From Acetobacter oeni (lineage in GTDB: Bacteria > Pseudomonadota > Alphaproteobacteria > Acetobacterales > Acetobacteraceae), in assembly GCF_011516825.1 (NCBI RefSeq), contig NZ_WOTA01000009.1:62001-126000 (forward strand): 64,000 nt of DNA. Reading direction: 5' to 3'. Every line of letters begins with the position of its first letter. Within the stretch, counting starts at the first letter, position 1. Below the pieces are notes generated by a model. The model ran no database searches, had not been told where the DNA came from, and saw only the letters and a list, made by a program, of their open reading frames with translations. A program made the translations under genes and the position numbers. Positions 1 to 64,000 of the stretch are shown here, one piece after another.

Positions 1-96
1 GCCGATGTCCTCTCCCGCGCCGTCGCGCGGGGCGTGTTCGAAGCCACCCTGCCACCGGGGATGACAGGCCAGACCTGGAAAATGCTGCCCGGATAA
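1..96 (+). CDS. C-terminal end of a possible P1-family peptidase (partial)
   Basis: An open frame enters from the left edge and ends with TAA after 31 codons. The tail contains ARAVARGVFEAT-like residues (SRAVARGVFEAT), resembling the last helix of DmpA/L-aminopeptidase-type P1 peptidases, which often end in a similar Ala-Arg-Gly-Val run. This family assignment rests on a short tail recalled from memory, so it is tentative. That the frame is a real gene end is more secure, because third-position GC bias is strong and no gene follows for almost 200 bases. Confidence 0.4.
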   Translation, partial: ADVLSRAVARGVFEATLPPGMTGQTWKMLPG

Positions 97-290
97 AGAT
101 TTTTCCGGGGCGTCTCAGGACTCTGCCTGACCCCCGTCAGAGCACATCACGCAAAGGCATATGCTGTGCACGAAAATCTCCGCAGCCCGGTTCATCAGGC
201 AGAATGGCGTGCCCACAGCCATAATCGCCTGGTCACGCCGGGGAACAGCGGCCGCACAGAAGTCCTCTCCCCCGATTTTTAGGATATTCA

Positions 291-776
291 ATGAGAGTAA
301 AAAACTGTAGATATTTAGCCCGAGGTTTACTCCTGCAAGGGAATATTATGATTTCCGGACCCATATCCGGCCCCGTGGGGCGGATTATTGTCTGCGCCGG
401 GCTTTTAATCCCCGGAGTGTCTCTGGCAATCCGGGCCGAGGCTAAAACTGTGTGCTTACCGGATAATGCTTCGGTCGAAATGTTCGGGATCGTTCACGAA
501 GTTTCCGGTCGGGACAAACACTCCGGTCGGTTATATTCGTATTTCACTATAGACGCAGAGCAGTTTTACTGTGTCGCAGGACAGGACGTCGACGAACGGA
601 GCGCCACCCCCACCTACAACATTGCGCTGACACCACGCGAGGCCGGAAAAGACCAGAAAGAATTCGGACCGTATGTGGGTTACCGCGTAAAAGTGACCGG
701 AACACTCTCTTCGTCCAGTCGGGGCGGTCCGCTGTTATTCGATAAAACAATTGAACGCAGAACCAGAGAAAATTAG
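291..776 (+). CDS. small secreted protein of unknown function
   Basis: Encodes up to 161 residues. A hydrophobic stretch around residues 28-50, ending near AEA, looks like a signal peptide, so the mature part (about 110 residues) is probably periplasmic. It has two cysteines (CLPDN and YCVAGQ) and a beta-rich layout ending in YRVKVTGTLSSSS, which recalls small OB-like periplasmic domains such as DUF4431, but I cannot confirm that. An alternative start at 348 has an AAGGG about 9 bases upstream and would place the signal peptide right at the N-terminus; it may be the true start. AT content is a little higher than in the neighbours. No operon partner. Confidence 0.5.
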   Translation: MRVKNCRYLARGLLLQGNIMISGPISGPVGRIIVCAGLLIPGVSLAIRAEAKTVCLPDNASVEMFGIVHEVSGRDKHSGRLYSYFTIDAEQFYCVAGQDVDERSATPTYNIALTPREAGKDQKEFGPYVGYRVKVTGTLSSSSRGGPLLFDKTIERRTREN

Positions 777-1219
777 CACATCGACTCTCATCGTCTGACG
801 CGGATTTTCCGTTCACCAGTCGCCGAACCCGTGAAATCATCAGGCCCGGTCCTCGATACCGGAGCGCGAACCTGAAGAGCCTCTCCCCGCCAGTCTGAAT
901 CATAACTCTCCGGCCCGCCGTCGGAGCGCCCCGGTACCATATCAGCGCTGTTCGCAACACCTTCCAGGCCCTGTCCGTTACCGGTGAACTCCGACTGACA
1001 CACACGTCACAGGGCATCACGATCCATGCCCTGCCTTCATCCCGACCCGGAGACGGTCAGGAAGATTCAGATCGTTGTGATATGCGGCATGTCAGGAGCC
1101 GGACGGCTGGCCGGGTCCTGACAGAACCCGCATTTGCAAAACCCGCAGCGACCATTAGTTTCGGGAAACCTCTCCCCGCACACGGACGCCCGCCCTTGCC
1201 GCATGACGCACACGGTCTC
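777..1219. other. intergenic gap, no gene recognised
   Basis: Between the small secreted protein and the permease. Frames on both strands here have low-complexity or unrecognisable translations. The permease frame is open back to 1082, so some of this stretch could be its N-terminus, but residues upstream of 1220 do not look like the NCS1 family. I see no clear promoter or terminator. Confidence 0.4.
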
Positions 1220-2548
1220 ATGGAAGACCTCTCCGCCGCCTCCGTCTGCGATCCGGTCCCCGCGTCCCGCAAGACCATGTCCATCGACCGCGTCTTCTGG
1301 AGCCACTTCTCCCCCAATCTCGGCCCCGGCGGATGGGTCACCGGCGCGCTCCTCGTCAGTCTCGGCCTCGATCTGAAAACCGGCATCCTCGCCATCCTCG
1401 CCGGTAACATTATCGGCGCGCTCCCCGTCGCGCTCGCCGCCGCCATCGGCCCGGCCACCGGCCTCACCCAGATGGAAGCCTCCCGCATGGCCCTCGGACG
1501 CATCGGCGTGCGTCCGCCCTCCTTCCTCAACTGGCTCTACTGCGTCGGATGGGACGCCGTGAACAACGTCCCCGCCGCCGCCGCCCTCATGGCCCTGCTG
1601 GCCCTGGGCAACGCCCCGCTGCCCTTCTGGCTCGCCCTCGGCCTCCTCGCCGGCACCCAGATGATCGCCTCCATCTACGGCCACCACGTTGTCCAGGCCC
1701 TGCAAAAATACCTCGGCGCTCTCCTGCTCGTCGTCTTTGCCCTGATCGGCGTCACCTTCGCGGTCCGTGGGGGCGCCGTCATCCACGCCAGCCATTCCGT
1801 CAGCCTCGCCACCTTCCTGCTCGCCGTTGGAATCCTCGTCAGCTTCAATCTTTCCTGGGCCACCTACTCATCGGACTACACCCGCTATCTGCCCGCCATC
1901 ACGTCTCCGAAAAAAGTCGTCTCCCTGGCCCTGGCCGGACTGCTCTCCTCCGCCGTTCCCTTCCAGATCCTCGGCCTGCTCACCGCCACCAGCATCGCCG
2001 AACCCTCGCCAACCGCCGTCATCGCCAGCCTGCAACACGCCATGGGGCCGCTCGGACCCCTGGCCCTCGCCGCCATAGCGCTTTCGTCGATCACAGGTAA
2101 TTCCTTCAACGACAACACCGCCAGCTACAGCCTCATCTCCGCCGGGATCCATATTCCCCGCGTCGCCGCCGCGATCATCACCGCCTCACTCGGCTACATC
2201 CTGGCCGTCGCGGGCGCCGGACAATACGCCAGCCTCTACACAGACTACCTGCTCGTCACGATGTACTGGATCGCCCCCTGGTGCGGCATCGTCCTCGCCG
2301 ACTGGTACCTTACCGGAGGCCACTCCGCGGCAAAATCCGGCCCTTACGGACAGCCCCTCATCCCGCCACAGGGCTGGACACGGGGCGCCACCATCTTCGT
2401 CGTGACCTCCGTCCTCACCATCGCCCTCTTCTCCACAAGCTCCCTCTACACAGGCCCCGTCGCCCGCTGGCTCGGCGGCGCCGATGTCGGCTATTATATC
2501 GGCTTCTTCGCCGCCGCGATCTGGTACGCAGCCGGGCGACGACAGTAA
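1220..2548 (+). CDS. NCS1-family purine/cytosine permease
   Basis: Inner-membrane symporter of the nucleobase:cation symporter-1 family, probably importing a purine, cytosine or related base. The family signature is clear: an N-terminal VFWSHFSPNLGPGGWVTGAL segment, GWDAVNNVPAAAAL in helix 3, SFNLSWATYSSDYTRYLP in the middle and GNSFNDNTASYSL, followed by about 12 hydrophobic segments in all. The frame is open from 1082, but homology begins around residue 66 of that longer frame. I chose ATG 1220, which gives 442 residues, close to the family length; ATG 1277 is also possible and neither has a strong ribosome site. The exact substrate cannot be read from sequence. It fits the other nucleobase and nucleoside salvage genes in the window. 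Confidence 0.85.
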   Translation: MEDLSAASVCDPVPASRKTMSIDRVFWSHFSPNLGPGGWVTGALLVSLGLDLKTGILAILAGNIIGALPVALAAAIGPATGLTQMEASRMALGRIGVRPPSFLNWLYCVGWDAVNNVPAAAALMALLALGNAPLPFWLALGLLAGTQMIASIYGHHVVQALQKYLGALLLVVFALIGVTFAVRGGAVIHASHSVSLATFLLAVGILVSFNLSWATYSSDYTRYLPAITSPKKVVSLALAGLLSSAVPFQILGLLTATSIAEPSPTAVIASLQHAMGPLGPLALAAIALSSITGNSFNDNTASYSLISAGIHIPRVAAAIITASLGYILAVAGAGQYASLYTDYLLVTMYWIAPWCGIVLADWYLTGGHSAAKSGPYGQPLIPPQGWTRGATIFVVTSVLTIALFSTSSLYTGPVARWLGGADVGYYIGFFAAAIWYAAGRRQ

Positions 2549-2692
2549 GTCCCCGGCAAAAGCACCTCAGAACAAACGCATTATTCGCAACGAACCGGCC
2601 CGAAAAGGGGAAGGTCCCCGCCTGGACGCGATCAGTACCCGCTTCGCCATTCGTCTTTACCCTGCGCCCACACGCCTCAGCCTCGCCCGGGA

Positions 2693-3184
2693 TCAGCCCG
2701 CCGGCTTCAGGTCTGAAGCAGACAGATTCCCCGCCTGACCGGCCTCCCTGCCGCCAAGCCGCCGCCGTTCATCCGGGGTAATCATCCCTTCAAGCGTATA
2801 ATGGTCCAGCACAGTCATAAAAGACGCCAGAGCCTCCCCGAGAACACCCCGCAGGCGACAGACATCGGACAGAATACAACAGTGACCCGCTGCGGCCTGT
2901 TCCGGCTGCATGCAGGTCACAAGACCGAGATCCTCTTCCGTATAACGAACCACATCGCCAATACCGATCTCAGAAGCCGGTCGCGCAAGTTTCAGCCCCC
3001 CGTTTCGTCCCCGGGCTGTTTCAATGAAACCGCCAAGACCGAGCCGGTGAATAATTTTGACCAGATGATTTTCAGAAATTCCGTAAACCTGAGCGACTTC
3101 ACGGATCGATACCAGGCGATCCGTATGAATACCGAGATAAATCAGTGTTCTCAGTGCATAATCAGTATGTAAGGTCAGCTTCAT
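2693..3184 (-). CDS. nsrR: Rrf2-family NO-sensing repressor NsrR
   Basis: A 163-residue Rrf2-family regulator. It has an N-terminal winged helix-turn-helix (MKLTLHTDYALRTLIYL, then VSIREVAQVYGISENHLVKIIHRL) and a later cysteine cluster (C91, C102, C103, C109), consistent with the three-cysteine [Fe-S] site of NsrR. In the family, NO destroys the cluster and releases repression. It is transcribed divergently from the flavohaemoglobin gene, and the 79-base gap between them carries a near-palindrome matching the NsrR consensus. That arrangement supports NsrR over IscR, whose cysteine spacing differs and whose partners are iscSUA genes. Confidence 0.88.
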   Translation of the reverse strand: MKLTLHTDYALRTLIYLGIHTDRLVSIREVAQVYGISENHLVKIIHRLGLGGFIETARGRNGGLKLARPASEIGIGDVVRYTEEDLGLVTCMQPEQAAAGHCCILSDVCRLRGVLGEALASFMTVLDHYTLEGMITPDERRRLGGREAGQAGNLSASDLKPAG

Positions 3185-3204
3185 AATAAACAGTTAATAT
3201 AGAA

Positions 3205-3210
3205 TTGACT
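3205..3210 (+). promoter_or_regulatory. candidate -35 box for hmp
   Basis: TTGACT lies in an AT-rich spacer ahead of hmp, with GATAAA-like sequence beginning about 14 bases downstream. The -10 assignment is uncertain. The position fits a promoter whose start region would be covered by the adjacent NsrR site. Confidence 0.35.
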
Positions 3211-3229
3211 TTTTTTTCTACTACGATAA

Positions 3230-3252
3230 AAGGTGTAGAAATTATACATCTT
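3230..3252. promoter_or_regulatory. NsrR operator between nsrR and hmp
   Basis: An 11-1-11 inverted repeat: left arm AAGGTGTAGAA, central A, right arm TTATACATCTT. The arms match at 9 of 11 positions. It closely resembles the enterobacterial NsrR consensus, which begins AAGATGCATTT and is followed by its mirror image. It sits 11 bases before the hmp start, where binding would block transcription or its early steps. Confidence 0.8.
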
Positions 3253-3263
3253 ACGAGGCAGTT

Positions 3264-4475
3264 ATGACGGTCCCTCTGGACGACAAAACCCGCTCGGTTA
3301 TCACAGCCTGTATTCCGGCACTGGAAGCTCACGGCCTGGCGATTACAACAGAAATGTACCAGCGCCTCCTGACCCGTCCCGAAATCCGTGACCTGTTCAA
3401 TATGTCGCACCAGAAAGACGGAGAGCAGCCAAAGGCTCTGGCACTCGCCGTCCTCGCCTATGCCCGCAATATCAGCACTCCCGGCAACCTGGCCGGAACG
3501 GTCGAGCGCATCGCCGAAAAACATGTCGGCCTGAACATCCTGCCGGAACATTACCCCTACGTCGCGGACGCCCTGCTGGGCGCGATCGCACACGTCCTCG
3601 GTGATGCCGCCACCCCGGAAATCATGGACGCCTGGGGGAAAGCCTACTGGTTTCTCGCCGATATCCTGATCGGCCGCGAAGCGCAGATTTACAAGGCCCA
3701 TACCGACGCCCCCGGCGGCTGGACCGGATGGCGCGCGTTCTCCGTGCACAGACGGGTGAAGGAAAGCGAAACCGTCACCTCCTTCGAACTGATCCCGGCA
3801 AACGGCCAGCCGGTCATGCGCCATCAGCCCGGTCAGTATCTCAGCTTCCGCCTGGACGTTCCCGGTCACGGCACGCAGCGTCGCAATTACAGCATCTCTT
3901 CGGCACCGGGAAACGAGGCCTACCGCATCAGCGTCCGGCGTATTCCTGGCGGCACGGTGTCGGACTGGCTGCACGACAGCGTAAAACCCGGCACGGTTCT
4001 GCAGGTTTCCGCTCCGGCCGGTGATTTCACCCTCACCGAACCTGTGCCGCCCTCCGTGGTCCTGCTGAGCGCGGGCATAGGCCTCACCCCCATGATCTCC
4101 CTGCTGAGCACTCTGATCAGCGGAAAAACGCAGACAGCCGTAAGATACATTCACGGCACACGCTCAGCGGAAACAGAGGCTTTCGGCGAGGCCATCAGCT
4201 CCCTCGCCGCAAAAGGAACAATTCACGGCGACATCTTCTACAGTCGCCAGACCCCGCCAGAAAACACGCCGACAGCAGGGCTGACCCGTCACTCCGGCCG
4301 AATCACCCCCGAATGGCTGAAAGGCCAGATCGACAAAAACGCTGCGTATTACATCTGCGGTCCCGACAGCTTCATGCGCGATATGGTGACCACCCTGCGC
4401 ACCGCCGGCCTGCCGGCCACGCAGATCCGTTACGAATTTTTCGGCCCGGCCGATGACGAAACTCTGGTCGCATAA
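3264..4475 (+). CDS. hmp: flavohaemoglobin, nitric oxide dioxygenase
   Basis: A 403-residue cytosolic enzyme that oxidises NO to nitrate with O2 and NAD(P)H. Domain order: globin (about 1-140, with the proximal haem histidine at His87 in EKHVGL), FAD-binding ferredoxin-reductase domain (RNYSISS, about residue 214 on), and an NAD(P)-binding domain (SAGIGLTPM). The C-terminus ends YEFFGP, a typical flavohaemoglobin tail. Length matches the family (about 395-410). It is divergent from nsrR with an NsrR operator just upstream, so NO-induced derepression is the likely control. Confidence 0.95.
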   Translation: MTVPLDDKTRSVITACIPALEAHGLAITTEMYQRLLTRPEIRDLFNMSHQKDGEQPKALALAVLAYARNISTPGNLAGTVERIAEKHVGLNILPEHYPYVADALLGAIAHVLGDAATPEIMDAWGKAYWFLADILIGREAQIYKAHTDAPGGWTGWRAFSVHRRVKESETVTSFELIPANGQPVMRHQPGQYLSFRLDVPGHGTQRRNYSISSAPGNEAYRISVRRIPGGTVSDWLHDSVKPGTVLQVSAPAGDFTLTEPVPPSVVLLSAGIGLTPMISLLSTLISGKTQTAVRYIHGTRSAETEAFGEAISSLAAKGTIHGDIFYSRQTPPENTPTAGLTRHSGRITPEWLKGQIDKNAAYYICGPDSFMRDMVTTLRTAGLPATQIRYEFFGPADDETLVA

Positions 4476-4579
4476 CACAGAAGTTCACGATTCATGTGTG
4501 GCACATATTTCTATCGTATAAAAAACCCTGTGCCGTGCAAAAGTTTCATGAATGGTCTGACTGGTCTTTGGTCCCGTTA

Positions 4580-4720
4580 AGTGTTGTTGCTTTTCTCAGG
4601 GTTTTGCCCTGAAACCCACCAAAGGCCGGCGGTCTTTGGAAACCTGTCTGTTTATTTATCAACAAATCCGGGTGCAGGGGCCTGTGACCCCAGCCGGGTG
4701 CGGGCAGAGCCCGGACGGAC
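4580..4720 (+). repeat. dispersed double-hairpin repeat, copy 1
   Basis: Contains the common core: a hairpin CTCAGGG-tttt-GCCCTGA, then AAACCCACC, then a second hairpin of the AAAGGCC...GGTCTTTGG type, then AAACC and an AT-rich tract (TTTATTTATCAAC), then a variable GC tail ending near CAGAGCCCGG. Five other copies occur in the window. It lies about 100 bases after hmp. Confidence 0.8.
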
Positions 4721-4825
4721 ACAACCTGCGGAAAACCACACATTCAGCAGTTCCGAAACATTCATGCCAAAGGCAGGCAGAGCCTCCTCCCCCCTCTCTG
4801 CTTCGCCTTATCAGAAGAGCTTCAT

Positions 4826-5380
4826 TCAGCCTTTTTTGCCATCAACAGAAAAATCAAGCGCATAAAACGACTGATCCGGAGAACGTTTCTGATTTGTAAC
4901 GTGAATGGAAGCCGTCCGGGGCACCAGACAGTTCACCAGATAAACCGTGCCCGCGCCGCTCCCCCGGTTCCGATACGCTACCTGATAGTCGCCGGCCGCC
5001 AGCTCGCCCGATGCGTCAAACCGGATCGTCATCGTCCCCGTTCCGGCCCGCATCGCCGCAACGGACGGAAACACGACCGTCCCCGGCTCCAGAGAAACCG
5101 ATTTCCCGTTCAGCGAAAAAGACAGATCCTCCGCAATCCGCTCCGCATAGGCATGCTTCTCCTCAGGAGAAAGCACGCCGTCACCATCCCGGTCCATCTG
5201 CCGGAGCACAGCCTCCGTCACAGCCACCCCAGGCGTCAGCCGTAACGTCAGTGCAATCCGGTTCCGCGCCAGATCGATCGTCGTAGCCTGCAAATAGTCA
5301 TCCAGCCGATGTGCCGAAGCAGAAGAGACTACAGACATCAGTGCGACAGCCGCGCAAAGCGCATATTTCGCGATAGTCAT
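4826..5380 (-). CDS. secreted EF-hand-containing protein (DUF3500 companion type)
   Basis: A 184-residue protein with a signal peptide (cleavage probably after SSASA, before HRLDDYLQAT). Residues about 63-75 form a calcium-binding EF-hand loop, DRDGDGVLSPEE. The HRLDDYLQAT start and TPGVAV segment match a family that I recall next to DUF3500 proteins. The role is unknown. Its ATG overlaps the stop of the upstream remnant by four bases (ATGA), implying translational coupling in the intact ancestor. Two copies of the dispersed repeat flank this small region. Confidence 0.7.
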   Translation of the reverse strand: MTIAKYALCAAVALMSVVSSASAHRLDDYLQATTIDLARNRIALTLRLTPGVAVTEAVLRQMDRDGDGVLSPEEKHAYAERIAEDLSFSLNGKSVSLEPGTVVFPSVAAMRAGTGTMTIRFDASGELAAGDYQVAYRNRGSGAGTVYLVNCLVPRTASIHVTNQKRSPDQSFYALDFSVDGKKG

Positions 5381-5658
5381 TGCAGTGTAAACCGGCTGAT
5401 CCCCGGTCCGCTCCTGCGAAACCGTGCCAGCGTCCCATGCTTCTCCGCCGCGAACGAAAACTGTATCGCTTCCCGGCCCGATGCGCCAAATGTCGCAGGA
5501 AAAGTCTTTGCCGCCGCAGCGACCGCGCGCGTCTGACTGACAGCCATACCCTCTCCCGAATACGCCGATACCAGCCCCGCCTGAACCGGAGCACTCTCTT
5601 CCATAACGGATGTCGCCGCCAGAAGAAGGCCGTCAGTGATAAAAAAACTCTTCCGCAT
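5377..5658 (-). pseudogene. N-terminal remnant of a DUF3500-like protein
   Basis: A 93-codon frame with third-position GC bias. Residues about 44-70 (AVAAAAKTFPATFGASGREA then IQFSFAAEKHGTLARF) resemble the start of the DUF3500 domain, where an AFLATLxxxQR-x-A pattern is followed by FxFxxxxR. The domain is normally 300 or more residues, so most of it is missing, and the frame passes abruptly into a short unrelated tail. The coupling to the EF-hand gene (four-base overlap) is what one expects for this gene pair. I read it as a deletion derivative; the domain match is from memory and modest. Confidence 0.45.
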
Positions 5659-5798
5659 CAGAATGCTGTTTCCCAGTCCGTTTTCCTGACAACCGGATCA
5701 CGTTCCGTAACCGCAGCCGGACCAAAGGCTTATCCTGCCCCGCTTTCCGCGTTCAGAATACCCCCGCTCACCCGGGCCGATACCCCCCGTCACAATCA

Positions 5799-5960
5799 AT
5801 GAAAATCATCGAAGCCGATCAGCGGTCTGCCCCGCAGAACCAGCTTTCCCGCGTCATGGCCCGCTTCGGTCTGACCCTCGCCAGATCGATCCGAACCGAA
5901 ACACAGCTTCTCCTGAAAGAATGGAACGGAAAATGGCTTATGTCGGCAAATCCCGACCGG
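5799..5960 (+). pseudogene. possible truncated small gene running into a repeat
   Basis: From ATG 5799 about 50 codons show good coding bias (MKIIEADQRSAPQNQLSRVM, then ARFGLTLARSIRTETQLLLK). The frame then runs straight into dispersed repeat copy 2 and on antisense to the SDR gene, with no natural stop until 7028. This looks like the 5' part of a small gene whose 3' end was replaced by the repeat. I do not recognise the product, and chance coding in GC-rich DNA is a real alternative. Confidence 0.25.
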
Positions 5961-5975
5961 CTCGGTTCGCATTCA

Positions 5976-6046
5976 GTGTTGCTGCTTTCCTCAGGGCCTT
6001 GCCCTGAAACCCATCAAAGGCCGGAGGCCGCCGGAAACCGGTTCGT
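5976..6046 (+). repeat. dispersed double-hairpin repeat, copy 2
   Basis: Same core as copy 1: CTCAGGG-cctt-GCCCTGA, AAACCCATC, then AAAGGCC-ggagg-CCG and AAACCGG. It sits between the possible truncated gene and the 3' end of the SDR gene on the other strand. Confidence 0.75.
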
Positions 6047-6134
6047 TCTCCCGGAACCCGCACCGGAAATCAGAATGGCCGCACGACAAACGCCGCGCGG
6101 CCATCATAAAACCCGTCAGCAGAAAGCGCTCAGC

Positions 6135-6893
6135 TCAGAGCTTCATTCCACCCGAAGCCTCGATCCTCTGCGCGTTTATCCAGCCCGTATCCGGCCCCAG
6201 CAAAGCCGCCACGGCCCGCCCGATATCATCCGGCAGCCCAACACGCCCAAGCGCTGTCACGGACGCGATGTAGCCATTCACATCCTTGTTGTCCCGCACC
6301 ACGCCACCCCCGAAATCCGTCGCGATGGCCCCCGGCGCCAGTGTGTTCACAATGATCTTCCGCTCCGCCAGCTCCGCCGCCAGATACCGCGTCAGAACCT
6401 CCACGGCCCCCTTCATCGTCGCATAAGCCGAATAACCCGGCAGCGAAAACCGGGTCAGACCGGAAGAGATATTCAGAATCCGACCGCCATCGGCAATCAG
6501 TGGCAACAGCTTCTGCGTCAGAAAAAACACGCCCTTCAGATGAATGTTGACGAGAGAGTCGAACTGCTCCTCCGTCGTCTCGGCAAACGGCGCATGAATG
6601 CCAATCCCGGCATTGTTCACCAGAAAATCAAACCGTTCCGCGCGCCAGCCCGAAAGCGTCTCCCCGACAGCCCTGGCAAACCCGGGGAAACCCGCCGTAT
6701 CCGCAACGTCGAGCTGCAATGCCTTCACCCGTCGCCCGGCCGCCATCAGCGCCCGCTCCGCTTCCTTCGCGCCACTGATATTGCTGCGATAGGTCAGAAT
6801 AATATCCACGCCGTGTTTCGCCAGGTGCTGAACCATGCTCAGCCCCAGTCCGCGATCCCCGCCTGTTACAAGTGCAACTGGTGCAGCCGTCAT
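6135..6893 (-). CDS. SDR-family NAD(P)-dependent oxidoreductase
   Basis: A 252-residue classical short-chain dehydrogenase. The cofactor motif is TGGDRGLG near the N-terminus, NNAG lies at mid-chain, and the catalytic Ser-Tyr-Lys triad is ISSGL...YSAYATMKG. The substrate cannot be told; the fold is shared by 3-oxoacyl-ACP reductases and many sugar or alcohol dehydrogenases. The frame is open further upstream to 7127, but residues before MTAAPVALVTGG do not belong to the family, and ATG 6893 is preceded by GGAG/AGAAAG. It is divergent from the small protein at 7166. Confidence 0.85.
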   Translation of the reverse strand: MTAAPVALVTGGDRGLGLSMVQHLAKHGVDIILTYRSNISGAKEAERALMAAGRRVKALQLDVADTAGFPGFARAVGETLSGWRAERFDFLVNNAGIGIHAPFAETTEEQFDSLVNIHLKGVFFLTQKLLPLIADGGRILNISSGLTRFSLPGYSAYATMKGAVEVLTRYLAAELAERKIIVNTLAPGAIATDFGGGVVRDNKDVNGYIASVTALGRVGLPDDIGRAVAALLGPDTGWINAQRIEASGGMKL

Positions 6894-7165
6894 CTTCTTT
6901 CTCCGCTTCCTGTGTCCTGCACACAGCCTACACCAAAGAGTATCCGGGATAATTCGGAAAATACGGACAATACCAGTCGTGAAACCCGAATAAACGGCTG
7001 TTCCGACCAATGCGGGCGGCTCACATAAACGTAATTCCGGTCCGGACCATGGAGTGTTGTACGCTGCAAAAAGCAGCCCCCACCCCGGAAAACCGGCATC
7101 AGACCGGAAAAATCCTTCGGCCAGCATCAGTGTTCCGGAATCAGCCCGCAGAAAAGGAAAGCGCC

Positions 7166-7333
7166 ATGCCCTGGAAACCGGAAGACGCCGAAAAACACAC
7201 CCACAAGGCCGATACGAAAACCCTGAAAGATCTCTGGGCTAAAGTCGCCAACGAATGTCTCGACCGCACCGGCGATGAAGGCCGCGCCATCCGCGAAGCC
7301 AATGCCGTCGTGGCCCGCAACGCGGAAACATAA
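7166..7333 (+). CDS. small conserved protein, 55 residues
   Basis: The protein begins MPWKPEDAEKHTHKAD and ends GDEGRAIREANAVVARNAET. This pattern (MPW..DA..HT.KA, then GDEGRAIREANA) belongs to a short soluble family that I recall as conserved hypotheticals in many Proteobacteria; it is sometimes compared with ChaB. The function is unknown. AAAAGGAAAG precedes the start and decides the ATG at 7166 over upstream ones. It is convergent with the nucleoside hydrolase, 20 bases apart. Confidence 0.7.
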   Translation: MPWKPEDAEKHTHKADTKTLKDLWAKVANECLDRTGDEGRAIREANAVVARNAET

Positions 7334-7353
7334 GACCGGACCAGCCCCGGAGT

Positions 7354-8406
7354 TCAGCCGGCCCGAAGAATAGTCCGGCTGAAAAGCGCCCGAACCCCAT
7401 CCGCGTCCACATCGACACACACAGCAGGGGAGGGGCGATGATCCCAGTCTCCCGGAGGAAACTTGCGCCCGTCAGGCTTCATCGCGGATTCCCCGTCTGA
7501 AATCCCGCCCCGCACGACCCGAACCGCGCCCGACACTGTGCGAAACAGCGCCGGATCGATCACAAAAGCCGCCGCGGACGCATCATTCACATAGATGCCG
7601 GGCAGACCAAGGCTTTTGTGAAAATCCATATAAACCCGCGTCACATCCCACAGGAAACGTCCCGCCGCACCGCCACGGTCACGCAGATCGGCGAAATACG
7701 CATCCGTCATGATTGTCCGCGTCGTGACATCCAGACCCACAATGGTCAGTGGCCACGAGGCCCCGCAAACCTCATCCGCCGCCCGGGGATCGCCATGGAA
7801 ATTCGCTTCCGCTACCGGCGTGATGTTTCCACGCGCTCCGTTATATCCAAAAGCCCCGCCCATCAGCACGACATTTTTCACCAGAGATGCAATCTCCGGC
7901 GCTTTCCGCAACGCCAGTCCGAGGTTAGTCATATGCCCGGTCGCAATCAGTGTGATCTCATGCGGATGCGCCCGGATCAGATCGATCATCAGCTCATGCG
8001 CCGGCCTCCCGTCCACCTTGTGACGGATCGCCGGAATCGCAATATCCCCGAGCGCGTTTTTGCCATGAATGGACACCGGCGGTTCGGACGTAATCCCGTC
8101 CAGAGACGTCCCCTGTCCCATGGCCACCGGAGCCTCAATCCGGAATCTTTCCGCCAGGTACAGCGCATTCCGCGTCGTCGTTTCAATCCGACCGTTTCCC
8201 GCCGCTGTCGTGATCCCGATCAGATCAATCCCCGGCGTATAGCGGAGCAACAGCAGCGCCATCGTATCGTCCACACCCGGATCGGTGTCGAAAATGACCT
8301 TCTGCCGTACCGGGGCCGCCACAGCGGAGGACAGACGAGCCGATGCGCCGGCCAGAACCGCGGCAGACAGCGTATGACGAAGAAAGGAGCGACGAAGCAG
8401 GAACAT
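7354..8406 (-). CDS. exported inosine-uridine-type nucleoside hydrolase
   Basis: Hydrolyses N-ribosidic bonds of nucleosides to free base plus ribose. The diagnostic N-terminal calcium and ribose motif is present ([15 protein letters not shown]), and the family segment [15 protein letters not shown] follows. The N-terminus [18 protein letters not shown] with SSAVAA looks like a twin-arginine or Sec signal, so the enzyme probably acts in the periplasm. I took ATG 8406 (350 residues); ATG 8427, seven codons earlier, is equally possible. The frame stays open to 8670, but that part translates dispersed repeat copy 3 and is not coding. The role fits the purine permease, NupC and adenosine deaminase elsewhere in the window. 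Confidence 0.87.
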
Positions 8407-8489
8407 GCCGAAAGTATTAACCGCCATACGCCATCTGACAAGTTCGGTTCCCGAACGAAATGTCTCCGGACCCGTGATCGACAGCAGCC

Positions 8490-8645
8490 CCGGCTCTGCC
8501 CGCAGCCGACAGGGTGCATCACATGAAGGCGTGCCTGCACGACGGCCTCTGCACCCCGGTCTGTTTATAAATAAACCGGTTTCCAGAGACCCTGGTTTTG
8601 AGTGGATTTCAGGGCAAAGTCCCCTGAGAAAAACAGCAACACCGG
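8490..8645 (-). repeat. dispersed double-hairpin repeat, copy 3 (inverted)
   Basis: Reverse orientation. It reads (+ strand) CGGCTCTGCCCGCA, GGTCTGTTTATAAATAAACC, GGTTTCCAGAGACCCTGG, GGATTTCAGGGCAAAG and CCCTGAG. The GC tail shared with copy 1 (CTCTGCCCGCA-CCGG) shows that the element is longer than the two hairpins. It lies between two divergent genes, so any promoter for either must avoid or use it. Confidence 0.75.
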
Positions 8646-8722
8646 ATGCGAATAAAGCCAGAGCCGTCATATACAGGCATAGTGCAGTCCCGCATCAGTC
8701 AGAAACCGGGGAGTCTCAGACC

Positions 8723-9196
8723 ATGACCACCAAGCGTCCGCCGCTTCCGCCCTTCACCACCGCCGAAGCCGCCGTACAAAAAGTCCGCCTCGCCGAAGAT
8801 GCCTGGAACACCTGCGATCCGCAGCGCGTCGCCGGCGCCTATACCTCCGACAGCCACTGGCGCAATCGCGATGAATTTCTGCAGGGCCATGATGCCATCA
8901 TCGATTTTCTGAAACGAAAATGGAACCGCGAACGCGACTACCGCCTGATCAAGGAGCTATGGGCTTTCCATGACAACCGCATCGCCGTCCGCTTCATCTA
9001 CGAATGGCACGATGAAAGCGGCGAGTGGTTCCGCTCCTACGGTAATGAATTATGGGAGTTCGACGCTCAGGGCCTGATGCGTCGTCGCATCGCCAGTATC
9101 AACGACACACGGATTTCCGAAAAGGAGAGAAAATTCCACTGGCCATCCGGACGCCGCCCCGATGACCACCCATCCCTGACCGAACTCGGCCTCTGA
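8723..9196 (+). CDS. DUF1348 / SnoaL-like protein (NTF2 fold)
   Basis: A 157-residue protein beginning [20 protein letters not shown]. The block [20 protein letters not shown] followed by [20 protein letters not shown], then [20 protein letters not shown] and [19 protein letters not shown], is characteristic of the DUF1348 family. Members have an NTF2/SnoaL-like fold with no agreed enzymatic role. Start chosen at ATG 8723 because family homology starts there and GGGGAG lies upstream. No operon partner; both sides carry a dispersed repeat. Confidence 0.85.
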
Positions 9197-9220
9197 AAAC
9201 CACAGACCACCCCCCCCCCG

Positions 9221-9306
9221 ACCTGCTAATAAATCAGCAGGTTTCCAAAGGCCCCCGGCCTTTGGCGGGTTTCAGGGCAACACCCTGAGAAAGCACCGGC
9301 ACTTAA
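9221..9306 (-). repeat. dispersed double-hairpin repeat, copy 4 (inverted)
   Basis: Reverse orientation: CTGCTAATAAATCAGCAG, GTTTCCAAAGGCCCCCGG, CCTTTGG, GGGTTTCAGGGCAACACCCTGAG. The AT-rich part forms a perfect CTGCT/AGCAG stem. It lies between the 3' ends of the SnoaL-like gene and kdsA, where it could act as a shared terminator. A run of ten C residues lies just before it. Confidence 0.75.
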
Positions 9307-9373
9307 CGCAGACAGGACCTTTGAAAAGTCCACAACCCTTCGCCGGGTCCGGCCACTATCCGGAAAAACTTCC

Positions 9374-11910
<2,537 letters not shown>

Positions 11911-12047
11911 TCATCGAACTGCCTTCCGCAGGGCTCGGTCCCGTAACCGGAAGACGCCCGAACCCCGGCGCCCCGGCGGTTTCAGACAACAGGGTCAAAG
12001 GACCGGATCCCCGCCCGGAGACCAGGGCAGACCTCCGTAAACCGGCC

Positions 12048-12389
12048 TCAGTTCTGCGGCGCGGGCGCCGCAGGAGTCGTGGTCACCGGCGCAGCGGCTG
12101 CCGGAGCCGATGCCGCCGGCGGAGGCGGGTTGGCCAGAATGTCATGCCCGCCACCCGTCACCGCACCACGGTTCAGAACCGCCAGCGTCAGCGACAACAC
12201 CATGAACGCCGTCGCCAGCACCGCCGTCGAACGCGTCAGCAGATTCGCCGTGCCACGACCGGACATGAAAGCGCCCATGCCCTGCGAGCTGCCAATGCCA
12301 AGGCCACCGCCCTCGCTGCGCTGGATCAGCACGGTCCCGATCAGGGCAATGGTGACAAGGAGATGAAGAACCAGCAGGAGGGAAATCAT
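12048..12389 (-). CDS. secG: preprotein translocase subunit SecG
   Basis: A 113-residue small subunit of the SecYEG channel in the inner membrane. Two transmembrane helices are visible (LLVLHLLVTIALIGTVLI and TRSTAVLATAFMVLSLTLAV), joined by the family's conserved cytoplasmic loop QRSEGGGLGIG with a downstream MGAFMSGRGTANLLTRST segment. The C-terminus is Ala/Pro-rich, as usual in Alphaproteobacteria. It lies between tpiA and pyrG in the same direction; tpiA-secG-pyrG is a frequent order in this class. Confidence 0.95.
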   Translation of the reverse strand: MISLLLVLHLLVTIALIGTVLIQRSEGGGLGIGSSQGMGAFMSGRGTANLLTRSTAVLATAFMVLSLTLAVLNRGAVTGGGHDILANPPPPAASAPAAAAPVTTTPAAPAPQN

Positions 12390-12430
12390 GGACTACTCAG
12401 TTGCAGGGACAGAAAAAACCGGCGCGGCAA

Positions 12431-13180
12431 TCAGCGCGCCGGAACGGCATGAACAATCGACAGAAACACATCCGGCTTCAGGCTGGCGCCCCCGACCAGA
12501 GCACCCGCCACATCCGGAATGGCCAGGATCGAGGCGGCATTCCCCGCATCAACAGAACCACCATACAGAATCCGCAGCGTTTTGCCACTCTCGCCGAACT
12601 GACGCACCAGCTCCGCCCGGATGAACGCAACCGTCGTCCTGATGTCGTCCGGCGTCGCCGCCAGACCCGTGCCAATCGCCCAGATCGGCTCATAGGCCAC
12701 AACCCCGGCAAACCCGTCCGGCAGCGAACCCTTGATCTGCCAGCCGATCGCATCCTGAGCCTCGCCGCTCTGCCGCTGATCTTCCGTCTCGCCAATGCAC
12801 ACAACCGGCGTCAGACCGGCCTTCGCGGCGGAAACAGCCTTCTCGCGAACCGTCTCATCCACCTCGCCATGATCGCGGCGCCGCTCGGAATGACCGAGAA
12901 TCACATGCGTCACACCAAGGTCGGTCAGCATCCCGGGCGCGATGTCGCCGGTATGCGCGCCCTTCTCATCCATGTGGCAGTTCTGAGCGCCCAGCGCGAC
13001 CGGCGAACCCTTCAGCTGCGGTGCCAGCAAAGCCAGCTGCGTGAAGGGCGGGCAGATGACAACCTCCGTCCCCGTCGCGCGCTGCGAAGCCAGCCCGGCC
13101 AGCAGAGCCTTTACGCGGTCGGCAGAGTCGGCACTCAGCCCGTTCATTTTCCAGTTGCCGACGATGATGGGTGTGGTCAT
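12431..13180 (-). CDS. tpiA: triosephosphate isomerase
   Basis: Interconverts dihydroxyacetone phosphate and glyceraldehyde 3-phosphate. The 249 residues have all the catalytic landmarks: NWKMNG near the N-terminus (active-site Asn and Lys), the electrophilic His in HVILGHSERR, the catalytic Glu in VAYEPIWAIGTG, and the phosphate-binding LYGGSV. I start it at ATG 13180 because AGGAGA lies about 8 bases upstream and residues further upstream are not homologous. It is divergent from ppiD across a 377-base gap, and probably heads the tpiA-secG-pyrG-kdsA run. Confidence 0.96.
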   Translation of the reverse strand: MTTPIIVGNWKMNGLSADSADRVKALLAGLASQRATGTEVVICPPFTQLALLAPQLKGSPVALGAQNCHMDEKGAHTGDIAPGMLTDLGVTHVILGHSERRRDHGEVDETVREKAVSAAKAGLTPVVCIGETEDQRQSGEAQDAIGWQIKGSLPDGFAGVVAYEPIWAIGTGLAATPDDIRTTVAFIRAELVRQFGESGKTLRILYGGSVDAGNAASILAIPDVAGALVGGASLKPDVFLSIVHAVPAR

Positions 13181-13557
13181 CGGACATCTCTCCTGCGAAG
13201 CCAGCCCCCGACACCGCCCCGTAAAGGACCGGCCCGGAGACCTCTCGTGAATAAGGGACATATTCCCCTTCTGCCGGCACACCGCTACCCCATTCGGGCA
13301 AAGCCAGGCAAGAACGCCACGTTTCTCTCGCCCGGTGCATACCCCTGAAAACCCGCGACGGAACGCGACCCCGTCGACCCCGTTTGTTAAAATAAAATGG
13401 GGCGCGGCAGCCCGTGCCTCCCGCCAGACCGGAGCCGCACCCCGGGAAACAGCCGCCGCCTTCTGGTCAATCCGGGTCCGTATGAATATGGTGCCCCGCC
13501 GGATCGCGGCCTGAAGCCGCAATCCTCCCTGCTTTTTTATTCGCGGACTGCGCCTGC
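13181..13557. other. divergent promoter region between tpiA and ppiD
   Basis: No gene recognised. A short AT-rich patch (GTTTGTTAAAATAAAATGG, about 13383-13401) in otherwise GC-rich DNA is the likeliest place for the divergent promoters, but I cannot fix -35 and -10 boxes with confidence. Confidence 0.35.
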
Positions 13558-15504
13558 ATGATTTCGTTCCTGCGTCACTTCGTCGTCGATTCCTGGATCG
13601 GCCGCGTGCTTGCCCTGGTCATTTTCGTCGCCTTCGTCGGCTGGGGCATCGGCGATGTCATCAGCGGTATGGCCGATGACCCCGCCACAGCCGCCATCGT
13701 CGGCTCCCGTAAAATCGCGACGCGCGACCTCGCCTCCGCCCTCCAGGCCGAAATCCCCCGCATGGCACAGCGCATGGGCGCCCCCGACGCCGCACATCTC
13801 CCGCTTCAGTTCCGCCGGCAGATGGCCCAGGAAGTCCTGCAACGCCTGATCGGACAGGCCGAAGTGCTGGAAGCCGGAAGCCATTACGGCCTCGTCGTGC
13901 CGGATCAGGCCGTCCGCGACGAAATTTTCGCCATGCCCTATTTCAAGGGCGCGAACGGCGCGTTCGACCGCAACCTGTTCAACAGCAAGCTCGCCCAGGC
14001 CGGGATGACGGAAAAACGCCTGATCAGTCTCGTGCATGACGATCTCGCAGGTCGCGCCATCATGGACCCCGTCGCCGCCGGCGCGCACATCTCCGATCTG
14101 GTCGCCACGCGCATCTACGGATTCGAAACCGAAACCCGCAATCTGGACCTGATCCACATTCCGTTCGCCAGCCAGCCCGCACCGCCCGCGCCCGACGACA
14201 GCGTCCTGCGCCGCTATTACACCAATCATCCCTGGATGTTCCGCAGCCCGGAATACCGTCACGCCCGGATCGTAGTCCTCTCGCCCGACACCATCGCCTC
14301 GCAGATTCCGGCCACCGACGAGGAAATGCACCGGCTCTACGACGCCCAGGCGCAGCGATTCCACGCTCCGCAGCTCCGCAGCGTGCAGCTCGTCACCACC
14401 CAGGACGAAACCGCCGCCCAGGCCGTCGCAACCATCTGGAAAGGTGGCGCCGACTGGACCCAGGTGCAGGCCGCCGCCAAAGGCAGCGCCGCCGTCGAGT
14501 TCAACGATGCCCGCGCCAGCGCCCTGCCGTCCGACATCCTTCAGAAAGCCGTGTTCGCAACCCCGGTCGGAATCGTCCAGGGACCGCAGAAAATGGAAAC
14601 CGGCTGGGTCGTCTTCCGGGTGACAAAAGTCACCCCGCCTCATGACACCAGCTTCGACGACGCAAAAAACACCCTCCGCGACGAGATCGTCAAAGCCCGC
14701 GCGCCGGACGCCCTCAGCTCCCGCGTGCCCAAACTCCAGGATGCCATCGCCGGCGGCGGTCTCGACTCCATTCCTGCCGACCTGGGCGCCGCTCCGGCCT
14801 CCGGCTCGCTCGACGCCCACGGCATGACAAAAGACGGTGTCCCCGCACCGCTCCCCGCTTCCGGCCCGCTCCGCGACGCCATCGTGGCAAAAATCTTCGC
14901 GCAGGCCAAAGGCGCCCCGCCCCAGCTCACCGAGGCCACCACCCCGGTCAAACCCGGCGACGCACCCGGTCCGTCCCTCGGCTGGTACGCCGTCTCGGTG
15001 GACGACGTCACTCCCGGCCAGCAGGAGCCCTTCGACGCCGTGCGCGACAGGGTCATCGCCGCCTGGCAGACAGAGGCCCGGAAACACGCCGCCGACGAAC
15101 AGGCCACCGCCCTCTATGTCGCCTCGCGCGATCACGGCGGCCTCGCCACCAACGCGCCCGCCGGAAGCCCCGTGCAGAAAGGCATCATGCTGTCCCGCGC
15201 CCGTCCGCCCGAAGGCCTGCCGCAGGATCTGATGGAAACGATCGCGCATATGCCCGCCGGCAGGAGCGTCATGGGCGAAGATGCCGACAGCTTCATCGTC
15301 GCCACCGTGACCGGCATCGTGCATCCCGATCCGAAAGCCGACTCCCTCGGATACGGCCGCGTGCGTGACGGCATGACGGAGTCCCTGTCCTCCGACATCA
15401 CCTCCGCCTACATCCGCAGCCTCGAAGGCCGGTTCAAAACGAAAATCATCCCCGCCGGCGTGCAGGCCGCCCTCAACGAGGCCGGCTTCGGGGACGGTTC
15501 ATGA
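13558..15504 (+). CDS. ppiD: PpiD-like membrane-anchored peptidyl-prolyl isomerase
   Basis: A 648-residue periplasmic folding factor anchored in the inner membrane. One N-terminal transmembrane helix (about residues 15-35, RVLALVIFVAFVGWGIGDV) is followed by a SurA-N-like chaperone segment (LASALQAEIPRMAQRMG through DEIFAMPYFKGANGAFDRNL, a clear family hallmark) and a degenerate parvulin PPIase domain (about 250-380). Length agrees with PpiD (about 620-650). It overlaps trpE by four bases (ATGA), so the two are co-translated; the linkage of a chaperone to tryptophan synthesis is a known synteny in Alphaproteobacteria rather than a functional tie. Confidence 0.9.
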   Translation: MISFLRHFVVDSWIGRVLALVIFVAFVGWGIGDVISGMADDPATAAIVGSRKIATRDLASALQAEIPRMAQRMGAPDAAHLPLQFRRQMAQEVLQRLIGQAEVLEAGSHYGLVVPDQAVRDEIFAMPYFKGANGAFDRNLFNSKLAQAGMTEKRLISLVHDDLAGRAIMDPVAAGAHISDLVATRIYGFETETRNLDLIHIPFASQPAPPAPDDSVLRRYYTNHPWMFRSPEYRHARIVVLSPDTIASQIPATDEEMHRLYDAQAQRFHAPQLRSVQLVTTQDETAAQAVATIWKGGADWTQVQAAAKGSAAVEFNDARASALPSDILQKAVFATPVGIVQGPQKMETGWVVFRVTKVTPPHDTSFDDAKNTLRDEIVKARAPDALSSRVPKLQDAIAGGGLDSIPADLGAAPASGSLDAHGMTKDGVPAPLPASGPLRDAIVAKIFAQAKGAPPQLTEATTPVKPGDAPGPSLGWYAVSVDDVTPGQQEPFDAVRDRVIAAWQTEARKHAADEQATALYVASRDHGGLATNAPAGSPVQKGIMLSRARPPEGLPQDLMETIAHMPAGRSVMGEDADSFIVATVTGIVHPDPKADSLGYGRVRDGMTESLSSDITSAYIRSLEGRFKTKIIPAGVQAALNEAGFGDGS

Positions 15505-17039
15505 TGCGGCTCGCCACCCTCGATTCCCCGACCCGGACCGACTGCGCCCGGGCCTGGGAGCGTGGCGAAAGCACCGTCATCTTCGCCGTGGACGCCGCCG
15601 ACCTGCTCACCCCCGTCGCCGCCTATATGCGCCTCGCGAAAATGGGCGGCAGCGACGGGCGCAACACGCTCCTGCTCGAATCCGTCGAAGGCGGCGTCTC
15701 CCGTGGCCGCTATTCCATTATCGCTCTGCGCCCGGATCTCATCTGGCGCTGCCATGATGGCAAAGCCACCGTCAATCACACCCCCGACACCACGCCGGAC
15801 GCCTTTATCCCGGTCACGGAAGCCCCGCTCGACAGCCTGCGCGCCCTGATCCGTCAGAACCGTCTCGATCTCGCCGAGGGCCTGCCCCCGATGATCGCCG
15901 GCCTGTTCGGCTATCTCGGCTACGACATGGTGCGCCAGATGGAACACCTGCCGGACGCGCCCGCCGACGATCTCGGTCTCCCCGAAGGCGTCATGATGCG
16001 CCCCGGTCTCTTCGCCGTCTTCGACACCGTGACCGACGAACTGATCCTCGCCGCCCCCCTCCGTCCCCGCCAGGGCGACACGGCCGAAGCCGCCTTCACC
16101 CGGGCGGAAACCCTCATCCGCGAAGTCCGCGCCTGCCTCGCAGCCCCGCTCTCCGTGCCCGCCGAACCCCAGGTCCCGGCCCTGGACGCACCGCGCTCGA
16201 CTTATTCTGAGGCGGAGTTCGAGGCCGTCGTGACCCGCATCCAGGAGTACATCGCCGCCGGCGACGCCTTCCAGGTCGTCCCGAGCCAGCGCTTCTCCAC
16301 CTCGTTCGGCCTGTCCACGCTCTCGCTCTACCGCTCCCTGCGCCGGATCAATCCGGCCCCGTTCCTGTTCCATCTCGACTTCGGCGAGTTCTGCCTCGTC
16401 GGCTCCTCCCCCGAAATCCTGGTGCGTCTGCGCGACGGCAAAATGACCGTCCGCCCCCTCGCCGGAACCCGCCCCCGTGGCGCCGACGCCGCGGAAGACA
16501 AACGCCTGGAAGAGGAACTCCTCGCCGACGAAAAAGAACTCGCCGAGCATCTGATGCTCATCGATCTCGGTCGCAACGATGTCGGTCGGGTGTGCGTCAA
16601 CGGCTCCGTTAAAGTAACCGAAAAATTCGTCATCGAACGCTTCAGCCACGTCATGCACATCTCCTCGAACGTCGAAGGCATACTGAAACCCGACCTGGAA
16701 GCCCTTGACGCTCTCGTCGCCGCCTTCCCGGCAGGCACCCTCACAGGCGCCCCGAAAATCCGGGCCATGGAAATCATCGATGAAGTCGAGCGCACCCGCC
16801 GCGCGACCTACGCAGGCTGCATCGGCTATTTCGGCGCCGGTGGCGATATGGATACCTGCATCGGCCTCCGCATGGCCGTCATCAAAGACAGCACAATGCA
16901 CGTCCAGGCCGGCTGCGGCGTCGTCGCCGACAGCGTCCCCGCGATGGAATGCGCGGAAACGGAACACAAAGCCCGCGCCCTGTTCCGTGCCGCCGAAGAC
17001 GCCATCCGCCTTGCGTCACGGAATACGTCAGCAACATAA
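15501..17039 (+). CDS. trpE: anthranilate synthase component I
   Basis: Converts chorismate plus ammonia (from TrpG) to anthranilate, the first step of tryptophan synthesis. The 512 residues show the N-terminal feedback site for tryptophan (LLLESVEGG at about 57-65) and the C-terminal chorismate-binding domain: SSPEILVRL, RPLAGTRPRG, HLMLIDLGRNDVGRV, FPAGTLTGAPKIRAMEII and IQAGCGVVADS-like (VQAGCGVVADS). It overlaps ppiD by four bases. No trpG, trpD or trpC follows: a dispersed repeat begins two bases after the stop, so the usual trp continuation is missing here. Confidence 0.96.
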   Translation: MMRLATLDSPTRTDCARAWERGESTVIFAVDAADLLTPVAAYMRLAKMGGSDGRNTLLLESVEGGVSRGRYSIIALRPDLIWRCHDGKATVNHTPDTTPDAFIPVTEAPLDSLRALIRQNRLDLAEGLPPMIAGLFGYLGYDMVRQMEHLPDAPADDLGLPEGVMMRPGLFAVFDTVTDELILAAPLRPRQGDTAEAAFTRAETLIREVRACLAAPLSVPAEPQVPALDAPRSTYSEAEFEAVVTRIQEYIAAGDAFQVVPSQRFSTSFGLSTLSLYRSLRRINPAPFLFHLDFGEFCLVGSSPEILVRLRDGKMTVRPLAGTRPRGADAAEDKRLEEELLADEKELAEHLMLIDLGRNDVGRVCVNGSVKVTEKFVIERFSHVMHISSNVEGILKPDLEALDALVAAFPAGTLTGAPKIRAMEIIDEVERTRRATYAGCIGYFGAGGDMDTCIGLRMAVIKDSTMHVQAGCGVVADSVPAMECAETEHKARALFRAAEDAIRLASRNTSAT

Positions 17040-17040
17040 C

Positions 17041-17163
17041 GCTTTACTGTCTCAGGGCTCTGCCCTGAAACCCGGCAAAGGTCACAGACCTTTGCAAACC
17101 ACCATTATAAATAAATTGAGGTGCAGGAGGCGGGGCCTTCCGCCGGGGCACGGGGACAGCGCC
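17041..17163 (+). repeat. dispersed double-hairpin repeat, copy 5
   Basis: CTCAGGG-ctct-GCCCTGA, AAACCCGGC, AAAGGTC-aca-GACCTTTGC, AAACC, an AT-rich tract (ATTATAAATAAATTG), then a GC tail beginning GGTGCAGGAGG. Both hairpins are intact. It starts two bases after the trpE stop codon and may terminate that operon. Confidence 0.8.
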
Positions 17164-17222
17164 CCCGTAAAACCCCCGGACCCACTCAGTTTCTCATGCC
17201 CGACCCGGGACCGCGGCGCCGT

Positions 17223-17417
17223 TCAGCGCGCCACGGTTCCCGCCACCGGAGGCACAGTCCCCCGGACCTCCTCCTGAATCAGCTTCTTCGCCTTGCGTGC
17301 CCCCATCACCTTCCGGACGAGCGTCACAAGTCCGCCCGCCGCCGCAAGACTGGTCGCCACGATCAGCGCCGCCGCCGGCCGCTGCCGCGCCTGAAACTCC
17401 GGTGTCATTCTGGCCAT
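17223..17417 (-). CDS. small single-span membrane protein
   Basis: A 64-residue protein with one hydrophobic segment (AAALIVATSLAAAGGLVTLV, about residues 15-34) followed by a basic stretch (RKVMGARKAKK), which predicts an inner-membrane anchor with a cytoplasmic C-terminus. The start is unusually well supported: a full AGGAGG lies 7 bases before the ATG. I do not recognise a family. The gene stands 109 bases ahead of the dienelactone hydrolase stop, but on the same strand and downstream of it, so they could share a transcript. Confidence 0.6.
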   Translation of the reverse strand: MARMTPEFQARQRPAAALIVATSLAAAGGLVTLVRKVMGARKAKKLIQEEVRGTVPPVAGTVAR

Positions 17418-17526
17418 GAATACCTCCTGTCCCGCATCCGTCCCCGGCCGCCATTACCGAAAACCATTCCGGTCCTGTCAGAAACGTCCGCGACGGTCTC
17501 CGGATGCGCCCTGGCACCGAAAATCA

Positions 17527-18225
17527 TTACCCCCGGTCGGGAATATTGCCTTTCGTGTGCAACCCCGCCTCCAGGAACGCCATACTCCGCTCCCACGCCA
17601 GACGGTTCGCGTCCTCGTTAAAGCCCGGCCGATCTCCATTGCCAAAGCCATGTCCGGCATCATCGTAGACATAAACGTCGATCTCCGGATGCGCCGCCCG
17701 TATGGCCGCCACGTCCATATGCGAAATCGAACTGTCCTGCCCGCCAAAATGAAGCTGAACCGGACAATGCGGAACAGCATCCTTCCGCGCAGCGATCCCG
17801 CCACCATACCAGCCGACCGCGACGGAGAAATCCCGCGTCTCCGTCGCCGCATCCCAGGCCAGCGTGCCACCCCAGCAGAAACCGATGATCCCCACCTTCC
17901 GATGCGGCGCATGACGACGAAAATGCGCCGCGCAGGCCCGCAGATCAGCCAGTGTGTCCTTCAGAGGAATCGCCGCCCGCAGCGCCTGCCCCTTTTTGAC
18001 CTCCTCCTGCGTGTAGCCCAACTCCACATCCTGCTCAGCCCTGTCGAACAGAGCGGGCGCCAGCACCGAAAATCCCTGCGCCGCGAACGTATCGGCAACA
18101 TGGCGGATATTTGGGTTCACACCGAAAATCTCCTGCACCACGACCAGCGCATGAGGCGCATCCGGATTACCCGCCTCCCAGGCGGAAAAAGCGTGGCCGT
18201 CATCGGCTGTAAGACGTATCTGCAT
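17527..18225 (-). CDS. dienelactone hydrolase family protein
   Basis: A 232-residue cytosolic alpha/beta hydrolase. The catalytic triad of the dienelactone hydrolase family is visible: nucleophile Cys117 in GFCWGG, Asp164 in GGQDSSIS and His192 in DAGHGF. VVVQEIFGVNPNIRHVAD near the N-terminus is another family hallmark. Natural substrates of such chromosomal copies are mostly unknown (carboxylic esters or lactones). I start at ATG 18225, with GAAGGG upstream, rather than 18288, because the family begins with MQIRLTADDGHAF. No aromatic-degradation genes are nearby, so a chlorocatechol role is unlikely. Confidence 0.88.
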   Translation of the reverse strand: MQIRLTADDGHAFSAWEAGNPDAPHALVVVQEIFGVNPNIRHVADTFAAQGFSVLAPALFDRAEQDVELGYTQEEVKKGQALRAAIPLKDTLADLRACAAHFRRHAPHRKVGIIGFCWGGTLAWDAATETRDFSVAVGWYGGGIAARKDAVPHCPVQLHFGGQDSSISHMDVAAIRAAHPEIDVYVYDDAGHGFGNGDRPGFNEDANRLAWERSMAFLEAGLHTKGNIPDRG

Positions 18226-18330
18226 AGGAACTGGCCCTTCAGGCTGAGATGGTGGCCTCATTGTGCCGCCCGGCCCGTCGAACGGCAATCCCGCCCCGCA
18301 ACAGACAGTTTCCCGGTGCTGCGCCGCCGT

Positions 18331-19647
18331 TCAGCGCGAACTGAAACCACCCTGGAGCGTCCGGTCTTCTCCGGCTTTTCGTGCAGCAGCTTTTCCGCCT
18401 GCACCAGGAGAACCGATGGTCTGGGTGGCCCCATAAAGCATCCAGAGAAGCGCCGCCGTCTTGATGCTGAAAATCGAGGCGCCGATACACAGCGATGTCG
18501 CAAAATACACGGCAATACAGGTCTTCATCATAGCCGCTGTTTGATTATTGTTTTTTGAAAAAGCGAACATTACGAGACACACAAGGGAGAAAGGCAGGCC
18601 AAGATTGCTGAGAATGTAAGCATAGCCCGTATCCGCCGTGTAAACAGGCGAAGGCGCGAAAGCCATCCACTGCGACAGATTCCAGTAGTTCAGCAGTTGC
18701 CCCGAGAATAAAAGCCGACCCGAGAAATCGTCGCTTTTGATAGCAGGCAGCCAGCCCGGTATTTCATGCAGTGATCCGGCAACGGTCAGCAGCACAGTTG
18801 CGATGACAGGCATCAGCAACACCGTGAACGAAGAACTGCGAAGTGGTGAAATCCGGATAAGCGCCATCAGCGCGCAGCAGGCCGAAGCAAAGCGGGAATC
18901 CGTCAGAACGATGCAGACAAAACACAGGATGAACAGCAAAATCTGTCGCTGCCCCGGGCGGTTGCGACAGGTAGCCAGACACCAGCCGAAAACAAACGTC
19001 GCGTAATTGCCAAGAGAAACCGGCTCCAGAAAAATCGATGAAACGCGATGCGGCCCCAGCAGGGACGGAAAAAAAGTGCGGCCTACACCGCCGCGATCCC
19101 CGGATGCAAAAAACGTGGTCTGGCTGTAATTAATCGCCGTGGTGGAAATCCCGCCTTTCTGCACATAATACTGCCAGATGTTCAGGATTTGTCCGAACAC
19201 AGCGGGATTGAAGATTTCAAAAACAGCCAGTGTCAGCGTCAGAATCATGATGATCCAGATAGCCTGACGCGCCTGTCTCATGCCCGAGATCACGCCGATC
19301 TGGTAGAAAATATAAGCAATCGCGGCGTCATGAATCAGCTTGAAGCTGAGTTCCGGATTAATCATCTTCGCGCCGATCATGTACATCACGGACAGCGTTG
19401 AAAAGATCATGATGCGACGCGAAATGGTTTTCCGGATGACGAGAAATCCGGCGATAAGAATCAGCATCTCCGCGGCAGCAACAACGGAGCTGCTGGTAAA
19501 CACCCAGCCCCGCGTGCTGACAAAACAGAGAAAGACGTTAAAAACAGCGCACAGCACAACCAGGGAGGTTCCGACCGGAAACGTCTTCACCCTGATCGCC
19601 GGACGCGGAACAGAATACGAAGAAGGTGTTGCAGCGAACGCTTTCAC
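18331..19647 (-). CDS. polytopic membrane protein, GumE/Wzy-like polysaccharide polymerase
   Basis: A 438-residue protein with about 10-12 hydrophobic segments. The central motif GRTFFPSLLGPHRVSSIFLE followed by PVSLGNYATFVF, plus a long periplasmic loop with ILNIWQYYVQKGGI, resembles the GumE-type polymerases of exopolysaccharide (xanthan/acetan-like) clusters and O-antigen ligases generally. It would join lipid-linked repeat units at the periplasmic face. The gene is isolated from any glycosyltransferase cluster and its base composition is somewhat more AT-rich than its neighbours. GumE versus a generic Wzy/WaaL-like assignment is not settled. Confidence 0.6.
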   Translation of the reverse strand: MKAFAATPSSYSVPRPAIRVKTFPVGTSLVVLCAVFNVFLCFVSTRGWVFTSSSVVAAAEMLILIAGFLVIRKTISRRIMIFSTLSVMYMIGAKMINPELSFKLIHDAAIAYIFYQIGVISGMRQARQAIWIIMILTLTLAVFEIFNPAVFGQILNIWQYYVQKGGISTTAINYSQTTFFASGDRGGVGRTFFPSLLGPHRVSSIFLEPVSLGNYATFVFGWCLATCRNRPGQRQILLFILCFVCIVLTDSRFASACCALMALIRISPLRSSSFTVLLMPVIATVLLTVAGSLHEIPGWLPAIKSDDFSGRLLFSGQLLNYWNLSQWMAFAPSPVYTADTGYAYILSNLGLPFSLVCLVMFAFSKNNNQTAAMMKTCIAVYFATSLCIGASIFSIKTAALLWMLYGATQTIGSPGAGGKAAARKAGEDRTLQGGFSSR

Positions 19648-19713
19648 AGATTTCTGCCCGACTTCCTGAAAATAAATCGTTCCCGATACCCGTCACCGGA
19701 TACGCCGCATGCT

Positions 19714-19734
19714 GGTTCCGGCACAGCCGGAACC
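19714..19734. repeat. perfect hairpin downstream of thiL
   Basis: GGTTCCGGC-aca-GCCGGAACC, a 9-base stem with a 3-base loop. It lies in the gap between thiL (3' end at 19919) and the start of the polymerase-like gene. No T-run follows on either strand, so it is not a classical intrinsic terminator. A T-rich patch with CTGTAT/ATACAG arms at about 19877-19902 is closer to thiL and may be its terminator. Confidence 0.5.
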
Positions 19735-19918
19735 TCAGATAACAAACACCCGTCTCAGGCTACAGGGGAGGGTTTCATCGCCCCGGACAGATAACCACAT
19801 CCGGTCTGTCAGGAAACCATTCACCCCGCAGGCTGATTTCGCAGCTGACACATTACACAAATACGCCACCGCCTCTCCTGTATTCTTTTTTTTATACAGA
19901 ATAACCGGCGCCGTCCCT

Positions 19919-20944
19919 TCAGAAATGACTCCACCCCGTGCGCGCCAGCGGAAAAACCGCCCCGTCCGCCCGACAGACCCGCACCCCGGCCCGCTCCGCG
20001 CCAAACCGCCCGATCCGCGTCACCAGCACACCCGCCGCAGCGCAACAGGCCTGAAGCGCCGCCGCCTCGTCATCGGGAACCGCCAGCAGCAGTTCGTAAT
20101 CGTCCCCGCCCGTCAGACAAACCGCCAGCAGATCATCCCGCCCGGTCACCAGAGCCCGCGCCGCAGCCGAAAGCGGAACCGCATCCGCCTCGATCACAAC
20201 CCCCAGACCGCTCTCCCGCGCCAGATGCCCCGCATCCTGCACCAGCCCGTCCGACACATCCATCGCCGCATGCGCGATTCCGGCAAGATCCGGACCAAGC
20301 CGGGGGGAGGGAAGGCGATACCGTCCCGCCAGCCACCCGTCCCGATCCGCCAGTTCACCCAGCAGAACCTTCAGACCAAGCGCCCCGTCCCCGATCGTGC
20401 CGGTCACCCAGAGCCCATCCCCGTCCCGCGCCCCGTTGCGCCGCAAGGCCCGACCCGGCACCACATCCCCGACAATCGTCAGCGACAGCACCAGAGGCCC
20501 CCGCGTCGATGTCGTATCGCCCCCAAGCAGCGACAAACCGAACAGACGCTGATCTTCCGCCAGCCCCCCGGCAAACGCCGCAAACCACGCCTCGTTAAAA
20601 CGAGGCTCCGCCGCCCGGTCAGGACAGGCCAGCGTCAGCAGCCAGCCGGACGGCCGTGCGCCCATCGCCGCCATGTCGGAAAGATTGGCCCGCAACAACT
20701 TGCGCCCGATCGTCTCCGGCGGATCGTCCGGCAGAAAGTGAACCCCCTCCACCATCGCATCCACCGCAATGACAAGCTCCCGGCCGGCCGGCGGCGTAAA
20801 AACGGCCGCGTCATCCGTCAGCCCCAGCGCACCCGGCCCGGCCAGAGCCAGAAAATGCCGACGGATAAACGCAAACTCATCGGGAAGAGCCGTTACGCCC
20901 TCCTCCACATCCACCACGACAGGAAGATCAGACCTGCCCGTCAT
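19919..20944 (-). CDS. thiL: thiamine-monophosphate kinase
   Basis: Phosphorylates thiamine monophosphate to thiamine diphosphate with ATP; cytosolic. The 341 residues carry the family landmarks GLTDDAAVFTPPAGRELVIA, VDAMVEGVHF, NLSDMAAMGARP, SLLGGDTT, AMDVSDGL and TGGDDYELL. I start it at ATG 20944 (MTGRSDLPVV), 17 bases inside the 3' end of nusB, since the reading further upstream is nusB in another frame. The nusB-thiL pair is a widespread arrangement. No TPP riboswitch is visible ahead of nusB. Confidence 0.94.
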   Translation of the reverse strand: MTGRSDLPVVVDVEEGVTALPDEFAFIRRHFLALAGPGALGLTDDAAVFTPPAGRELVIAVDAMVEGVHFLPDDPPETIGRKLLRANLSDMAAMGARPSGWLLTLACPDRAAEPRFNEAWFAAFAGGLAEDQRLFGLSLLGGDTTSTRGPLVLSLTIVGDVVPGRALRRNGARDGDGLWVTGTIGDGALGLKVLLGELADRDGWLAGRYRLPSPRLGPDLAGIAHAAMDVSDGLVQDAGHLARESGLGVVIEADAVPLSAAARALVTGRDDLLAVCLTGGDDYELLLAVPDDEAAALQACCAAAGVLVTRIGRFGAERAGVRVCRADGAVFPLARTGWSHF

Positions 20945-21503
20945 CAGCGGCATCCGCTTCCGGCAGCTTTTCAGCAATGGCCCGCCCGTTCTCATGAGCC
21001 GACGCTTCACCCGCCGGCACCGGGTTTTTCAGACGTTTCGCAATCGTGTCCAGCACCCCGTTGACCAGCTTCGGCTCATCACCCGAAAAAAAGCCATGCG
21101 CGACATCGAGATACTCGTTGATGATAATCTTCACCGGCGGCGCATCCGGCGATTCCATCTCGGCAATCGCCACCGTGAACAGCGCCCGCAAAACCGGATC
21201 AAGCCGGCCAACCGGCCAGGTCGGCGGCAACGTCTCCGTCAGCAGCGTCTCAGCCCGCTTCCTGGACGCCGCCGCACCCCGCACCAGGCCGGTGAACAGC
21301 GTCGCATCCGCCTCCGGAATATGGCCATCCTCAAAAGACTCGCCCGAAAGCGTGATGCCAAACCGATGTCTGACAAACTGAACAATAACCGGCTCAGGCC
21401 TGTCATCGCCCTGCTCGATCTGAAACAGGGCCTGCACCGCCGCAACACGCGCCGCGGTACGTGGCCGCAGGGCCGGGCCGAGCCGTTCGTCTGATTGGGT
21501 CAT
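20928..21503 (-). CDS. nusB: transcription antitermination factor NusB
   Basis: A 191-residue RNA-binding all-helical protein that, with NusE and NusA, promotes antitermination on rRNA operons. It starts TAARVAAVQALFQIEQ after a short leader and contains LDPVLRALFTVAIAEM, IIINEYLDVAHGFFSGDEPK and VNGVLDTIAKRL, the conserved C-terminal helices. It is longer than the E. coli protein (139), with an acidic, disordered-looking extension at the C-terminus, as in related Alphaproteobacteria. The 3' end overlaps thiL. Confidence 0.93.
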   Translation of the reverse strand: MTQSDERLGPALRPRTAARVAAVQALFQIEQGDDRPEPVIVQFVRHRFGITLSGESFEDGHIPEADATLFTGLVRGAAASRKRAETLLTETLPPTWPVGRLDPVLRALFTVAIAEMESPDAPPVKIIINEYLDVAHGFFSGDEPKLVNGVLDTIAKRLKNPVPAGEASAHENGRAIAEKLPEADAADDGQV

Positions 21504-21609
21504 CGGCGTCCCTCCCGCAGGATCAGTGTTGTCCGGATCGGTGTCCGGGGCGGCGCTTCATGGCCCCTTTGTCCGCCCGGGTCCACCCCCGGCCCGTCAC
21601 ATGACACGA

Positions 21610-22077
21610 TTATTCATCCTCGCGCCGGCTGTCATCAATCCGCGTCAGGATCTCGGAAAAATCCTTCGTCTCACGGAAATCACGATAAACACTGGCAAAC
21701 CGCACATACCCGACCGCATCCACCGTGTGCAGCGCCTCCATCGCCAGCTCGCCAATCAGCGCCGTCGGAATCTCTCCCTCGCCCGATGCCTCCAGACGCC
21801 GCGCAATCCCGCTGATCATCTGCTCGATCTGCTCCTCCGAAACCGGACGCTTGCGCAACGCAATCCGAACCGAACGCGCCAGCTTCTCCCGGTCGAACGG
21901 CGCCCGCCGCCCGTCCGCCTTGACAACAATCAGATCCCGAAGCTGCACACGCTCCACCGTCGTGAAACGCTGCCCGCAGGTCGGACAGGCCCGCCGCCGA
22001 CGGATCGACGTCCCGTCCTCCGTCGGACGACTGTCCTTCACCTGCGTCTCGGCATCACTGCAAAACGGGCATCGCAT
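21610..22077 (-). CDS. nrdR: ribonucleotide reductase regulator NrdR
   Basis: A 155-residue repressor of ribonucleotide reductase genes that senses ATP/dATP. The N-terminal zinc ribbon is intact (MRCPFCSD at 1-8 and [19 protein letters not shown], i.e. two Cys-x2-Cys pairs), followed by the ATP-cone ([20 protein letters not shown] through [13 protein letters not shown]). In the family it binds NrdR boxes ahead of nrd genes, none of which lie in this window. It runs in the same direction as nusB-thiL, 106 bases upstream, and may be in the same transcript. Confidence 0.96.
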
Positions 22078-22320
22078 CGTCGGTCAGTCCAGCCTTTCGT
22101 CGCACGGCACGGCACCGGAACCCTGCCATGCATCCCGCGCCATAAAATGTTTGGTAATCGTGGCTATTATAGACCGGATCGTCACAAAAGTCTCACACTG
22201 CCTCTTCCGACGGAACGCTGCTTCGTGAGCACCAATGTAAATGCTGACGTTCACGGCCGCCGTATAAGCCAGACCACAGGGGCGTGGCGATAAAGGCCGC
22301 ACGGACGAGGGGAGACCGGC

Positions 22321-22953
22321 TTGAAAGATCTTTGCGCGCTTCGAAACACCCGTGGTTCGAAAGCCTCCGGAACCGGAACCCCCGGACTCAAAACCCCTGG
22401 CCGCCGCCTGCTCGCCTGTCTCGCGGCCATCAGCCTGACAGCCCTTGTGCCACAGGCCCTCGCGGCAGCAGACAGCCAGACCAGACCGTCGCCAGCGTCT
22501 ACGGGCCAGGAAGCCGACATACACCCGAACGTCAGCGGCGCCAACGTGCCCGGTCAGGATACTGCCGCCGCGGAAATCACCATTCACGACGGATGGATGC
22601 AGCATGTCAGCCCCAGAGCAGACCTGGTCGCCGTCTACTTCTCCGTGGAAAACACATCCGACCGCTCCCACCTGATCGACCGTATCACCTCGCCGTCCTG
22701 CTCGGAAATGTTCGGCTATCATTCAGACCTGGAAATCTCCACGCTGACACACGAACTCTTCACGCATCTGACACTGCCCGCCAAACAGACACTGGTCTTT
22801 CCGCCAGGCGGCTACCATCTCGTCTGCCACGTCGCCCCCGGCACGACCATCGCTCAGGGCTCAACCGTCGACATTGAATTCCACTTCCTGGGCGGCACCC
22901 GGAAAACCGTCGCCTTTCAGGTCCGCGAGGCAAAGCAGTTCCGGAAAGAGTAA
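22321..22953 (+). CDS. secreted PCu(A)C-type copper chaperone, ligand-altered variant
   Basis: A 210-residue protein with a signal peptide (RRLLACLAAISLTALVPQAL, cleavage near AAA). From about residue 85 it follows the PCu(A)C fold: ITIHDGWMQHVSPRADLVAV, YFSVENTSD, FGYHSD, LPAKQTLVFPPGGYHLVCHV. These periplasmic proteins deliver copper to cytochrome oxidase. The usual ligand set is H-(M)-x10-M-x21-H-x-M; here the histidines remain but the methionines are replaced (HLV-C-H at the last site). The only plausible start is TTG 22321, with GGGGAGA 8 bases upstream, since the first internal ATG is past residue 90. Divergent from nrdR. Confidence 0.7.
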   Translation: MKDLCALRNTRGSKASGTGTPGLKTPGRRLLACLAAISLTALVPQALAAADSQTRPSPASTGQEADIHPNVSGANVPGQDTAAAEITIHDGWMQHVSPRADLVAVYFSVENTSDRSHLIDRITSPSCSEMFGYHSDLEISTLTHELFTHLTLPAKQTLVFPPGGYHLVCHVAPGTTIAQGSTVDIEFHFLGGTRKTVAFQVREAKQFRKE

Positions 22954-23201
22954 GCGGTCAGGTTCTGAGATGTCTTTGGCATATTCAGGGATTTCATCGG
23001 CCTGTTTCATGATGTCACGACGGGCTGGTTTCACATAATCAGAGTTGCAGCCCGGGCAAAGGATCTGCTTCCGGGTCGCGCCGGTCATGTCGGCGGAACA
23101 TTGGCAGCCAGCCCTCTGTTTGCGAATGCCGTGCTGTATCGTCATCGCGCCGGCACCCCCCCTGGCGTGATCTGCCAGCCTTCTCCGACGACTGAAAAAA
23201 C
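22954..23201. other. low-identity stretch ahead of an IS remnant
   Basis: No intact gene. The minus strand can be read from about 23143 down to 22955 as a 60-residue piece with two Cys pairs (CQC, CPGC) and KDISEPDRLL, like a zinc-ribbon fragment, but I cannot place it in a family. It adjoins the IS5 remnant, so it may be debris from a mobile element. Confidence 0.25.
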
Positions 23202-23601
23202 GTGAACCGGCATCTGGCTGCTGATCACGACAATGAAGACCTGATGATCGACAGCACGATTTCCGGGCGTACCGGCACAGCGAGCCCGGACGCCTGGAAA
23301 AGGGAGTACGCAGATCAGGCCATCGGACGATTACAAGGCGGACTGTCCACAAAGATCCATGCCATCCGCGATGCTGCTGGAAAGGCCGTCGCTCTGTTTC
23401 TGAACACCCTGTAAAGACCAGATACACCGAAGGCCGCCTCTTTTCCGGATGAAATCAATCCCGCAGCGTTCATCAAAAACTCAAAGAGCACACCGATCAT
23501 TCCGTCAAAGAGAAATCACCGTAATCCAGGATAAATCCGCTTCTCTCTTCACAAAAAAAGATGAACGCCTCTTCGCAACACTGAAGCAGTTCAGAGGCTG
23601 A
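23202..23601 (+). pseudogene. degenerate IS5-family transposase remnant
   Basis: Pieces of one DDE transposase are readable in order. EDLMIDSTI holds the first catalytic Asp. QAIGRLQGGLSTKIHAIRDA follows, then (same frame, past a TAA at 23412) DEINPAAF and TPIIPSKRNHRNPG, and after a frameshift DERLFATLKQFRG, which corresponds to the ENFFAKLKQFRxIATRYDK end of IS427-group IS5 elements. The 5' third and the terminal inverted repeats are not recognisable. Stops and a frame change make it inactive. Confidence 0.7.
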
Positions 23602-23652
23602 TGAAATCAACTTTCCCCGTTGCTGTTCAGTTCATCACAGCCATGATCGGAG

Positions 23653-25230
23653 TTAACGCACGACACGCCCTGAAGCTGTGCTGACCGGACGTGAAGCGCG
23701 ACCCGACGCCTGACCTCTCGCAGCGAGATGGACCAGCGCCAGCAACGGGAGAAGCCAGATGACCCGTGCCTGGAAACGATCATAGGGTGAGGCCACGATC
23801 CCGCAAACCGCCGCATTGATGGCGAGACCGGCGATCACGAGCGCTGTTGCCGGCCATAACTGCGTGCCCGGACCGGCGGCGGACCGTGATGTCCGCGTGC
23901 GGACTATGATCACCGCCAGTACCAGCACACTGAGGATCAGTGCCGTATATGTGACAGCCGTCAGCACCTGCTCCAGATCTCCCGGACTTGCGACCACGGA
24001 CTGCATCGCCCGCCGGGACTCCTTCGGCGGCAATCGGGGCGCCACCGCATCCAGGATATAAATCTCCTGTACGCGAAACATCGCGAGCTGCTCTGCAAAA
24101 GCCGCGCTGAGTCCCATAACCGTCGCGACAGGCTGATCCTTCAGAACAGCGAGCGCGAAAGTGACCTGCTCATCGCTGATACGCCGTTTGGCGGGAGCCC
24201 CGGCCAGTGCAAAAACGCCGGTGGCGGGACTGGTGCTGAACATAAAGTCGCGCCAGTCGACCGGCAGCTTTACCCGGTCGTTGCAGATCTCGAAATGCGC
24301 CTGTGGACAGTGGTTTTTGAGGTAGGTCGTTCCCGGTCCCATCTCCTGAAGGTGCGCGGACAGGAACGGAAGCCGGACCGGCGGCGATCCGACCGCGTGC
24401 GTGGCGACACGGGTGAACACAACCTCACCAGTCAGTCCGACGCAAACAGCGGCCAGCACCAGCATTGCCGGCCGGATCAGAGGTGCCCGGGGAAGCCGGC
24501 CGAGGCGAGCAAAGGCGTAACCCGTCATGACCAGGAGGACAGCCAGCGGCGGATGGCTGTTATGCGCCAGCATCGCAAAGCTCAGGATGACGAACGCCGC
24601 CATCCGATCGCCCCGACTTAACCGATCCCAGCCGCAGAGCAGCGTCACAATCAGCAGAATGGTTACGCTGGCGAAAATATCCGGCATCATCAGCCCGGTG
24701 AAATAACCCAGTGGTGTGACAATCGTCAGCACCGCCATGCAAACCAGGGCGTATCCGACTCTTCCAGGCAAAAATGCCCGAAAAAAAAGCAGGATCGTGA
24801 AGGATACCACCAGAGCCTGGACCGCCGCCGCGATCATGAGTGAGCCCGCCAGGATCGATGCGAACAGCAGGGCTCCGTAATAAACCGAGCGCCCGGCGAG
24901 ATAAACGCCGCCCCTGGTCGAAATGATGCCGCCCGGCGCTGTCGGATAAGGATTTTCCTGCGAAACAGCGGGCATCAGCCAGGCATGATCCCCGAGCAGC
25001 CTCATCACGCCCGCTCCGGCACCGTTGATATATGTTGGTGTGTCCCAGTAGAAAAAGACATCCCTGTTGAGCAGGGTCGGGACAAAAAGAATGATGGCCC
25101 CGACCAGAGTTATCAGGAATGAGTTCCGCCAGACTTTCGCTGCAGGGGAGGGAGGAACAGCCAGCGTACGTTCGACAGAGCTGTCCTGCACCGTATTTCC
25201 TCCCGTGAACGACCATTCCGCTCCGGTCAT
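23653..25230 (-). CDS. large polytopic membrane protein, possible GT-C-type glycosyltransferase
   Basis: A 525-residue protein with about 11 hydrophobic helices. After the first helix there is a periplasmic-type loop with an acidic motif, NRDVFFYWDTPTYINGAGAG, a position where GT-C glycosyltransferases carry their catalytic Asp/Glu residues. A second loop (about 300-350) contains two cysteines (NHCPQAHFEICN), perhaps a disulphide. I do not recognise a named family. It is divergent from the UbiA/HAD gene pair across 467 bases, and use of the lipid-linked sugar made by that pair is a guess from position and topology only. Confidence 0.5.
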   Translation of the reverse strand: MTGAEWSFTGGNTVQDSSVERTLAVPPSPAAKVWRNSFLITLVGAIILFVPTLLNRDVFFYWDTPTYINGAGAGVMRLLGDHAWLMPAVSQENPYPTAPGGIISTRGGVYLAGRSVYYGALLFASILAGSLMIAAAVQALVVSFTILLFFRAFLPGRVGYALVCMAVLTIVTPLGYFTGLMMPDIFASVTILLIVTLLCGWDRLSRGDRMAAFVILSFAMLAHNSHPPLAVLLVMTGYAFARLGRLPRAPLIRPAMLVLAAVCVGLTGEVVFTRVATHAVGSPPVRLPFLSAHLQEMGPGTTYLKNHCPQAHFEICNDRVKLPVDWRDFMFSTSPATGVFALAGAPAKRRISDEQVTFALAVLKDQPVATVMGLSAAFAEQLAMFRVQEIYILDAVAPRLPPKESRRAMQSVVASPGDLEQVLTAVTYTALILSVLVLAVIIVRTRTSRSAAGPGTQLWPATALVIAGLAINAAVCGIVASPYDRFQARVIWLLPLLALVHLAARGQASGRASRPVSTASGRVVR

Positions 25231-25697
25231 GTGTCACATGGCAGTCGAAAGGTAAATTCTGCCAGACAACACGCCTTGCAACGGCATGCTGTGCTTCGAT
25301 TGTCGCTCTGTTCGCCGGTGGCACGCAGATTTGTGCCTGAACGTGCAAATACAGTTCGATCCGGGACGTTTGCCACAAACATCTCTGTGGTTATTCGTCA
25401 TGATATCTGCCGTCCGGGCCTGCTCCGGAAGAATCGGACCCGTCATCTGCGCCAACTTCATGCGGGGAAATCATTTTATTCTGTCACGCGAAGACTTTAT
25501 TTTGACGCAGTAACACCAGGTTATCGATTTTCCGGAGCTGCGATACCTGTATTGCCTGGTATTTTCCATCGTACACAGGTGACTCTGAATTTGACACCTG
25601 TGTCGTCATGGATCAATTATTAGACAGATCGCGTTCAGCTATTTGGATCAGGCCGTATTCAACCTGATCTTATTCGCCGGGTGACGCGGAACGTTTC
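25231..25697. promoter_or_regulatory. AT-richer divergent control region with a 9-base inverted repeat
   Basis: Gap between the divergent membrane protein and the UbiA gene, noticeably lower in GC than the flanks. It holds a perfect inverted repeat ACACAGGTG (25573-25581) and CACCTGTGT (25595-25603) with a 13-base spacer, about 100 bases before the UbiA start. It has the spacing and symmetry of a regulator-binding site; a hairpin in a leader is the alternative. No open reading frame here is convincing. Confidence 0.4.
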
Positions 25698-26693
25698 ATG
25701 GCAGATATGTTTATCAAAACCTCAATCACCGCCCCGTCCCGCGAACCAGGGACGCTGCGCGACTATATCGCCATCGCGAGGTTCGATCACAGCACGAAGC
25801 ACATATTCATTGTGCCCGGCGCAGTGCTTGCATGGCTGCTGCGGGGGGGAGGACACGTCCCCTCGCTGATCCTGAACATCGTGTGCGGCCTTGTCGCGGC
25901 AGTCTGCATCGCCTCGGCGAATTACGTCATCAACGAGTTTCTTGACCGCGAGTCTGATCGTCATCATCCGACAAAATCGCGCCGCTCCGCAGTCCGGCGC
26001 GATCTCGATCCCCGATACATCCGGCTCGAATGGGTGCTGTTCGTGACGATCGGGTTATCTGCGGCATTGCTGTCGAGCTGGCTGATGGCCGTCACGGCGG
26101 CGATATTTGCGATGCAGGGCCTTGTCTACAACGTCCCGCCGCTCCGCAGTAAGGACAAGCCGTTCCTCGATGTCATCTCCGAATCGATCAACAATCCTCT
26201 GCGGCTGATTATCGGCTGGGCTATGGTCGATCCGACAACACTGCCGCCGATCTCGATCATCCTCGCCTGCTGGCTCGGCGGCGCATTCCTGATGGCCGCC
26301 AAGCGTTTGTCCGAATACCGCGAGATCACCGCATTGCACGGCAAAAATCTGCTCATGCGCTACCGGGCCAGCTTCGCCGGCTATACCGATGTCTCGCTGA
26401 CAGTATCGACGTTTCTCTATGCACAACTGGCAAGTTTTTTTCTTGCGGTTTTCCTCATCAAATACCGCATCGAATACATTCTGACCCTGCCGCTGATCGC
26501 TGTGCTGTTTTCCTGTTACCTCGCGTTGTCGATGGAGGCAGGATCTTCCGCGCAGAGCCCGGAACGGCTCTATCGCGAAAAAAAACTGATCGCGATCGTG
26601 GTGCTGCTGGTGATCGTCTTCGGGCTGACGACCTTCATCAATCTTCCCTGGCTCGAAGTGCTGACCAGCCAGCACTTCATCACGCTCAACTGA
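25698..26693 (+). CDS. UbiA-family prenyltransferase, DPPR-synthase-like
   Basis: A 331-residue inner-membrane enzyme with about 9 helices. The first Asp-rich motif is NYVINEFLDRESDRHHPTK, which fits the decaprenyl-phosphate 5-phosphoribosyltransferase branch (N-x4-D-x3-D-x2-HP-x-K) better than UbiA, MenA or haem O synthase. A LMAAKRLSEYRE segment also fits this branch. Such enzymes transfer 5-phosphoribose from PRPP to a polyprenyl phosphate. The RP that normally follows the HPxK is replaced by RRSAV. The HAD-family gene 20 bases downstream supports a phosphoribosyl-lipid pathway, because the product needs a phosphatase. No DprE1/DprE2-type epimerase genes are in the window. Confidence 0.75.
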   Translation: MADMFIKTSITAPSREPGTLRDYIAIARFDHSTKHIFIVPGAVLAWLLRGGGHVPSLILNIVCGLVAAVCIASANYVINEFLDRESDRHHPTKSRRSAVRRDLDPRYIRLEWVLFVTIGLSAALLSSWLMAVTAAIFAMQGLVYNVPPLRSKDKPFLDVISESINNPLRLIIGWAMVDPTTLPPISIILACWLGGAFLMAAKRLSEYREITALHGKNLLMRYRASFAGYTDVSLTVSTFLYAQLASFFLAVFLIKYRIEYILTLPLIAVLFSCYLALSMEAGSSAQSPERLYREKKLIAIVVLLVIVFGLTTFINLPWLEVLTSQHFITLN

Positions 26694-26712
26694 CAGCCGG
26701 AGACGCGCGGAA

Positions 26713-27381
26713 ATGGACTGGGATACGGTCGATCTGGTCGTTTTCGACGTCGACGGCACGTTATACGATCAGCGGCGGCTGCGAATACGGATGGCCCGGG
26801 AACTTGTTACGCACACGCTGTTAAGGTGTGACTTAACAGCCATGCGCGTGCTCAGAACCTTCCGTAACCGTCGTGAGGCGCTTGCCGAGGCCGGGGCAGA
26901 GGATTTCGAAGCGCGCCTGCTGCGTGAGACCGCCACGGCAACCGGCGTGACCCCGGCGGCAGTGGAGGCGATCGTCGCCGAATGGATACTCCGCCGCCCG
27001 CTGCGTCACCTGCGGGCCTGCCGCTATCCGGCGGTCGATGACCTGTTCGCCGGCCTCGTGCGCGCGGGCAAGACCGTGGGCATTCTGTCGGACTATCCCG
27101 CGCGCGATAAGCTGCTCGCGCTCGGGCTGGAAGCGACGTTCGTCGTCACGGCGGGCGATGCCGGTCGCCTCAAACCCCATCCGCAGGGCCTGCTGACAGT
27201 CATGGCGCAGGCCGGCGCGTCGCCGGCGCGTACACTGCTCATCGGCGACCGGCCCGAACGCGACGGGATCGCCGCGCAGCGTGCGGGAACACGCTTTCTG
27301 ATCCGGACCGCACAGACGGCGGGAGATACCACGTTTGCCCGCTTCGATGCACCGGTCTTCGCGCCGGTCCTGGCTGTATAA
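26713..27381 (+). CDS. HAD-superfamily phosphatase
   Basis: A 222-residue soluble hydrolase with HAD motif I FDVDGTLYDQ near the N-terminus, motif II ILSDYPARDK, a motif III lysine (RLKPHPQGL) and motif IV LLIGDRPERDG. The cap is small and helical. It follows the UbiA-like gene after 19 bases, clearly co-transcribed. In several bacteria a HAD domain is fused to, or paired with, DPPR-synthase-like UbiA proteins and is thought to remove the 5-phosphate to give polyprenyl-phosphoribose; that role is inferred here. The cytosolic location fits. Confidence 0.8.
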   Translation: MDWDTVDLVVFDVDGTLYDQRRLRIRMARELVTHTLLRCDLTAMRVLRTFRNRREALAEAGAEDFEARLLRETATATGVTPAAVEAIVAEWILRRPLRHLRACRYPAVDDLFAGLVRAGKTVGILSDYPARDKLLALGLEATFVVTAGDAGRLKPHPQGLLTVMAQAGASPARTLLIGDRPERDGIAAQRAGTRFLIRTAQTAGDTTFARFDAPVFAPVLAV

Positions 27382-27472
27382 GCCCGGGAAGAGCAAGGCC
27401 CGACGCTCTGAGGCGCATCCGCACAAAAACCCGTCGCCACAAAAACAGGCCGCCCCCGGAAAACGTCGCCGC

Positions 27473-28642
27473 TCAGCCCCCGGGCAGCATCGCCAGAATT
27501 TCATCCGCCGCCGCGTCCGCCGGCTCCATCGCCCCCGCCGCCCGCAACCCCGCCAGCACATCGGCAAACCCCGCCCGCTGAGCCGCCGCCACCGCCGGGT
27601 CCGTTATCAGCCGGACCACCGTCGCCGCCAGCAGATCCGGACGACACTGCTCCTGCAACAGCTCCGGCACCAGTCGCCGCCCGGCCAGCAGATTGACCAT
27701 CGCCACATACGGAACCCGGATCAGCCGCCGCGCAATCGCCGCTGTCACCGGATTGACCCGATACGTCACCGCCATCGGCACACCCGCCAGAGCCAGCTCC
27801 AGCGTCGAAGTGCCGGATTTCGTCAGCGCCGCCCCCGCAGCAGCAAAGGCGTCGTGCTTGTCCGCGACATCCGTGACAATCACAGGCCGCACCGCCCACC
27901 CCGCCGTCGCCTTCAGAACCGTCCCGGCCACAACCGGCGAAACCGGAATCACAGGCACAACATCCGGCAGCTCCCGGCGCAAAATCGTCAGCATTTTCCC
28001 AAAAACCGGCAACAGACGCGGCGCCTCCGACCGCCGGCTCCCTGGCATCAGAATCAAAACCCGCGCGTCATCCGAAAGCCCGTGCCGCGCCCGGAACCGC
28101 GCCGCATCCCCCGTCTCCGCGCCCGACTGCAAAACCGGATGTCCGACAAACCGCGCATCCAGCCCGTGCCGCCGGAAAAAATCCTCCTCGAACGGCAGCA
28201 GAACCAGCAGCCGCTCCCACAAACCGGGAAATTTCCTGACCCGATGCTCCCGCCATGCCCAGACCTGCGGTGCCACATAATGCACCCGCGCAATCCCCAG
28301 AGGCGCAATCCGCCGCAACAGCCGCAACGCAAACCCCGGACTGTCAATCGTCACCACCAGATCCGGCCGCTCGGACTCAATGTGACGCACCGCATCGTCC
28401 AGACGCCGCGACAGACTGCGAATGCGCGGCAGAATCTCCACCAGACCCATCACCGCCAGCTCCTGCATCGGAAACAGACTCTCCAGCCCGCTCTCCTGCA
28501 TCCGCTGCCCGCCAATCCCGATAAACCGCAGATCCGCCCGCCGCCGCCCGAGCGCCGCCATCAGCCGCGCCCCCAGCACATCGCCACTGGCCTCGCCCGC
28601 CAGAAGCCAGATCACAGGGCCGTCAGCCACAGTCGGAATCAT
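27473..28642 (-). CDS. lpxB: lipid-A-disaccharide synthase
   Basis: A GT19 glycosyltransferase that joins UDP-2,3-diacylglucosamine and lipid X to the lipid A disaccharide at the inner membrane. Landmarks: LLAGEASGDVLGARLMAAL at the N-terminus, GLVEILPRIRSL, DSPGFALRLLR, YVAPQVWAWREHRVRK, LPFEEDFF, LMPGSRRSE, and SGTSTLELALAGVPMAVTYRV. I use ATG 28642 (389 residues); a TTG two codons earlier is less likely. It is convergent with the HAD gene and divergent from the transporter operon. Confidence 0.95.
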   Translation of the reverse strand: MIPTVADGPVIWLLAGEASGDVLGARLMAALGRRRADLRFIGIGGQRMQESGLESLFPMQELAVMGLVEILPRIRSLSRRLDDAVRHIESERPDLVVTIDSPGFALRLLRRIAPLGIARVHYVAPQVWAWREHRVRKFPGLWERLLVLLPFEEDFFRRHGLDARFVGHPVLQSGAETGDAARFRARHGLSDDARVLILMPGSRRSEAPRLLPVFGKMLTILRRELPDVVPVIPVSPVVAGTVLKATAGWAVRPVIVTDVADKHDAFAAAGAALTKSGTSTLELALAGVPMAVTYRVNPVTAAIARRLIRVPYVAMVNLLAGRRLVPELLQEQCRPDLLAATVVRLITDPAVAAAQRAGFADVLAGLRAAGAMEPADAAADEILAMLPGG

Positions 28643-28822
28643 GCGCAACAGTCATGATGCCCCGATAAGACCGCATCCCCGTCGATGCAAGGCGCCTGGT
28701 GATGCCGCACAGTAACGCCGGATATAAAATCGTCACCGCTCACGATTTTGCCGTTGGACGACAGCATAACGACAGTGCAGACACGACCGGACGGTAAAAA
28801 ACAATAATCAAGACCGAGGCCT

Positions 28823-30163
28823 ATGACCACAACCGCCGGAGCCCGCAACACTGTTGCCGGGACCAGTTCCGCTCACGACCACTCTCCCCCCATGACAACC
28901 GGAGAACGGGTCCGCGCCGCCATGCAGGTGGCCAGCGGCAACATGCTCGAAATGTACGACTTCATGGTGTTCGGCTACTACGCCGCCGCCATCGGTCGCG
29001 CCTTCTTCCCGTCGGACGACCCCTACGCCGAACTGATGATGTCCTTCGCCACCTTCGGCGCCGGATTCCTCATGCGCCCCCTCGGCGCCATCATCCTCGG
29101 AGCCTATGTCGATCGTATCGGCCGCCGCAAAGGCCTCATCCTCACCCTGACCCTGATGTCCATCGGCACCCTCTCGCTCACCCTGACCCCGGGCTACGAG
29201 CAGATCGGCCTGCTCGCACCCCTGCTCGTCCTCTGCGGCCGCCTCCTCCAGGGCTTCTCCGCCGGCGTCGAACTCGGCTCAACCTCCATCTACCTCGCCG
29301 AAATCGCTACCCCGAAAATCCGCGGCTTCGTCATCTCGTTCCAGTCCGCCTCGCAGCAGATCGCCGTGGTCGCCGCCGCCGCCATCGGCGTCGCCCTGAC
29401 CACCATCCTGCCCCCGCCAGCCATGTCCGCCTGGGGCTGGCGCATCCCCCTGCTCATCGGCTGCCTGATCGTGCCGGTCCTGTTCTTCCTGCGCCGCAAC
29501 CTCCAGGAAACCGAAGCCTTCGCCGCCACACACGCGCCCCCGAAAATCGGCGAAGTCATGCAAACCATCGTCGCGGAATGGAAAATCATCCTCACCGGCG
29601 TGCTCATGGTTCTGATGACCACAACCTCCTTCTACGTCATCACCGCCTACACCCCGGCCTTCGGCAGCAGCGTCCTGCACCTCGCCTCGCGCGACAGCCT
29701 CTTCGTCACCCTCTGCGTCGGCCTCTCCAATTTCGTGCTGCTCCCCGCGTTCGGCGCCGTCTCGGACCGCATCGGCCGCAAACCGCTCCTGATCGCCGCC
29801 ACGCTCACCGCCATCCTCACCGCCTGGCCCGCCATGTCCTGGCTCGTCGCCGCCCCCTCCTTCATCCGCCTGCTCAGCGTCGAACTCTGGCTCGCCTTCA
29901 TCTACAGCGCCTACAACGCCGCCGCCGTGGCGTATCTCACCGAAATCGTCCCGCCACGCATCCGCACAACCGGCTTCTCCCTGGCCTACAGCGTCGCCAC
30001 CTGCATCGGCGGCTTTACCCCCACACTCTGCACCTGGCTCATTCACATCACCGGCGATCGCGCCATGCCCGGCGCCTGGCTCTCCGTCGCCGCCCTCTGC
30101 GGCCTCACAGCAGCCCTCATCGCACGCCCGTACAAAGTCCAGGACAAGACCGCCCACCTATGA
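28823..30163 (+). CDS. MFS transporter, metabolite:H+ symporter (MHS) family
   Basis: A 446-residue inner-membrane protein with 12 predicted helices. The family features are GNMLEMYDFMVFGYYAAAIG, the loop 2-3 signature GAYVDRIGRRKGL, GRLLQGFSAGVELGS, and the repeated loop 8-9 signature GAVSDRIGRKPLL. Closest in style to citrate/tricarballylate and related organic-acid symporters (CitA/TcuC group). The porin that overlaps it by four bases and the NamZ-type hydrolase behind suggest a joint uptake operon, possibly for a cell-wall sugar or acid, but the substrate cannot be read from sequence. ATG 28892 (MTTGERVRAA) is an alternative start. Confidence 0.85.
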   Translation: MTTTAGARNTVAGTSSAHDHSPPMTTGERVRAAMQVASGNMLEMYDFMVFGYYAAAIGRAFFPSDDPYAELMMSFATFGAGFLMRPLGAIILGAYVDRIGRRKGLILTLTLMSIGTLSLTLTPGYEQIGLLAPLLVLCGRLLQGFSAGVELGSTSIYLAEIATPKIRGFVISFQSASQQIAVVAAAAIGVALTTILPPPAMSAWGWRIPLLIGCLIVPVLFFLRRNLQETEAFAATHAPPKIGEVMQTIVAEWKIILTGVLMVLMTTTSFYVITAYTPAFGSSVLHLASRDSLFVTLCVGLSNFVLLPAFGAVSDRIGRKPLLIAATLTAILTAWPAMSWLVAAPSFIRLLSVELWLAFIYSAYNAAAVAYLTEIVPPRIRTTGFSLAYSVATCIGGFTPTLCTWLIHITGDRAMPGAWLSVAALCGLTAALIARPYKVQDKTAHL

Positions 30164-31920
30164 ACAGACACAGCCCTGACGCCATGCGCAGCGTCCGCCC
30201 CCTGACGCCACAGTCAGGAAAAATCACGTTCCGTCATGCCTTTTTCGCGGGCACCACCGTCCTCCTCTGGTCCGGGGAGGCCCTCGCCGCCTCGCGCGTG
30301 CCCTCCTCAGCCCCCGCTTCAGCGGGCGGCGTGGACGTCAGGGCCCTCGCGGAACTGGTCAAAGCCCAGGCGCAGCAGATCCACGACCTTCAGGCCCGGC
30401 TGGCAAATGTCGAAAAACAGACAAAACCCGCAACCACCCACATCCGTACGGCCACACAGACCGCGCGCGGCACCCGCCCGTCGCAGCCGCCATCCGGCCC
30501 GCAACCGGCTCGGCCGCCCGCTTCGGTGACCGTCCTCAGAGCCGCCCGCCCCGGAGAAGACATCACTCCGCAGTTCGGCACGACCCCCGCCGCCGATAAC
30601 AGCCTGTTCTCCACACAACACATGATCTACCCGCTCACCGCGGCCGCCCCCGGAACCGCCGGCGCCGTCTCGGCCATCCCGTCCGGCTCCGCGCCCGTCA
30701 TGGGCGTCGCGTCAAAAATCCCCGCCTCCGCCCGCACAACAACCGTGGGCGGCCTGGTGCTGAACTGGGGCAAAGGCCTGCCGGAAATCACTACCCCCGA
30801 CGGCGATTACTCCTTCCGCGTACGCGGTCGCATCCTCGCCGATTACGGCGCCGCCTTCGGCTCCCGCTTCCCGGTCCAGAACGTCTCCCGCACAACCCTC
30901 CGCGCCGTGCGCCTCGGCGTCGAAGGCCGCGCGAAACAGCTCTCCTGGGTCTTCGAGGGCGATTACTCAAACAATCAGCTCACCGTCGTCAGCGCCTACG
31001 CCACCTGGAGCGACAAAATGGCAGGCCACCTCGCGGAATATACGATCGGCAACAAATTCAACGAACGCAGCTTCGATGGCTCCACCGGCTCCGACGCCAC
31101 AGTGTTCCTCGACCGCGACCTCGTCGCCAACGCGCTCCTCCCGGTCAAAGGCTGGTACGGCCTCGGCGGCGCCTTCAAAATCTTCGGAAAAAGCTGGCAC
31201 GTCGCGGCGCAGATCAGCGGCGACGATATCAACTCAACAAACGTCACCGGCAATCTGCGCGACGACCTTACCTACGAGCTGCGCACCCACTGGATACCGT
31301 GGCGCTCGAAAACCGGCCTGATCCACCTCGGCGCCTGGGGATTCTACGAAGACGTCAAACCCGCCGCGACCTTCGCCCAGAGCATCCGCCTCCTCGCCCG
31401 CACGGACGATGCCTTCGCCGCCCGCATCAACTCAAACCCGATCGCAAACTCTCTCGCCGGCGGCCTCGAACTGTTCGGAATCTGGAAATCAGCCTGGGCC
31501 CTCGCCGAATACGGCGCCCGGCACATGGAGTTTCGCAACACCTATGGCAGCCAGACCTATAATTTCCGCGCCGGAACCATCCAGGCCGCCAGCCTCCAGG
31601 CCGGTATGTTCCTCACCGGAGAAACGCCAAACTACTTCGCCCATACCGGCCAGTGGTCCACACCCCGCGTGCTGAACCCCGTCTCCGATGGCGGCATCGG
31701 CGCCTGGGAAGTCGCCGTGCGCGGCGACTGGCTGGATGCCCGCGACATCCCCGGCGGCACCGGCGCCTGGTCCGCCACCGCCGGCGTCAACTGGTATATC
31801 GTAAACTACATGCGCCTCATGCTGAACTACACCCATGCCCACGTGAACAACAAAGCCGGCGCTTACCCCGGCGCCACGGGTGGAAATATCATAGGCGCAC
31901 GCGCGGGAATCACATTCTGA
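30160..31920 (+). CDS. outer-membrane porin, OprO/OprP type
   Basis: Encodes up to 586 residues. A signal peptide (FRHAFFAGTTVLLWSGEALA) is followed by a short coiled coil (LAELVKAQAQQIHDLQARLA), as found at the N-terminus of trimeric OprP-type porins. A Pro/Ala/Thr-rich linker comes next, and then a beta-barrel domain from about residue 190 (LNWGKGLPEITTPDGDYSFR, RTTLRAVRLGVEGRAKQLSW, EGDYSNNQ). It ends in an aromatic-type beta strand (GARAGITF). The ATG overlaps the transporter stop by four bases, implying coupled translation; ATG 30184 is an alternative start. Confidence 0.85.
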   Translation: MNRHSPDAMRSVRPLTPQSGKITFRHAFFAGTTVLLWSGEALAASRVPSSAPASAGGVDVRALAELVKAQAQQIHDLQARLANVEKQTKPATTHIRTATQTARGTRPSQPPSGPQPARPPASVTVLRAARPGEDITPQFGTTPAADNSLFSTQHMIYPLTAAAPGTAGAVSAIPSGSAPVMGVASKIPASARTTTVGGLVLNWGKGLPEITTPDGDYSFRVRGRILADYGAAFGSRFPVQNVSRTTLRAVRLGVEGRAKQLSWVFEGDYSNNQLTVVSAYATWSDKMAGHLAEYTIGNKFNERSFDGSTGSDATVFLDRDLVANALLPVKGWYGLGGAFKIFGKSWHVAAQISGDDINSTNVTGNLRDDLTYELRTHWIPWRSKTGLIHLGAWGFYEDVKPAATFAQSIRLLARTDDAFAARINSNPIANSLAGGLELFGIWKSAWALAEYGARHMEFRNTYGSQTYNFRAGTIQAASLQAGMFLTGETPNYFAHTGQWSTPRVLNPVSDGGIGAWEVAVRGDWLDARDIPGGTGAWSATAGVNWYIVNYMRLMLNYTHAHVNNKAGAYPGATGGNIIGARAGITF

Positions 31921-31937
31921 CCAGCGGAGGCCCGACC

Positions 31938-33194
31938 ATGAAAATATCCCGCCGCGCGACATGCCTGTCCGCCAGCGCGGGCCTCCTCACCCGCAACCTC
32001 CCGGCACGGGCAAATCCATCGACGTGCCCCTCATCGGTCCGCATAAAGACCGGCCTCGACAGCCTGCTTTCGGAAAACCGGGGCAGGCTGACCGGAAAGA
32101 AAACCGGCCTCGTCGCCAACCCCGCCAGCGTGGACAGCCACCTCACCCACATCGCCGACCTCCTGCACGAGATGCCGGACGTCCACCTCGCGGCCATCTT
32201 CGGCCCCGAACACGGCTTTCGCGGGTCGGCGGAGGCCGGATCGTCCGAAGCCCGCACAACAGATTCCCGAACCGGCGTCCCGGTCTTCGATATCTACATG
32301 CTCTCAGGCCCCCGGCTCGACGCCGTCCTGTCCGCCTCGGGGATCGACCTGCTCCTGTTCGACATCCAGGACGTCGGCGCGCGATTCTATACGTATATCT
32401 GGACGCTTTTCGACATCATGCAGTCCTGCGCCCGCCTGAGCATCCCGGTGCTGGTCACGGACCGCCCCAACCCGATCAGCGGCCTGCACCCCTTCGGCCC
32501 GGTGCTCGATCCGGCCTTCTCCTCCTTCGTCGGACGCGCGCCCATCGCCCTCCGGCACGCCATGACAATCGGAGAACTGGCCATATATTTTAACAATCAC
32601 TTCATCCACCTGCACAAAGCCGACCTCACCGTCCTCCCCATGCAGGGCTGGACCCGCGGCCTCTTCTTCGATCAGACAGATCTGCCCTGGGTCGCGCCCA
32701 GCCCGAACATGCCCACTCCGGAAACCGCCATAGTCTATCCCGGAACCTGCCTGTTCGAAGGCACAGTCCTGTCAGTCGGACGCGGAACAGCGCAGCCCTT
32801 TCTCACACTCGGCGGCCCGGAAGTCGATGCCACACGCTGGATACAGGCTCTGCGCGCCGCCAGCCTGCCCGGCGTGCTGTTCCGCGAAACATGGTTCTCA
32901 CCCTCCGCCTCCGTCGATCGGAACATGAAACTGCACGGCCTCAACATGGTTCTTACAGACCGGCCGGCTTTCGACCCGGTCCTCACAGGCCTCACCATGC
33001 TGACCACCGCACGCCCCCTGGCGACAGCCCCCTTCTGGCGCGATAACGGCACACCATTCGACCGGCTGTGCGGCACGGACACCGTACGCCGGCATATCGA
33101 CACCGGCACCAGCCCCGCGAACATCGTCGCCTCCTGGAAAAAAGAGCTGAACCTCTTCCTGCAACGCCGCGAAAAAGTCCTGCTCTACGCGTGA
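31938..33194 (+). CDS. NamZ-like exo-beta-N-acetylmuramidase (DUF1343, GH171)
   Basis: A 418-residue exported enzyme. DUF1343 landmarks are GLDSLL followed by LTGKKTGLVANPASVD, IFGPEHGFRG, LLLFDIQDVGARFYTYIWTL, VTDRPNPI and LPWVAPSPNMPTPETAIVYP. NamZ, the characterised member, splits terminal N-acetylmuramic acid from peptidoglycan fragments. The N-terminus has a short signal-like region (MKISRRATCLSASAGLLTRN) with a possible Cys at residue 9, so lipoprotein export is also possible. It starts 17 bases after the porin and belongs to the transporter-porin operon, which suggests uptake of the released sugar. Confidence 0.88.
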   Translation: MKISRRATCLSASAGLLTRNLPARANPSTCPSSVRIKTGLDSLLSENRGRLTGKKTGLVANPASVDSHLTHIADLLHEMPDVHLAAIFGPEHGFRGSAEAGSSEARTTDSRTGVPVFDIYMLSGPRLDAVLSASGIDLLLFDIQDVGARFYTYIWTLFDIMQSCARLSIPVLVTDRPNPISGLHPFGPVLDPAFSSFVGRAPIALRHAMTIGELAIYFNNHFIHLHKADLTVLPMQGWTRGLFFDQTDLPWVAPSPNMPTPETAIVYPGTCLFEGTVLSVGRGTAQPFLTLGGPEVDATRWIQALRAASLPGVLFRETWFSPSASVDRNMKLHGLNMVLTDRPAFDPVLTGLTMLTTARPLATAPFWRDNGTPFDRLCGTDTVRRHIDTGTSPANIVASWKKELNLFLQRREKVLLYA

Positions 33195-33716
33195 CTCCCG
33201 TCCGGTCCCGGAACCAGCACCGTAAGCCATGTCCGGTGACATCTTCCGTGCCGGTCGCGCTTCTCCCGTATCATCTTTCATTTGTCGTGCGGAGAGAACC
33301 CATGCGCCGGCAACAGAATCAGTCTCAGACCCGACTCTTCGGGAAACCTCACCGGCCCGCCCGCGCCACCCGCCCGTTTTTCCATTGACGCCGCTCTCCC
33401 GGTTCTGTTCTGCTGCCGGAGAACACCGGAACAGAGGCAGGTTTCCGCCCGATGGATCGCCCCGCCATCACCCATGCCGGCACAGGCGCCCCGCTCCGTT
33501 CCCGGATGGCGCGTCCTCCCCGGCGGTCGCCCGAAAAGCGCACCCTGACGATCCGCCATCCCCTGACCGTCCCCCACCGTGACACCCGTTAAATTCCATG
33601 TCCCGCACGGCGGATTTTACAATGCGCATACATGGCCCGGTTACGTCGCGTCCGCCCTGCACGGCCGCCATTTCCCGCATGTCCTCTTTCACGCTTTCAC
33701 AACCGGGGTCCCGCTG
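33195..33716. other. intergenic gap, no gene recognised
   Basis: Between the NamZ-like gene and the SPFH gene. Frames on both strands give arginine/proline-rich translations without family resemblance. The SPFH frame is open back to 33579, but only the region from 33717 fits. I see no terminator or clear promoter. Confidence 0.35.
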
Positions 33717-34511
33717 ATGACCATTCTTCTCCCGCTGGCCGCCGTCCTCGTCGCGCTGCTCATCAAATTCACCGGATTCAACAACGAGTTTGAACAGACC
33801 GTTCTCCTCAGCCTCGGTAAATATCACCGTACCGCCGGAAGCGGTTTCTATTTCACTTTCCCGTTCCTCCGGTCCGCTTACGCAAAGGTCGATACCCGCC
33901 TGCAAACCCAGACCATCACCGCCGAAAAAATCCTGTCCCGCAACATGGTCCCGCTCGATATCGACGCCATCGTCTTCCTCCGCGTCACCAATGCCCGCAA
34001 CGCCATCCTGGCAGTCGGAAACTATCAGGAAGCCGTCTACGGAATCTCCCAGACCACCCTGCGCGAACTCGCCGGCTCCCGCGATATGACGGAACTGCTC
34101 AATGACCGCGAAGCCTGCGACCGGGCTCTGAAAGAAAGTCTCACCGAAAAGACCGGCAAATGGGGCGTTGAAATCGAGCGCGTCGAAATCAAGGACATCC
34201 TCATCCCCGCCACGCTCCAGAATGCCATGAGCGCCCAGGAACAGGCCGTGCGCGAACGCCAGGCCCGCGTCACCCTCGCCGGCGCCGAAGTGCAGATCGC
34301 CGAACAGACCGTCAAAGCCGCCGCCCTCTACGCCAACACCCCCATCGCCCTCCAGATCCGGCAGATGAACCTGCTCGGCGATATCGCCCGCAACAACAGC
34401 ACCATCATCGTGCCAAGCGATGTCTCCGCCAGCCTCGCCGGCATCCTCGGCTCAGCCATCGCGCTGAAAGAAGCAGGACAGCCTCCGGCACCCCGCACCG
34501 ACCCACGGTAA
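33717..34511 (+). CDS. SPFH/band 7 (slipin-type) membrane protein
   Basis: A 264-residue protein anchored by one N-terminal helix (LLPLAAVLVALLIKF). A band 7 domain follows: EQTVLLSLGKYHRTAGSGFY, the TRLQTQTITAEKILSRNMV block, LDIDAIVFLRV, and LRELAGSRDMTELLNDR. It ends with the typical alpha-helical arm and the sequence NNSTIIVPSDVSASLAGIL. Slipins organise membrane microdomains and often pair with an NfeD-type protease partner; no NfeD gene is adjacent. Start fixed at ATG 33717, where family homology begins, with a GGGG tract upstream. Confidence 0.85.
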   Translation: MTILLPLAAVLVALLIKFTGFNNEFEQTVLLSLGKYHRTAGSGFYFTFPFLRSAYAKVDTRLQTQTITAEKILSRNMVPLDIDAIVFLRVTNARNAILAVGNYQEAVYGISQTTLRELAGSRDMTELLNDREACDRALKESLTEKTGKWGVEIERVEIKDILIPATLQNAMSAQEQAVRERQARVTLAGAEVQIAEQTVKAAALYANTPIALQIRQMNLLGDIARNNSTIIVPSDVSASLAGILGSAIALKEAGQPPAPRTDPR

Positions 34512-34561
34512 ACGAGTTTTAAATATTTTGTGTTTGTCTTCCCTCCGTGGGGGAGACAGAT

Positions 34562-36249
34562 ATGTCAGCGTTAATGACCTTGAGAGAGAACGAGCAGGCC
34601 CGGCTCAATGCATTGCGTGATCTCAGCCTGCTGGACACACCGCCCGGAGAGAACTTCGACCGCCTCACCCGCCTCACCCGCCTCACCCGCCTCACCCGTC
34701 TCGCCAGCCAGCTGCTCAGGGCGCCCGTCTCAGCCATTTCGCTGACCGACGGCGACCGGCAGTGGTTCAAATCGAAAGTCGGCGTCGATCTCGCCCGGAT
34801 CCCCCGCGCCGATGCCCCCTGTCATTACGCTATCCAGGAAGACGGCGTCTTCGTCGTCCCCGATCTCCTCAAAGACCCCCGCTTCGCCACGTCTCCGCTC
34901 GCAAAAGCCGGACTTCGCTTCTACGCCGGCGCCCCGCTGTTCACACGCTCCGGCTACGGGCTCGGCACCCTCTGCGTCCTCGATACCCACCCCCGCACGC
35001 TGACGCCGGAGGAAAAACGCGTCCTGCAGGATCTCGCGGAGATGGTCATGTGCCAGATCGAACTGCAAAACATGATCGGACGTGTCGATGCCGGCAGCGG
35101 CCTCCCCAATCAGTACCAGTTCTTCGAGGATATCGGGAGCCTGGCCAGACAGTCCCCCGGACAGACTTTCACCCTGCTGAAAATCGAACTCCTCACCCCC
35201 ACCCAAGCCAGCCACGTCCTCCGGGCGCTCGGCGCGTCCCATATGGATTCCATCGTCCAGGCCGCCGTCTCGGCCCTCCGCCCGCTGCTCGGAAACAACG
35301 CCAGACTCTACCAGGTCGGCCAGCTCCGCTGCGCCATCCTGCTCGAAGGCAGCCTCGCGCAGGCCGAAGCCCAGGCGGAAGCCATCACCAGCATGCTGAG
35401 CCGCCCCATCCTCATCGATGCCATCCCCGTCACCCCGCACCCGGTCACCGGCATCTACGATTTTTCCGTCTCCGAAACCGGTCCCCGCGACGCCCTGCGC
35501 CGCGCCTCCAACGCCCTGGAGGACGCCCGTTGCGCAGTCAGCCCCGCATCGACCTCGCGACCGGCAAAATGGCCGGTGTCGAAGCCCTCCTGCGCTGGAA
35601 ACACCCCACGCTCGGCGCCATCTCGTCCGGCGAATTCGTGCCGCTGGTCGAGAAAACCGCCCTCTCCCGAAGCATGACGGAATGGGTCGCCCATGAGGCG
35701 ATCAGCCAGCTCAGCGCCTGGCACCGGGACGGACACACCCTGAACACGTCCATCAATGCCTCGGCCCTCAACCTGGAGGAAGAAGATTTCGCCGACCGCC
35801 TTCTGAGCTGGATCACAGCCGCCGGCGTCCCGCCCGCCCGCGTCGAACTGGAGTTCACCGAAAGCGCCTTCGCCGACGATGCCGCCCGCGTCATCCACCA
35901 GCTTTCCGTCCTGCGCGAGAGCGACGTCAACGTCGCCATCGACGATTTCGGCACCGGCTACAGCAACTTCTCCTACCTCCAGCGCCTGCCCGCCACCGTC
36001 CTCAAGATCGACCGCAGCTTCGTGACGGGGCTCGACCGGTCGGAAAAGGATCAGCTTCTCGTCCGCACCCTGATCACCATGGCGCACGGCCTCGGCTACA
36101 GAGTCGTCGCCGAAGGCATCGAAACCCGGAAAACCTATGACTGCCTGCGCGAATGGGGCTGCGATGAAGGGCAGGGCTACCTGATGTCACGCCCCGTGCC
36201 CCCGGAGCAGATCGTCACCCGCCTGGAGCAGGACTGCATCGCAGCCTGA
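34562..36249 (+). pseudogene. GAF-GGDEF-EAL cyclic-di-GMP protein, interrupted by a frameshift
   Basis: The first frame gives a GAF domain (FDRLTRL.. to about residue 165) and a degenerate GGDEF domain, in which the active-site GGDEF is replaced by YQVGQL. Near 35530-35540 the frame changes by one base. The second frame continues as a complete EAL domain: QPRIDLATGKMAGVEALLRW (the EAL signature), INASALNLEEE, ELEFTESAFADD, DDFGTGYSNFSYLQRLP, KIDRSFV, AEGIET and GCDEGQGYLMSRP. The linker that normally precedes YQP is missing, so there was a small deletion as well. The start is ATG 34562 with GGGGGAG upstream. EAL without GGDEF activity would hydrolyse c-di-GMP, but no independent start for the EAL part is seen. 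A sequencing error could mimic this. Confidence 0.8.
34661..34705 (+). repeat. 9-base coding minisatellite, five units
   Basis: Four perfect copies of CGCCTCACC are followed by one degenerate CGTCTCGCC. They encode RLT-RLT-RLT-RLT-RLA inside the first GAF segment, where relatives usually have one FDRLTRLA. Copy-number change adds or removes three residues and never shifts the frame. Confidence 0.85.
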
Positions 36250-36311
36250 ACCTTCACCGGGGCTCACCTGTTGAAGTGTGAAGAGAAGCACCACTCAGCA
36301 GGAGAATTTTC

Positions 36312-37112
36312 ATGGATCTCGGACTCACCGGTCGCCTCGCCCTCGTCACAGGCGGCGATTCAGGCATCGGCTTCCACACCGCACAGCGCCTCCTCCGTGA
36401 GGGCGCCCGCGTCGCGCTGACGGATATGAATCAGAAATCCCTCGACGCCGCCGTCGAAAAACTCGGACATTATGGCGATGTCAAAGGATTCGCCGCCGAC
36501 CTGACCGATCCGGCCAGGGTCCACACCCTGCACGAAGCCGTCCGGGCAGGCATGGGAGACCCGGAAATCATCGTGTCCGCCGCCGGAATCACCGGGCCGA
36601 CAGGGTTCTTCCACGACCTGACCGAAGAGGACTGGCGCAAGGTCCTCGACGTTAATTTCCTCACCGCCCTCCGCGTCGCCAGAGCCTTCATCCCCGCCAT
36701 GCGCCGGAAAGGCTGGGGCAGGGTGGTCTTCATCGCCTCGGAAGACGCCGTGCAGCCCTATATCGATGAACTGCCCTACTGCGCCTCGAAAGCCGCGCTC
36801 CTCAGTCTCTCAAAAGGCCTGTCAAACACCTACGGCCCGGACGGCATCACCGTAAACTGCGTCTCGCCGGCCTTCATCGAAACCCCGATGACCGACGCCA
36901 TGATGGAGAAGCGCGCGAAACGCGACGGCGTCGATGTCGACACGGCTGTCAAAACATTCATCGAAAAAGAACGCCCGATGATGACCATCAGACGTCGCGG
37001 CCGCGCCGAAGAAGTGGCGGACGCCATCGCCTGCCTCGTCTCGGCCAGTGCCAGCTTCACAACCGGCGCCGTACTGCGCGTCGACGGCGGCTCTGTCGGC
37101 ACAATGGTCTGA
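36312..37112 (+). CDS. SDR-family oxidoreductase
   Basis: A 266-residue classical short-chain dehydrogenase. The NAD(P) motif is TGGDSGIG near residue 14, then AAGITGPT in place of the common NNAG, and the catalytic Ser/Tyr/Lys is IASEDAVQPYIDELPYCASK. The insertion between the catalytic Ser and Tyr and the C-terminal TGAVLRVDGGS are typical of enzymes acting on sugars or 3-hydroxyacids. AGGAG lies about 11 bases ahead of the ATG. Convergent with the exported protein at 37183, a shared terminator-like hairpin between. Confidence 0.87.
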   Translation: MDLGLTGRLALVTGGDSGIGFHTAQRLLREGARVALTDMNQKSLDAAVEKLGHYGDVKGFAADLTDPARVHTLHEAVRAGMGDPEIIVSAAGITGPTGFFHDLTEEDWRKVLDVNFLTALRVARAFIPAMRRKGWGRVVFIASEDAVQPYIDELPYCASKAALLSLSKGLSNTYGPDGITVNCVSPAFIETPMTDAMMEKRAKRDGVDVDTAVKTFIEKERPMMTIRRRGRAEEVADAIACLVSASASFTTGAVLRVDGGSVGTMV

Positions 37113-37120
37113 CCTCACAA

Positions 37121-37154
37121 TGACGGCGCGACCGGAAAACCCGCCGCGCCGTCA
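37121..37154. terminator. bidirectional terminator-like hairpin
   Basis: Perfect 10-base stem TGACGGCGCG / CGCGCCGTCA with a 14-base loop, between the convergent SDR and exported-protein genes. No T-run follows, so it is a GC-rich hairpin terminator at best. Confidence 0.55.
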
Positions 37155-37182
37155 GACAGACCCGAAAAGCGCCCGCCAGACC

Positions 37183-37710
37183 TCAGCCCGGACAGCGCAT
37201 GCTCTCATAACTCTGCTTCGCCGGCCCCAGAATCCGGAACCGGTAACGCGCCGTCTCCGCCGACAGCCGCGCCCCGCTCGTCCGGGTGGACAGATGCAGC
37301 TCAACCCCGCGCCCGTTCTGCAACGCCATCGTCCCGATACCGCTGCCCGCCGTCGCCTCGGCACCAACCGACCAGAACGTGCTGTCAAAATCATCAACAG
37401 AGCCCAGGTTGGAAACCGACCCCTCGGCGCAGGAATGGGAATACCCGATCGCCGGTCCGCCACCACCGGTGACCCGCACATCGTAATCCTTACCCTTATA
37501 GTGAAGCACCCCGTTGCCCCAGCCATAACCAGGCCCGAGACTGGCCTCCTGCAAACGGAACACCAGACGATCGATCGTGGTGGCCTCAGCCGCGTCCCCG
37601 CCCCGCGAAGACGCCGGCTGCTGAACCGCCACCGCTGCAAACGCGGGCGCAACAGTCATAAGTCCCGAAACGGCCAGCGCGGCAGTTACAGTCAGAGTCT
37701 GTCGGGACAC
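37183..37710 (-). CDS. secreted conserved protein of unknown function
   Basis: A 175-residue protein. A signal peptide is visible when started at GTG 37710 (SRQTLTVTAALAVSGL to VAPAFA), and that GTG has AGGAG 6-9 bases upstream, which decides the start. The mature part contains YGWGNGVLHYKGKDYDVRV, SNLGSVDDFDSTFWSVGAEA and MALQNGRGVELHL. I recall the pattern WGxGxLxYxGxxYxxxV from a family of exported, probably beta-rich proteins without a known role. Two cysteines could form a disulphide. Periplasmic or outer-membrane-associated by inference. Confidence 0.6.
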   Translation of the reverse strand: MSRQTLTVTAALAVSGLMTVAPAFAAVAVQQPASSRGGDAAEATTIDRLVFRLQEASLGPGYGWGNGVLHYKGKDYDVRVTGGGGPAIGYSHSCAEGSVSNLGSVDDFDSTFWSVGAEATAGSGIGTMALQNGRGVELHLSTRTSGARLSAETARYRFRILGPAKQSYESMRCPG

Positions 37711-38049
37711 GCGCGCGCTCCTGTACGAGATGATCCGGCAGAATCCGCCGGTAACGGCCTGAACGGGCTGGATGGATGACAACGACATGATAAGGCAAAA
37801 TCTCCCGGCCCGGACGCCTGATCCGATGCACCGCTGACAGCGACAATAAACCCTTATCGCACCGATAGTTCCCCATCCGGTCTCAATCCGGACCCGTAGC
37901 AACAGTGGTAACAGCGTCAGCGGAATTGTAAAATACATCAGCAACGCCCGCCATACTCAGCAGGACGCCGCACAGCCAGCGTGGCATATTTTTGCCCCCC
38001 CCGCTACGGCCCCGATGGTAACCGGATCTCACGTCATCACCAGCCATTT
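37711..38049. other. gap between the exported protein and nupC
   Basis: No gene recognised. Its first part must carry the promoter of the exported protein and the rest is the 3' side of nupC. A small T-run (ATTTTTGCCCCCCC, near 37988) lies between them, but without a clean stem. Confidence 0.3.
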
Positions 38050-39330
38050 TCAGGCCATGAAAAGCCCCGCGATCGCAGCACTCGTCAGATTGGACAGCGA
38101 ACCCGCCAGCACCGCCCGGGCACCCATGCGCGCAATAAAACCCCGCCGCTCCGGAATCACACTCCCGAACGCCCCGATCAGAATCCCGATCGAAGACAGA
38201 TTCGAAAACCCGCACAGTGCAAAAGACGCAATGGCAATGCTGTGCGGATCAAGCGTCGCCGCCCGGATATGCGGCGCCAGATTCACGTAGGCAACAAACT
38301 CGTTAAACGCCAGCTTCTGCCCGATAATGCTCCCGATCGTGCCCGCCTCGTTCCACGGCACCCCGATAAACCAAGCCAGCGGCGCAAACGCATGCCCGAG
38401 CAGCCCCGCCAGCGACAGCCCCCCGAATCCGGTTGCATGCCCCAGCACGCCCAGCACCCGGTCCAGCAGCGCAATCAGCCCGATAAACGCAATCAGAATC
38501 GCCGCCACCGCCACAGCAACCTGCGTCCCCGCCGCCGCGCCCGTGGCAATCGCCTCGAACACATTGGCGGACCCGTGCGGCTTCCCGTCCCGCCCGTCCG
38601 GAATCTCCGTGTCCGCCGGCTCGCGAAGATCCCGCATGTCGGTGATCAGCGAAGGCTCCGTCGCCGGCATCAGCAGCCGCGCGAACAGCAGCCCGCCCGG
38701 AATGGCCATGAAAGACGCCGCGATCAGATAATCCATCGGAACGCCAAGCGCCGCATACCCGGCCAGAACCGAGCCCGTCACGGATGCCGTGCCACTGCAC
38801 ATCACCGCGAACAGCTCCGCCTCCGTCATGCGCGGCAGATAAGGCGCAATCGCCACCGGCATCTCGCTCTGCCCGACAAAAATCGTGATGACAGCCGAAA
38901 ACGATTCGACAATCGACGTGCCCAGACAACGCTGAACCAGCGAGCCGATCCCCTCCGCCAGACGCTGCATCACCCCGAAATGATACAGCACCGCAATCAG
39001 CGCGCTGACATAAATGATCTCCGACAGCACCTGAAACGCAAAGACAAAGGAGCCACCCGGAAACACACGCGCCATGTCCGGCCCGACCAGAGGCCCGAAC
39101 AGAAATGCCGTCCCCTCGGCCCCGCAGGCCAGAACCTCGCCCACCACCGCCGACACGGCATGCAGCGCCACACGCCCCGGCGGAACGAACAGAACCACCG
39201 CCCCGATCCCTATCTGCGCCGCCAGCGCCGCCAGAACGACCCGGGGCCGGATCGCCCGCCGGTTTGTCGAAAAGGCAACCCCGACGGCCACCAGAAACAG
39301 AATTGCAGCAAGGCCGCGCAGAACAGTCAT
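38050..39330 (-). CDS. nupC: NupC-type concentrative nucleoside transporter
   Basis: A 426-residue inner-membrane Na+ or H+/nucleoside symporter. The family landmarks are SEIIYVSALIAVLYHFGVMQ, FVGQSEMPVAIAPYLPRMTE (the G-x-x-E pair that contacts nucleoside), AGYAALGVPMDYLIAASFMA, GQKLAFNEFVAYVNL and FALCGFSNLSSIGI. About 10 helices. I use ATG 39330; the frame's TTG one codon earlier has no better ribosome site. It fits the nucleoside hydrolase and adenosine deaminase in the window. Divergent from the glutathione peroxidase gene. Confidence 0.92.
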   Translation of the reverse strand: MTVLRGLAAILFLVAVGVAFSTNRRAIRPRVVLAALAAQIGIGAVVLFVPPGRVALHAVSAVVGEVLACGAEGTAFLFGPLVGPDMARVFPGGSFVFAFQVLSEIIYVSALIAVLYHFGVMQRLAEGIGSLVQRCLGTSIVESFSAVITIFVGQSEMPVAIAPYLPRMTEAELFAVMCSGTASVTGSVLAGYAALGVPMDYLIAASFMAIPGGLLFARLLMPATEPSLITDMRDLREPADTEIPDGRDGKPHGSANVFEAIATGAAAGTQVAVAVAAILIAFIGLIALLDRVLGVLGHATGFGGLSLAGLLGHAFAPLAWFIGVPWNEAGTIGSIIGQKLAFNEFVAYVNLAPHIRAATLDPHSIAIASFALCGFSNLSSIGILIGAFGSVIPERRGFIARMGARAVLAGSLSNLTSAAIAGLFMA

Positions 39331-39506
39331 CAATCCGGGTCCGAATCAAATTTCAGCCCGACTTTCACCGGCGAACACCCCCCTGTCCACCCCGCACCGT
39401 AACGATCCGCCCCCGAAGCCTCGACAAAAACCGGCCATGCTGGCACCTCAGGAAGAACAGAACCGGAAAATACCCCGGCAGAAGTGCCAGCAAAAAGGAA
39501 GCCGCC

Positions 39507-39989
39507 ATGCCATGCGCCTATGATTTCAGCCTGCCCGGCCTCGCTGGCGGCACCGTGGACCTGAGCGCCTGGCGCGGCAAACCGATGCTGATCGTCAATA
39601 CCGCCTCAAAATGCGGCTTCACCCCGCAATATGAAGGCCTCCAGTCGCTGTGGTCGCACACCGAACACGAACTGATCGTCATCGGCGTCCCCAGCAACGA
39701 TTTCGGCAAACAGGAACCCGGCGACGCCGCCGAAATCAGCACCTTCTGCTCCCGCAACTACGGCGTCAGCTTCCCGATGACCGAGAAATGTCACGTGAAA
39801 GGCCCGCAGACAGCCCCGCTCTTCGGATGGCTCGCCAGCCAGGGCGGCTTCTTCTCCCGCCCGCGCTGGAACTTCTTCAAATACGTCATCGACCGCCAGG
39901 GTCAGCTCTCAACCTGGTTCTCCAGCCTCGCCTCTCCTGAAAGCGGACGCGTCAGGGATGCCGTCAGCCGCGTGATCCTGACCCGCTGA
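39507..39989 (+). CDS. glutathione/thioredoxin-type peroxidase
   Basis: A 160-residue soluble peroxidase. The reactive Cys is in NTASKCGFTPQY (residue 36), the conserved Gln in FGKQEP, and Trp-Asn in RPRWNFFKYV, completing the Cys-Gln-Trp-Asn site. Seleno-Cys is not used, since the codon is TGC. SND replaces the usual SNQ in the VPSNDFG loop. Most bacterial members of this size use thioredoxin to reduce lipid or hydrogen peroxides. AAGGAAG lies 9 bases before the chosen ATG. Confidence 0.9.
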   Translation: MPCAYDFSLPGLAGGTVDLSAWRGKPMLIVNTASKCGFTPQYEGLQSLWSHTEHELIVIGVPSNDFGKQEPGDAAEISTFCSRNYGVSFPMTEKCHVKGPQTAPLFGWLASQGGFFSRPRWNFFKYVIDRQGQLSTWFSSLASPESGRVRDAVSRVILTR

Positions 39990-40229
39990 ACACGGACGAA
40001 ACCGGATCGCCTCCCGGCCTTTGTTCTCCCCGGCCATAAAGCTGCCACAGCCGCGATTCAGGATTCCCGAATTCCGCCTGAACCCGGCTCGCCGGCCGAC
40101 CCGGCATAACGGGCAGGACCGGCCCCGCCCGGGCGAACGCGGCGCCGGCGAAATGAAGAACCGACCATCGTCGAATTCCCGCGGCTCCGGGGGGCGACGG
40201 CCAGTTATGAGGGTGCTAGAGAGCCGCAC

Positions 40230-43157
40230 ATGATGTCCCGCCTGTTTTCCGTTTTCCAGCCCGACGCCGCGCTGAGTGCAGGCCGCGACGGCACCGTCCG
40301 CCTCCGTCCCGGCTGGCTGCTGCCCACGCGCCACCCCGGCCGCTTCGCGAACGAAAGCCATGACGACGGGTTGCGCGTCACGGACGAAGATCGCCTCACC
40401 GGCAGCCGCGGAACACAGGGCACACCCCCCGGCGGTGATGGCGGAAACGGCGGCGGCCGCAGCGGCGGCCCCTTCGGCGGCCTTCCGCCCCGGCGCCCCC
40501 GTTTCCGCATGTGGCGTAAATTTCTGGGCTCGACCGCCGCTCTCCTCTTTCTCGGCACCGCCGCCGCCGGCATCGCCGCCTGGCACCAGTATGCCGGCAT
40601 CGTCGCCGGCCTCCCCACCGTGGACGGCCTGCGCACCTACGAACCGCTGGTCATGAGCCGCCTCTATTCCGGCGACGACCGCCTGATCGCGGAGCTCGCC
40701 GCCGAACGCCGCATCTTCGTGCCCTACACCGCCATCCCGGACCGCGTGAAAAACGCCTTCCTCGCGGCGGAAGACCATAAATTCTGGAGCCACGGCGGCG
40801 TCGATCCCCTCGCCATCATCCGCGCCGGCCTCACCGATCTGACCCGGGGCAAAGGGCACAGACCCATGGGCGCCTCGACCATCACCCAGCAGGTCGCCCG
40901 CGTCATGCTCATCGGCTCCAACGCCGTGTCCTTCCAGCGCAAGGCCCGCGAGGCCCTGCTCGCCATGCGTATCGAACAGGTCCTGCCGAAAGAGAAGATC
41001 CTCGAAATCTACCTTAACGAGATCTATCTCGGCGACGGCGCCTACGGCATCGCCGCCGCCGCCCAGACCTATTTCGCCAAACCCCTCGACCAGCTCGATG
41101 ACGCCGAAGCCGCCGTCCTCGCCGCCCTGCCCAAATCGCCCACCAACTATAACCCGTTCCGTTACCCGGATGCCGCCCGGACGCGCCGTAACCTCGTGCT
41201 CGGCGAAATGGTCACCATCGGCGCCCTCACGCCGGACGCCGCCGCCGCCGCGAAGGCCGAGCCCCTGATCGCGAAAAACTTCCACCGCCCCGGCCCGGTC
41301 CCCGGCTCGGAATGGTTCGGCGAGGAAGTACGCCGCGAACTGATGGAACGCTACGGCAGCCAGCAGACCATGCAGGGCGGCCTCAACGTCCATACCAGCC
41401 TCGACCCCGCCCTCCAGTCCGTCGAAACCGATGCCCTGCGGGAAGGTCTTGCCGCCTATGATCGCTCGCATGGCGGCTGGCGCGGCCCGGTCACACACCT
41501 GGACGGCATCTCTTCCGGCCAGAGCGGCGAGGACTGGAGCGCCCCGCTCGCCGCCTCCGCCCGCCCCGCCGGCATGCTCGACCGCTGGCGTCTCGCCGTC
41601 GTGCTCGACCCCGGACGCGGCACCGTGGGCTGGCCCGAAGACGGCACCGTCCGCCACGGCATTCTGCTCGCCCGCGATCTCGGCTGGATGCGCCTCTTCC
41701 GCGCCCTCCGCGCCGGCGATGTCCTCATGGTCGAGCCGCAGGCGGAAGAAGGCCGCGTCGCCATCCGGCAGATCCCGCGCATCGAAGGCGCCGCCGTCAC
41801 CATGGACGTTCATACGGGCCGCGTCCTCGCCATGGTCGGTGGCTGGTCCTTCGGCGCGTCGCAGTTCAACCGCGCTACCCAGGCCATGCGCCAGCCCGGC
41901 TCCTCCTTCAAACCCTTCGTCTATCTCGCCGCGATGGAGCAGGGGATCTCGCCCTCTCAGAAATTCGACGATTCCGCCGTGTCTTACGGAAGCTGGCACC
42001 CGAATAACTATGAGATGGATTTCTGGGGGCCAACCACCCTCCACGACGCCCTGCGCGAATCCCGCAACCTCGTCACCATCCGCCTCGCCGCCCATATCGG
42101 TATGAAAAACGTCGCCGCCATCGCCACCGATATCGGCCTCGTGCAGAGCATGCCACACGTCCTCCCCGCCGCCCTGGGCGCCGTGGAAACCACCGTCCTG
42201 CGCGAAGCCGGGGCTTATGCGACCATCGCCAATAACGGCCAGAAGGTCACCCCGACCCTGATCGACGACGTCCAGGACCGCAACGGCCACGTCATCTGGC
42301 GTCCCGAGGGTCTGGCGCTCACCACGGCCGGGGCCGACGTCACGCCGCCGGGCGCACAGCCCGCCCCGGGCGCGGCCCCAGACGCCGTCTTCCCCGCCGC
42401 CGACCAGGGCGGCGCGGAAGGCCCGGCCACAACCACCACCCCGGCGCAGCCACAGACGACCCCCGGAGCCCCGTCACCCGGCACCCCGGCCTCCGCGCCG
42501 CCCGTCACCCGGATCGTCGCCCCCGGCCAGAACGATACTCCCGCCGTCGCCGACAGCCGCGTCGCAATCGCCAGCCCCGACAGCGCCTTCCAGATCACCA
42601 CCATGCTCCAGGACGTGATCCGTCGCGGCACCGGCATCCAGGCAGGGAAGGGGATCGATCACCCCATCGCCGGCAAGACAGGCACCAGCCAGGACTTCAA
42701 CGATGCCTGGTTCGCCGGATATTCCGCCGATCTCGTCACCGTCGTCTGGATCGGCTTCGACGCCCCCCAGTCCATCGGTAAAAACGAAACCGGCGGCGCC
42801 ATCGCCGGCCCGATCTGGAACCGGATCATGAAAGCCGCGCTCGCCAGCCGCCCGAGTCTGGAGTTCCGCGTCCCCGACGGCGATACCCTCGTCCGGTACG
42901 ATACCGGACGCGGCGTCACCGTCGATGCGTTCAAACAGGACCAGATCCCCGGCGAAAGCTCCAACTTCGCCGGCACAGCCGGAACCGGCGCCCTGACCGC
43001 CGCCGATACCGGCGCCGAAAACATGCCGGATTCGGAAAGCGATATGGTCTCCGCCGAAGGCCCGCAGCCCGCCGGCGGCCCGGCTCCCGGAGCGCCGGGA
43101 ACACCCGCGCCGAAGCAGCCCTCGGGGGGTGACATCGGCATGGGCGGCCTGTATTGA
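40230..43157 (+). CDS. mrcA: penicillin-binding protein 1A (bifunctional)
   Basis: A 975-residue class A PBP. It has a Gly/Pro-rich cytoplasmic N-terminus, a transmembrane helix near residue 100-120 (FLGSTAALLFLGTAAAGIAA), a GT51 transglycosylase domain (AFLAAEDHKFWSHGGVD, GASTITQQVARVM, LPKEKILEIYLNEIYLG) and a transpeptidase domain. The latter has SxxK in QPGSSFKPFVYLAAME, SRN, and KTG in AGKTGTSQDFND. Between the SRN and KTG motifs lies a 60-residue Pro/Ala/Thr-rich insertion. Builds and crosslinks peptidoglycan at the inner membrane. It begins at ATGATG, so either Met is possible. Confidence 0.94.
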   Translation: MMSRLFSVFQPDAALSAGRDGTVRLRPGWLLPTRHPGRFANESHDDGLRVTDEDRLTGSRGTQGTPPGGDGGNGGGRSGGPFGGLPPRRPRFRMWRKFLGSTAALLFLGTAAAGIAAWHQYAGIVAGLPTVDGLRTYEPLVMSRLYSGDDRLIAELAAERRIFVPYTAIPDRVKNAFLAAEDHKFWSHGGVDPLAIIRAGLTDLTRGKGHRPMGASTITQQVARVMLIGSNAVSFQRKAREALLAMRIEQVLPKEKILEIYLNEIYLGDGAYGIAAAAQTYFAKPLDQLDDAEAAVLAALPKSPTNYNPFRYPDAARTRRNLVLGEMVTIGALTPDAAAAAKAEPLIAKNFHRPGPVPGSEWFGEEVRRELMERYGSQQTMQGGLNVHTSLDPALQSVETDALREGLAAYDRSHGGWRGPVTHLDGISSGQSGEDWSAPLAASARPAGMLDRWRLAVVLDPGRGTVGWPEDGTVRHGILLARDLGWMRLFRALRAGDVLMVEPQAEEGRVAIRQIPRIEGAAVTMDVHTGRVLAMVGGWSFGASQFNRATQAMRQPGSSFKPFVYLAAMEQGISPSQKFDDSAVSYGSWHPNNYEMDFWGPTTLHDALRESRNLVTIRLAAHIGMKNVAAIATDIGLVQSMPHVLPAALGAVETTVLREAGAYATIANNGQKVTPTLIDDVQDRNGHVIWRPEGLALTTAGADVTPPGAQPAPGAAPDAVFPAADQGGAEGPATTTTPAQPQTTPGAPSPGTPASAPPVTRIVAPGQNDTPAVADSRVAIASPDSAFQITTMLQDVIRRGTGIQAGKGIDHPIAGKTGTSQDFNDAWFAGYSADLVTVVWIGFDAPQSIGKNETGGAIAGPIWNRIMKAALASRPSLEFRVPDGDTLVRYDTGRGVTVDAFKQDQIPGESSNFAGTAGTGALTAADTGAENMPDSESDMVSAEGPQPAGGPAPGAPGTPAPKQPSGGDIGMGGLY

Positions 43158-43261
43158 GGCCGGTCTCAGAGACGGTCAGAGAGACTTTCGGACAGGCACG
43201 CGCCCGACCGACGGAATCCGCCTGAAACCGTCCTTCGCAACCCTCTATGGAGTGTGGTCGC

Positions 43262-44393
43262 ATGTCCGCCGAGACGGAAGCGCTCAACGAACAGATCAGG
43301 CAGTCGGTCGCACTGCTGAGGAGGCATCTTTGACTGGGATGTCGCACAGGGCAGACTCGCCGAACTGAATAACCGCGTCGAAGACCCGGATCTCTGGAAC
43401 GATGCTGAAGCCGCGCAGAAGCTGATGCGCGAGCGCACGCTCCTCGCCAACCAGATCGAAGGCGTGCGGAGCCTCGAAACCGAAGTGGCGGACAGTCTCG
43501 AACTCGTCGCCATGGCCGAGGAAGAAGGCGACACCGACATGGCCGCCGAAGCGACAAAAACGCTTCGCAAACTGGCCGGGGAAGCCCGTCGCCGCGAAAC
43601 GGAAAGCCTGCTTTCCGGCGAGGCCGATTCCAACGACTGCTATCTGGAAGTCAACGCCGGCGCGGGCGGCACGGAAGCCCAGGACTGGGCCGAAATGCTG
43701 CTGCGGATGTACACCCGCTGGGCCGAAGCCCACGGCTATAAAACCACCCTGATAGAATGTTCGGAAGGCGAGCAGGCCGGGATCAAATCCGTCACGATCC
43801 AAGTCTCCGGCCCGAACGCCTACGGCTGGCTGAAAACCGAAGCCGGCGTGCATCGCCTCGTGCGCATCTCGCCCTTCGATTCCGCCGCCCGGCGTCAGAC
43901 CTCCTTCGCGTCCGTCTGGGTCTTCCCCGTCGTCGATGACACGATCGAGATCGACATCAACGAAGCCGATCTCAGGATCGATACCTTCCGCGCCTCAGGC
44001 GCCGGCGGGCAGCACGTTAACAAAACCGAATCCGCCATCCGCATCACCCATATCCCGAGCGGCATCGTCGTCGCCTGCCAGACCGACCGGTCGCAGCACC
44101 GCAACCGCGCCACCGCCATGGATATGCTCCGTGCCCGGATGTACGAAGCCGAACTGCAAAAGCGGGAAGCCGCCGCCGCCCAGACCGAAGCCGCCAAAAC
44201 GGATATCGGCTGGGGCCACCAGATCCGCTCCTACGTCCTCGCGCCTTACCAGATGGTCAAGGATCTCCGCACCAACGTCGAGAAAGGCAACCCCGACGCC
44301 GTGCTCGACGGCGACCTGGACGATTTCATGGCCGCCTCCCTCGCCGCCCGCGTGGGCGCAACCCGCTCGGAAGCCAGCGCGTCCGCCCAGTAA
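43262..44393 (+). CDS. prfB: peptide chain release factor 2, with programmed +1 frameshift
   Basis: Recognises UAA and UGA stop codons. Translation starts at ATG 43262 and reads 23 codons to an in-frame TGA at 43331-43333. The site ctgAGGAGGcatCTTTGAC has the internal Shine-Dalgarno and CTT-TGA-C slip sequence of prfB. A +1 slip continues as GAC from 43332 to the TAA at 44391-44393, giving 376 residues in total. Domain marks in the second part are the RF2 tripeptide SPF (VRISPFDS) and the catalytic GGQ ([20 protein letters not shown]). In the family, low RF2 favours the slip, so the gene autoregulates. GGAG lies 12 bases before the ATG. Confidence 0.96.
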
Positions 44394-44460
44394 GGCGCCG
44401 TCCGGCAAAGCGCAGTCAGTCAAAGCACAGTCTGTAAAGCGCTGTTACGAATCGGGAACA

Positions 44461-44502
44461 GAAAGCCGGCCGGCCCGAAGAAACTGCCGCCGGCCTGCTT
44501 TC
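44461..44502 (+). terminator. prfB hairpin terminator
   Basis: Imperfect inverted repeat GAAAGCCGGCCGGC / GCCGGCCTGCTTTC (13 of 14 pair) with a 14-base loop, 67 bases after the prfB stop. No strong T-run follows, so efficiency is uncertain. Confidence 0.5.
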
Positions 44503-44913
44503 TGCACGCAAAACAGGCATATCCGCCCGTTTTTTCCACCGCCTGCCGCTAAACAATTCACCTGAACGCCATGATGTTGCGCGTAAACATGCAGTCCGCC
44601 GCTGACAATATTTATATCTAAAAAACGAATAAGATAATTTCCATTTCTGCGACGCGTGGAGTGCTCCGACCCCGATCCGCCACAATTTTCTTCGCCCGAC
44701 CGAAACGAACCTCGCCGGAAGACGTTACGGAAGCAGTCGGAAATGCCCCCGGACCCCTTAAAACAGGGCATGAACGCCCTGGAATCAGCCCCGGGGTCGC
44801 GAAACATGACCGCGAACGTAACTTTATGTCTGTTTCGGCTCGTAAAATCGTCTCTCCAGGCGGTTTCAGTGCCTGTGACAGCGTTTGTCATAAAAATGAC
44901 TATAAAAAATGAC

Positions 44914-44936
44914 GCCTGTTTATCAGGCAGTTTTTT
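44914..44936 (+). terminator. intrinsic terminator
   Basis: Stem GCCTG / CAGGC with loop TTTAT, then AG and six T residues. It lies far (about 520 bases) from prfB and 328 bases before tonB, so some transcript must end here that is not obviously either gene. Confidence 0.7.
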
Positions 44937-45264
44937 GACCATGCAGGAGCGTCGATGCAGCCATGTGGCGGTCAGCCGCCGTTCTAACAGAGAAATGAAA
45001 ACTGCGTAATTTTTAGGCTTCCTGCTCCGGACGCAAACGTTTTCGTTTCGGTTAATATCTTTCTTGACATCATCCGCCGTCGATAGCCCAATCGAGAGGC
45101 CAGAGGCTCGATCCGTCCTGCCTGTCGCCCTTGTCCAGACGACAGGAGGGGCGGGGGAGTGTCACAGGGCTGCATGGTCAGCGGTTCAGAGAATCCGGCT
45201 GTGCGTCAGCGAATCAGCCAGTTCGCCGGCGCAGTCAGGTGACGAAGTCGAGGAGGTTTCCAGT

Positions 45265-45927
45265 ATGATGGACTACGCGCAACAGCAACGAAATCCGATG
45301 CAGAAAGCCATCGGTATCGGAGGTGTTGCCTTTCTCGCCCTGGTCATGGGCGTGATCTACTATACGTGGGTCGATAAGCCGCCGAAAAGTGAGTCGCACG
45401 CACCCATCAAGACCGAGGTGATCAAGGAGGTGAAGCCACCGCCGCCACCACCGCCACCTCCACCACCACCGCAGATGACCACGCCGCCGCCGCCGTATAT
45501 CCCGCCACCTAAAATTCAGGTGCAGCCGCCGCCGCAGCAGGTCATCCAGCATGTGACTCACACACCGCCGCCGAAAGCCATGCCGCCGGCAACAGTCTCA
45601 GCCCCGCCGTCCCCGGCAGCCCCGGTCGGCCCGCCCGTTCCGGATCACCTCGCCGGATCACGTCCGGTCAACCACGTCCAGCTCGACTACCCGTCGGAAG
45701 CGCAGGACGAAGGACGCGAAGGCAAGGCAACAGTGGTCTGCGACGTGGAGCCAAGCGGCGAGACAAGCAACTGTAAGGTCACAAGCGTCTCCGGCGGTCA
45801 GGACTTTGCCCGGGCAGCACTCGATTACGTCCGCAAGGCCAGATACCAGCCGGCAACAGCCAACGGTGTGCCGATCAAGGAGTTCCACCACGCCTATACG
45901 ATTACCTTCAGCCTGAGCGACGAGTAA
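45265..45927 (+). CDS. tonB: TonB energy-transducing protein
   Basis: A 220-residue inner-membrane protein that couples proton motive force to outer-membrane receptors. Order: N-terminal helix (IGIGGVAFLALVMGVIYYTW, about 14-33), a Pro-rich spacer with twelve consecutive prolines and several further Pro blocks (about 58-130), and a C-terminal TonB domain (NHVQLDYPSEAQDEGREGKA through ALDYVRKARYQPATANGVPI). Start set by a full AGGAGG 9 bases before ATG 45265. It heads the operon tonB-exbB-exbD-exbD-TPR; a hairpin lies between it and exbB. Confidence 0.93.
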   Translation: MMDYAQQQRNPMQKAIGIGGVAFLALVMGVIYYTWVDKPPKSESHAPIKTEVIKEVKPPPPPPPPPPPPQMTTPPPPYIPPPKIQVQPPPQQVIQHVTHTPPPKAMPPATVSAPPSPAAPVGPPVPDHLAGSRPVNHVQLDYPSEAQDEGREGKATVVCDVEPSGETSNCKVTSVSGGQDFARAALDYVRKARYQPATANGVPIKEFHHAYTITFSLSDE

Positions 45928-45959
45928 TCTTCGCCACACAGTGTAGTATCGATCTCACC

Positions 45960-45991
45960 AGCAGCTGTCACAAAAGATCACGACAGCTGCT
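45960..45991 (+). promoter_or_regulatory. intercistronic hairpin, tonB-exbB
   Basis: Perfect 10-base inverted repeat AGCAGCTGTC / GACAGCTGCT with a 12-base loop, 32 bases after the tonB stop and 22 before the exbB start. No T-run. It could stabilise or process the mRNA and so help set different tonB and exbB levels. Confidence 0.55.
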
Positions 45992-46013
45992 CATGACGAG
46001 GACCAGGAATATA

Positions 46014-47042
46014 ATGACAAGACTGCTTCGCCGCTTCTCGCTTCCCGGCATGGCTGTTCCCGCTCTCGCGGTGCTGCTGAGCACAGCCGCTCCGGTTGTC
46101 GCGTTCGCTCAGGACGCTCAGGCTCCGGCAGCAGCCCCGGCCCCGGACGCCGCCGCTCCCGCTCCGGCCCCCGACGCTTCCGCTCCGGCACCTGCTCCCG
46201 ATGCCTCCGCTCCGGCGCCGGCCCCGGATGCCGCCGCTCCGGCTCCCGCAGCCGATGCGCCCGCTCCGGCAGCAGCCGATGCAACACCGCCGCCCCCGGC
46301 CGCGCCTCAGGGCAACCCGTACGGCCTCGGCGCGCTCTGGGCAAACGGCGACATCATCTCCCGCGGCGTTCTGGTCATCATGGTCATCATGTCCGTCGGC
46401 ACATGGTACATCATGATCACGAAGTTCTTCGAGCAGGCCAAACTGTTCGGCGCCGCAAAAGAAGCCGCCAAAAACTTCTGGTCCAAGCCCTCCATGCAGG
46501 AAGGCGCGTCTTCCCTGAAGGCAAACTCGCCGTTCCGCTACATCGCCGATACCGGTATCGTTTCCGCCGAACACCACGAAGGCACGATGCAGGAATCCAT
46601 CGACCTGTCCGACTGGACCTCGTCGCAGATCCAGCGCGCCGTTGACTCCGTGCAGAGCAACCTCCAGGGCGGCCTCGCCTTCCTCGGAACCGTCGGCTCG
46701 ACCTCACCGTTCGTCGGTCTGTTCGGAACCGTCTGGGGTATCTACCACGCCCTGACCGCCATCGGCATCGCAGGCCAGGCCTCGATCGACAAAGTCGCCG
46801 GCCCGGTCGGTGAATCCCTGATCATGACCGCCATCGGTCTCGGAACCGCCGTCCCGGCCGTGCTCGGTTACAACCTCCTCGTTCGTCGTAACAAGGGCGC
46901 CATGGATAAGGTCCGTAACTTCGCATCCGATCTCCAGTCCATCCTGATCGGTGGCTTCCGTCACGGCGCCGCTCACGAAACCATCGTGGTCCGCGCTGAC
47001 AACTCCCCGACCACATCAACTGTCTCCGACCGGGTGGCCTGA
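46014..47042 (+). CDS. exbB: ExbB proton-channel subunit with an Ala-Pro repeat leader
   Basis: A 342-residue inner-membrane channel protein of the TonB system. A signal-like N-terminus (LLRRFSLPGMAVPALAVLLSTAA) precedes about 60 residues of low-complexity (APAPAPDAS)n. The MotA/ExbB part follows: a first transmembrane helix (RGVLVIMVIMSVGTWYIMI), LAFLGTVGSTSPFVGLFGTVWGIYHAL (helix 2) and SLIMTAIGLGTAVPAVLGYN (helix 3). Chosen start is ATG 46014 with AGGA 9 bases upstream rather than 45993. The exbD gene starts two bases after its stop. Confidence 0.94.
   Translation: MTRLLRRFSLPGMAVPALAVLLSTAAPVVAFAQDAQAPAAAPAPDAAAPAPAPDASAPAPAPDASAPAPAPDAAAPAPAADAPAPAAADATPPPPAAPQGNPYGLGALWANGDIISRGVLVIMVIMSVGTWYIMITKFFEQAKLFGAAKEAAKNFWSKPSMQEGASSLKANSPFRYIADTGIVSAEHHEGTMQESIDLSDWTSSQIQRAVDSVQSNLQGGLAFLGTVGSTSPFVGLFGTVWGIYHALTAIGIAGQASIDKVAGPVGESLIMTAIGLGTAVPAVLGYNLLVRRNKGAMDKVRNFASDLQSILIGGFRHGAAHETIVVRADNSPTTSTVSDRVA
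46111..46284 (+). repeat. Ala/Pro/Asp coding repeat in exbB
   Basis: Degenerate tandem repeats of GCTCCGGC-type sequence encoding APAPAPDA(A/S) units, four or more times. Codon choice varies between units, so the repeat is not a recent expansion. It would span part of the periplasm after the signal region. Confidence 0.75.
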
Positions 47043-47044
47043 TC

Positions 47045-47467
47045 ATGGGAATGTCCGTCGGAGGCGGTGGTGACGAAGACGAGGTCGTATCCGCGATCAA
47101 CACGACGCCCCTCGTCGACGTCATGCTGGTGCTGCTCATCATCTTCCTGATCACCATTCCGGTGGCGACCCATTCAGTGAAGGTGCAGCTCCCGAAAGAC
47201 GCCGATACCCCAAGCAAGATCAGGCCAGGGAACATTACCCTGGCCGTCACGGCGGACGGGACGGCGTACTGGAACGAAACACCCATCAAGGGCAGCGCCG
47301 ATCTTCTGGCGCGGCTCGAGAAGGTGGCCGTTCTGAAACCTCAGCCGCAGATCATGATCCGCGGCGATGCGAGCGCCAAGTATGAGGCGGTGGGAAAGCT
47401 GGTCGCGATCTGTCAGGAAGCGGGCATCTATCACGTCGACTTCATTACCGAGCAGCCACACTCGTAA
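47045..47467 (+). CDS. exbD: ExbD, first copy
   Basis: A 140-residue single-span protein, the proton-conducting partner of ExbB. The essential Asp lies in the helix INTTPLVDVMLVLLIIFLIT (about residues 19-38). A periplasmic domain with VKVQLPKDADTP follows, and a C-terminal beta-alpha unit ending HVDFITEQ. It follows exbB at two bases, implying coupled translation. Like the second copy, it has the invariant Asp in helix 1, so both look functional. Confidence 0.93.
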   Translation: MGMSVGGGGDEDEVVSAINTTPLVDVMLVLLIIFLITIPVATHSVKVQLPKDADTPSKIRPGNITLAVTADGTAYWNETPIKGSADLLARLEKVAVLKPQPQIMIRGDASAKYEAVGKLVAICQEAGIYHVDFITEQPHS

Positions 47468-47479
47468 AGAAACCAGAGC

Positions 47480-47508
47480 CGTGCCTGTCACCCCGCGTGG
47501 CAGGCACG
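47480..47508 (+). promoter_or_regulatory. intercistronic hairpin, exbD1-exbD2
   Basis: Stem CGTGCCTG / CAGGCACG, extended inside by CAC/GTG around a 5-base loop. It sits in the 126-base gap between the two exbD genes, 13 bases after the first stop. No T-run, so processing or attenuation is as likely as termination. Confidence 0.55.
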
Positions 47509-47593
47509 ACAGCCCGAACCCGGTCCCGGGCGTCACCGAATCTTCATACCGTGACGTGACGCCGCAGGATCAATGTGAGAGAGTGATGCCACT

Positions 47594-48031
47594 ATGGGCA
47601 TGAATGTCGGATCCGATAGCACGACGGAAGACGAAGGCATTGTCGATATCAACACCACGCCGCTGATCGACGTGATGCTGGTGTTGCTGATCATGCTCAT
47701 CATCACCATTCCGCTCCAGACCCACTCCGTTTCGATGGATCTGCCCCAGGGTAACCCGCCACCGTCGTCCGCTCCGGACCCGAAAGTGGTCACCGTGGCA
47801 ATCGATTTCGATAACACGGTCTCCTGGAACGGAACCCCCGTCACCAGTGAAGGTGAACTCCAGTCGCGCTTTCAGCAGGCCGCCGCCGAGCCTGTGCAGC
47901 CGGAGATGCACATCCACCCAAATCGCCTGGCTGATTACAGGACCGTCGCCCACGTTCTTGCCGATGCCCAGAGACTTGGCATCACAAAGCTGGGTATCGT
48001 AGGTCAGGATCAGTTCATGGAAGGACAATGA
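47594..48031 (+). CDS. exbD: ExbD, second copy
   Basis: A 145-residue paralogue of the preceding exbD: helix with the essential Asp (INTTPLIDVMLVLLIMLIIT, about 19-38), then HSVSMDLPQGNPPPS and a C-terminal ITKLGIVGQDQ. Two ExbD proteins in tandem occur in Xanthomonas and acetic acid bacteria; in the former the second is needed only for particular functions. Start at ATG 47594 (MGMNVGSD), preceded by GAGAGTGATG. The TPR gene follows after four bases. Confidence 0.93.
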   Translation: MGMNVGSDSTTEDEGIVDINTTPLIDVMLVLLIMLIITIPLQTHSVSMDLPQGNPPPSSAPDPKVVTVAIDFDNTVSWNGTPVTSEGELQSRFQQAAAEPVQPEMHIHPNRLADYRTVAHVLADAQRLGITKLGIVGQDQFMEGQ

Positions 48032-48035
48032 CCTG

Positions 48036-49277
48036 ATGTCGTTTCGTTTGTCGCGCATGGCGCTTCTCGCCAGCGCTATGTTTTGTTTGCCTCTGTCAGT
48101 TTCCGGCCTGTCTTCCGCTCAGGCGGCAGACACTCTGAGCCCCGCGGTAGGCAAACCCCTGCAGGCCGCTCAGACCGCTCTCGCCGGACATAATTACAGC
48201 AAAGCCATGGCGGCGGTGAACGAAGCCGACGCAGTCAAAGGTAAAAACGACTACGAGTCCTACACCATCGACCAGATGCGCGCCGCCGTCGCCGCCCAGT
48301 CCGGAGACGTCGCCGGCGCCACCGCCGCCTACGACAAACTCATCGCCTCGTCGCGCACGCCAAAAGACGCCAAAGCCCAGATGCTGATGGCCGAAGCAAC
48401 CATGGCCTATACCGCCAAGGACTACGCGCACGCCGTCCCCGCCATCGAGCGTTACCTGAAGCAGGTCGGCCCGAACGCGCAGATGGAAACCCTGCTCGTC
48501 CAGTCCTACTACCTGCAGAACGATTTCAAAAACGCCGCCCGCGTCCAGCAGACGATGATCGACGAGACCCTGAAAGCAAAGAAGGTCCCGTCCGAAAACC
48601 AGCTTCAGCTTCTCGCCACCTGCCAGTCGCAGATGAAAGACACAGGCGGGATGACCCACACCTATGTCCTTCTCGCAACCTATTACCCGAAGCCGGAATA
48701 CTGGGCGCTGCTTCTGCACGGCCTCGTCACGAACCCGAAACTTCCCCCGGCGCTGCAACTTGATGTTTACCGCATCCGCCTCGCCGCCGGAAACCTGACA
48801 TCCACAGGCGATTTCATGGATGCCACCGAAATCGCCATGCAGATGGGCCTGCCGCAGGTCGCCCTCAACATCATGAACCAGGGCTATACCGCCGGCGCGC
48901 TCGGTAAAGACGCAGGCGCCGCCCGCGAAGCGAAGCTGAAAGCCCTCGTCGTCAAAACCGTCGAAGACAAAAAAGCCTCCGCCGATGCAGACGCCGCCGC
49001 CGCCGTCAACGCCCCGACTGGCAACGCCCTGATCACCGCAGGCTATAACGTCGTCACCTTCGGCCAGGTCGATAAAGGCCTCGACCTGATCAGACAGGGC
49101 ATCGCCAAAGGCCCGTTCGATATCAATGTCGCGAAACTCCGCCTCGGCGAAGCTCAGATGGATGCCGGCCGCTCCGCCGACGCCATCGCCACCTTCGACA
49201 CCGTAGACGGCGATAACGGCGCGAAAGACATCGCACAGCTCTGGGCTCTCAAGCTCAAATCCGCTGCGAAAAAGTAA
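48036..49277 (+). CDS. secreted tetratricopeptide-repeat protein
   Basis: A 413-residue protein with a signal peptide (LLASAMFCLPLSVSGLSSAQA). The mature part is helical, with TPR-like repeats (for example LQAAQTALAGHNYSKAMAAV, MLMAEATMAYTAKDYAHAVP, LLVQSYYLQNDFKNAARV and LRLGEAQMDAGRSADAIATF). It starts four bases after exbD2 and completes the TonB operon; the pairing is conserved in relatives as far as I recall. It is likely periplasmic and may scaffold the TonB complex, but its function is unproven. A strong terminator follows. Confidence 0.85.
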   Translation: MSFRLSRMALLASAMFCLPLSVSGLSSAQAADTLSPAVGKPLQAAQTALAGHNYSKAMAAVNEADAVKGKNDYESYTIDQMRAAVAAQSGDVAGATAAYDKLIASSRTPKDAKAQMLMAEATMAYTAKDYAHAVPAIERYLKQVGPNAQMETLLVQSYYLQNDFKNAARVQQTMIDETLKAKKVPSENQLQLLATCQSQMKDTGGMTHTYVLLATYYPKPEYWALLLHGLVTNPKLPPALQLDVYRIRLAAGNLTSTGDFMDATEIAMQMGLPQVALNIMNQGYTAGALGKDAGAAREAKLKALVVKTVEDKKASADADAAAAVNAPTGNALITAGYNVVTFGQVDKGLDLIRQGIAKGPFDINVAKLRLGEAQMDAGRSADAIATFDTVDGDNGAKDIAQLWALKLKSAAKK

Positions 49278-49306
49278 ACACGACGTTCATACCGGTGCGC
49301 CGTGAA

Positions 49307-49339
49307 GGTCGGGATCGAAAGATCCCGGCCTTTTCTTTT
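49307..49339 (+). terminator. intrinsic terminator of the tonB operon
   Basis: GGTCGGGATC-gaaa-GATCCCGGCC followed by TTTTCTTTT, a 10-base stem with a tetraloop and one G-T pair. It begins 30 bases after the TPR gene stop. Confidence 0.85.
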
Positions 49340-49499
49340 GATGACCGGATCATCTGCAATCATCTACGAAACCGGAATGACATTTTCCCGGAACATTGCC
49401 CCGAGCCCCAGAGGGACGAAGGACCCCGCAACCCCTGCCAGGGTCAGCAGAGCCCCGGTCAAACTGCCTGAAGAAAGATGACCGTCTCCCGTCAGACCC

Positions 49500-51782
49500 T
49501 TACCATCTGTATCCGATGCTGGCCTGGGCATTACGCCGCTCTCCGTAATAGCAGTATTCCCCGTCGGAGCCGTAAGCAAAGCAGTTGGCGATATAGTGCT
49601 TGTCGAAAAGATTACGAACACTGGCCGCCGCATTCCACCCGTGGAGCGAGCGGGACAGATTCGAGAGATCGTAACTCACGGAACCGTCGAACAGAGCATA
49701 TTGCGGAACCCATGCGCTGCCGTAAGTCGCTTCCCCGCCATAAGCCTTCGCCGAGTAGCGCATACCACCGCCAAAGCCGAACCCCTTAAACAGCCCCGAA
49801 GGCATCGTGTAAAAAGCGAACAGAGACGCATTGCCCTTGCCCGACTGAATCAGCGGCTTGCCGGTCGAGTCATCCTTCACGTTCTGAACACTGATCGCCG
49901 CCGTCAACATAAGATTGTGAAACGGCTCGGCATGGGCCTCAAACTCAAATCCGTCCGAATGAACCAGCCCGCTCTGAACACTGTAACCGGTGTTGGCAAC
50001 GGAAACGAGAACATTGCTCTGCTCGATATGGAAGCCCGCCGCGGTGAGCAGAAGAGATGTCCCCGGAAGCTGATATTTCAGCCCGCCCTCAAGCTGTTTG
50101 CCAAGGGAAGGACTCGCCTGATGCAGCGTGGAGCCACCATCATTTGAAACAGTGCCTGATTGCGGCTGGAAAGAAGTCGAGTAGCTGATATAAGGCGCCA
50201 GCCCGAAATCAAAATGATAAAGACCCGAAGCACGCCATGTGATCTGGCTCGCATTCTGGCGGGTGTCAGTCTGGGAAAAATGCTCGATCTGACGGGACCG
50301 GTACCAGTCGTTCCGAATACTCCCCGTCAGAATCAGACGCTTCCAGCGAATCTCATCCTGGCCATACGCACCGATCTGATGAGAATCCGTCACATAGTTC
50401 AGATAGGGCGTCAGAGCCGGAATAGCCATGTGATAGTCAGGATGTAACACATCCAGATCGGGCGCATCGCCATAAGCCTCCATGTCATCCGCTTTCTGCT
50501 GCATGTAATCGAACCCGAACATCAGCGCATGGCTCAGCGGCCCGGTGCGGACATGACCCTTAAACTGGCTGTCAAAAGCCAGATTGTAGGTGTGCTCCTG
50601 CGTGCCATAAGCAGAACGGGACAGCAGATTGCCGCTGGTGCCATCAGTGCTGTCATAATAACCGTTGTCATAGACACTGCGATAAATGGTTCTGATATCG
50701 TCATACCGACCGCGCGTGCTGAAGCTCCAGTCATCGTTAAACCGATGATTGAAGATATAGGTGATCGCCCCCTGCCTGCGATTAAATTTCTCAAAAGACG
50801 CGTCGCCATCATAGAAATCCCGGGGCAGATAGCCATATGACGCCCGCCTGAGCGAGCCGACCAGCGGCACACCACCATAGGAACCACTCTCCGGATCGTA
50901 CTGGTAATTGCCCAGCAGCGTGAGCGTGGTCGGACCATCCCCCCCGAACGTAAAGGAAGGGCTTATGCTGAAGCGCCGGCTGCCCGTCTTGCTGAGCTGG
51001 GTGTGCTGCCCGTTCACCGTCCCGTAAATCCGGTAGCGGACAAGACCATCATCCGTGGCAAAACCACCAACATCGGCATCCACACGGTAAAGATCGAACA
51101 TCCCGCCCGTCGTCGTCACACCACCGTAAGACCGCTGATCGGTCGGCAGCTTACTGAACAGCGCCGTCAGACCACCCGGGCTGGACTGCCCGTAAAGCGC
51201 CGAAGCCGGACCCTTGAGAACCTCAATGCGATCAAGACGGGACGTATCGGTCTGGGCCACCGCGAAACCTGTGGGACTGTCCTGAAACTTCAGCCCGTCA
51301 AGAAAGGTCGGCACAGTAAAACCACGCAGATCATACAGATCATAACGCGTGCCTTCCCCGCCACGCGTATCAGCGGTAATGCCCGCCGCATAACGCACAG
51401 CCTGGTTGAGTGTCAGTACACCACGCACATCCATTTCATCGCGGGTAATAACAGTGACCGACTGAGCCGTCTCGACAAGCGGCGTGTTTGACTTCGTGGC
51501 GGCGGAAGCCACCGTCGAGGCCTTATGACCACGCACCTCGATCAACTCGGCCTGCGTCAGGCCAGTCCCGGCCGTACGGGTTGCAGATGCGCTGGTTTTT
51601 GTGGACGCACCGGTCGCGGACGCACCCGCTCCGGCCTTGCCGGCAACAGCCCGGCCCGATGCCGCCGTTCCCGATTGTCCCCGTCTGTCCACCTTCTTTT
51701 CCTGATCGGCGGCAAAAGCCACATCGCTCATGACGAGCGAGAAAAGAGCCGTATAAATAATCCTGTTGCGCTGCATACCCAA
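49500..51782 (-). CDS. TonB-dependent siderophore receptor
   Basis: A 760-residue outer-membrane receptor. After a signal peptide there is a low-complexity Ala/Gly/Thr segment (about 40-75), a TonB-box-like region, and the plug (VETAQSVTVITRDEMDVRGV, LNQAVRYAAGI, YDLRGF.VPTFLDGLKFQDSP). The beta-barrel follows with PFISYSTSF-type segments (LAPYISYSTSFQPQSG) and the C-terminal strand ASIGYRW. Closest in style to ferrichrome/ferrioxamine receptors (FhuA/FhuE type). An AraC-family gene lies just upstream on the same strand, and the tonB cluster converges on it. A weak Fur-like palindrome precedes it. Confidence 0.9.
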   Translation of the reverse strand: MGMQRNRIIYTALFSLVMSDVAFAADQEKKVDRRGQSGTAASGRAVAGKAGAGASATGASTKTSASATRTAGTGLTQAELIEVRGHKASTVASAATKSNTPLVETAQSVTVITRDEMDVRGVLTLNQAVRYAAGITADTRGGEGTRYDLYDLRGFTVPTFLDGLKFQDSPTGFAVAQTDTSRLDRIEVLKGPASALYGQSSPGGLTALFSKLPTDQRSYGGVTTTGGMFDLYRVDADVGGFATDDGLVRYRIYGTVNGQHTQLSKTGSRRFSISPSFTFGGDGPTTLTLLGNYQYDPESGSYGGVPLVGSLRRASYGYLPRDFYDGDASFEKFNRRQGAITYIFNHRFNDDWSFSTRGRYDDIRTIYRSVYDNGYYDSTDGTSGNLLSRSAYGTQEHTYNLAFDSQFKGHVRTGPLSHALMFGFDYMQQKADDMEAYGDAPDLDVLHPDYHMAIPALTPYLNYVTDSHQIGAYGQDEIRWKRLILTGSIRNDWYRSRQIEHFSQTDTRQNASQITWRASGLYHFDFGLAPYISYSTSFQPQSGTVSNDGGSTLHQASPSLGKQLEGGLKYQLPGTSLLLTAAGFHIEQSNVLVSVANTGYSVQSGLVHSDGFEFEAHAEPFHNLMLTAAISVQNVKDDSTGKPLIQSGKGNASLFAFYTMPSGLFKGFGFGGGMRYSAKAYGGEATYGSAWVPQYALFDGSVSYDLSNLSRSLHGWNAAASVRNLFDKHYIANCFAYGSDGEYCYYGERRNAQASIGYRW

Positions 51783-51835
51783 CCCGTTTCCTTACCGGCT
51801 CCTGCTGGCCGCGGAGCACGAGCCGGGTTTTTGTA

Positions 51836-51860
51836 TTTAAGAATGATACTTAATTGCGTG
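51836..51860. promoter_or_regulatory. weak candidate Fur-like site before the receptor
   Basis: TTAAG-aatgata-CTTAA, an AT-rich imperfect palindrome about 60 bases upstream of the receptor start. It matches the 7-1-7 Fur pattern at about 9 of 14 informative positions only, so this is a suggestion. Confidence 0.3.
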
Positions 51861-52050
51861 GGTTAGCCATGTTCGGCAGCCGCATCAAGGAACGTGTTTC
51901 ATCCTGGCCCGAACGCGAGCAAATTCTGCCTGATCGCCAATACCCGCGATCGTCCCGGCAGCGCCGGAACCAGCACACGCGCGGAAAGAGACCGCAACCA
52001 CACGTCGCGGCATGACGCCCGCTCCCCGGCCCTGAACCCCGCCGGCACCC

Positions 52051-52839
52051 TTACTCGTCAGCGGGGTGCAATACCGGCGACGAACCAAACCGCAACGCGC
52101 GCGGCGTCACCCCGAAGGTCCGATGAAACATCGTGCTGAAGCTGCCGGCATTGTCATAGCCAAGATCAAACGCAACCTCCGCAACCGACTGGCCCGCAGC
52201 AATGCGGGACGCCCCCTCGATCACCCGAACCCTGCGACGCCACGCCGCGAACCCCATCCCCATCTCCCGCTGAAACAGACGGGTGAAGGTGCGCCGCGCC
52301 ATCCCGGCCTCCCGCGCCCAGTGGTCAATGTCACGACAATCTCCCGGCCGGGCGGTTATCGCCTCACATACCCGCCGCAGCCGATGGTCGGTCGGAAGAA
52401 GCAGCCGCTCGGCAATCCGGGGCGCCCGCCCGATTTCATCAACCAGAAGCCGCGCAATCGCCGACATGCGATCGTCCATGGCAAACTCAAACCTCATGGC
52501 AATGATCTCGTCCACAAGACCCCGCATGAGAGAGGAAACATCAAACATCTTACAGGGAAGATCAGGACCGGCGAGACCCGGATCAATGTAGATGACCTGA
52601 AACGTCAGCCCGGTGCGACAGGCCGCCTGATGAACCGTGCCGGCAGGAATCCACATGCCCTGCCCTGCCCGCGGCACGAAACTGCCGCTCTGCGTGCTGA
52701 TCGTCACACTCCCCGCCAGAAAAACCGACAGTTGCCCCCGGTCATGAGCATGAGACCCGTCCACAAAGCCGCTGGCATAGCTGTCAGCAAACCCCACGAC
52801 AGGCGGCGGATGACGCGGAAGATCGGCGGTGCGTTTCAT
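52051..52839 (-). CDS. AraC-family transcriptional regulator
   Basis: A 262-residue regulator with a cupin-type N-terminal sensor (HAHDRGQLSVFLAGSVTI, then GMWIPAGTVHQAACRTGLTF) and a C-terminal double helix-turn-helix (IDHWAREAGMARRTFTRLFQREMGMGF; VAEVAFDLGYDNAGSFSTMFHRTFGVTPRALR). It sits upstream of the siderophore receptor on the same strand, 268 bases away. AraC regulators next to siderophore receptors often bind the siderophore and activate the receptor; that is the likely role here. I start at ATG 52839, where the sequence begins to fit the family. Confidence 0.85.
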   Translation of the reverse strand: MKRTADLPRHPPPVVGFADSYASGFVDGSHAHDRGQLSVFLAGSVTISTQSGSFVPRAGQGMWIPAGTVHQAACRTGLTFQVIYIDPGLAGPDLPCKMFDVSSLMRGLVDEIIAMRFEFAMDDRMSAIARLLVDEIGRAPRIAERLLLPTDHRLRRVCEAITARPGDCRDIDHWAREAGMARRTFTRLFQREMGMGFAAWRRRVRVIEGASRIAAGQSVAEVAFDLGYDNAGSFSTMFHRTFGVTPRALRFGSSPVLHPADE

Positions 52840-53174
52840 GAGTCCACAGTACTCTGCTCGCAAAAAAAAGCCGGACCGGAGAGCAGCGGCCCGTAAGCCC
52901 GTGCCCCGCTGAATTATCACGAGCCACCGCCGTTCCGCCATGGCAAATCAGTCCGTCAGCCGGAACCAGAACCAGCGACATCCCGGACCCGCGCCCCCTC
53001 TCCCGAAATCAGACCAGCCCGAAAGAACCACGCCCTGTCGCAGGGCAGGGGACAGAACCCCGATAAAGCCCCGATAAAGCATAGACCCTATTCCGTCCGC
53101 CCCCGTTCCAACCCGCGCCCCCCGATGCCATGATGCCCCCACATCCGAACCCCGGACAGCAAGGAGCAAAGCGC
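52840..53174. other. divergent gap between the AraC gene and the dipeptidase
   Basis: No gene recognised. It should hold the promoters of both genes, but no clear -35/-10 pair stands out in this GC-rich sequence. Confidence 0.3.
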
Positions 53175-54563
53175 ATGACGGCACCCCAGGACGCCCTCAC
53201 ACGGGCCGACAACAACCTCGACAACAGCCTCGAACGCCTCTTCGCGCTCCTCCGCATCCCCAGCATCTCCACCCAGCCGGCCCACGCCGGAGACTGCCGC
53301 GCCGCCGCCGAATGGCTGCAAAAGGAACTCACGGACCTCGGCTTCACCGCCGCCATCCGCGAAACCCCCGGCCTCCCCATCGTCACCGGCCACAGCAAAG
53401 CCCCCGCAGGCAAACCGCACGTCCTGTTCTACGGCCATTACGACGTCCAGCCCGTCGATCCCCTCAGCCTCTGGACCGCAGATCCCTTCGAGCCCCGCCT
53501 CGTCGAATCCCCGTCCGGCACAAAAGAAATCACCGCCCGTGGCGCCGCCGACGATAAAGGCCAGGTCATGACCTTCCTCGAAGCCTGCCGCGCCCTCCGC
53601 GACGCCGAAGGCCAGCTCCCGGTCGGCGTCACCATCGTCATCGAAGGCGAGGAAGAGTCCGGCGGCGCCAACCTCCTCCCGTTCCTCAAAGCCAACGCTG
53701 AAGAACTGAAAGCCGACCTCGCCCTCATCTGCGACACCGGCATGCTCGACCCCGACACCCCCGCCATCACCACCATGCTGCGCGGCATGGTCGGCGAGGA
53801 GGTCACCCTCACCGGCGCCGCCTGCGACCTCCACTCCGGCATGTTCGGCAACGCCGCCCGAAACCCCATCCAGGTCCTCTGCGACATCATCTCAGACCTC
53901 CGCGACGGCGCCACCGGCCGCGTCACCCTCGCGGGCTTCTACGAAGGCGTCCCCGAAATCCCCGAAGCCACACGCGAACTGTGGCGCAAAATCGGCCCGA
54001 CCGACGAACAGGGTCTCGGTAGCGTCGGCCTCCGCTGGCCCGCCGGCGAACAGGGCTACACCGCCCTCGAACAGACCTGGTGCCGCCCCACTTGCGAAAT
54101 CAACGGCATCTCCGGCGGTTACGAGCAGGACGGCTTCAAAACCGTCCTCCCCGCAAAAGCCACCGCCAAAATCTCCTTCCGCCTCGTCGGCGACCAGGAC
54201 CCGGAAAAAATCCGCGCCGCCTTCCGCGAACACGTCCGCGCCCGCCTCCCCAAAGACTGCAAAGTCGAATTCAAAGCCCATGGCGGCTCCCGCGCCAGCG
54301 TCGTCCCCGCCGACATGCCCGGCCTGAAACCCGCCCTGCAGGCCCTCTCCGACGAATGGGGCACCACCGCCACCGTCATCGGCTGCGGCGGCTCCATCCC
54401 CGTCGTCGGTGAAGTCAAACAGGCCCTCGGCATCGACTCCCTGCTCATCGGCTTCGGCCTCGACGACGACCGCATCCATTCTCCCAACGAGAAATACAAT
54501 CTCACCTCGTTCCACAAAGGCATCCGCTCCTGGGTCCGCGTCCTTACGGCCCTCGCCCGATGA
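53175..54563 (+). CDS. M20-family dipeptidase
   Basis: A 462-residue cytosolic metallopeptidase. The zinc-site motifs are [14 protein letters not shown] (His, Asp), GAADDKGQV (bridging Asp), [10 protein letters not shown] (the catalytic Glu and ligand Glu) and ALICDTGML (ligand Asp). The lid domain, with [14 protein letters not shown], is also present, and [13 protein letters not shown] ends the site with the last His. It matches M20 dipeptidases of about 460 residues, which cleave short peptides. AAGGAG lies 9 bases before ATG 53175. It overlaps pdxA by four bases, although the two have no obvious metabolic tie. Confidence 0.92.
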
Positions 54564-55576
54564 ACGCCCCGAAACGAAAACCCCTCGTCGTCACCATGGG
54601 AGATCCCGCCGGGATCGGCCCGGAAATCACCGCGGGCGCCTGGAAAGCCCTGCGTGAAACCGGCCCCGCCTTCGCCTGGATCGGTGACCCCGCCTGCCTC
54701 CCGCCCGGCACGCCATACGAGGATGTCGTCACACTCACAGAAGCCGGCAGCATCTTTTCAAAAGCCCTCCCGGTCCTGCCCCTCTCCCTCGTGGCCCCCG
54801 TCTACCCCGGCGAGCCCGACGTCCTCAACGCCGGCCCCGTCGTGGACAGCATCCTCCGCGCCGTCGGCCTCACCCGCGCCGAAGACGCCGGCGCCGTCGT
54901 CACCTGCCCGATCAGTAAAGCCGTCCTGCGTGACGCCGGTTTTCCATATCCCGGCCACACCGAATTTCTCGCCGCCCTCTGCGAAGTCCCGGGCGAGGAA
55001 GTCATGATGCTCGCCAGCCCCATGCTCCGCGTCGTGCCCGTCACCGTCCACGTCTCCCTCCGCGACGCCCTGAACACCCTCACCACCGACCTCATCGTCA
55101 AAGTCGCCCGCACAACAGCCCATGCCCTGAAACGGGATTTCGGAATCCTCAACCCCCGCCTCGCCATCGCCGGTCTCAACCCGCACGCAGGGGAGGGAGG
55201 CCATATGGGCCGCGAGGAAATCGACATCATCATCCCCGCCATCGAACAGCTCCGCGCCAGAGGCCTGAACGTCCACGGCCCCATGCCCCCCGATACCATG
55301 TTCACCGACACCGCCCGCGCGAACTATGACGTCGCCCTCTGCATGTATCACGATCAGGCCCTCATCCCCATTAAAACCCTCGACATGGAAAACGGCGTCA
55401 ACACCACCCTCGGTCTCCCCATCGTCCGAACCTCCCCCGATCACGGAACCGCTTTCGATATCGCCGGAAAAAATCGCGCAAAACCCGAAAGCCTCATCGC
55501 CGCCCTCCGCCTCGCCGGTCAGCTCGCCAGCTACCGCGCCGCTAACCCCGAACCCCCGGAAATGCGCTTCACCTGA
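54560..55576 (+). CDS. pdxA: 4-hydroxythreonine-4-phosphate dehydrogenase
   Basis: Oxidises 4-phosphohydroxy-L-threonine with NAD(P) for pyridoxal 5'-phosphate synthesis; the product is the substrate of PdxJ, encoded 6.5 kb downstream. The 338 residues carry [79 protein letters not shown] and [20 protein letters not shown]. Start overlaps the dipeptidase stop (ATGA). A dispersed repeat follows it by 15 bases. Confidence 0.95.
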
Positions 55577-55590
55577 GCCTGTTCCGCTAC

Positions 55591-55659
55591 CGCAGGGGCG
55601 CCGCCCCTGCACCCCGCCAAAGGTCGGAGACCTTTGGAAACCGGTTTATTATAGATAAC
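55591..55659 (+). repeat. dispersed double-hairpin repeat, copy 6
   Basis: A diverged first hairpin (CAGGGGC-gcc-GCCCCTG), then CACCCCGCC, AAAGGTC-gga-GACCTTTGG, AAACC and the AT-rich GGTTTATTATAGATAACC. It comes right after pdxA and may act as its terminator. Confidence 0.75.
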
Positions 55660-55971
55660 CACATGAAGGCGGGTGTAAGTCCGCTGTCGCCTCATTCCGG
55701 TCATTCAGGGTGTCGTAGTGAGAGCTGAAAAGTGGACATTTACCGTGTTAACTATCCGACCGCTATGCGCCTATTTCAGCTATACAGATTGTCTGATTTG
55801 TCTTGGAAGCGGACATAAATCGGGTCAATTTGAACGTCATAAAATATGGAGACTGGAAGACCCGCTTCGAGGTAATAGTAGCCGATAAGAAGGCACCCAA
55901 GACTGAGCCATGGTGTTGATAATATTTTCACATATGAAAATTAATTTCGACATTTGGATGATTTAATTTAT
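55660..55971. other. AT-rich gap before the adenosine deaminase 3' end
   Basis: Clearly lower GC than the window average, with no recognisable gene. It marks the left border of the TetR-adenosine deaminase block and may be an old insertion boundary. Confidence 0.4.
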
Positions 55972-57000
55972 TCATTTTTTAATCAGAGATTCAATCTCTA
56001 CCTGGAAATCTCTTTTCATGGCGGCTTTCTCCTCTTTAGAAAGCCATGCCGCCTCAATCGTTCGGAGAGACATCGCCGCGATTTCTTTCACGCTGAGTGA
56101 CAGCACACGGGCCATCGTCACATAGGTTGTGCCAATATCCGTTCCGAACATTGGCGGATCGTCTGTGCAGGGAACCAGAAAAAGTCCCTCATCGTACATT
56201 GCTTTCAACGATGCCGCTCGCTTTTCCATGCGTTGCGGCACGCAGGTATGGGAGCACACCGTAAAGGGCACGCCGCTTTCCCTGCACCGGCACGTCAGGG
56301 CCGGATCCGCCAGGAGGTTATAGCCGTGATCGATCCGGTCACAGCCAAGGATGTCGAGGCAGATCTCGACATTGCGCGGGGGTGCTTGCGCCAGCGTCTG
56401 ATTGTCCTCGCAGGCATGGGCGGTGCACCGCAGGCCGGCGGATCGGGCCAGGGCGTAGGCATCGCGGAACAGTTCCGGCGGCCCTTTGAACTCGGCGCAA
56501 TCCATTCCGAGCCCGATTACCTCCTCACGCGGATGCGCAAGGACGTCCCCGACCATCGCCAGTGCGACCTCCGCTCCCAGCTCTCGGTTGATGGCAGGGA
56601 TCAGACGACCGACAATGCCGAATTCTTCTTTTGCCGCACGGAGACCATCGACAAATCCATCCAGCATTGTCTCGTATCGGACGCCGTGCGGATAATGATA
56701 GTTCGGGCTGAAGAAAAACTCGGCGTAACGCAGATTCCCTTTTCGATAGCCGCCGACGAGTGCCTCATAGGACACCCGGGCAAAATCGTCCCGAGTGACC
56801 ATGCACCTGCCTATGACCTCAAGGCGCGCAAGAAAATCATAGAAATCCGTGAATCGGTAGAATTCATCAGGGTTCGTGGTAGGAAGTGCCACATCGTTCT
56901 TCGCGGCGAGGGCGATGACAGTCTGGGCGCTCAGCGATCCTGCCAAGTGACAGTGCAGATCAATTTTTGGAATTTTTCTTATAATGTTGTCAACGCTCAC
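55972..57000 (-). CDS. adenosine/adenine deaminase family protein
   Basis: A 342-residue metal-dependent deaminase of the ADA superfamily. Zinc ligands and catalytic residues are visible: KIDLHCHLAGS (His-x-His), CTAHACE (His, Glu), DRIDHGYN (His) and PCTDDPPMFG (the two Asp). It would convert adenosine or adenine to inosine or hypoxanthine; the family also includes AMP-related and cytokinin-type deaminases. Its ATG overlaps the symporter stop by four bases, so uptake and deamination are probably linked. Codon use is less GC-biased than that of housekeeping neighbours. Confidence 0.88.
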   Translation of the reverse strand: MSVDNIIRKIPKIDLHCHLAGSLSAQTVIALAAKNDVALPTTNPDEFYRFTDFYDFLARLEVIGRCMVTRDDFARVSYEALVGGYRKGNLRYAEFFFSPNYHYPHGVRYETMLDGFVDGLRAAKEEFGIVGRLIPAINRELGAEVALAMVGDVLAHPREEVIGLGMDCAEFKGPPELFRDAYALARSAGLRCTAHACEDNQTLAQAPPRNVEICLDILGCDRIDHGYNLLADPALTCRCRESGVPFTVCSHTCVPQRMEKRAASLKAMYDEGLFLVPCTDDPPMFGTDIGTTYVTMARVLSLSVKEIAAMSLRTIEAAWLSKEEKAAMKRDFQVEIESLIKK

Positions 57001-58397
57001 GAGACATCTTCCTCTGCCAGGCTACGCACATTGCGCGAACTGCGCCACAGCGGACAAAACACGACGGCACAATTAACCACCAACCCGACCAGCCCTGGGT
57101 TGACGCCACCAATCGACCCTCCGTCCGCGAATAGCGCGATCGCCACGCCGGCCCCGGAAAGGAGCCCCAGACCCGCGATCCGGGCTGAAACTGGCCAGTC
57201 AGTCAGAATCACAAACCATAGCGAGGCGAATTGAATCCCGACATATCCGCTAAGATTCAGAGCTGTCAGCATGATCGCCGGCGCGCGGGTTGTCGCGGCC
57301 AGCGCAAGTACCAGAAACAAGATGACAGCCAGATTGATGGCACGCTTCGGGTGTCTGCGCCCGAGGCCCGGCGCGATATTTCTTGTCATCATGGCTGCGA
57401 TATTAAGAGAGGTCGCTGCCAGAACGAGCAAGCCAGCCAGTAGCGCACCAGCTGCGGCCAGGGCCACCATTCACGATGGCAGCAGCGTTGCCGCCACGTG
57501 GAAAAACACGACGTTCGGGTTCGGTAACGGGGCAAGCGATCTGAGCGCAAAATAGGTTGCAAAGACGGCAAACGGATACATCAGCATGTAGAGCGGCATG
57601 AAGATCATCGCCTTGCGCACGACCTGCGCCGAGCGAGCCGTAAACAGGTATGGCGTGACCGATGGTTGGAAATAAAACCCGACGCCCTGATAAAGGATTG
57701 TGCTGATCGCGAACACGAGGCTACTCCCGGAAGGGAGCGGAGGCATTGCTGTCGTTGTTCCGGCATGTCCGACGGGGAGTTTGTATTGCGCACACATCGC
57801 GGCCACACCGACTGTGGCGATGGCGAACAGCATGAGGATATCCTTGAGGAACGCAACATAGGTCGAGGCGCGCACGCCGCCCAGCGCCACATAAGCGAAT
57901 GCGATGACGGCACATCCTGCCAGTCCCGCTGCCGGCGTAGCGGACAGGCCTATTGTGCCGAGAACGGACCTGAGACCGATAAACTGGAACTGTCCCCACG
58001 GCACCAGCGCCACAACACAGGCCCATGCCGTCAAACGCTCGAATGTAACGCTTTCGAAATGTCTACCGAACAGTTCGGGCAACGTGCAGGCATTGTATTT
58101 CTTCGCTCGCTGCCAGATGGCTGGGCCGACGAAATATCCGACGGGGAACGCCAGCACAAGATAGCCCAGAAACCAGTATCCGTAGCTCACGCCGTGTGCG
58201 TAAAGCCCGGCCGGGAAAGCGACGATCGAGCCGATGCTGTAAATTTCGCCCACCGTCAGGATAAACAGCATGGGTGCCGGCAATGCCCTGTCTGCAACGA
58301 GCAACGATTCTACCGACAGATGTCGTGAGCGCACCCGCGCAAGGCACGCCGCGCCGAGCGACAGAAGAAGGACGCTGCTGACGATCACCACGTTCAT
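56997..58397 (-). pseudogene. sodium:solute symporter (SSS) split by an in-frame TGA
   Basis: Two halves in the same frame are separated by a single TGA at 57471-57473 (minus strand), followed at once by ATG. The first half (308 residues) starts with a helix, LLLSLGAACLARVRSR, and has VGEIYSIGSIVAFPAGLYAH and YVALGGVRASTYVAFLKDIL; the second (157 residues) completes the last helices. Together they total 466 positions, the normal family length. The residue expected at the stop fits Trp (LLPS-W-MVALAAA), so one TGG-to-TGA change explains it. In the intact form it is a 13-helix importer, probably of a nucleoside or base given the deaminase. Translation could restart at the ATG, but a split transporter working is unlikely. 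Confidence 0.8.
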
Positions 58398-58588
58398 GAG
58401 TGCCGCTCACACAGCCACAGACAGAGTGAAGTCAGCGGAAACCATGCAAATATCCAGATGAAGACAATGGGAATTCCGAAAACAGACAATGGCAGCCGAC
58501 TAAGGAACGGCGCGACAAAAATGATCGCCGCAAATGGGGCACCAAAACCGAGCATAACAAGCCGCCAGCGCCGACGATCAGCCATCAC
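58394..58588 (-). CDS. DUF3311-family small membrane protein
   Basis: A 64-residue protein with two hydrophobic helices (MLGFGAPFAAIIFVAPFL and IPIVFIWIFAWFPLTSLCLWL) separated by a short loop. This is the pattern of the DUF3311 partners that accompany SSS-family symporters. It overlaps the TetR gene and the symporter by four bases on each side (ATGA), so all are translated in a chain. It is probably an accessory subunit or stability factor of the transporter. Confidence 0.75.
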   Translation of the reverse strand: MMADRRRWRLVMLGFGAPFAAIIFVAPFLSRLPLSVFGIPIVFIWIFAWFPLTSLCLWLCERHS

Positions 58589-59169
58589 GATCGATCCCTG
58601 TTGGCCCGGCTTCCCCGGCGCGTCTCCCGCAGGACCAGTTCCATCGCCCAGCCGATGGCTGTTCCGATGTCTTTTCCGTCCATGCCAAATTCTTCGCTGA
58701 GCGTAAGCCAGGAAAGAACATTATCCAGGCAGGCTAGAACAGCCTCGGCCTTGAGCCGGTCAGATTCTGATATGCCCGGTGCATCGCGCCATAATAGTCT
58801 ACGTCTTTGAAGCGCCAGATCATTACGAAACGTGCTTCGCATCGAGCGCCCGACGCGTGTGAGGGCAAGGATGCGCGCGAGCGTTGGCCGACTGTCGAAC
58901 TTCTCGGCGGCTGTCCGGAAGCCTTTTACAAGATCTTGCGTGTCGTCACCGGAGACCAGTCCGAATATCTCCGTATTCAGCCATTCGGCAGTGGCGCCAA
59001 GAAGATCATCCCGTGACGGAAAATGCCGGTAAACCGTCCGCAACGAAACGCCTGCTTTTTTGGCAAGAGCAGACGTGGAAACGGCATTGTCCTCACTCTC
59101 TTCAAGGAGAGCGATGAAGTTTTCGATAATGCGTTGCCGGGTTTGGGCGGCATATTCGTCGCGCAGCAT
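58585..59169 (-). CDS. TetR-family repressor
   Basis: A 194-residue regulator. The N-terminal helix-turn-helix is VSTSALAKKAGVSLRTVYRHF, followed by a C-terminal ligand-binding region with no family-specific motif that I recognise. It heads the four-gene operon and overlaps the next gene by four bases. A perfect 11-base palindrome covers the start codon region, so autorepression is very likely. No good ribosome-binding site precedes ATG 59169, which suggests leaderless translation; GTG 59178 is an alternative start. The ligand may be the transporter's substrate or the deaminase product, by inference. Confidence 0.85.
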   Translation of the reverse strand: MLRDEYAAQTRQRIIENFIALLEESEDNAVSTSALAKKAGVSLRTVYRHFPSRDDLLGATAEWLNTEIFGLVSGDDTQDLVKGFRTAAEKFDSRPTLARILALTRVGRSMRSTFRNDLALQRRRLLWRDAPGISESDRLKAEAVLACLDNVLSWLTLSEEFGMDGKDIGTAIGWAMELVLRETRRGSRANRDRS

Positions 59170-59170
59170 G

Positions 59171-59205
59171 TGACACACATACGTAGTTATGGCATATGTG
59201 TGTCA
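59171..59205. promoter_or_regulatory. palindromic TetR operator
   Basis: Perfect inverted repeat TGACACACATA (59171-59181) and TATGTGTGTCA (59195-59205), 13-base spacer. It begins two bases from the TetR ATG. A TTGACA (minus strand, 59225-59220) lies just outside and could be the -35 box, so bound repressor would block RNA polymerase. Confidence 0.75.
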
Positions 59206-59545
59206 TTGAGGCGCGATTGTGTCAACTCAATACCTGTTACATGGCGGTGACCCCGATCACCAGCCTGGCAACACATCTCGCCGTTTCTGTTTTGTGGAAC
59301 GCAGATCCCCTTCCTTGATGTTGGTTCAGGGATCGAAAGCGCTCGACTTCCCCGCTCGTCCGCTTACCCCCAGATTCGCCCCTCACAAAACAAATTCTCC
59401 CAACCCTCAGCCCCCCGAGCTTTTCTCCACAACCCAAAAACTTTACATCTGGCATCCCCCCTGCCGCACTGATAAAGCACCCCAGCCAGCAGCAGAGACA
59501 ACGTAACGGGCCGCCGGTGTCCGCAAGGGATGAAAAACAGCCTCT
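59206..59545. other. divergent gap between the TetR operon and the FUSC gene
   Basis: No gene recognised. It contains a candidate TTGACA for the TetR operon near 59220. No other structure stands out. Confidence 0.35.
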
Positions 59546-61642
59546 GTGACTGAGAAGTCAGCACGACAGAACCTGAAAAGATGGAACTGGCTTTTCGCCC
59601 CCTCCGTCCCGGATCTGATCTTCTCGCTCAGAACCACCATCACCAGCCTGGTCGCCCTGAGCATCGCCATGTGGATGGAACTCGGCCAGCCCCAGTGGGC
59701 CGCCATGACCGTCTGGATCGTCGCGCAGAGCACCATCGGAGAAAGCCTGTCCAAAGCCCACTGGCGGGTCGTCGGAACCCTGGCCGGGGCCGTGGCGGCA
59801 ATCGTGCTCGTGTCAGTTGCGCCACAACAGCCATGGCTGTTCTTCCCGCTGCTCGCAGGCTGGATCGGCCTCTGCGCCGGCCTCGGAACACTGTGCCACA
59901 ATTACCGCAGCTACACATTTGTGCTGATGGGCTTTACCTGCGCGATTATCTCCGTGTCCGCCATCGACGCGCCGGATCAGGTCTTCAGCATCTCTATAGC
60001 CCGAAGCACCTACGTCCTCCTCGGTGTCGCCTGCGAAATGACCGTCGCCCTCATTTGCGAGCCGTCCGTCGCCGGCAGGGCCAGAGCCGCCGTCCGTCGC
60101 AACCTTCAGGACATCATCGAAGGCACCGCCGCGGTCGTCCGGGATGTCCTCATTTCTCACCCGCCGCCGGAACGGGATCTCTGCAACACCTTTTCCCGCG
60201 TCATGACCCTCAATGACCGGATAGAATTCAGCGCCATCGAAACAGGCCATTCCGGACCCATGGTCGCCTCCGCCCGGGCGACTCTGGGGCAGGCGGCAAA
60301 GTTCATGTCCCGAGGCCTCGGGATGCAAACCCGTCTCGCCCTCTCCGGACAGAAAAACGGCCGCTTCGCGCAGCCCGTCGTATCCGCATTCGCTGACTTC
60401 CTCGACACCATGCCGCGATTTCTCGATTCCAACGCCGGCGTGACCGGGCTCTGCACCCGCGCCGGCGACCTGCTCCGCGTCTGCGAAATCGCAATCGAAC
60501 AAACGGCAAGCCTCGAAAACAGATCGGCGGATCAGCGTACCGTCGTCGATGACCGTATCGTTCTGCAGGGCATCGCCCTTCTGCTGTCCGAACTCACGCT
60601 GCTGCTGCGCTGCTTCGCTGGCACCGGTCTCGACAGAAACGTCCTCAACTCTCTCCACGTCGTCCGCCCGACGCACGGACGCGCCGCCATCGCCAACGGC
60701 CTCCGCTCCTTCGCCGCCGTGCTCATCGCCGCCCTCATATGGGAAATCACGGCCTGGCCCACCGGCACCCTGTTCGTCATGTTCGTGTCCGTGGTCTGCG
60801 CCCGCTTCGCATCGTTCTCCAATACCGTGATCGCCAGTAAAAACTTTTTCCTCGGCGCGGTCTGGGCCGTCATCGCCGCCGTCATTCCGGTTTTCTTCGT
60901 CATGCCGGTCACATCGGATTACCCGCTATTATGCTTTGCCGCGGGCATCCCCATGCTCATCGGCGGACTGGTCAACCGCCACCCGGCGACCGCCGCCATG
61001 GGCGCGTCTTTCGTCAATTTTTTCCCCTACATGCTGGAACCGGAAAACCATTTCCGGGTCGATGAACTGCAATGGTTCAACAGTTCCACGGCCCTGCTGG
61101 CCGGCCTCGGTTTCGGCGTGCTGGTCTTCCGTTACCTGTTCCCCTTCAGTTTCGTCCGGTTTCACCGGAATTTCCGGGCGATCATAGAAAAGGGCCTGCG
61201 AAGCATCGTCCGCCGCCACAGCAGAATGACCGATCAGATCTGGCTCGGCGAAATCATCGAAGAGATGGAGCGTCTCATCGCCCACGATGCCGGACGAGAC
61301 CCGTCCCGGACAGACGCCTGGCTCAGCAACGCCTTCTCCCTCATGACCGTCGGCCGGAACCTGCTCTACGTAAAATTCCTGCTGACACAAAAAGTTCTGC
61401 CACCTTCCGTCGGAAAAGAACTCACGCGCCTCTTCGAAATCCTGGAAAGTGCCGCCACGACCAGCCACGAAAAACTCAGGGCGATGACAGACGCGGAAAA
61501 TGCACTCTGGCAGACAGAAGCCCGGTCGGAAGAAGCCGGTCAGCGTATTCAGATCAGCGACATCATCGGCTGCCTTTCCATCGCGGTCAGAGAACTCGGA
61601 AAAAGCAACTCTCTTCAGGAACAGCATCATTTCCGGTCATGA
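59546..61642 (+). CDS. FUSC-family membrane transporter (AaeB/YccS type)
   Basis: A 698-residue inner-membrane protein built of two similar halves, each with a bundle of about 5-6 helices followed by a soluble helical region. The first half begins LRTTITSLVALSIAMWMELG with QPQWAAMTVWIVAQSTIGES, the FUSC signature, and a similar core recurs around 395-510 (FAAVLIAALIWEITAWPTGT). The family includes the aromatic acid exporter AaeB. No membrane-fusion-protein gene is next to it, so a complete efflux pump is not shown. GTG 59546 is the start, as no ATG fits; AAGGGA is 14 bases upstream. Confidence 0.85.
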   Translation: MTEKSARQNLKRWNWLFAPSVPDLIFSLRTTITSLVALSIAMWMELGQPQWAAMTVWIVAQSTIGESLSKAHWRVVGTLAGAVAAIVLVSVAPQQPWLFFPLLAGWIGLCAGLGTLCHNYRSYTFVLMGFTCAIISVSAIDAPDQVFSISIARSTYVLLGVACEMTVALICEPSVAGRARAAVRRNLQDIIEGTAAVVRDVLISHPPPERDLCNTFSRVMTLNDRIEFSAIETGHSGPMVASARATLGQAAKFMSRGLGMQTRLALSGQKNGRFAQPVVSAFADFLDTMPRFLDSNAGVTGLCTRAGDLLRVCEIAIEQTASLENRSADQRTVVDDRIVLQGIALLLSELTLLLRCFAGTGLDRNVLNSLHVVRPTHGRAAIANGLRSFAAVLIAALIWEITAWPTGTLFVMFVSVVCARFASFSNTVIASKNFFLGAVWAVIAAVIPVFFVMPVTSDYPLLCFAAGIPMLIGGLVNRHPATAAMGASFVNFFPYMLEPENHFRVDELQWFNSSTALLAGLGFGVLVFRYLFPFSFVRFHRNFRAIIEKGLRSIVRRHSRMTDQIWLGEIIEEMERLIAHDAGRDPSRTDAWLSNAFSLMTVGRNLLYVKFLLTQKVLPPSVGKELTRLFEILESAATTSHEKLRAMTDAENALWQTEARSEEAGQRIQISDIIGCLSIAVRELGKSNSLQEQHHFRS

Positions 61643-62116
61643 CGCGACCTGAAAAGCAAAATGCTCTGCTACCCGGCATGAAAGCCTGTCCGGAAAATCA
61701 TGAGTGAGCGTTTCAGGGAATGCGAGAAGACGATAATCCGGTGGATGCATCACCGGGCCGTCCTGCACACACCCTTCAAAAACCATTCCGTAACCAAACC
61801 ATATTTCTCCACAACATTCCGGAATCCGCGCCGTCCCCGGACCCCGTCAACACCCCCCGCACAAAACAAACCTCCCCGCCCACCCGCGGAGACAGGCCCA
61901 ATCCCGGATCACCATTCCCGGAGCCGCCCCCATGCCACCCCGCATCCAGCCTCACCCCCCACCCGCCCGGTCAGCGTCCCGCCACCGGGCCACACAGTCC
62001 CGATACAATCCGTGATCCACAAACAAACATCCCCCACCCCTTCCGGAAAAATCCTTCTGCAATTCCCACCACCCCGCCGGCCGCGCTAAACTGAACGCCA
62101 CAGGAGGAGAGTCCGC
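61643..62116. other. intergenic gap, no gene recognised
   Basis: Proline-rich, C-rich sequence between FUSC and pdxJ. Short frames here have no family resemblance. No clear terminator for the FUSC gene. Confidence 0.35.
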
Positions 62117-62839
62117 ATGCCCGCCCCACTGCGCCTCGGCGTCAATATCGATCACGTCGCCACCGTCCGGAATGCCCGTGGCGGCTTAAACCCCGATCCC
62201 GTCGAGGCCGCGCTCCTGGCCATCAGAGCCGGCGCCGATGGCATCACCGCTCATCTCCGCGAAGACCGCCGCCACATCCGCGACGAAGACCTCGCCCGCC
62301 TCCGCGCCGAAATCCGTGCGCCGCTGAATATGGAAATGGCCGCCACCGACGAAATGGTCGCCATCGCCCGCGACCTCCGCCCCCACGCCTGCTGCATCGT
62401 CCCCGAACGCCGCGAGGAAGTCACAACCGAAGGCGGCCTTGATGTCGCGGGCCAGACCGACTGGCTCGGCCCCGTCGTCCGCGCCCTCAGCGGCAAAGGC
62501 ATCCGCGTGTCTCTCTTCATCGACCCCGACCCGCTCCAGATCGAAGCCGCCGCCGCCATCCAGGCCGCCGTCGTCGAACTCCACACCGGCGCTTACGCCC
62601 ATGGCGCCGATGGCGAACTCGCCCGCCTGAAAACCGCCGCAACACAGGCCGCCTCCCTCGGTCTCGAAGTCCACGCCGGCCACGGCCTCAGCTTCGGCAA
62701 CGTCGCCCCCGTTGCCGCAATACCGGAAATTGCCGAACTCAATATCGGTCATTTCATCATCGGCCAGGCCATCTTCGACGGCCTCGCTCCCACCGTGCAG
62801 GAAATGCGCCGCCTTATGGCCGCCGCCCGCGCCACCTGA
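62117..62839 (+). CDS. pdxJ: pyridoxine 5'-phosphate synthase
   Basis: Condenses 1-deoxy-D-xylulose 5-phosphate with 3-amino-2-oxopropyl phosphate (made from the PdxA product) to pyridoxine phosphate. The 240 residues match the TIM-barrel family: [74 protein letters not shown] and [22 protein letters not shown] lies 11 bases before the ATG. It shares the window with pdxA but is separated from it by the TetR operon and FUSC. Confidence 0.96.
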
Positions 62840-62984
62840 GAAACCTCCTGCCTGACCTCAACAGTCCTGCCTCATCGCGCAGCCAGGCGACTGAAGCGCG
62901 TTTCCACAGGCCTGAACTGCAAGAGCCGGAAGAACGACCTCTTGCATTTCGCGCGCGGCGGCGGCATACCGGCTTCCGACTCTG

Positions 62985-63007
62985 TTAATGAGAACTATTA
63001 TCATTAA
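62985..63007. promoter_or_regulatory. Fur box before the second TonB-dependent receptor
   Basis: TTAATGAGAAC-T-ATTATCATTAA. The inner 7-1-7 part, TGAGAAC-T-ATTATCA, matches the Fur model TGATAAT-N-ATTATCA at 12 of 14 positions, and the outer AAT/TTA flanks extend the symmetry. It lies 142 bases before the receptor start, so iron-dependent repression is likely. Confidence 0.7.
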
Positions 63008-63148
63008 AAAAGTCGGAAACCCGGTCTCTTCCGACTCCTGGATTCATCCTCTCAGGTGCCGTGTCAGCCCGCTTCCAGCTGATGCGAAATCTCCACCGGT
63101 TACAGAAGGCCTCCATCCGTGTCCCTGCCTCGGTTCACTCCGGCTATC

Positions 63149-64000
63149 ATGCCCGTTTCCCGCAGATTCCCCGTTCTCGTGGTGCTGCTTGCATCCTGCT
63201 GCCTGAATCAGGCCTTCGCCGCAGATGCTCCGGCCATCAGAAAACCCCCGGCAAACACCTCATCAAAACCCCCGGTCACCGGCACAAAGCCAGCGGCCTC
63301 TCTGCAAGCTTCCCCGGCAGGCATGGAAGCCAGACAGAGCGAGGATATCATCGTCAAAGCTTCCCGCCAGAACCGCATGGAAGTCACCAGCGGTGGTCAG
63401 CTCGGCGCGCTTGGTAACAAAAAGGGCCTTGATGTGCCCTTCAATGTTCGTAGTTACAATTCAAGCATGATTCTTAACCAGCAGTCACAGACTCTGGGAG
63501 AAGTGCTGGAAAACGACCCTTCAGTCCGCACCACGCTCGGCTACGGCAACTTCGCGGAAATGTTCGTCATTCGTGGCTTTCCCGTGGATGGTGACGACGT
63601 CGCCATAAACGGGCTGTATGGCATCACCCCGCGTCAGCTCGTCTCGCCGCAGCTCTATGACCAGGTTCAGGTTCTCAACGGCGCCAGTGCCTTTCTCAAT
63701 GGTGCCGCTCCGAGCGGCACCGCGATCGGCGGCAACATCAACCTGATGTTCAAACACGCTGAAAATGATCCGCTGAACCGCCTGACCGCCGATTACACCA
63801 GCAGCGGGCAGGGCGGCGGTGCGCTTGATGTCAGCCGCCGCTTCGGTACGGACAAGGCATACGGATTCCGCCTTAACGCCGCCGGGATGGACGGTGAAAC
63901 GTCCATTGACCACGAATATCGTCATGATGCCGCAGTCGGAGGCGATTTCGACTGGCACGATGACAAAACCCGTATCTCTCTGGATATGGATTACCAGAAT
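63149..64000 (+). CDS. TonB-dependent siderophore receptor (partial, runs off the window)
   Basis: 284 codons are open to the window end. A signal peptide (RRFPVLVVLLASCCLNQAFA), an extension up to about residue 65 (with EDIIVKASRQ, a TonB box-like region), then the plug: VPFNVRSYNSSMILNQQSQT, LGEVLENDPSVRTTLGYGNF, MFVIRGFPVDGDDVAINGLYG, QVLNGASAFLNGAAPSGTAI and GGNINLMFK. It would import an iron-siderophore with TonB energy. I chose ATG 63149; GTG 63119 is in frame too. A good Fur box lies upstream. Confidence 0.85.
   Translation, partial: MPVSRRFPVLVVLLASCCLNQAFAADAPAIRKPPANTSSKPPVTGTKPAASLQASPAGMEARQSEDIIVKASRQNRMEVTSGGQLGALGNKKGLDVPFNVRSYNSSMILNQQSQTLGEVLENDPSVRTTLGYGNFAEMFVIRGFPVDGDDVAINGLYGITPRQLVSPQLYDQVQVLNGASAFLNGAAPSGTAIGGNINLMFKHAENDPLNRLTADYTSSGQGGGALDVSRRFGTDKAYGFRLNAAGMDGETSIDHEYRHDAAVGGDFDWHDDKTRISLDMDYQN

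Follow-up and report, generated by a model that had tools for sequence, protein, structure and literature searches.

Three-component pentose systems and the Acetobacter oeni locus

The closest described counterparts of the locus reported here are the three-component pentofuranose systems, exemplified by ORF12-ORF15 of Citrobacter youngae O1/O2 (GT136; Kelly et al. 2024, PMC11127046), in which a UbiA-type polyprenyl phosphoribose synthase and a HAD-family phosphoribose phosphatase are combined with a GT-C glycosyltransferase. The phosphatase step is carried out by the HAD phosphatase domain of C. youngae ORF15 (PMC11127046). Similar parts make up the mycobacterial decaprenyl-phosphoryl ribose/arabinose pathway (Rv3806c, Rv3807c, DprE1/DprE2, Rv3789 and Emb/Aft; PMC10994848 for Rv3806c), namely a UbiA fold, a phosphatase next in the pathway, GT-C transferases and a small flippase-type gene. 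Rv3807c is described as unrelated to the HAD-family phosphatases (PMC11127046). According to two reports, noeCHOP-dependent Nod-factor arabinosylation in Azorhizobium and Rhizobium is an alphaproteobacterial case in which the first step is related to the mycobacterial route (PMC2443382, PMC5080398). The GtrA/GtrB/Gtr(type) O-antigen glucosylation cassettes also bring together a lipid-phosphate sugar, a flippase and a GT-C enzyme, and change the surface antigen (PMC11127046).

Within the window, that is, the whole stretch of 64,000 nucleotides of Acetobacter oeni DNA that was analysed, the original prediction placed a gene for a 525-residue membrane protein on the reverse strand (23653..25230), divergent from a forward-strand pair encoding a 331-residue UbiA-type protein (25698..26693) and a 222-residue HAD protein (26713..27381). 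This layout was confirmed, with 19 bases between the UbiA stop and the HAD start, and family searches identify the neighbouring genes as those for NrdR, a copper chaperone and LpxB. We read the locus as a lipid-linked pentose cassette composed of a UbiA donor synthase, a HAD phosphatase and a GT-C transferase, a reading to which we assign a probability of roughly 0.72. It would open lipid-linked pentose transfer to genetic tests in an acetic acid bacterium.

As in the three-component systems, a putative phosphatase gene and a GT-C gene (the latter divergent) lie beside the synthase gene, whereas a flippase gene does not. By analogy, the cassette would work in the manner described by Kelly et al. 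(PMC11127046), and would be new in three respects: HAD is encoded by a separate gene, whereas it is fused in C. youngae; neither a MATE nor a GtrA flippase gene adjoins the cassette; and the 525-residue GT-C protein belongs to no listed Pfam or NCBIfam family. In addition, the setting is not an O-antigen cluster. The locus differs from noeCHOP, which reportedly includes arabinose-forming steps and is located in a nod operon (PMC2443382, PMC5080398). It also differs from the GtrA/GtrB/Gtr(type) cassettes in its donor synthase, which is UbiA-type and proposed to use PRPP, whereas GtrB-type enzymes use an NDP-sugar.

Synthase-type and phosphatase-type proteins

The 331-residue protein is a member of the UbiA superfamily (PF01040, 66.5 bits against a cut-off of 34.2). 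Its best NCBIfam match is NF008977, decaprenyl-phosphate phosphoribosyltransferase; scores for the equivalogs NF008976, NF008977 and NF008978 were 32.2, 59.1 and 39.6 bits, all below their cut-offs of 474, 234 and 207. A phmmer search of the PDB returned Rv3806c (8j8j) as the sole match. The AF2 model (pLDDT 92.5) is closest to the same PRPP-bound Rv3806c structure (Z 27.7, rmsd 2.5, 285 residues aligned), followed by 8j8k (Z 24.1) and the UbiA of A. fulgidus (AfUbiA, 4tq3; Z 23.4); Foldseek placed 4tq4 first by E-value. The best, albeit sub-cut-off, NCBIfam match, the PDB match and the fold all point to the Rv3806c type, setting the protein apart from the ubiquinone and haem enzymes.

Ten of the 13 Rv3806c residues that contact PRPP or polyprenyl phosphate (named in PMC10994848) are identical in the A. 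oeni protein, including K28 and Y70 (5'-phosphate), N73 and D77 (Mg), and R22, K87 and R90 (pyrophosphate). The genome's other UbiA-superfamily proteins, a 4-hydroxybenzoate octaprenyltransferase (UbiA) and a haem O synthase, both encoded elsewhere and both above their NCBIfam cut-offs, keep 5/13 and 6/13. All ten are identical in 83/83 rows of a family alignment made up of nine rows of an earlier alignment (A3) and 74 of 80 further loci, six having failed a length filter, with the pRL10 protein counted twice. Unlike the mycobacterial enzyme, the protein has G, N and A in place of Q135, Y157 and K208, and E in place of D74; the first of these changes is found in 83/83 rows and the second in 81/83. 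The UbiA signature is present at 25932..25976 on the forward strand as N79-E80-x2-D83-x3-D87-x2-H90-P91-x-K93, a putative Mg/PRPP motif. Its exact form is NxxxDxxxDxxHPxK, one x shorter than the NxxxxDxxxDxxHPxK given in the original prediction. The further suggestion that an altered RP after HPxK might signal a different substrate is weakened, as the PRPP-contacting arginine is kept (R90 of Rv3806c is R96 here). Taken together, sequence and model argue strongly for a DPPR-synthase-type membrane phosphoribosyltransferase, for which PRPP-dependent transfer to polyprenyl phosphate is predicted.

The 222-residue protein is a free-standing HAD-IA phosphatase by Pfam, NCBIfam and alignment evidence (PF00702, 63 bits against a cut-off of 26.4). 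The four HAD motifs that had been claimed for it are intact (D12/D14, S126, K154 and D179/D184), with conservation of 95% or more for each across an alignment of 43 HAD rows. For its wider context we examined the best 80 of at least 568 relatives of the UbiA protein, some of whose loci are short contigs; the profile HMMs behind the neighbour counts were themselves derived from these 80 loci. In this sample a HAD gene directly follows the UbiA gene in 57/80 loci, and HAD matches occur in 59/80, two of them about 2.6 kb past the UbiA end; the 21/80 without a match include 8/9 of those with a C17-type neighbour. Motifs and position suggest that the HAD protein is a putative 5'-phosphoribose phosphatase adjoining its synthase gene.

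The 525-residue GT-C-fold candidate

No Pfam or NCBIfam family matches the 525-residue protein, and a Pfam search with the protein and 22 relatives gave one chance match only (E 0.099). Sequence searches of the PDB with the protein alone and with a first profile returned no match. A second profile matched about 90 residues of an antiporter subunit (E 1.9e-4), together with eight weaker matches; this was set aside because structural alignments with GT-C proteins span residues 26-517. Those alignments come from an AF2 model (pLDDT 85.2, pTM 0.87). In a fold comparison with one row per entry and the 50 best listed, the top 43 are GT-C-fold proteins at Z 7.6-15.8, after which scores drop to 5.6. 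Among these 43 rows, two belong to PIG-U (chain U of GPI transamidase), which has a GT-C-like fold. Among the mycobacterial GT-C transferases, AftA scored Z 13.6, EmbB 12.2 and AftB 9.9. Foldseek alone found nothing at E <= 0.001 (best E 2.2e-3). The predicted structure supports the GT-C-type transferase originally proposed, and a match to a known non-GT family was not obtained. This would give a likely enzyme role to a GT-C superfamily for which our searches found neither a Pfam nor an NCBIfam family.

Invariant in 19 rows of long-loop relatives are D63-x3-Y67 after the first helix, R114, P183-D184, H223/H226, C308/C316 and R485/R489. D63, which follows helix 29-55, is invariant in 19/19 long-loop rows and in 23/23 wider rows. 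In the model the loop that bears it is probably periplasmic, and we propose D63 as the candidate catalytic acid of the first extracytoplasmic loop. A catalytic Asp near the first transmembrane helix has likewise been proposed in C. youngae, where D31..Y35 corresponds to D63..Y67 here, and the 525-residue protein resembles GT136 in its DxxxY motif and its late R-F/Y pair, the comparison being with the published description only (PMC11127046). A crude hydropathy count gives nine helices, against the 11 of the original prediction. The acidic periplasmic-type loop of the original prediction did not hold up, as residues 56-115 contain 4 K+R and 4 D+E, and residues 281-344 contain 5 and 5.

Candidate sugar, gene linkage and alternative readings

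DprE1 consists of FAD_binding_4 and ALO domains. The ALO domain (PF04030) is absent from the A. oeni genome, while the same search was positive in a Corynebacterium glutamicum control. Of five proteins with FAD_binding_4 (PF01565), three also have FAD-oxidase_C (GlcD-type), one is MurB (MurB_C) and one has no second domain, its best NCBIfam match being GlcE, below cut-off. The lack of DprE1 near the locus, noted originally, thus extends genome-wide and distinguishes A. oeni from the mycobacterial pathway. Because DprE1 was not found, ribofuranose rather than arabinose is the likeliest donor sugar, in line with the ribofuranosyl rather than arabinan decoration suggested originally. A review notes a 2-O-substituted ribofuranose in the O antigen of Gluconacetobacter diazotrophicus (PMC4153317), which may or may not involve a system of this kind.

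In the route that we propose, the UbiA enzyme, working on the cytoplasmic side of the membrane, would very probably transfer 5-phosphoribose from PRPP to a polyprenyl phosphate, most likely undecaprenyl phosphate. The HAD enzyme would then remove the 5'-phosphate to leave polyprenyl-phosphate ribofuranose, and a flippase encoded outside the locus, GtrA-type in many relatives, would turn the lipid to the periplasmic face. Finally, the 525-residue enzyme, GT-C by predicted fold, would use D63 to move ribofuranose from its presumed lipid donor to a surface glycan or protein. Sequence and models thereby support a polyprenyl-phosphoribose donor used by a GT-C-type transferase, while we infer the identity of the donor, its flipping and the acceptor.

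The lipid-linked ribose might instead be epimerised by an enzyme encoded elsewhere, such that arabinofuranose or xylofuranose is attached, which we consider possible though unlikely. C. youngae O2 makes xylofuranose with one SDR epimerase (PMC11127046). Moreover, in the best 80 of at least 568 UbiA relatives, one group of GT-C neighbours (cluster 8, n=21) is accompanied by a GMC-oxidase-cluster gene in 20 loci, an SDR-cluster gene in 13, a class-III aminotransferase gene in 15 and all three in 8; these assignments, like those of neighbour clusters 7, 8, 9, 11, 12, 14 and 17 generally, rest on family tests of one representative each. However, the A. oeni cassette contains no epimerase gene, DNA homology among the three Acetobacter loci covers the three cassette genes only, and the genome's FAD_binding_4 proteins are of the kinds listed above. 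Nor does the cassette contain a dedicated flippase gene, its neighbours being the copper chaperone gene and lpxB. Elsewhere in the genome, GtrA matches one protein that is a GT2-GtrA-like fusion and another that is free-standing, the latter not specific to the cassette because it is core to the genus (48/49 Acetobacter genomes).

The UbiA protein and the 525-residue protein occur in the same 3/49 Acetobacter genomes. A. estunensis has the same arrangement, at 84% (UbiA), 78% (HAD) and 73% (525 residues) identity, far beyond chance. The DNA homology shared with A. estunensis (L066) and A. fallax (L067) spans positions 23716..27374, a block of the three genes, and the flanking sequences of the three loci are unrelated to one another. 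Five other Acetobacter loci (L159-L163) lack any equivalent of the segment 22937..27484 and have 161-544 bp between the copper-chaperone gene and lpxB, marking an empty site; the genome of one of these (L159, genome G208) carries the three-gene block at another site. The three genes thus occur as a unit at different chromosomal sites, like serotype-converting cassettes. GtrA/GtrB/Gtr(type) cassettes are themselves mobile. The block has a G+C of 0.597 against 0.619 for the window, which is not a clear foreign signature, and no clear direct or inverted repeat flanks it. Promoter and terminator scans were no better than with shuffled sequence, and no UbiA match was found in phage records.

Co-occurrence extends beyond Acetobacter. 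In the same best 80 of at least 568 relatives, a 525-type protein lies beside UbiA in 18/80 loci, with HAD in 14, GtrA in 13 and both in 10; GtrA is found within the cluster in 27/80 overall, recalling the small flippase-type gene of the mycobacterial pathway. A protein of at least 400 residues with at least seven hydrophobic segments flanks 67/80 loci (none in 13/80), against about 6-8/80 expected by our own estimate (0.039 per kb, from 27 in 686 kb further out). Named GT-C families above cut-offs beside some other UbiA members are GT87 (L037) and PMT_2 (L112, L068, L072), extending the three-component scheme to GT-C families that can be exchanged. On a UbiA tree from a rapid search, which left many forks unresolved and used a very remote outgroup, the 525-type label requires six changes, of which well-supported branches force at least two; the pairing may therefore have had more than one origin, or may have been gained and then lost.

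It is improbable, but conceivable, that UbiA and HAD make polyprenyl-phosphate ribose while the 525-residue GT-C uses another polyprenyl-phosphate sugar and is a mere neighbour. Members of the GT-C superfamily extend beyond the module: they occur (E <= 1e-5) in 87/200 Acetobacteraceae genomes, against 4/200 for UbiA (E <= 1e-20). In a sample begun from the 525-residue protein, UbiA was within about 1.5 kb at 0/20 places outside the A. oeni genome, and in none of five regions around 525-type relatives that were read more widely. These places include a long-loop relative with a GRSVYY motif (L164/L185), and in genome G166 a long-loop relative (L039) and UbiA (L036) are on separate contigs, so that even long-loop relatives are found away from UbiA. 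In other lineages the same place is held by other GT-C types. Against this stand the 18/80 loci, in which the pairing may be repeated, the three genes found together at different sites in Acetobacter, and a Rhodobacter CZR27 protein that joins a HAD-UbiA-like part (best NCBIfam PRK08238, residues 35-389) to a 525-type part (32% over query residues 26-492) and is encoded beside UbiA and GtrA genes. That UbiA is an ordinary prenyltransferase of the quinone, haem, chlorophyll or archaeal-lipid type and HAD an unrelated housekeeping enzyme is very improbable despite PF01040 membership and the 4tq3 and 4tq4 fold matches, given that the genome already encodes a 4-hydroxybenzoate octaprenyltransferase and a haem O synthase, both of which lack the Rv3806c residues K28, Y70 and K87 present here, and that HAD and polytopic neighbours are frequent.

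Besides the pentose cassette that we favour, a more speculative and doubtful idea is that the UbiA family, with its invariant N-E-x2-D, Q135->G and Y157->N, is a separate class of membrane phosphosugar transferases making an undescribed lipid-linked sugar and serving as a common front end for different GT-C families, and that the cluster-8 branch would convert the lipid-bound pentose to another sugar, perhaps one bearing an amino group, through steps not homologous to DprE1/DprE2. Our searches of an open-access library found no published description of this cassette; the one relevant paper that they listed for three-component systems was PMC11127046, whose main text mentions neither Acetobacter nor Rhizobium. 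The combination of UbiA-HAD and GT-C, with or without GtrA, offers a bioinformatic handle on unknown glycans in many Proteobacteria. Relatives include proteins of Rhizobium plasmids, pRL10 among them, and of Bradyrhizobium.

Gene layout and the UbiA protein

Within the host Acetobacter genome (4.1 Mb in 110 contigs), the three open reading frames are present as the original prediction described them: a 525-amino-acid ORF at 23653-25230 on the minus strand, and, on the plus strand, a 331-amino-acid UbiA ORF at 25698-26693 and a 222-amino-acid HAD ORF at 26713-27381. They are flanked on one side by a PCuAC copper-chaperone gene (22321-22953), with NrdR and NusB genes farther left beyond it, and on the other by lpxB (27473-28648).

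In a Pfam search the 331-residue protein scores above the PF01040 cut-off, and its top NCBIfam match is decaprenyl-phosphate phosphoribosyltransferase, at a score well below that model's cut-off. The mycobacterial DPPR synthase Rv3806c is its sole match in a single-sequence search of the PDB, and in a PDB profile search with the UbiA family it comes (E 2.2e-15) before A. fulgidus UbiA (E 1.3e-6). Among the matches listed, the nearest named kin are from A. estunensis (84% identity) and A. fallax (83%). The predicted structure (pLDDT 92.5) is best matched by PRPP-bound Rv3806c, 8j8j (Z 27.7, rmsd 2.5, 285 residues), followed by 8j8k (Z 24.1) and A. fulgidus UbiA (Z 23.4); Foldseek places 4tq4 first by E-value, and the highest TM-scores among the matches listed are those of 8j8j. 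PMC10994848 reports 13 Rv3806c residues as touching a substrate (PRPP or decaprenyl phosphate) or lining the cleft (R22, K28, Y70, N73, D77, K87, R90, Q135, Y138, K143, Y157, K191 and K208), and 10 of this set are identical in the window UbiA. The same 10 are identical in 83 of 83 UbiA family rows compared, with 5 of the 13 kept by the genome's own UbiA and 6 of the 13 by its haem O synthase. Rv3806c Q135, Y157 and K208 are replaced by G, N and A, and D74 by E. The nearest fold and the shared residues bear out the predicted DPPR-synthase type; taken with the four changed positions, they make phosphoribosyl transfer the very probable reaction, with the ribose held somewhat differently. Two details of the prediction need correction: the signature, written as starting NxxxxD, reads NxxxDxxxDxxHPxK, and the arginine after HPxK, whose supposed alteration had been offered as a substrate hint, is retained.

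The 222-residue protein is a HAD-IA phosphatase by Pfam and NCBIfam. All four motifs (I to IV) are present, and across 43 aligned rows none falls below 95% conservation. In C. youngae, as PMC11127046 describes it, the transferred ribose-5-phosphate is dephosphorylated by a HAD phosphatase domain of ORF15.

The 525-residue protein and its occurrence apart from UbiA

The 525-residue protein has no family match in Pfam or NCBIfam, and a Pfam search of 22 relatives gave nothing above chance. A model built with 18 long-loop relatives (pLDDT 85.2, pTM 0.87) was structurally re-aligned, and the top 43 rows among the entries listed are GT-C-fold proteins at Z 7.6-15.8, followed by a drop to 5.6; scores were 15.8 for Pmt4, 15.7 for AglB, 14.0 for PglB, 13.9 for ArnT, 13.6 for AftA, 12.2 for EmbB and 9.9 for AftB. 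Two of the 43 rows are PIG-U, which we take to have a GT-C-like fold. Foldseek alone gave best E-values of 2.2e-3 (an oligosaccharyltransferase) and 1.0e-2 (ArnT). All 19 of the 19 aligned rows share R114, D184, a pair of histidines, a pair of cysteines, R485/R489 and, following the first helix, D63 and Y67. The D-x3-Y spacing and late R-F/Y pair resemble those described in PMC11127046 for the C. youngae GT-C protein ORF12 (GT136). A loop predicted to be acidic does not stand out as such, the counted loops being neutral and without acidic excess.

Members of this superfamily occur in 87 of 200 Acetobacteraceae genomes, versus 4 of 200 for UbiA. Among 385 alphaproteobacterial genomes searched with the 525-residue protein, 20 have a match, the protein's own included. 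UbiA was found within ~1.5 kb of 525-type matches at none of 20 places outside the own genome, nor when five regions, which take in six of those places, were read more widely, nor around 525-type genes on a Polymorphobacter plasmid and in 12 Acetobacteraceae regions. Long-loop members occur among these UbiA-free places (loci L164/L185 and L039). The 525-type fold family is therefore not tied to ribose, and we infer the donor of the window protein from its neighbour genes.

Shorter-loop members without UbiA occupy Acetobacteraceae regions (L040-L050), two in tandem in some genomes, often, by eye, close to uvrC, CDP-alcohol phosphatidyltransferase and moaE-like genes; they form a GT-C-like group. 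Elsewhere, two superfamily genes flank a 169-residue protein (L186:5570-10699) that is GtrA-like by eye and matches neither the GtrA HMM nor NCBIfam, and another lies near a GtrA-HMM match (L189:381-3133, E 1.2e-10); neither stretch has UbiA.

Sugar product and relation to known systems

A profile search of the whole genome found no ALO-domain protein, and its five FAD_binding_4 proteins are otherwise accounted for (three carry FAD-oxidase_C, one is GlcE-like and one is MurB), so DprE1 was not found. Ribofuranose would be the simplest product, and there is a smaller chance that the lipid-linked ribose is epimerised by an enzyme encoded elsewhere. As a candidate ribofuranose route, the cassette would work like the three-component pentofuranose systems, as PMC11127046 presents them, and like the mycobacterial lipid-linked ribose route. 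However, its UbiA falls below curated DPPR-synthase cut-offs and, unlike the three-component systems, it has no flippase gene within it; the genome's free-standing GtrA belongs to the core of the genus (present in 48 of 49 Acetobacter genomes). These differences set it apart, and we would file it as a variant of lipid-linked pentose systems already known.

Possible mobility and wider neighbourhoods

UbiA (E <= 1e-30) and the 525-residue protein (E <= 1e-5) occur in the same 3 of 49 Acetobacter genomes. At the DNA level the window block 23716-27374 matches the corresponding loci of A. estunensis and A. fallax, with no gene-size homology outside the block in any of the three pairs, and at five block-free Acetobacter loci, one in a genome that bears the block elsewhere, PCuAC and lpxB lie 161-544 bp apart. 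This confinement and the empty sites argue that the cassette moves, or was gained, as a three-gene unit. On the UbiA tree the Acetobacter proteins form one clade surrounded mostly by other Proteobacteria families, and among the matches listed identity is ~60% to Rhizobium plasmid proteins versus 47-53% to Acetobacteraceae outside Acetobacter, a pattern consistent with horizontal transfer.

Of at least 568 UbiA relatives the best 80 were compared, and 67 of these have a polytopic protein (at least 400 residues, at least 7 hydrophobic segments) beside the UbiA block, versus ~6-8 expected by our estimate from 27 such proteins in 686 kb farther out. In 57 of these 80 the UbiA gene is followed by a HAD homologue that ends no more than 800 bases past it; in 2 more the homologue lies ~2.6 kb beyond UbiA, and 21 have no HAD match. 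The polytopic proteins form several groups, including the 525-type (18 of the 80 loci), cluster 8 (21) and cluster 17 (9, with HAD in 1); single representatives match PMT_2 for cluster 8 (L112) and no family for cluster 17 (L075). Beside Acetobacteraceae relatives we found GT87 (L037), PMT_2 below cut-off (L038, 17.8 versus 26.1 bits) and a protein without family match (L036). Mapped on the UbiA tree, the 525-type label requires 6 changes, and all four neighbour labels require 12 versus 41 for shuffles.

The cluster includes a gene for the usual small flippase, GtrA, at 27 of the same 80 loci. Three large Rhizobium plasmids (L056 pRL10, L057 pRetIE4803d, L060 pWSM1455_4) have the order UbiA-HAD-GtrA, and of the 13 loci among the 80 that lack a large polytopic neighbour, six are from Rhizobium. 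Paracoccus p9146 carries a 525-type gene and UbiA, with GtrA lying on the other side of the record start. In Rhodobacter sp. CZR27 (L059:5278-7935) an 885-residue fusion joins a HAD-UbiA-like part (PRK08238, 275.8 bits, below the cut-off of 351) to a 525-type GT-C and adjoins a full UbiA and GtrA.

At the cluster 8 loci (L112:4867-13732 and 20 others, from Sinorhizobium, Mesorhizobium, Ensifer, Novosphingobium, Sphingobium and others), a GT-C protein (PMT_2 in the representative) adjoins UbiA, with HAD in 19 of 21, a GMC oxidoreductase in 20, a class-III aminotransferase in 15, and an SDR epimerase and an LPG_synthase_TM-like protein in 13 each; together, the GMC and SDR proteins might play the part of DprE1/DprE2 without being homologous to them. 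Finally, a record named Subdoligranulum variabile plasmid (L062:6198-9506) has in a row a 595-residue protein, polytopic by eye, a UbiA (43%) and a HAD-IB-like protein below cut-offs, so the module may reach Clostridia, provided the record is sound.
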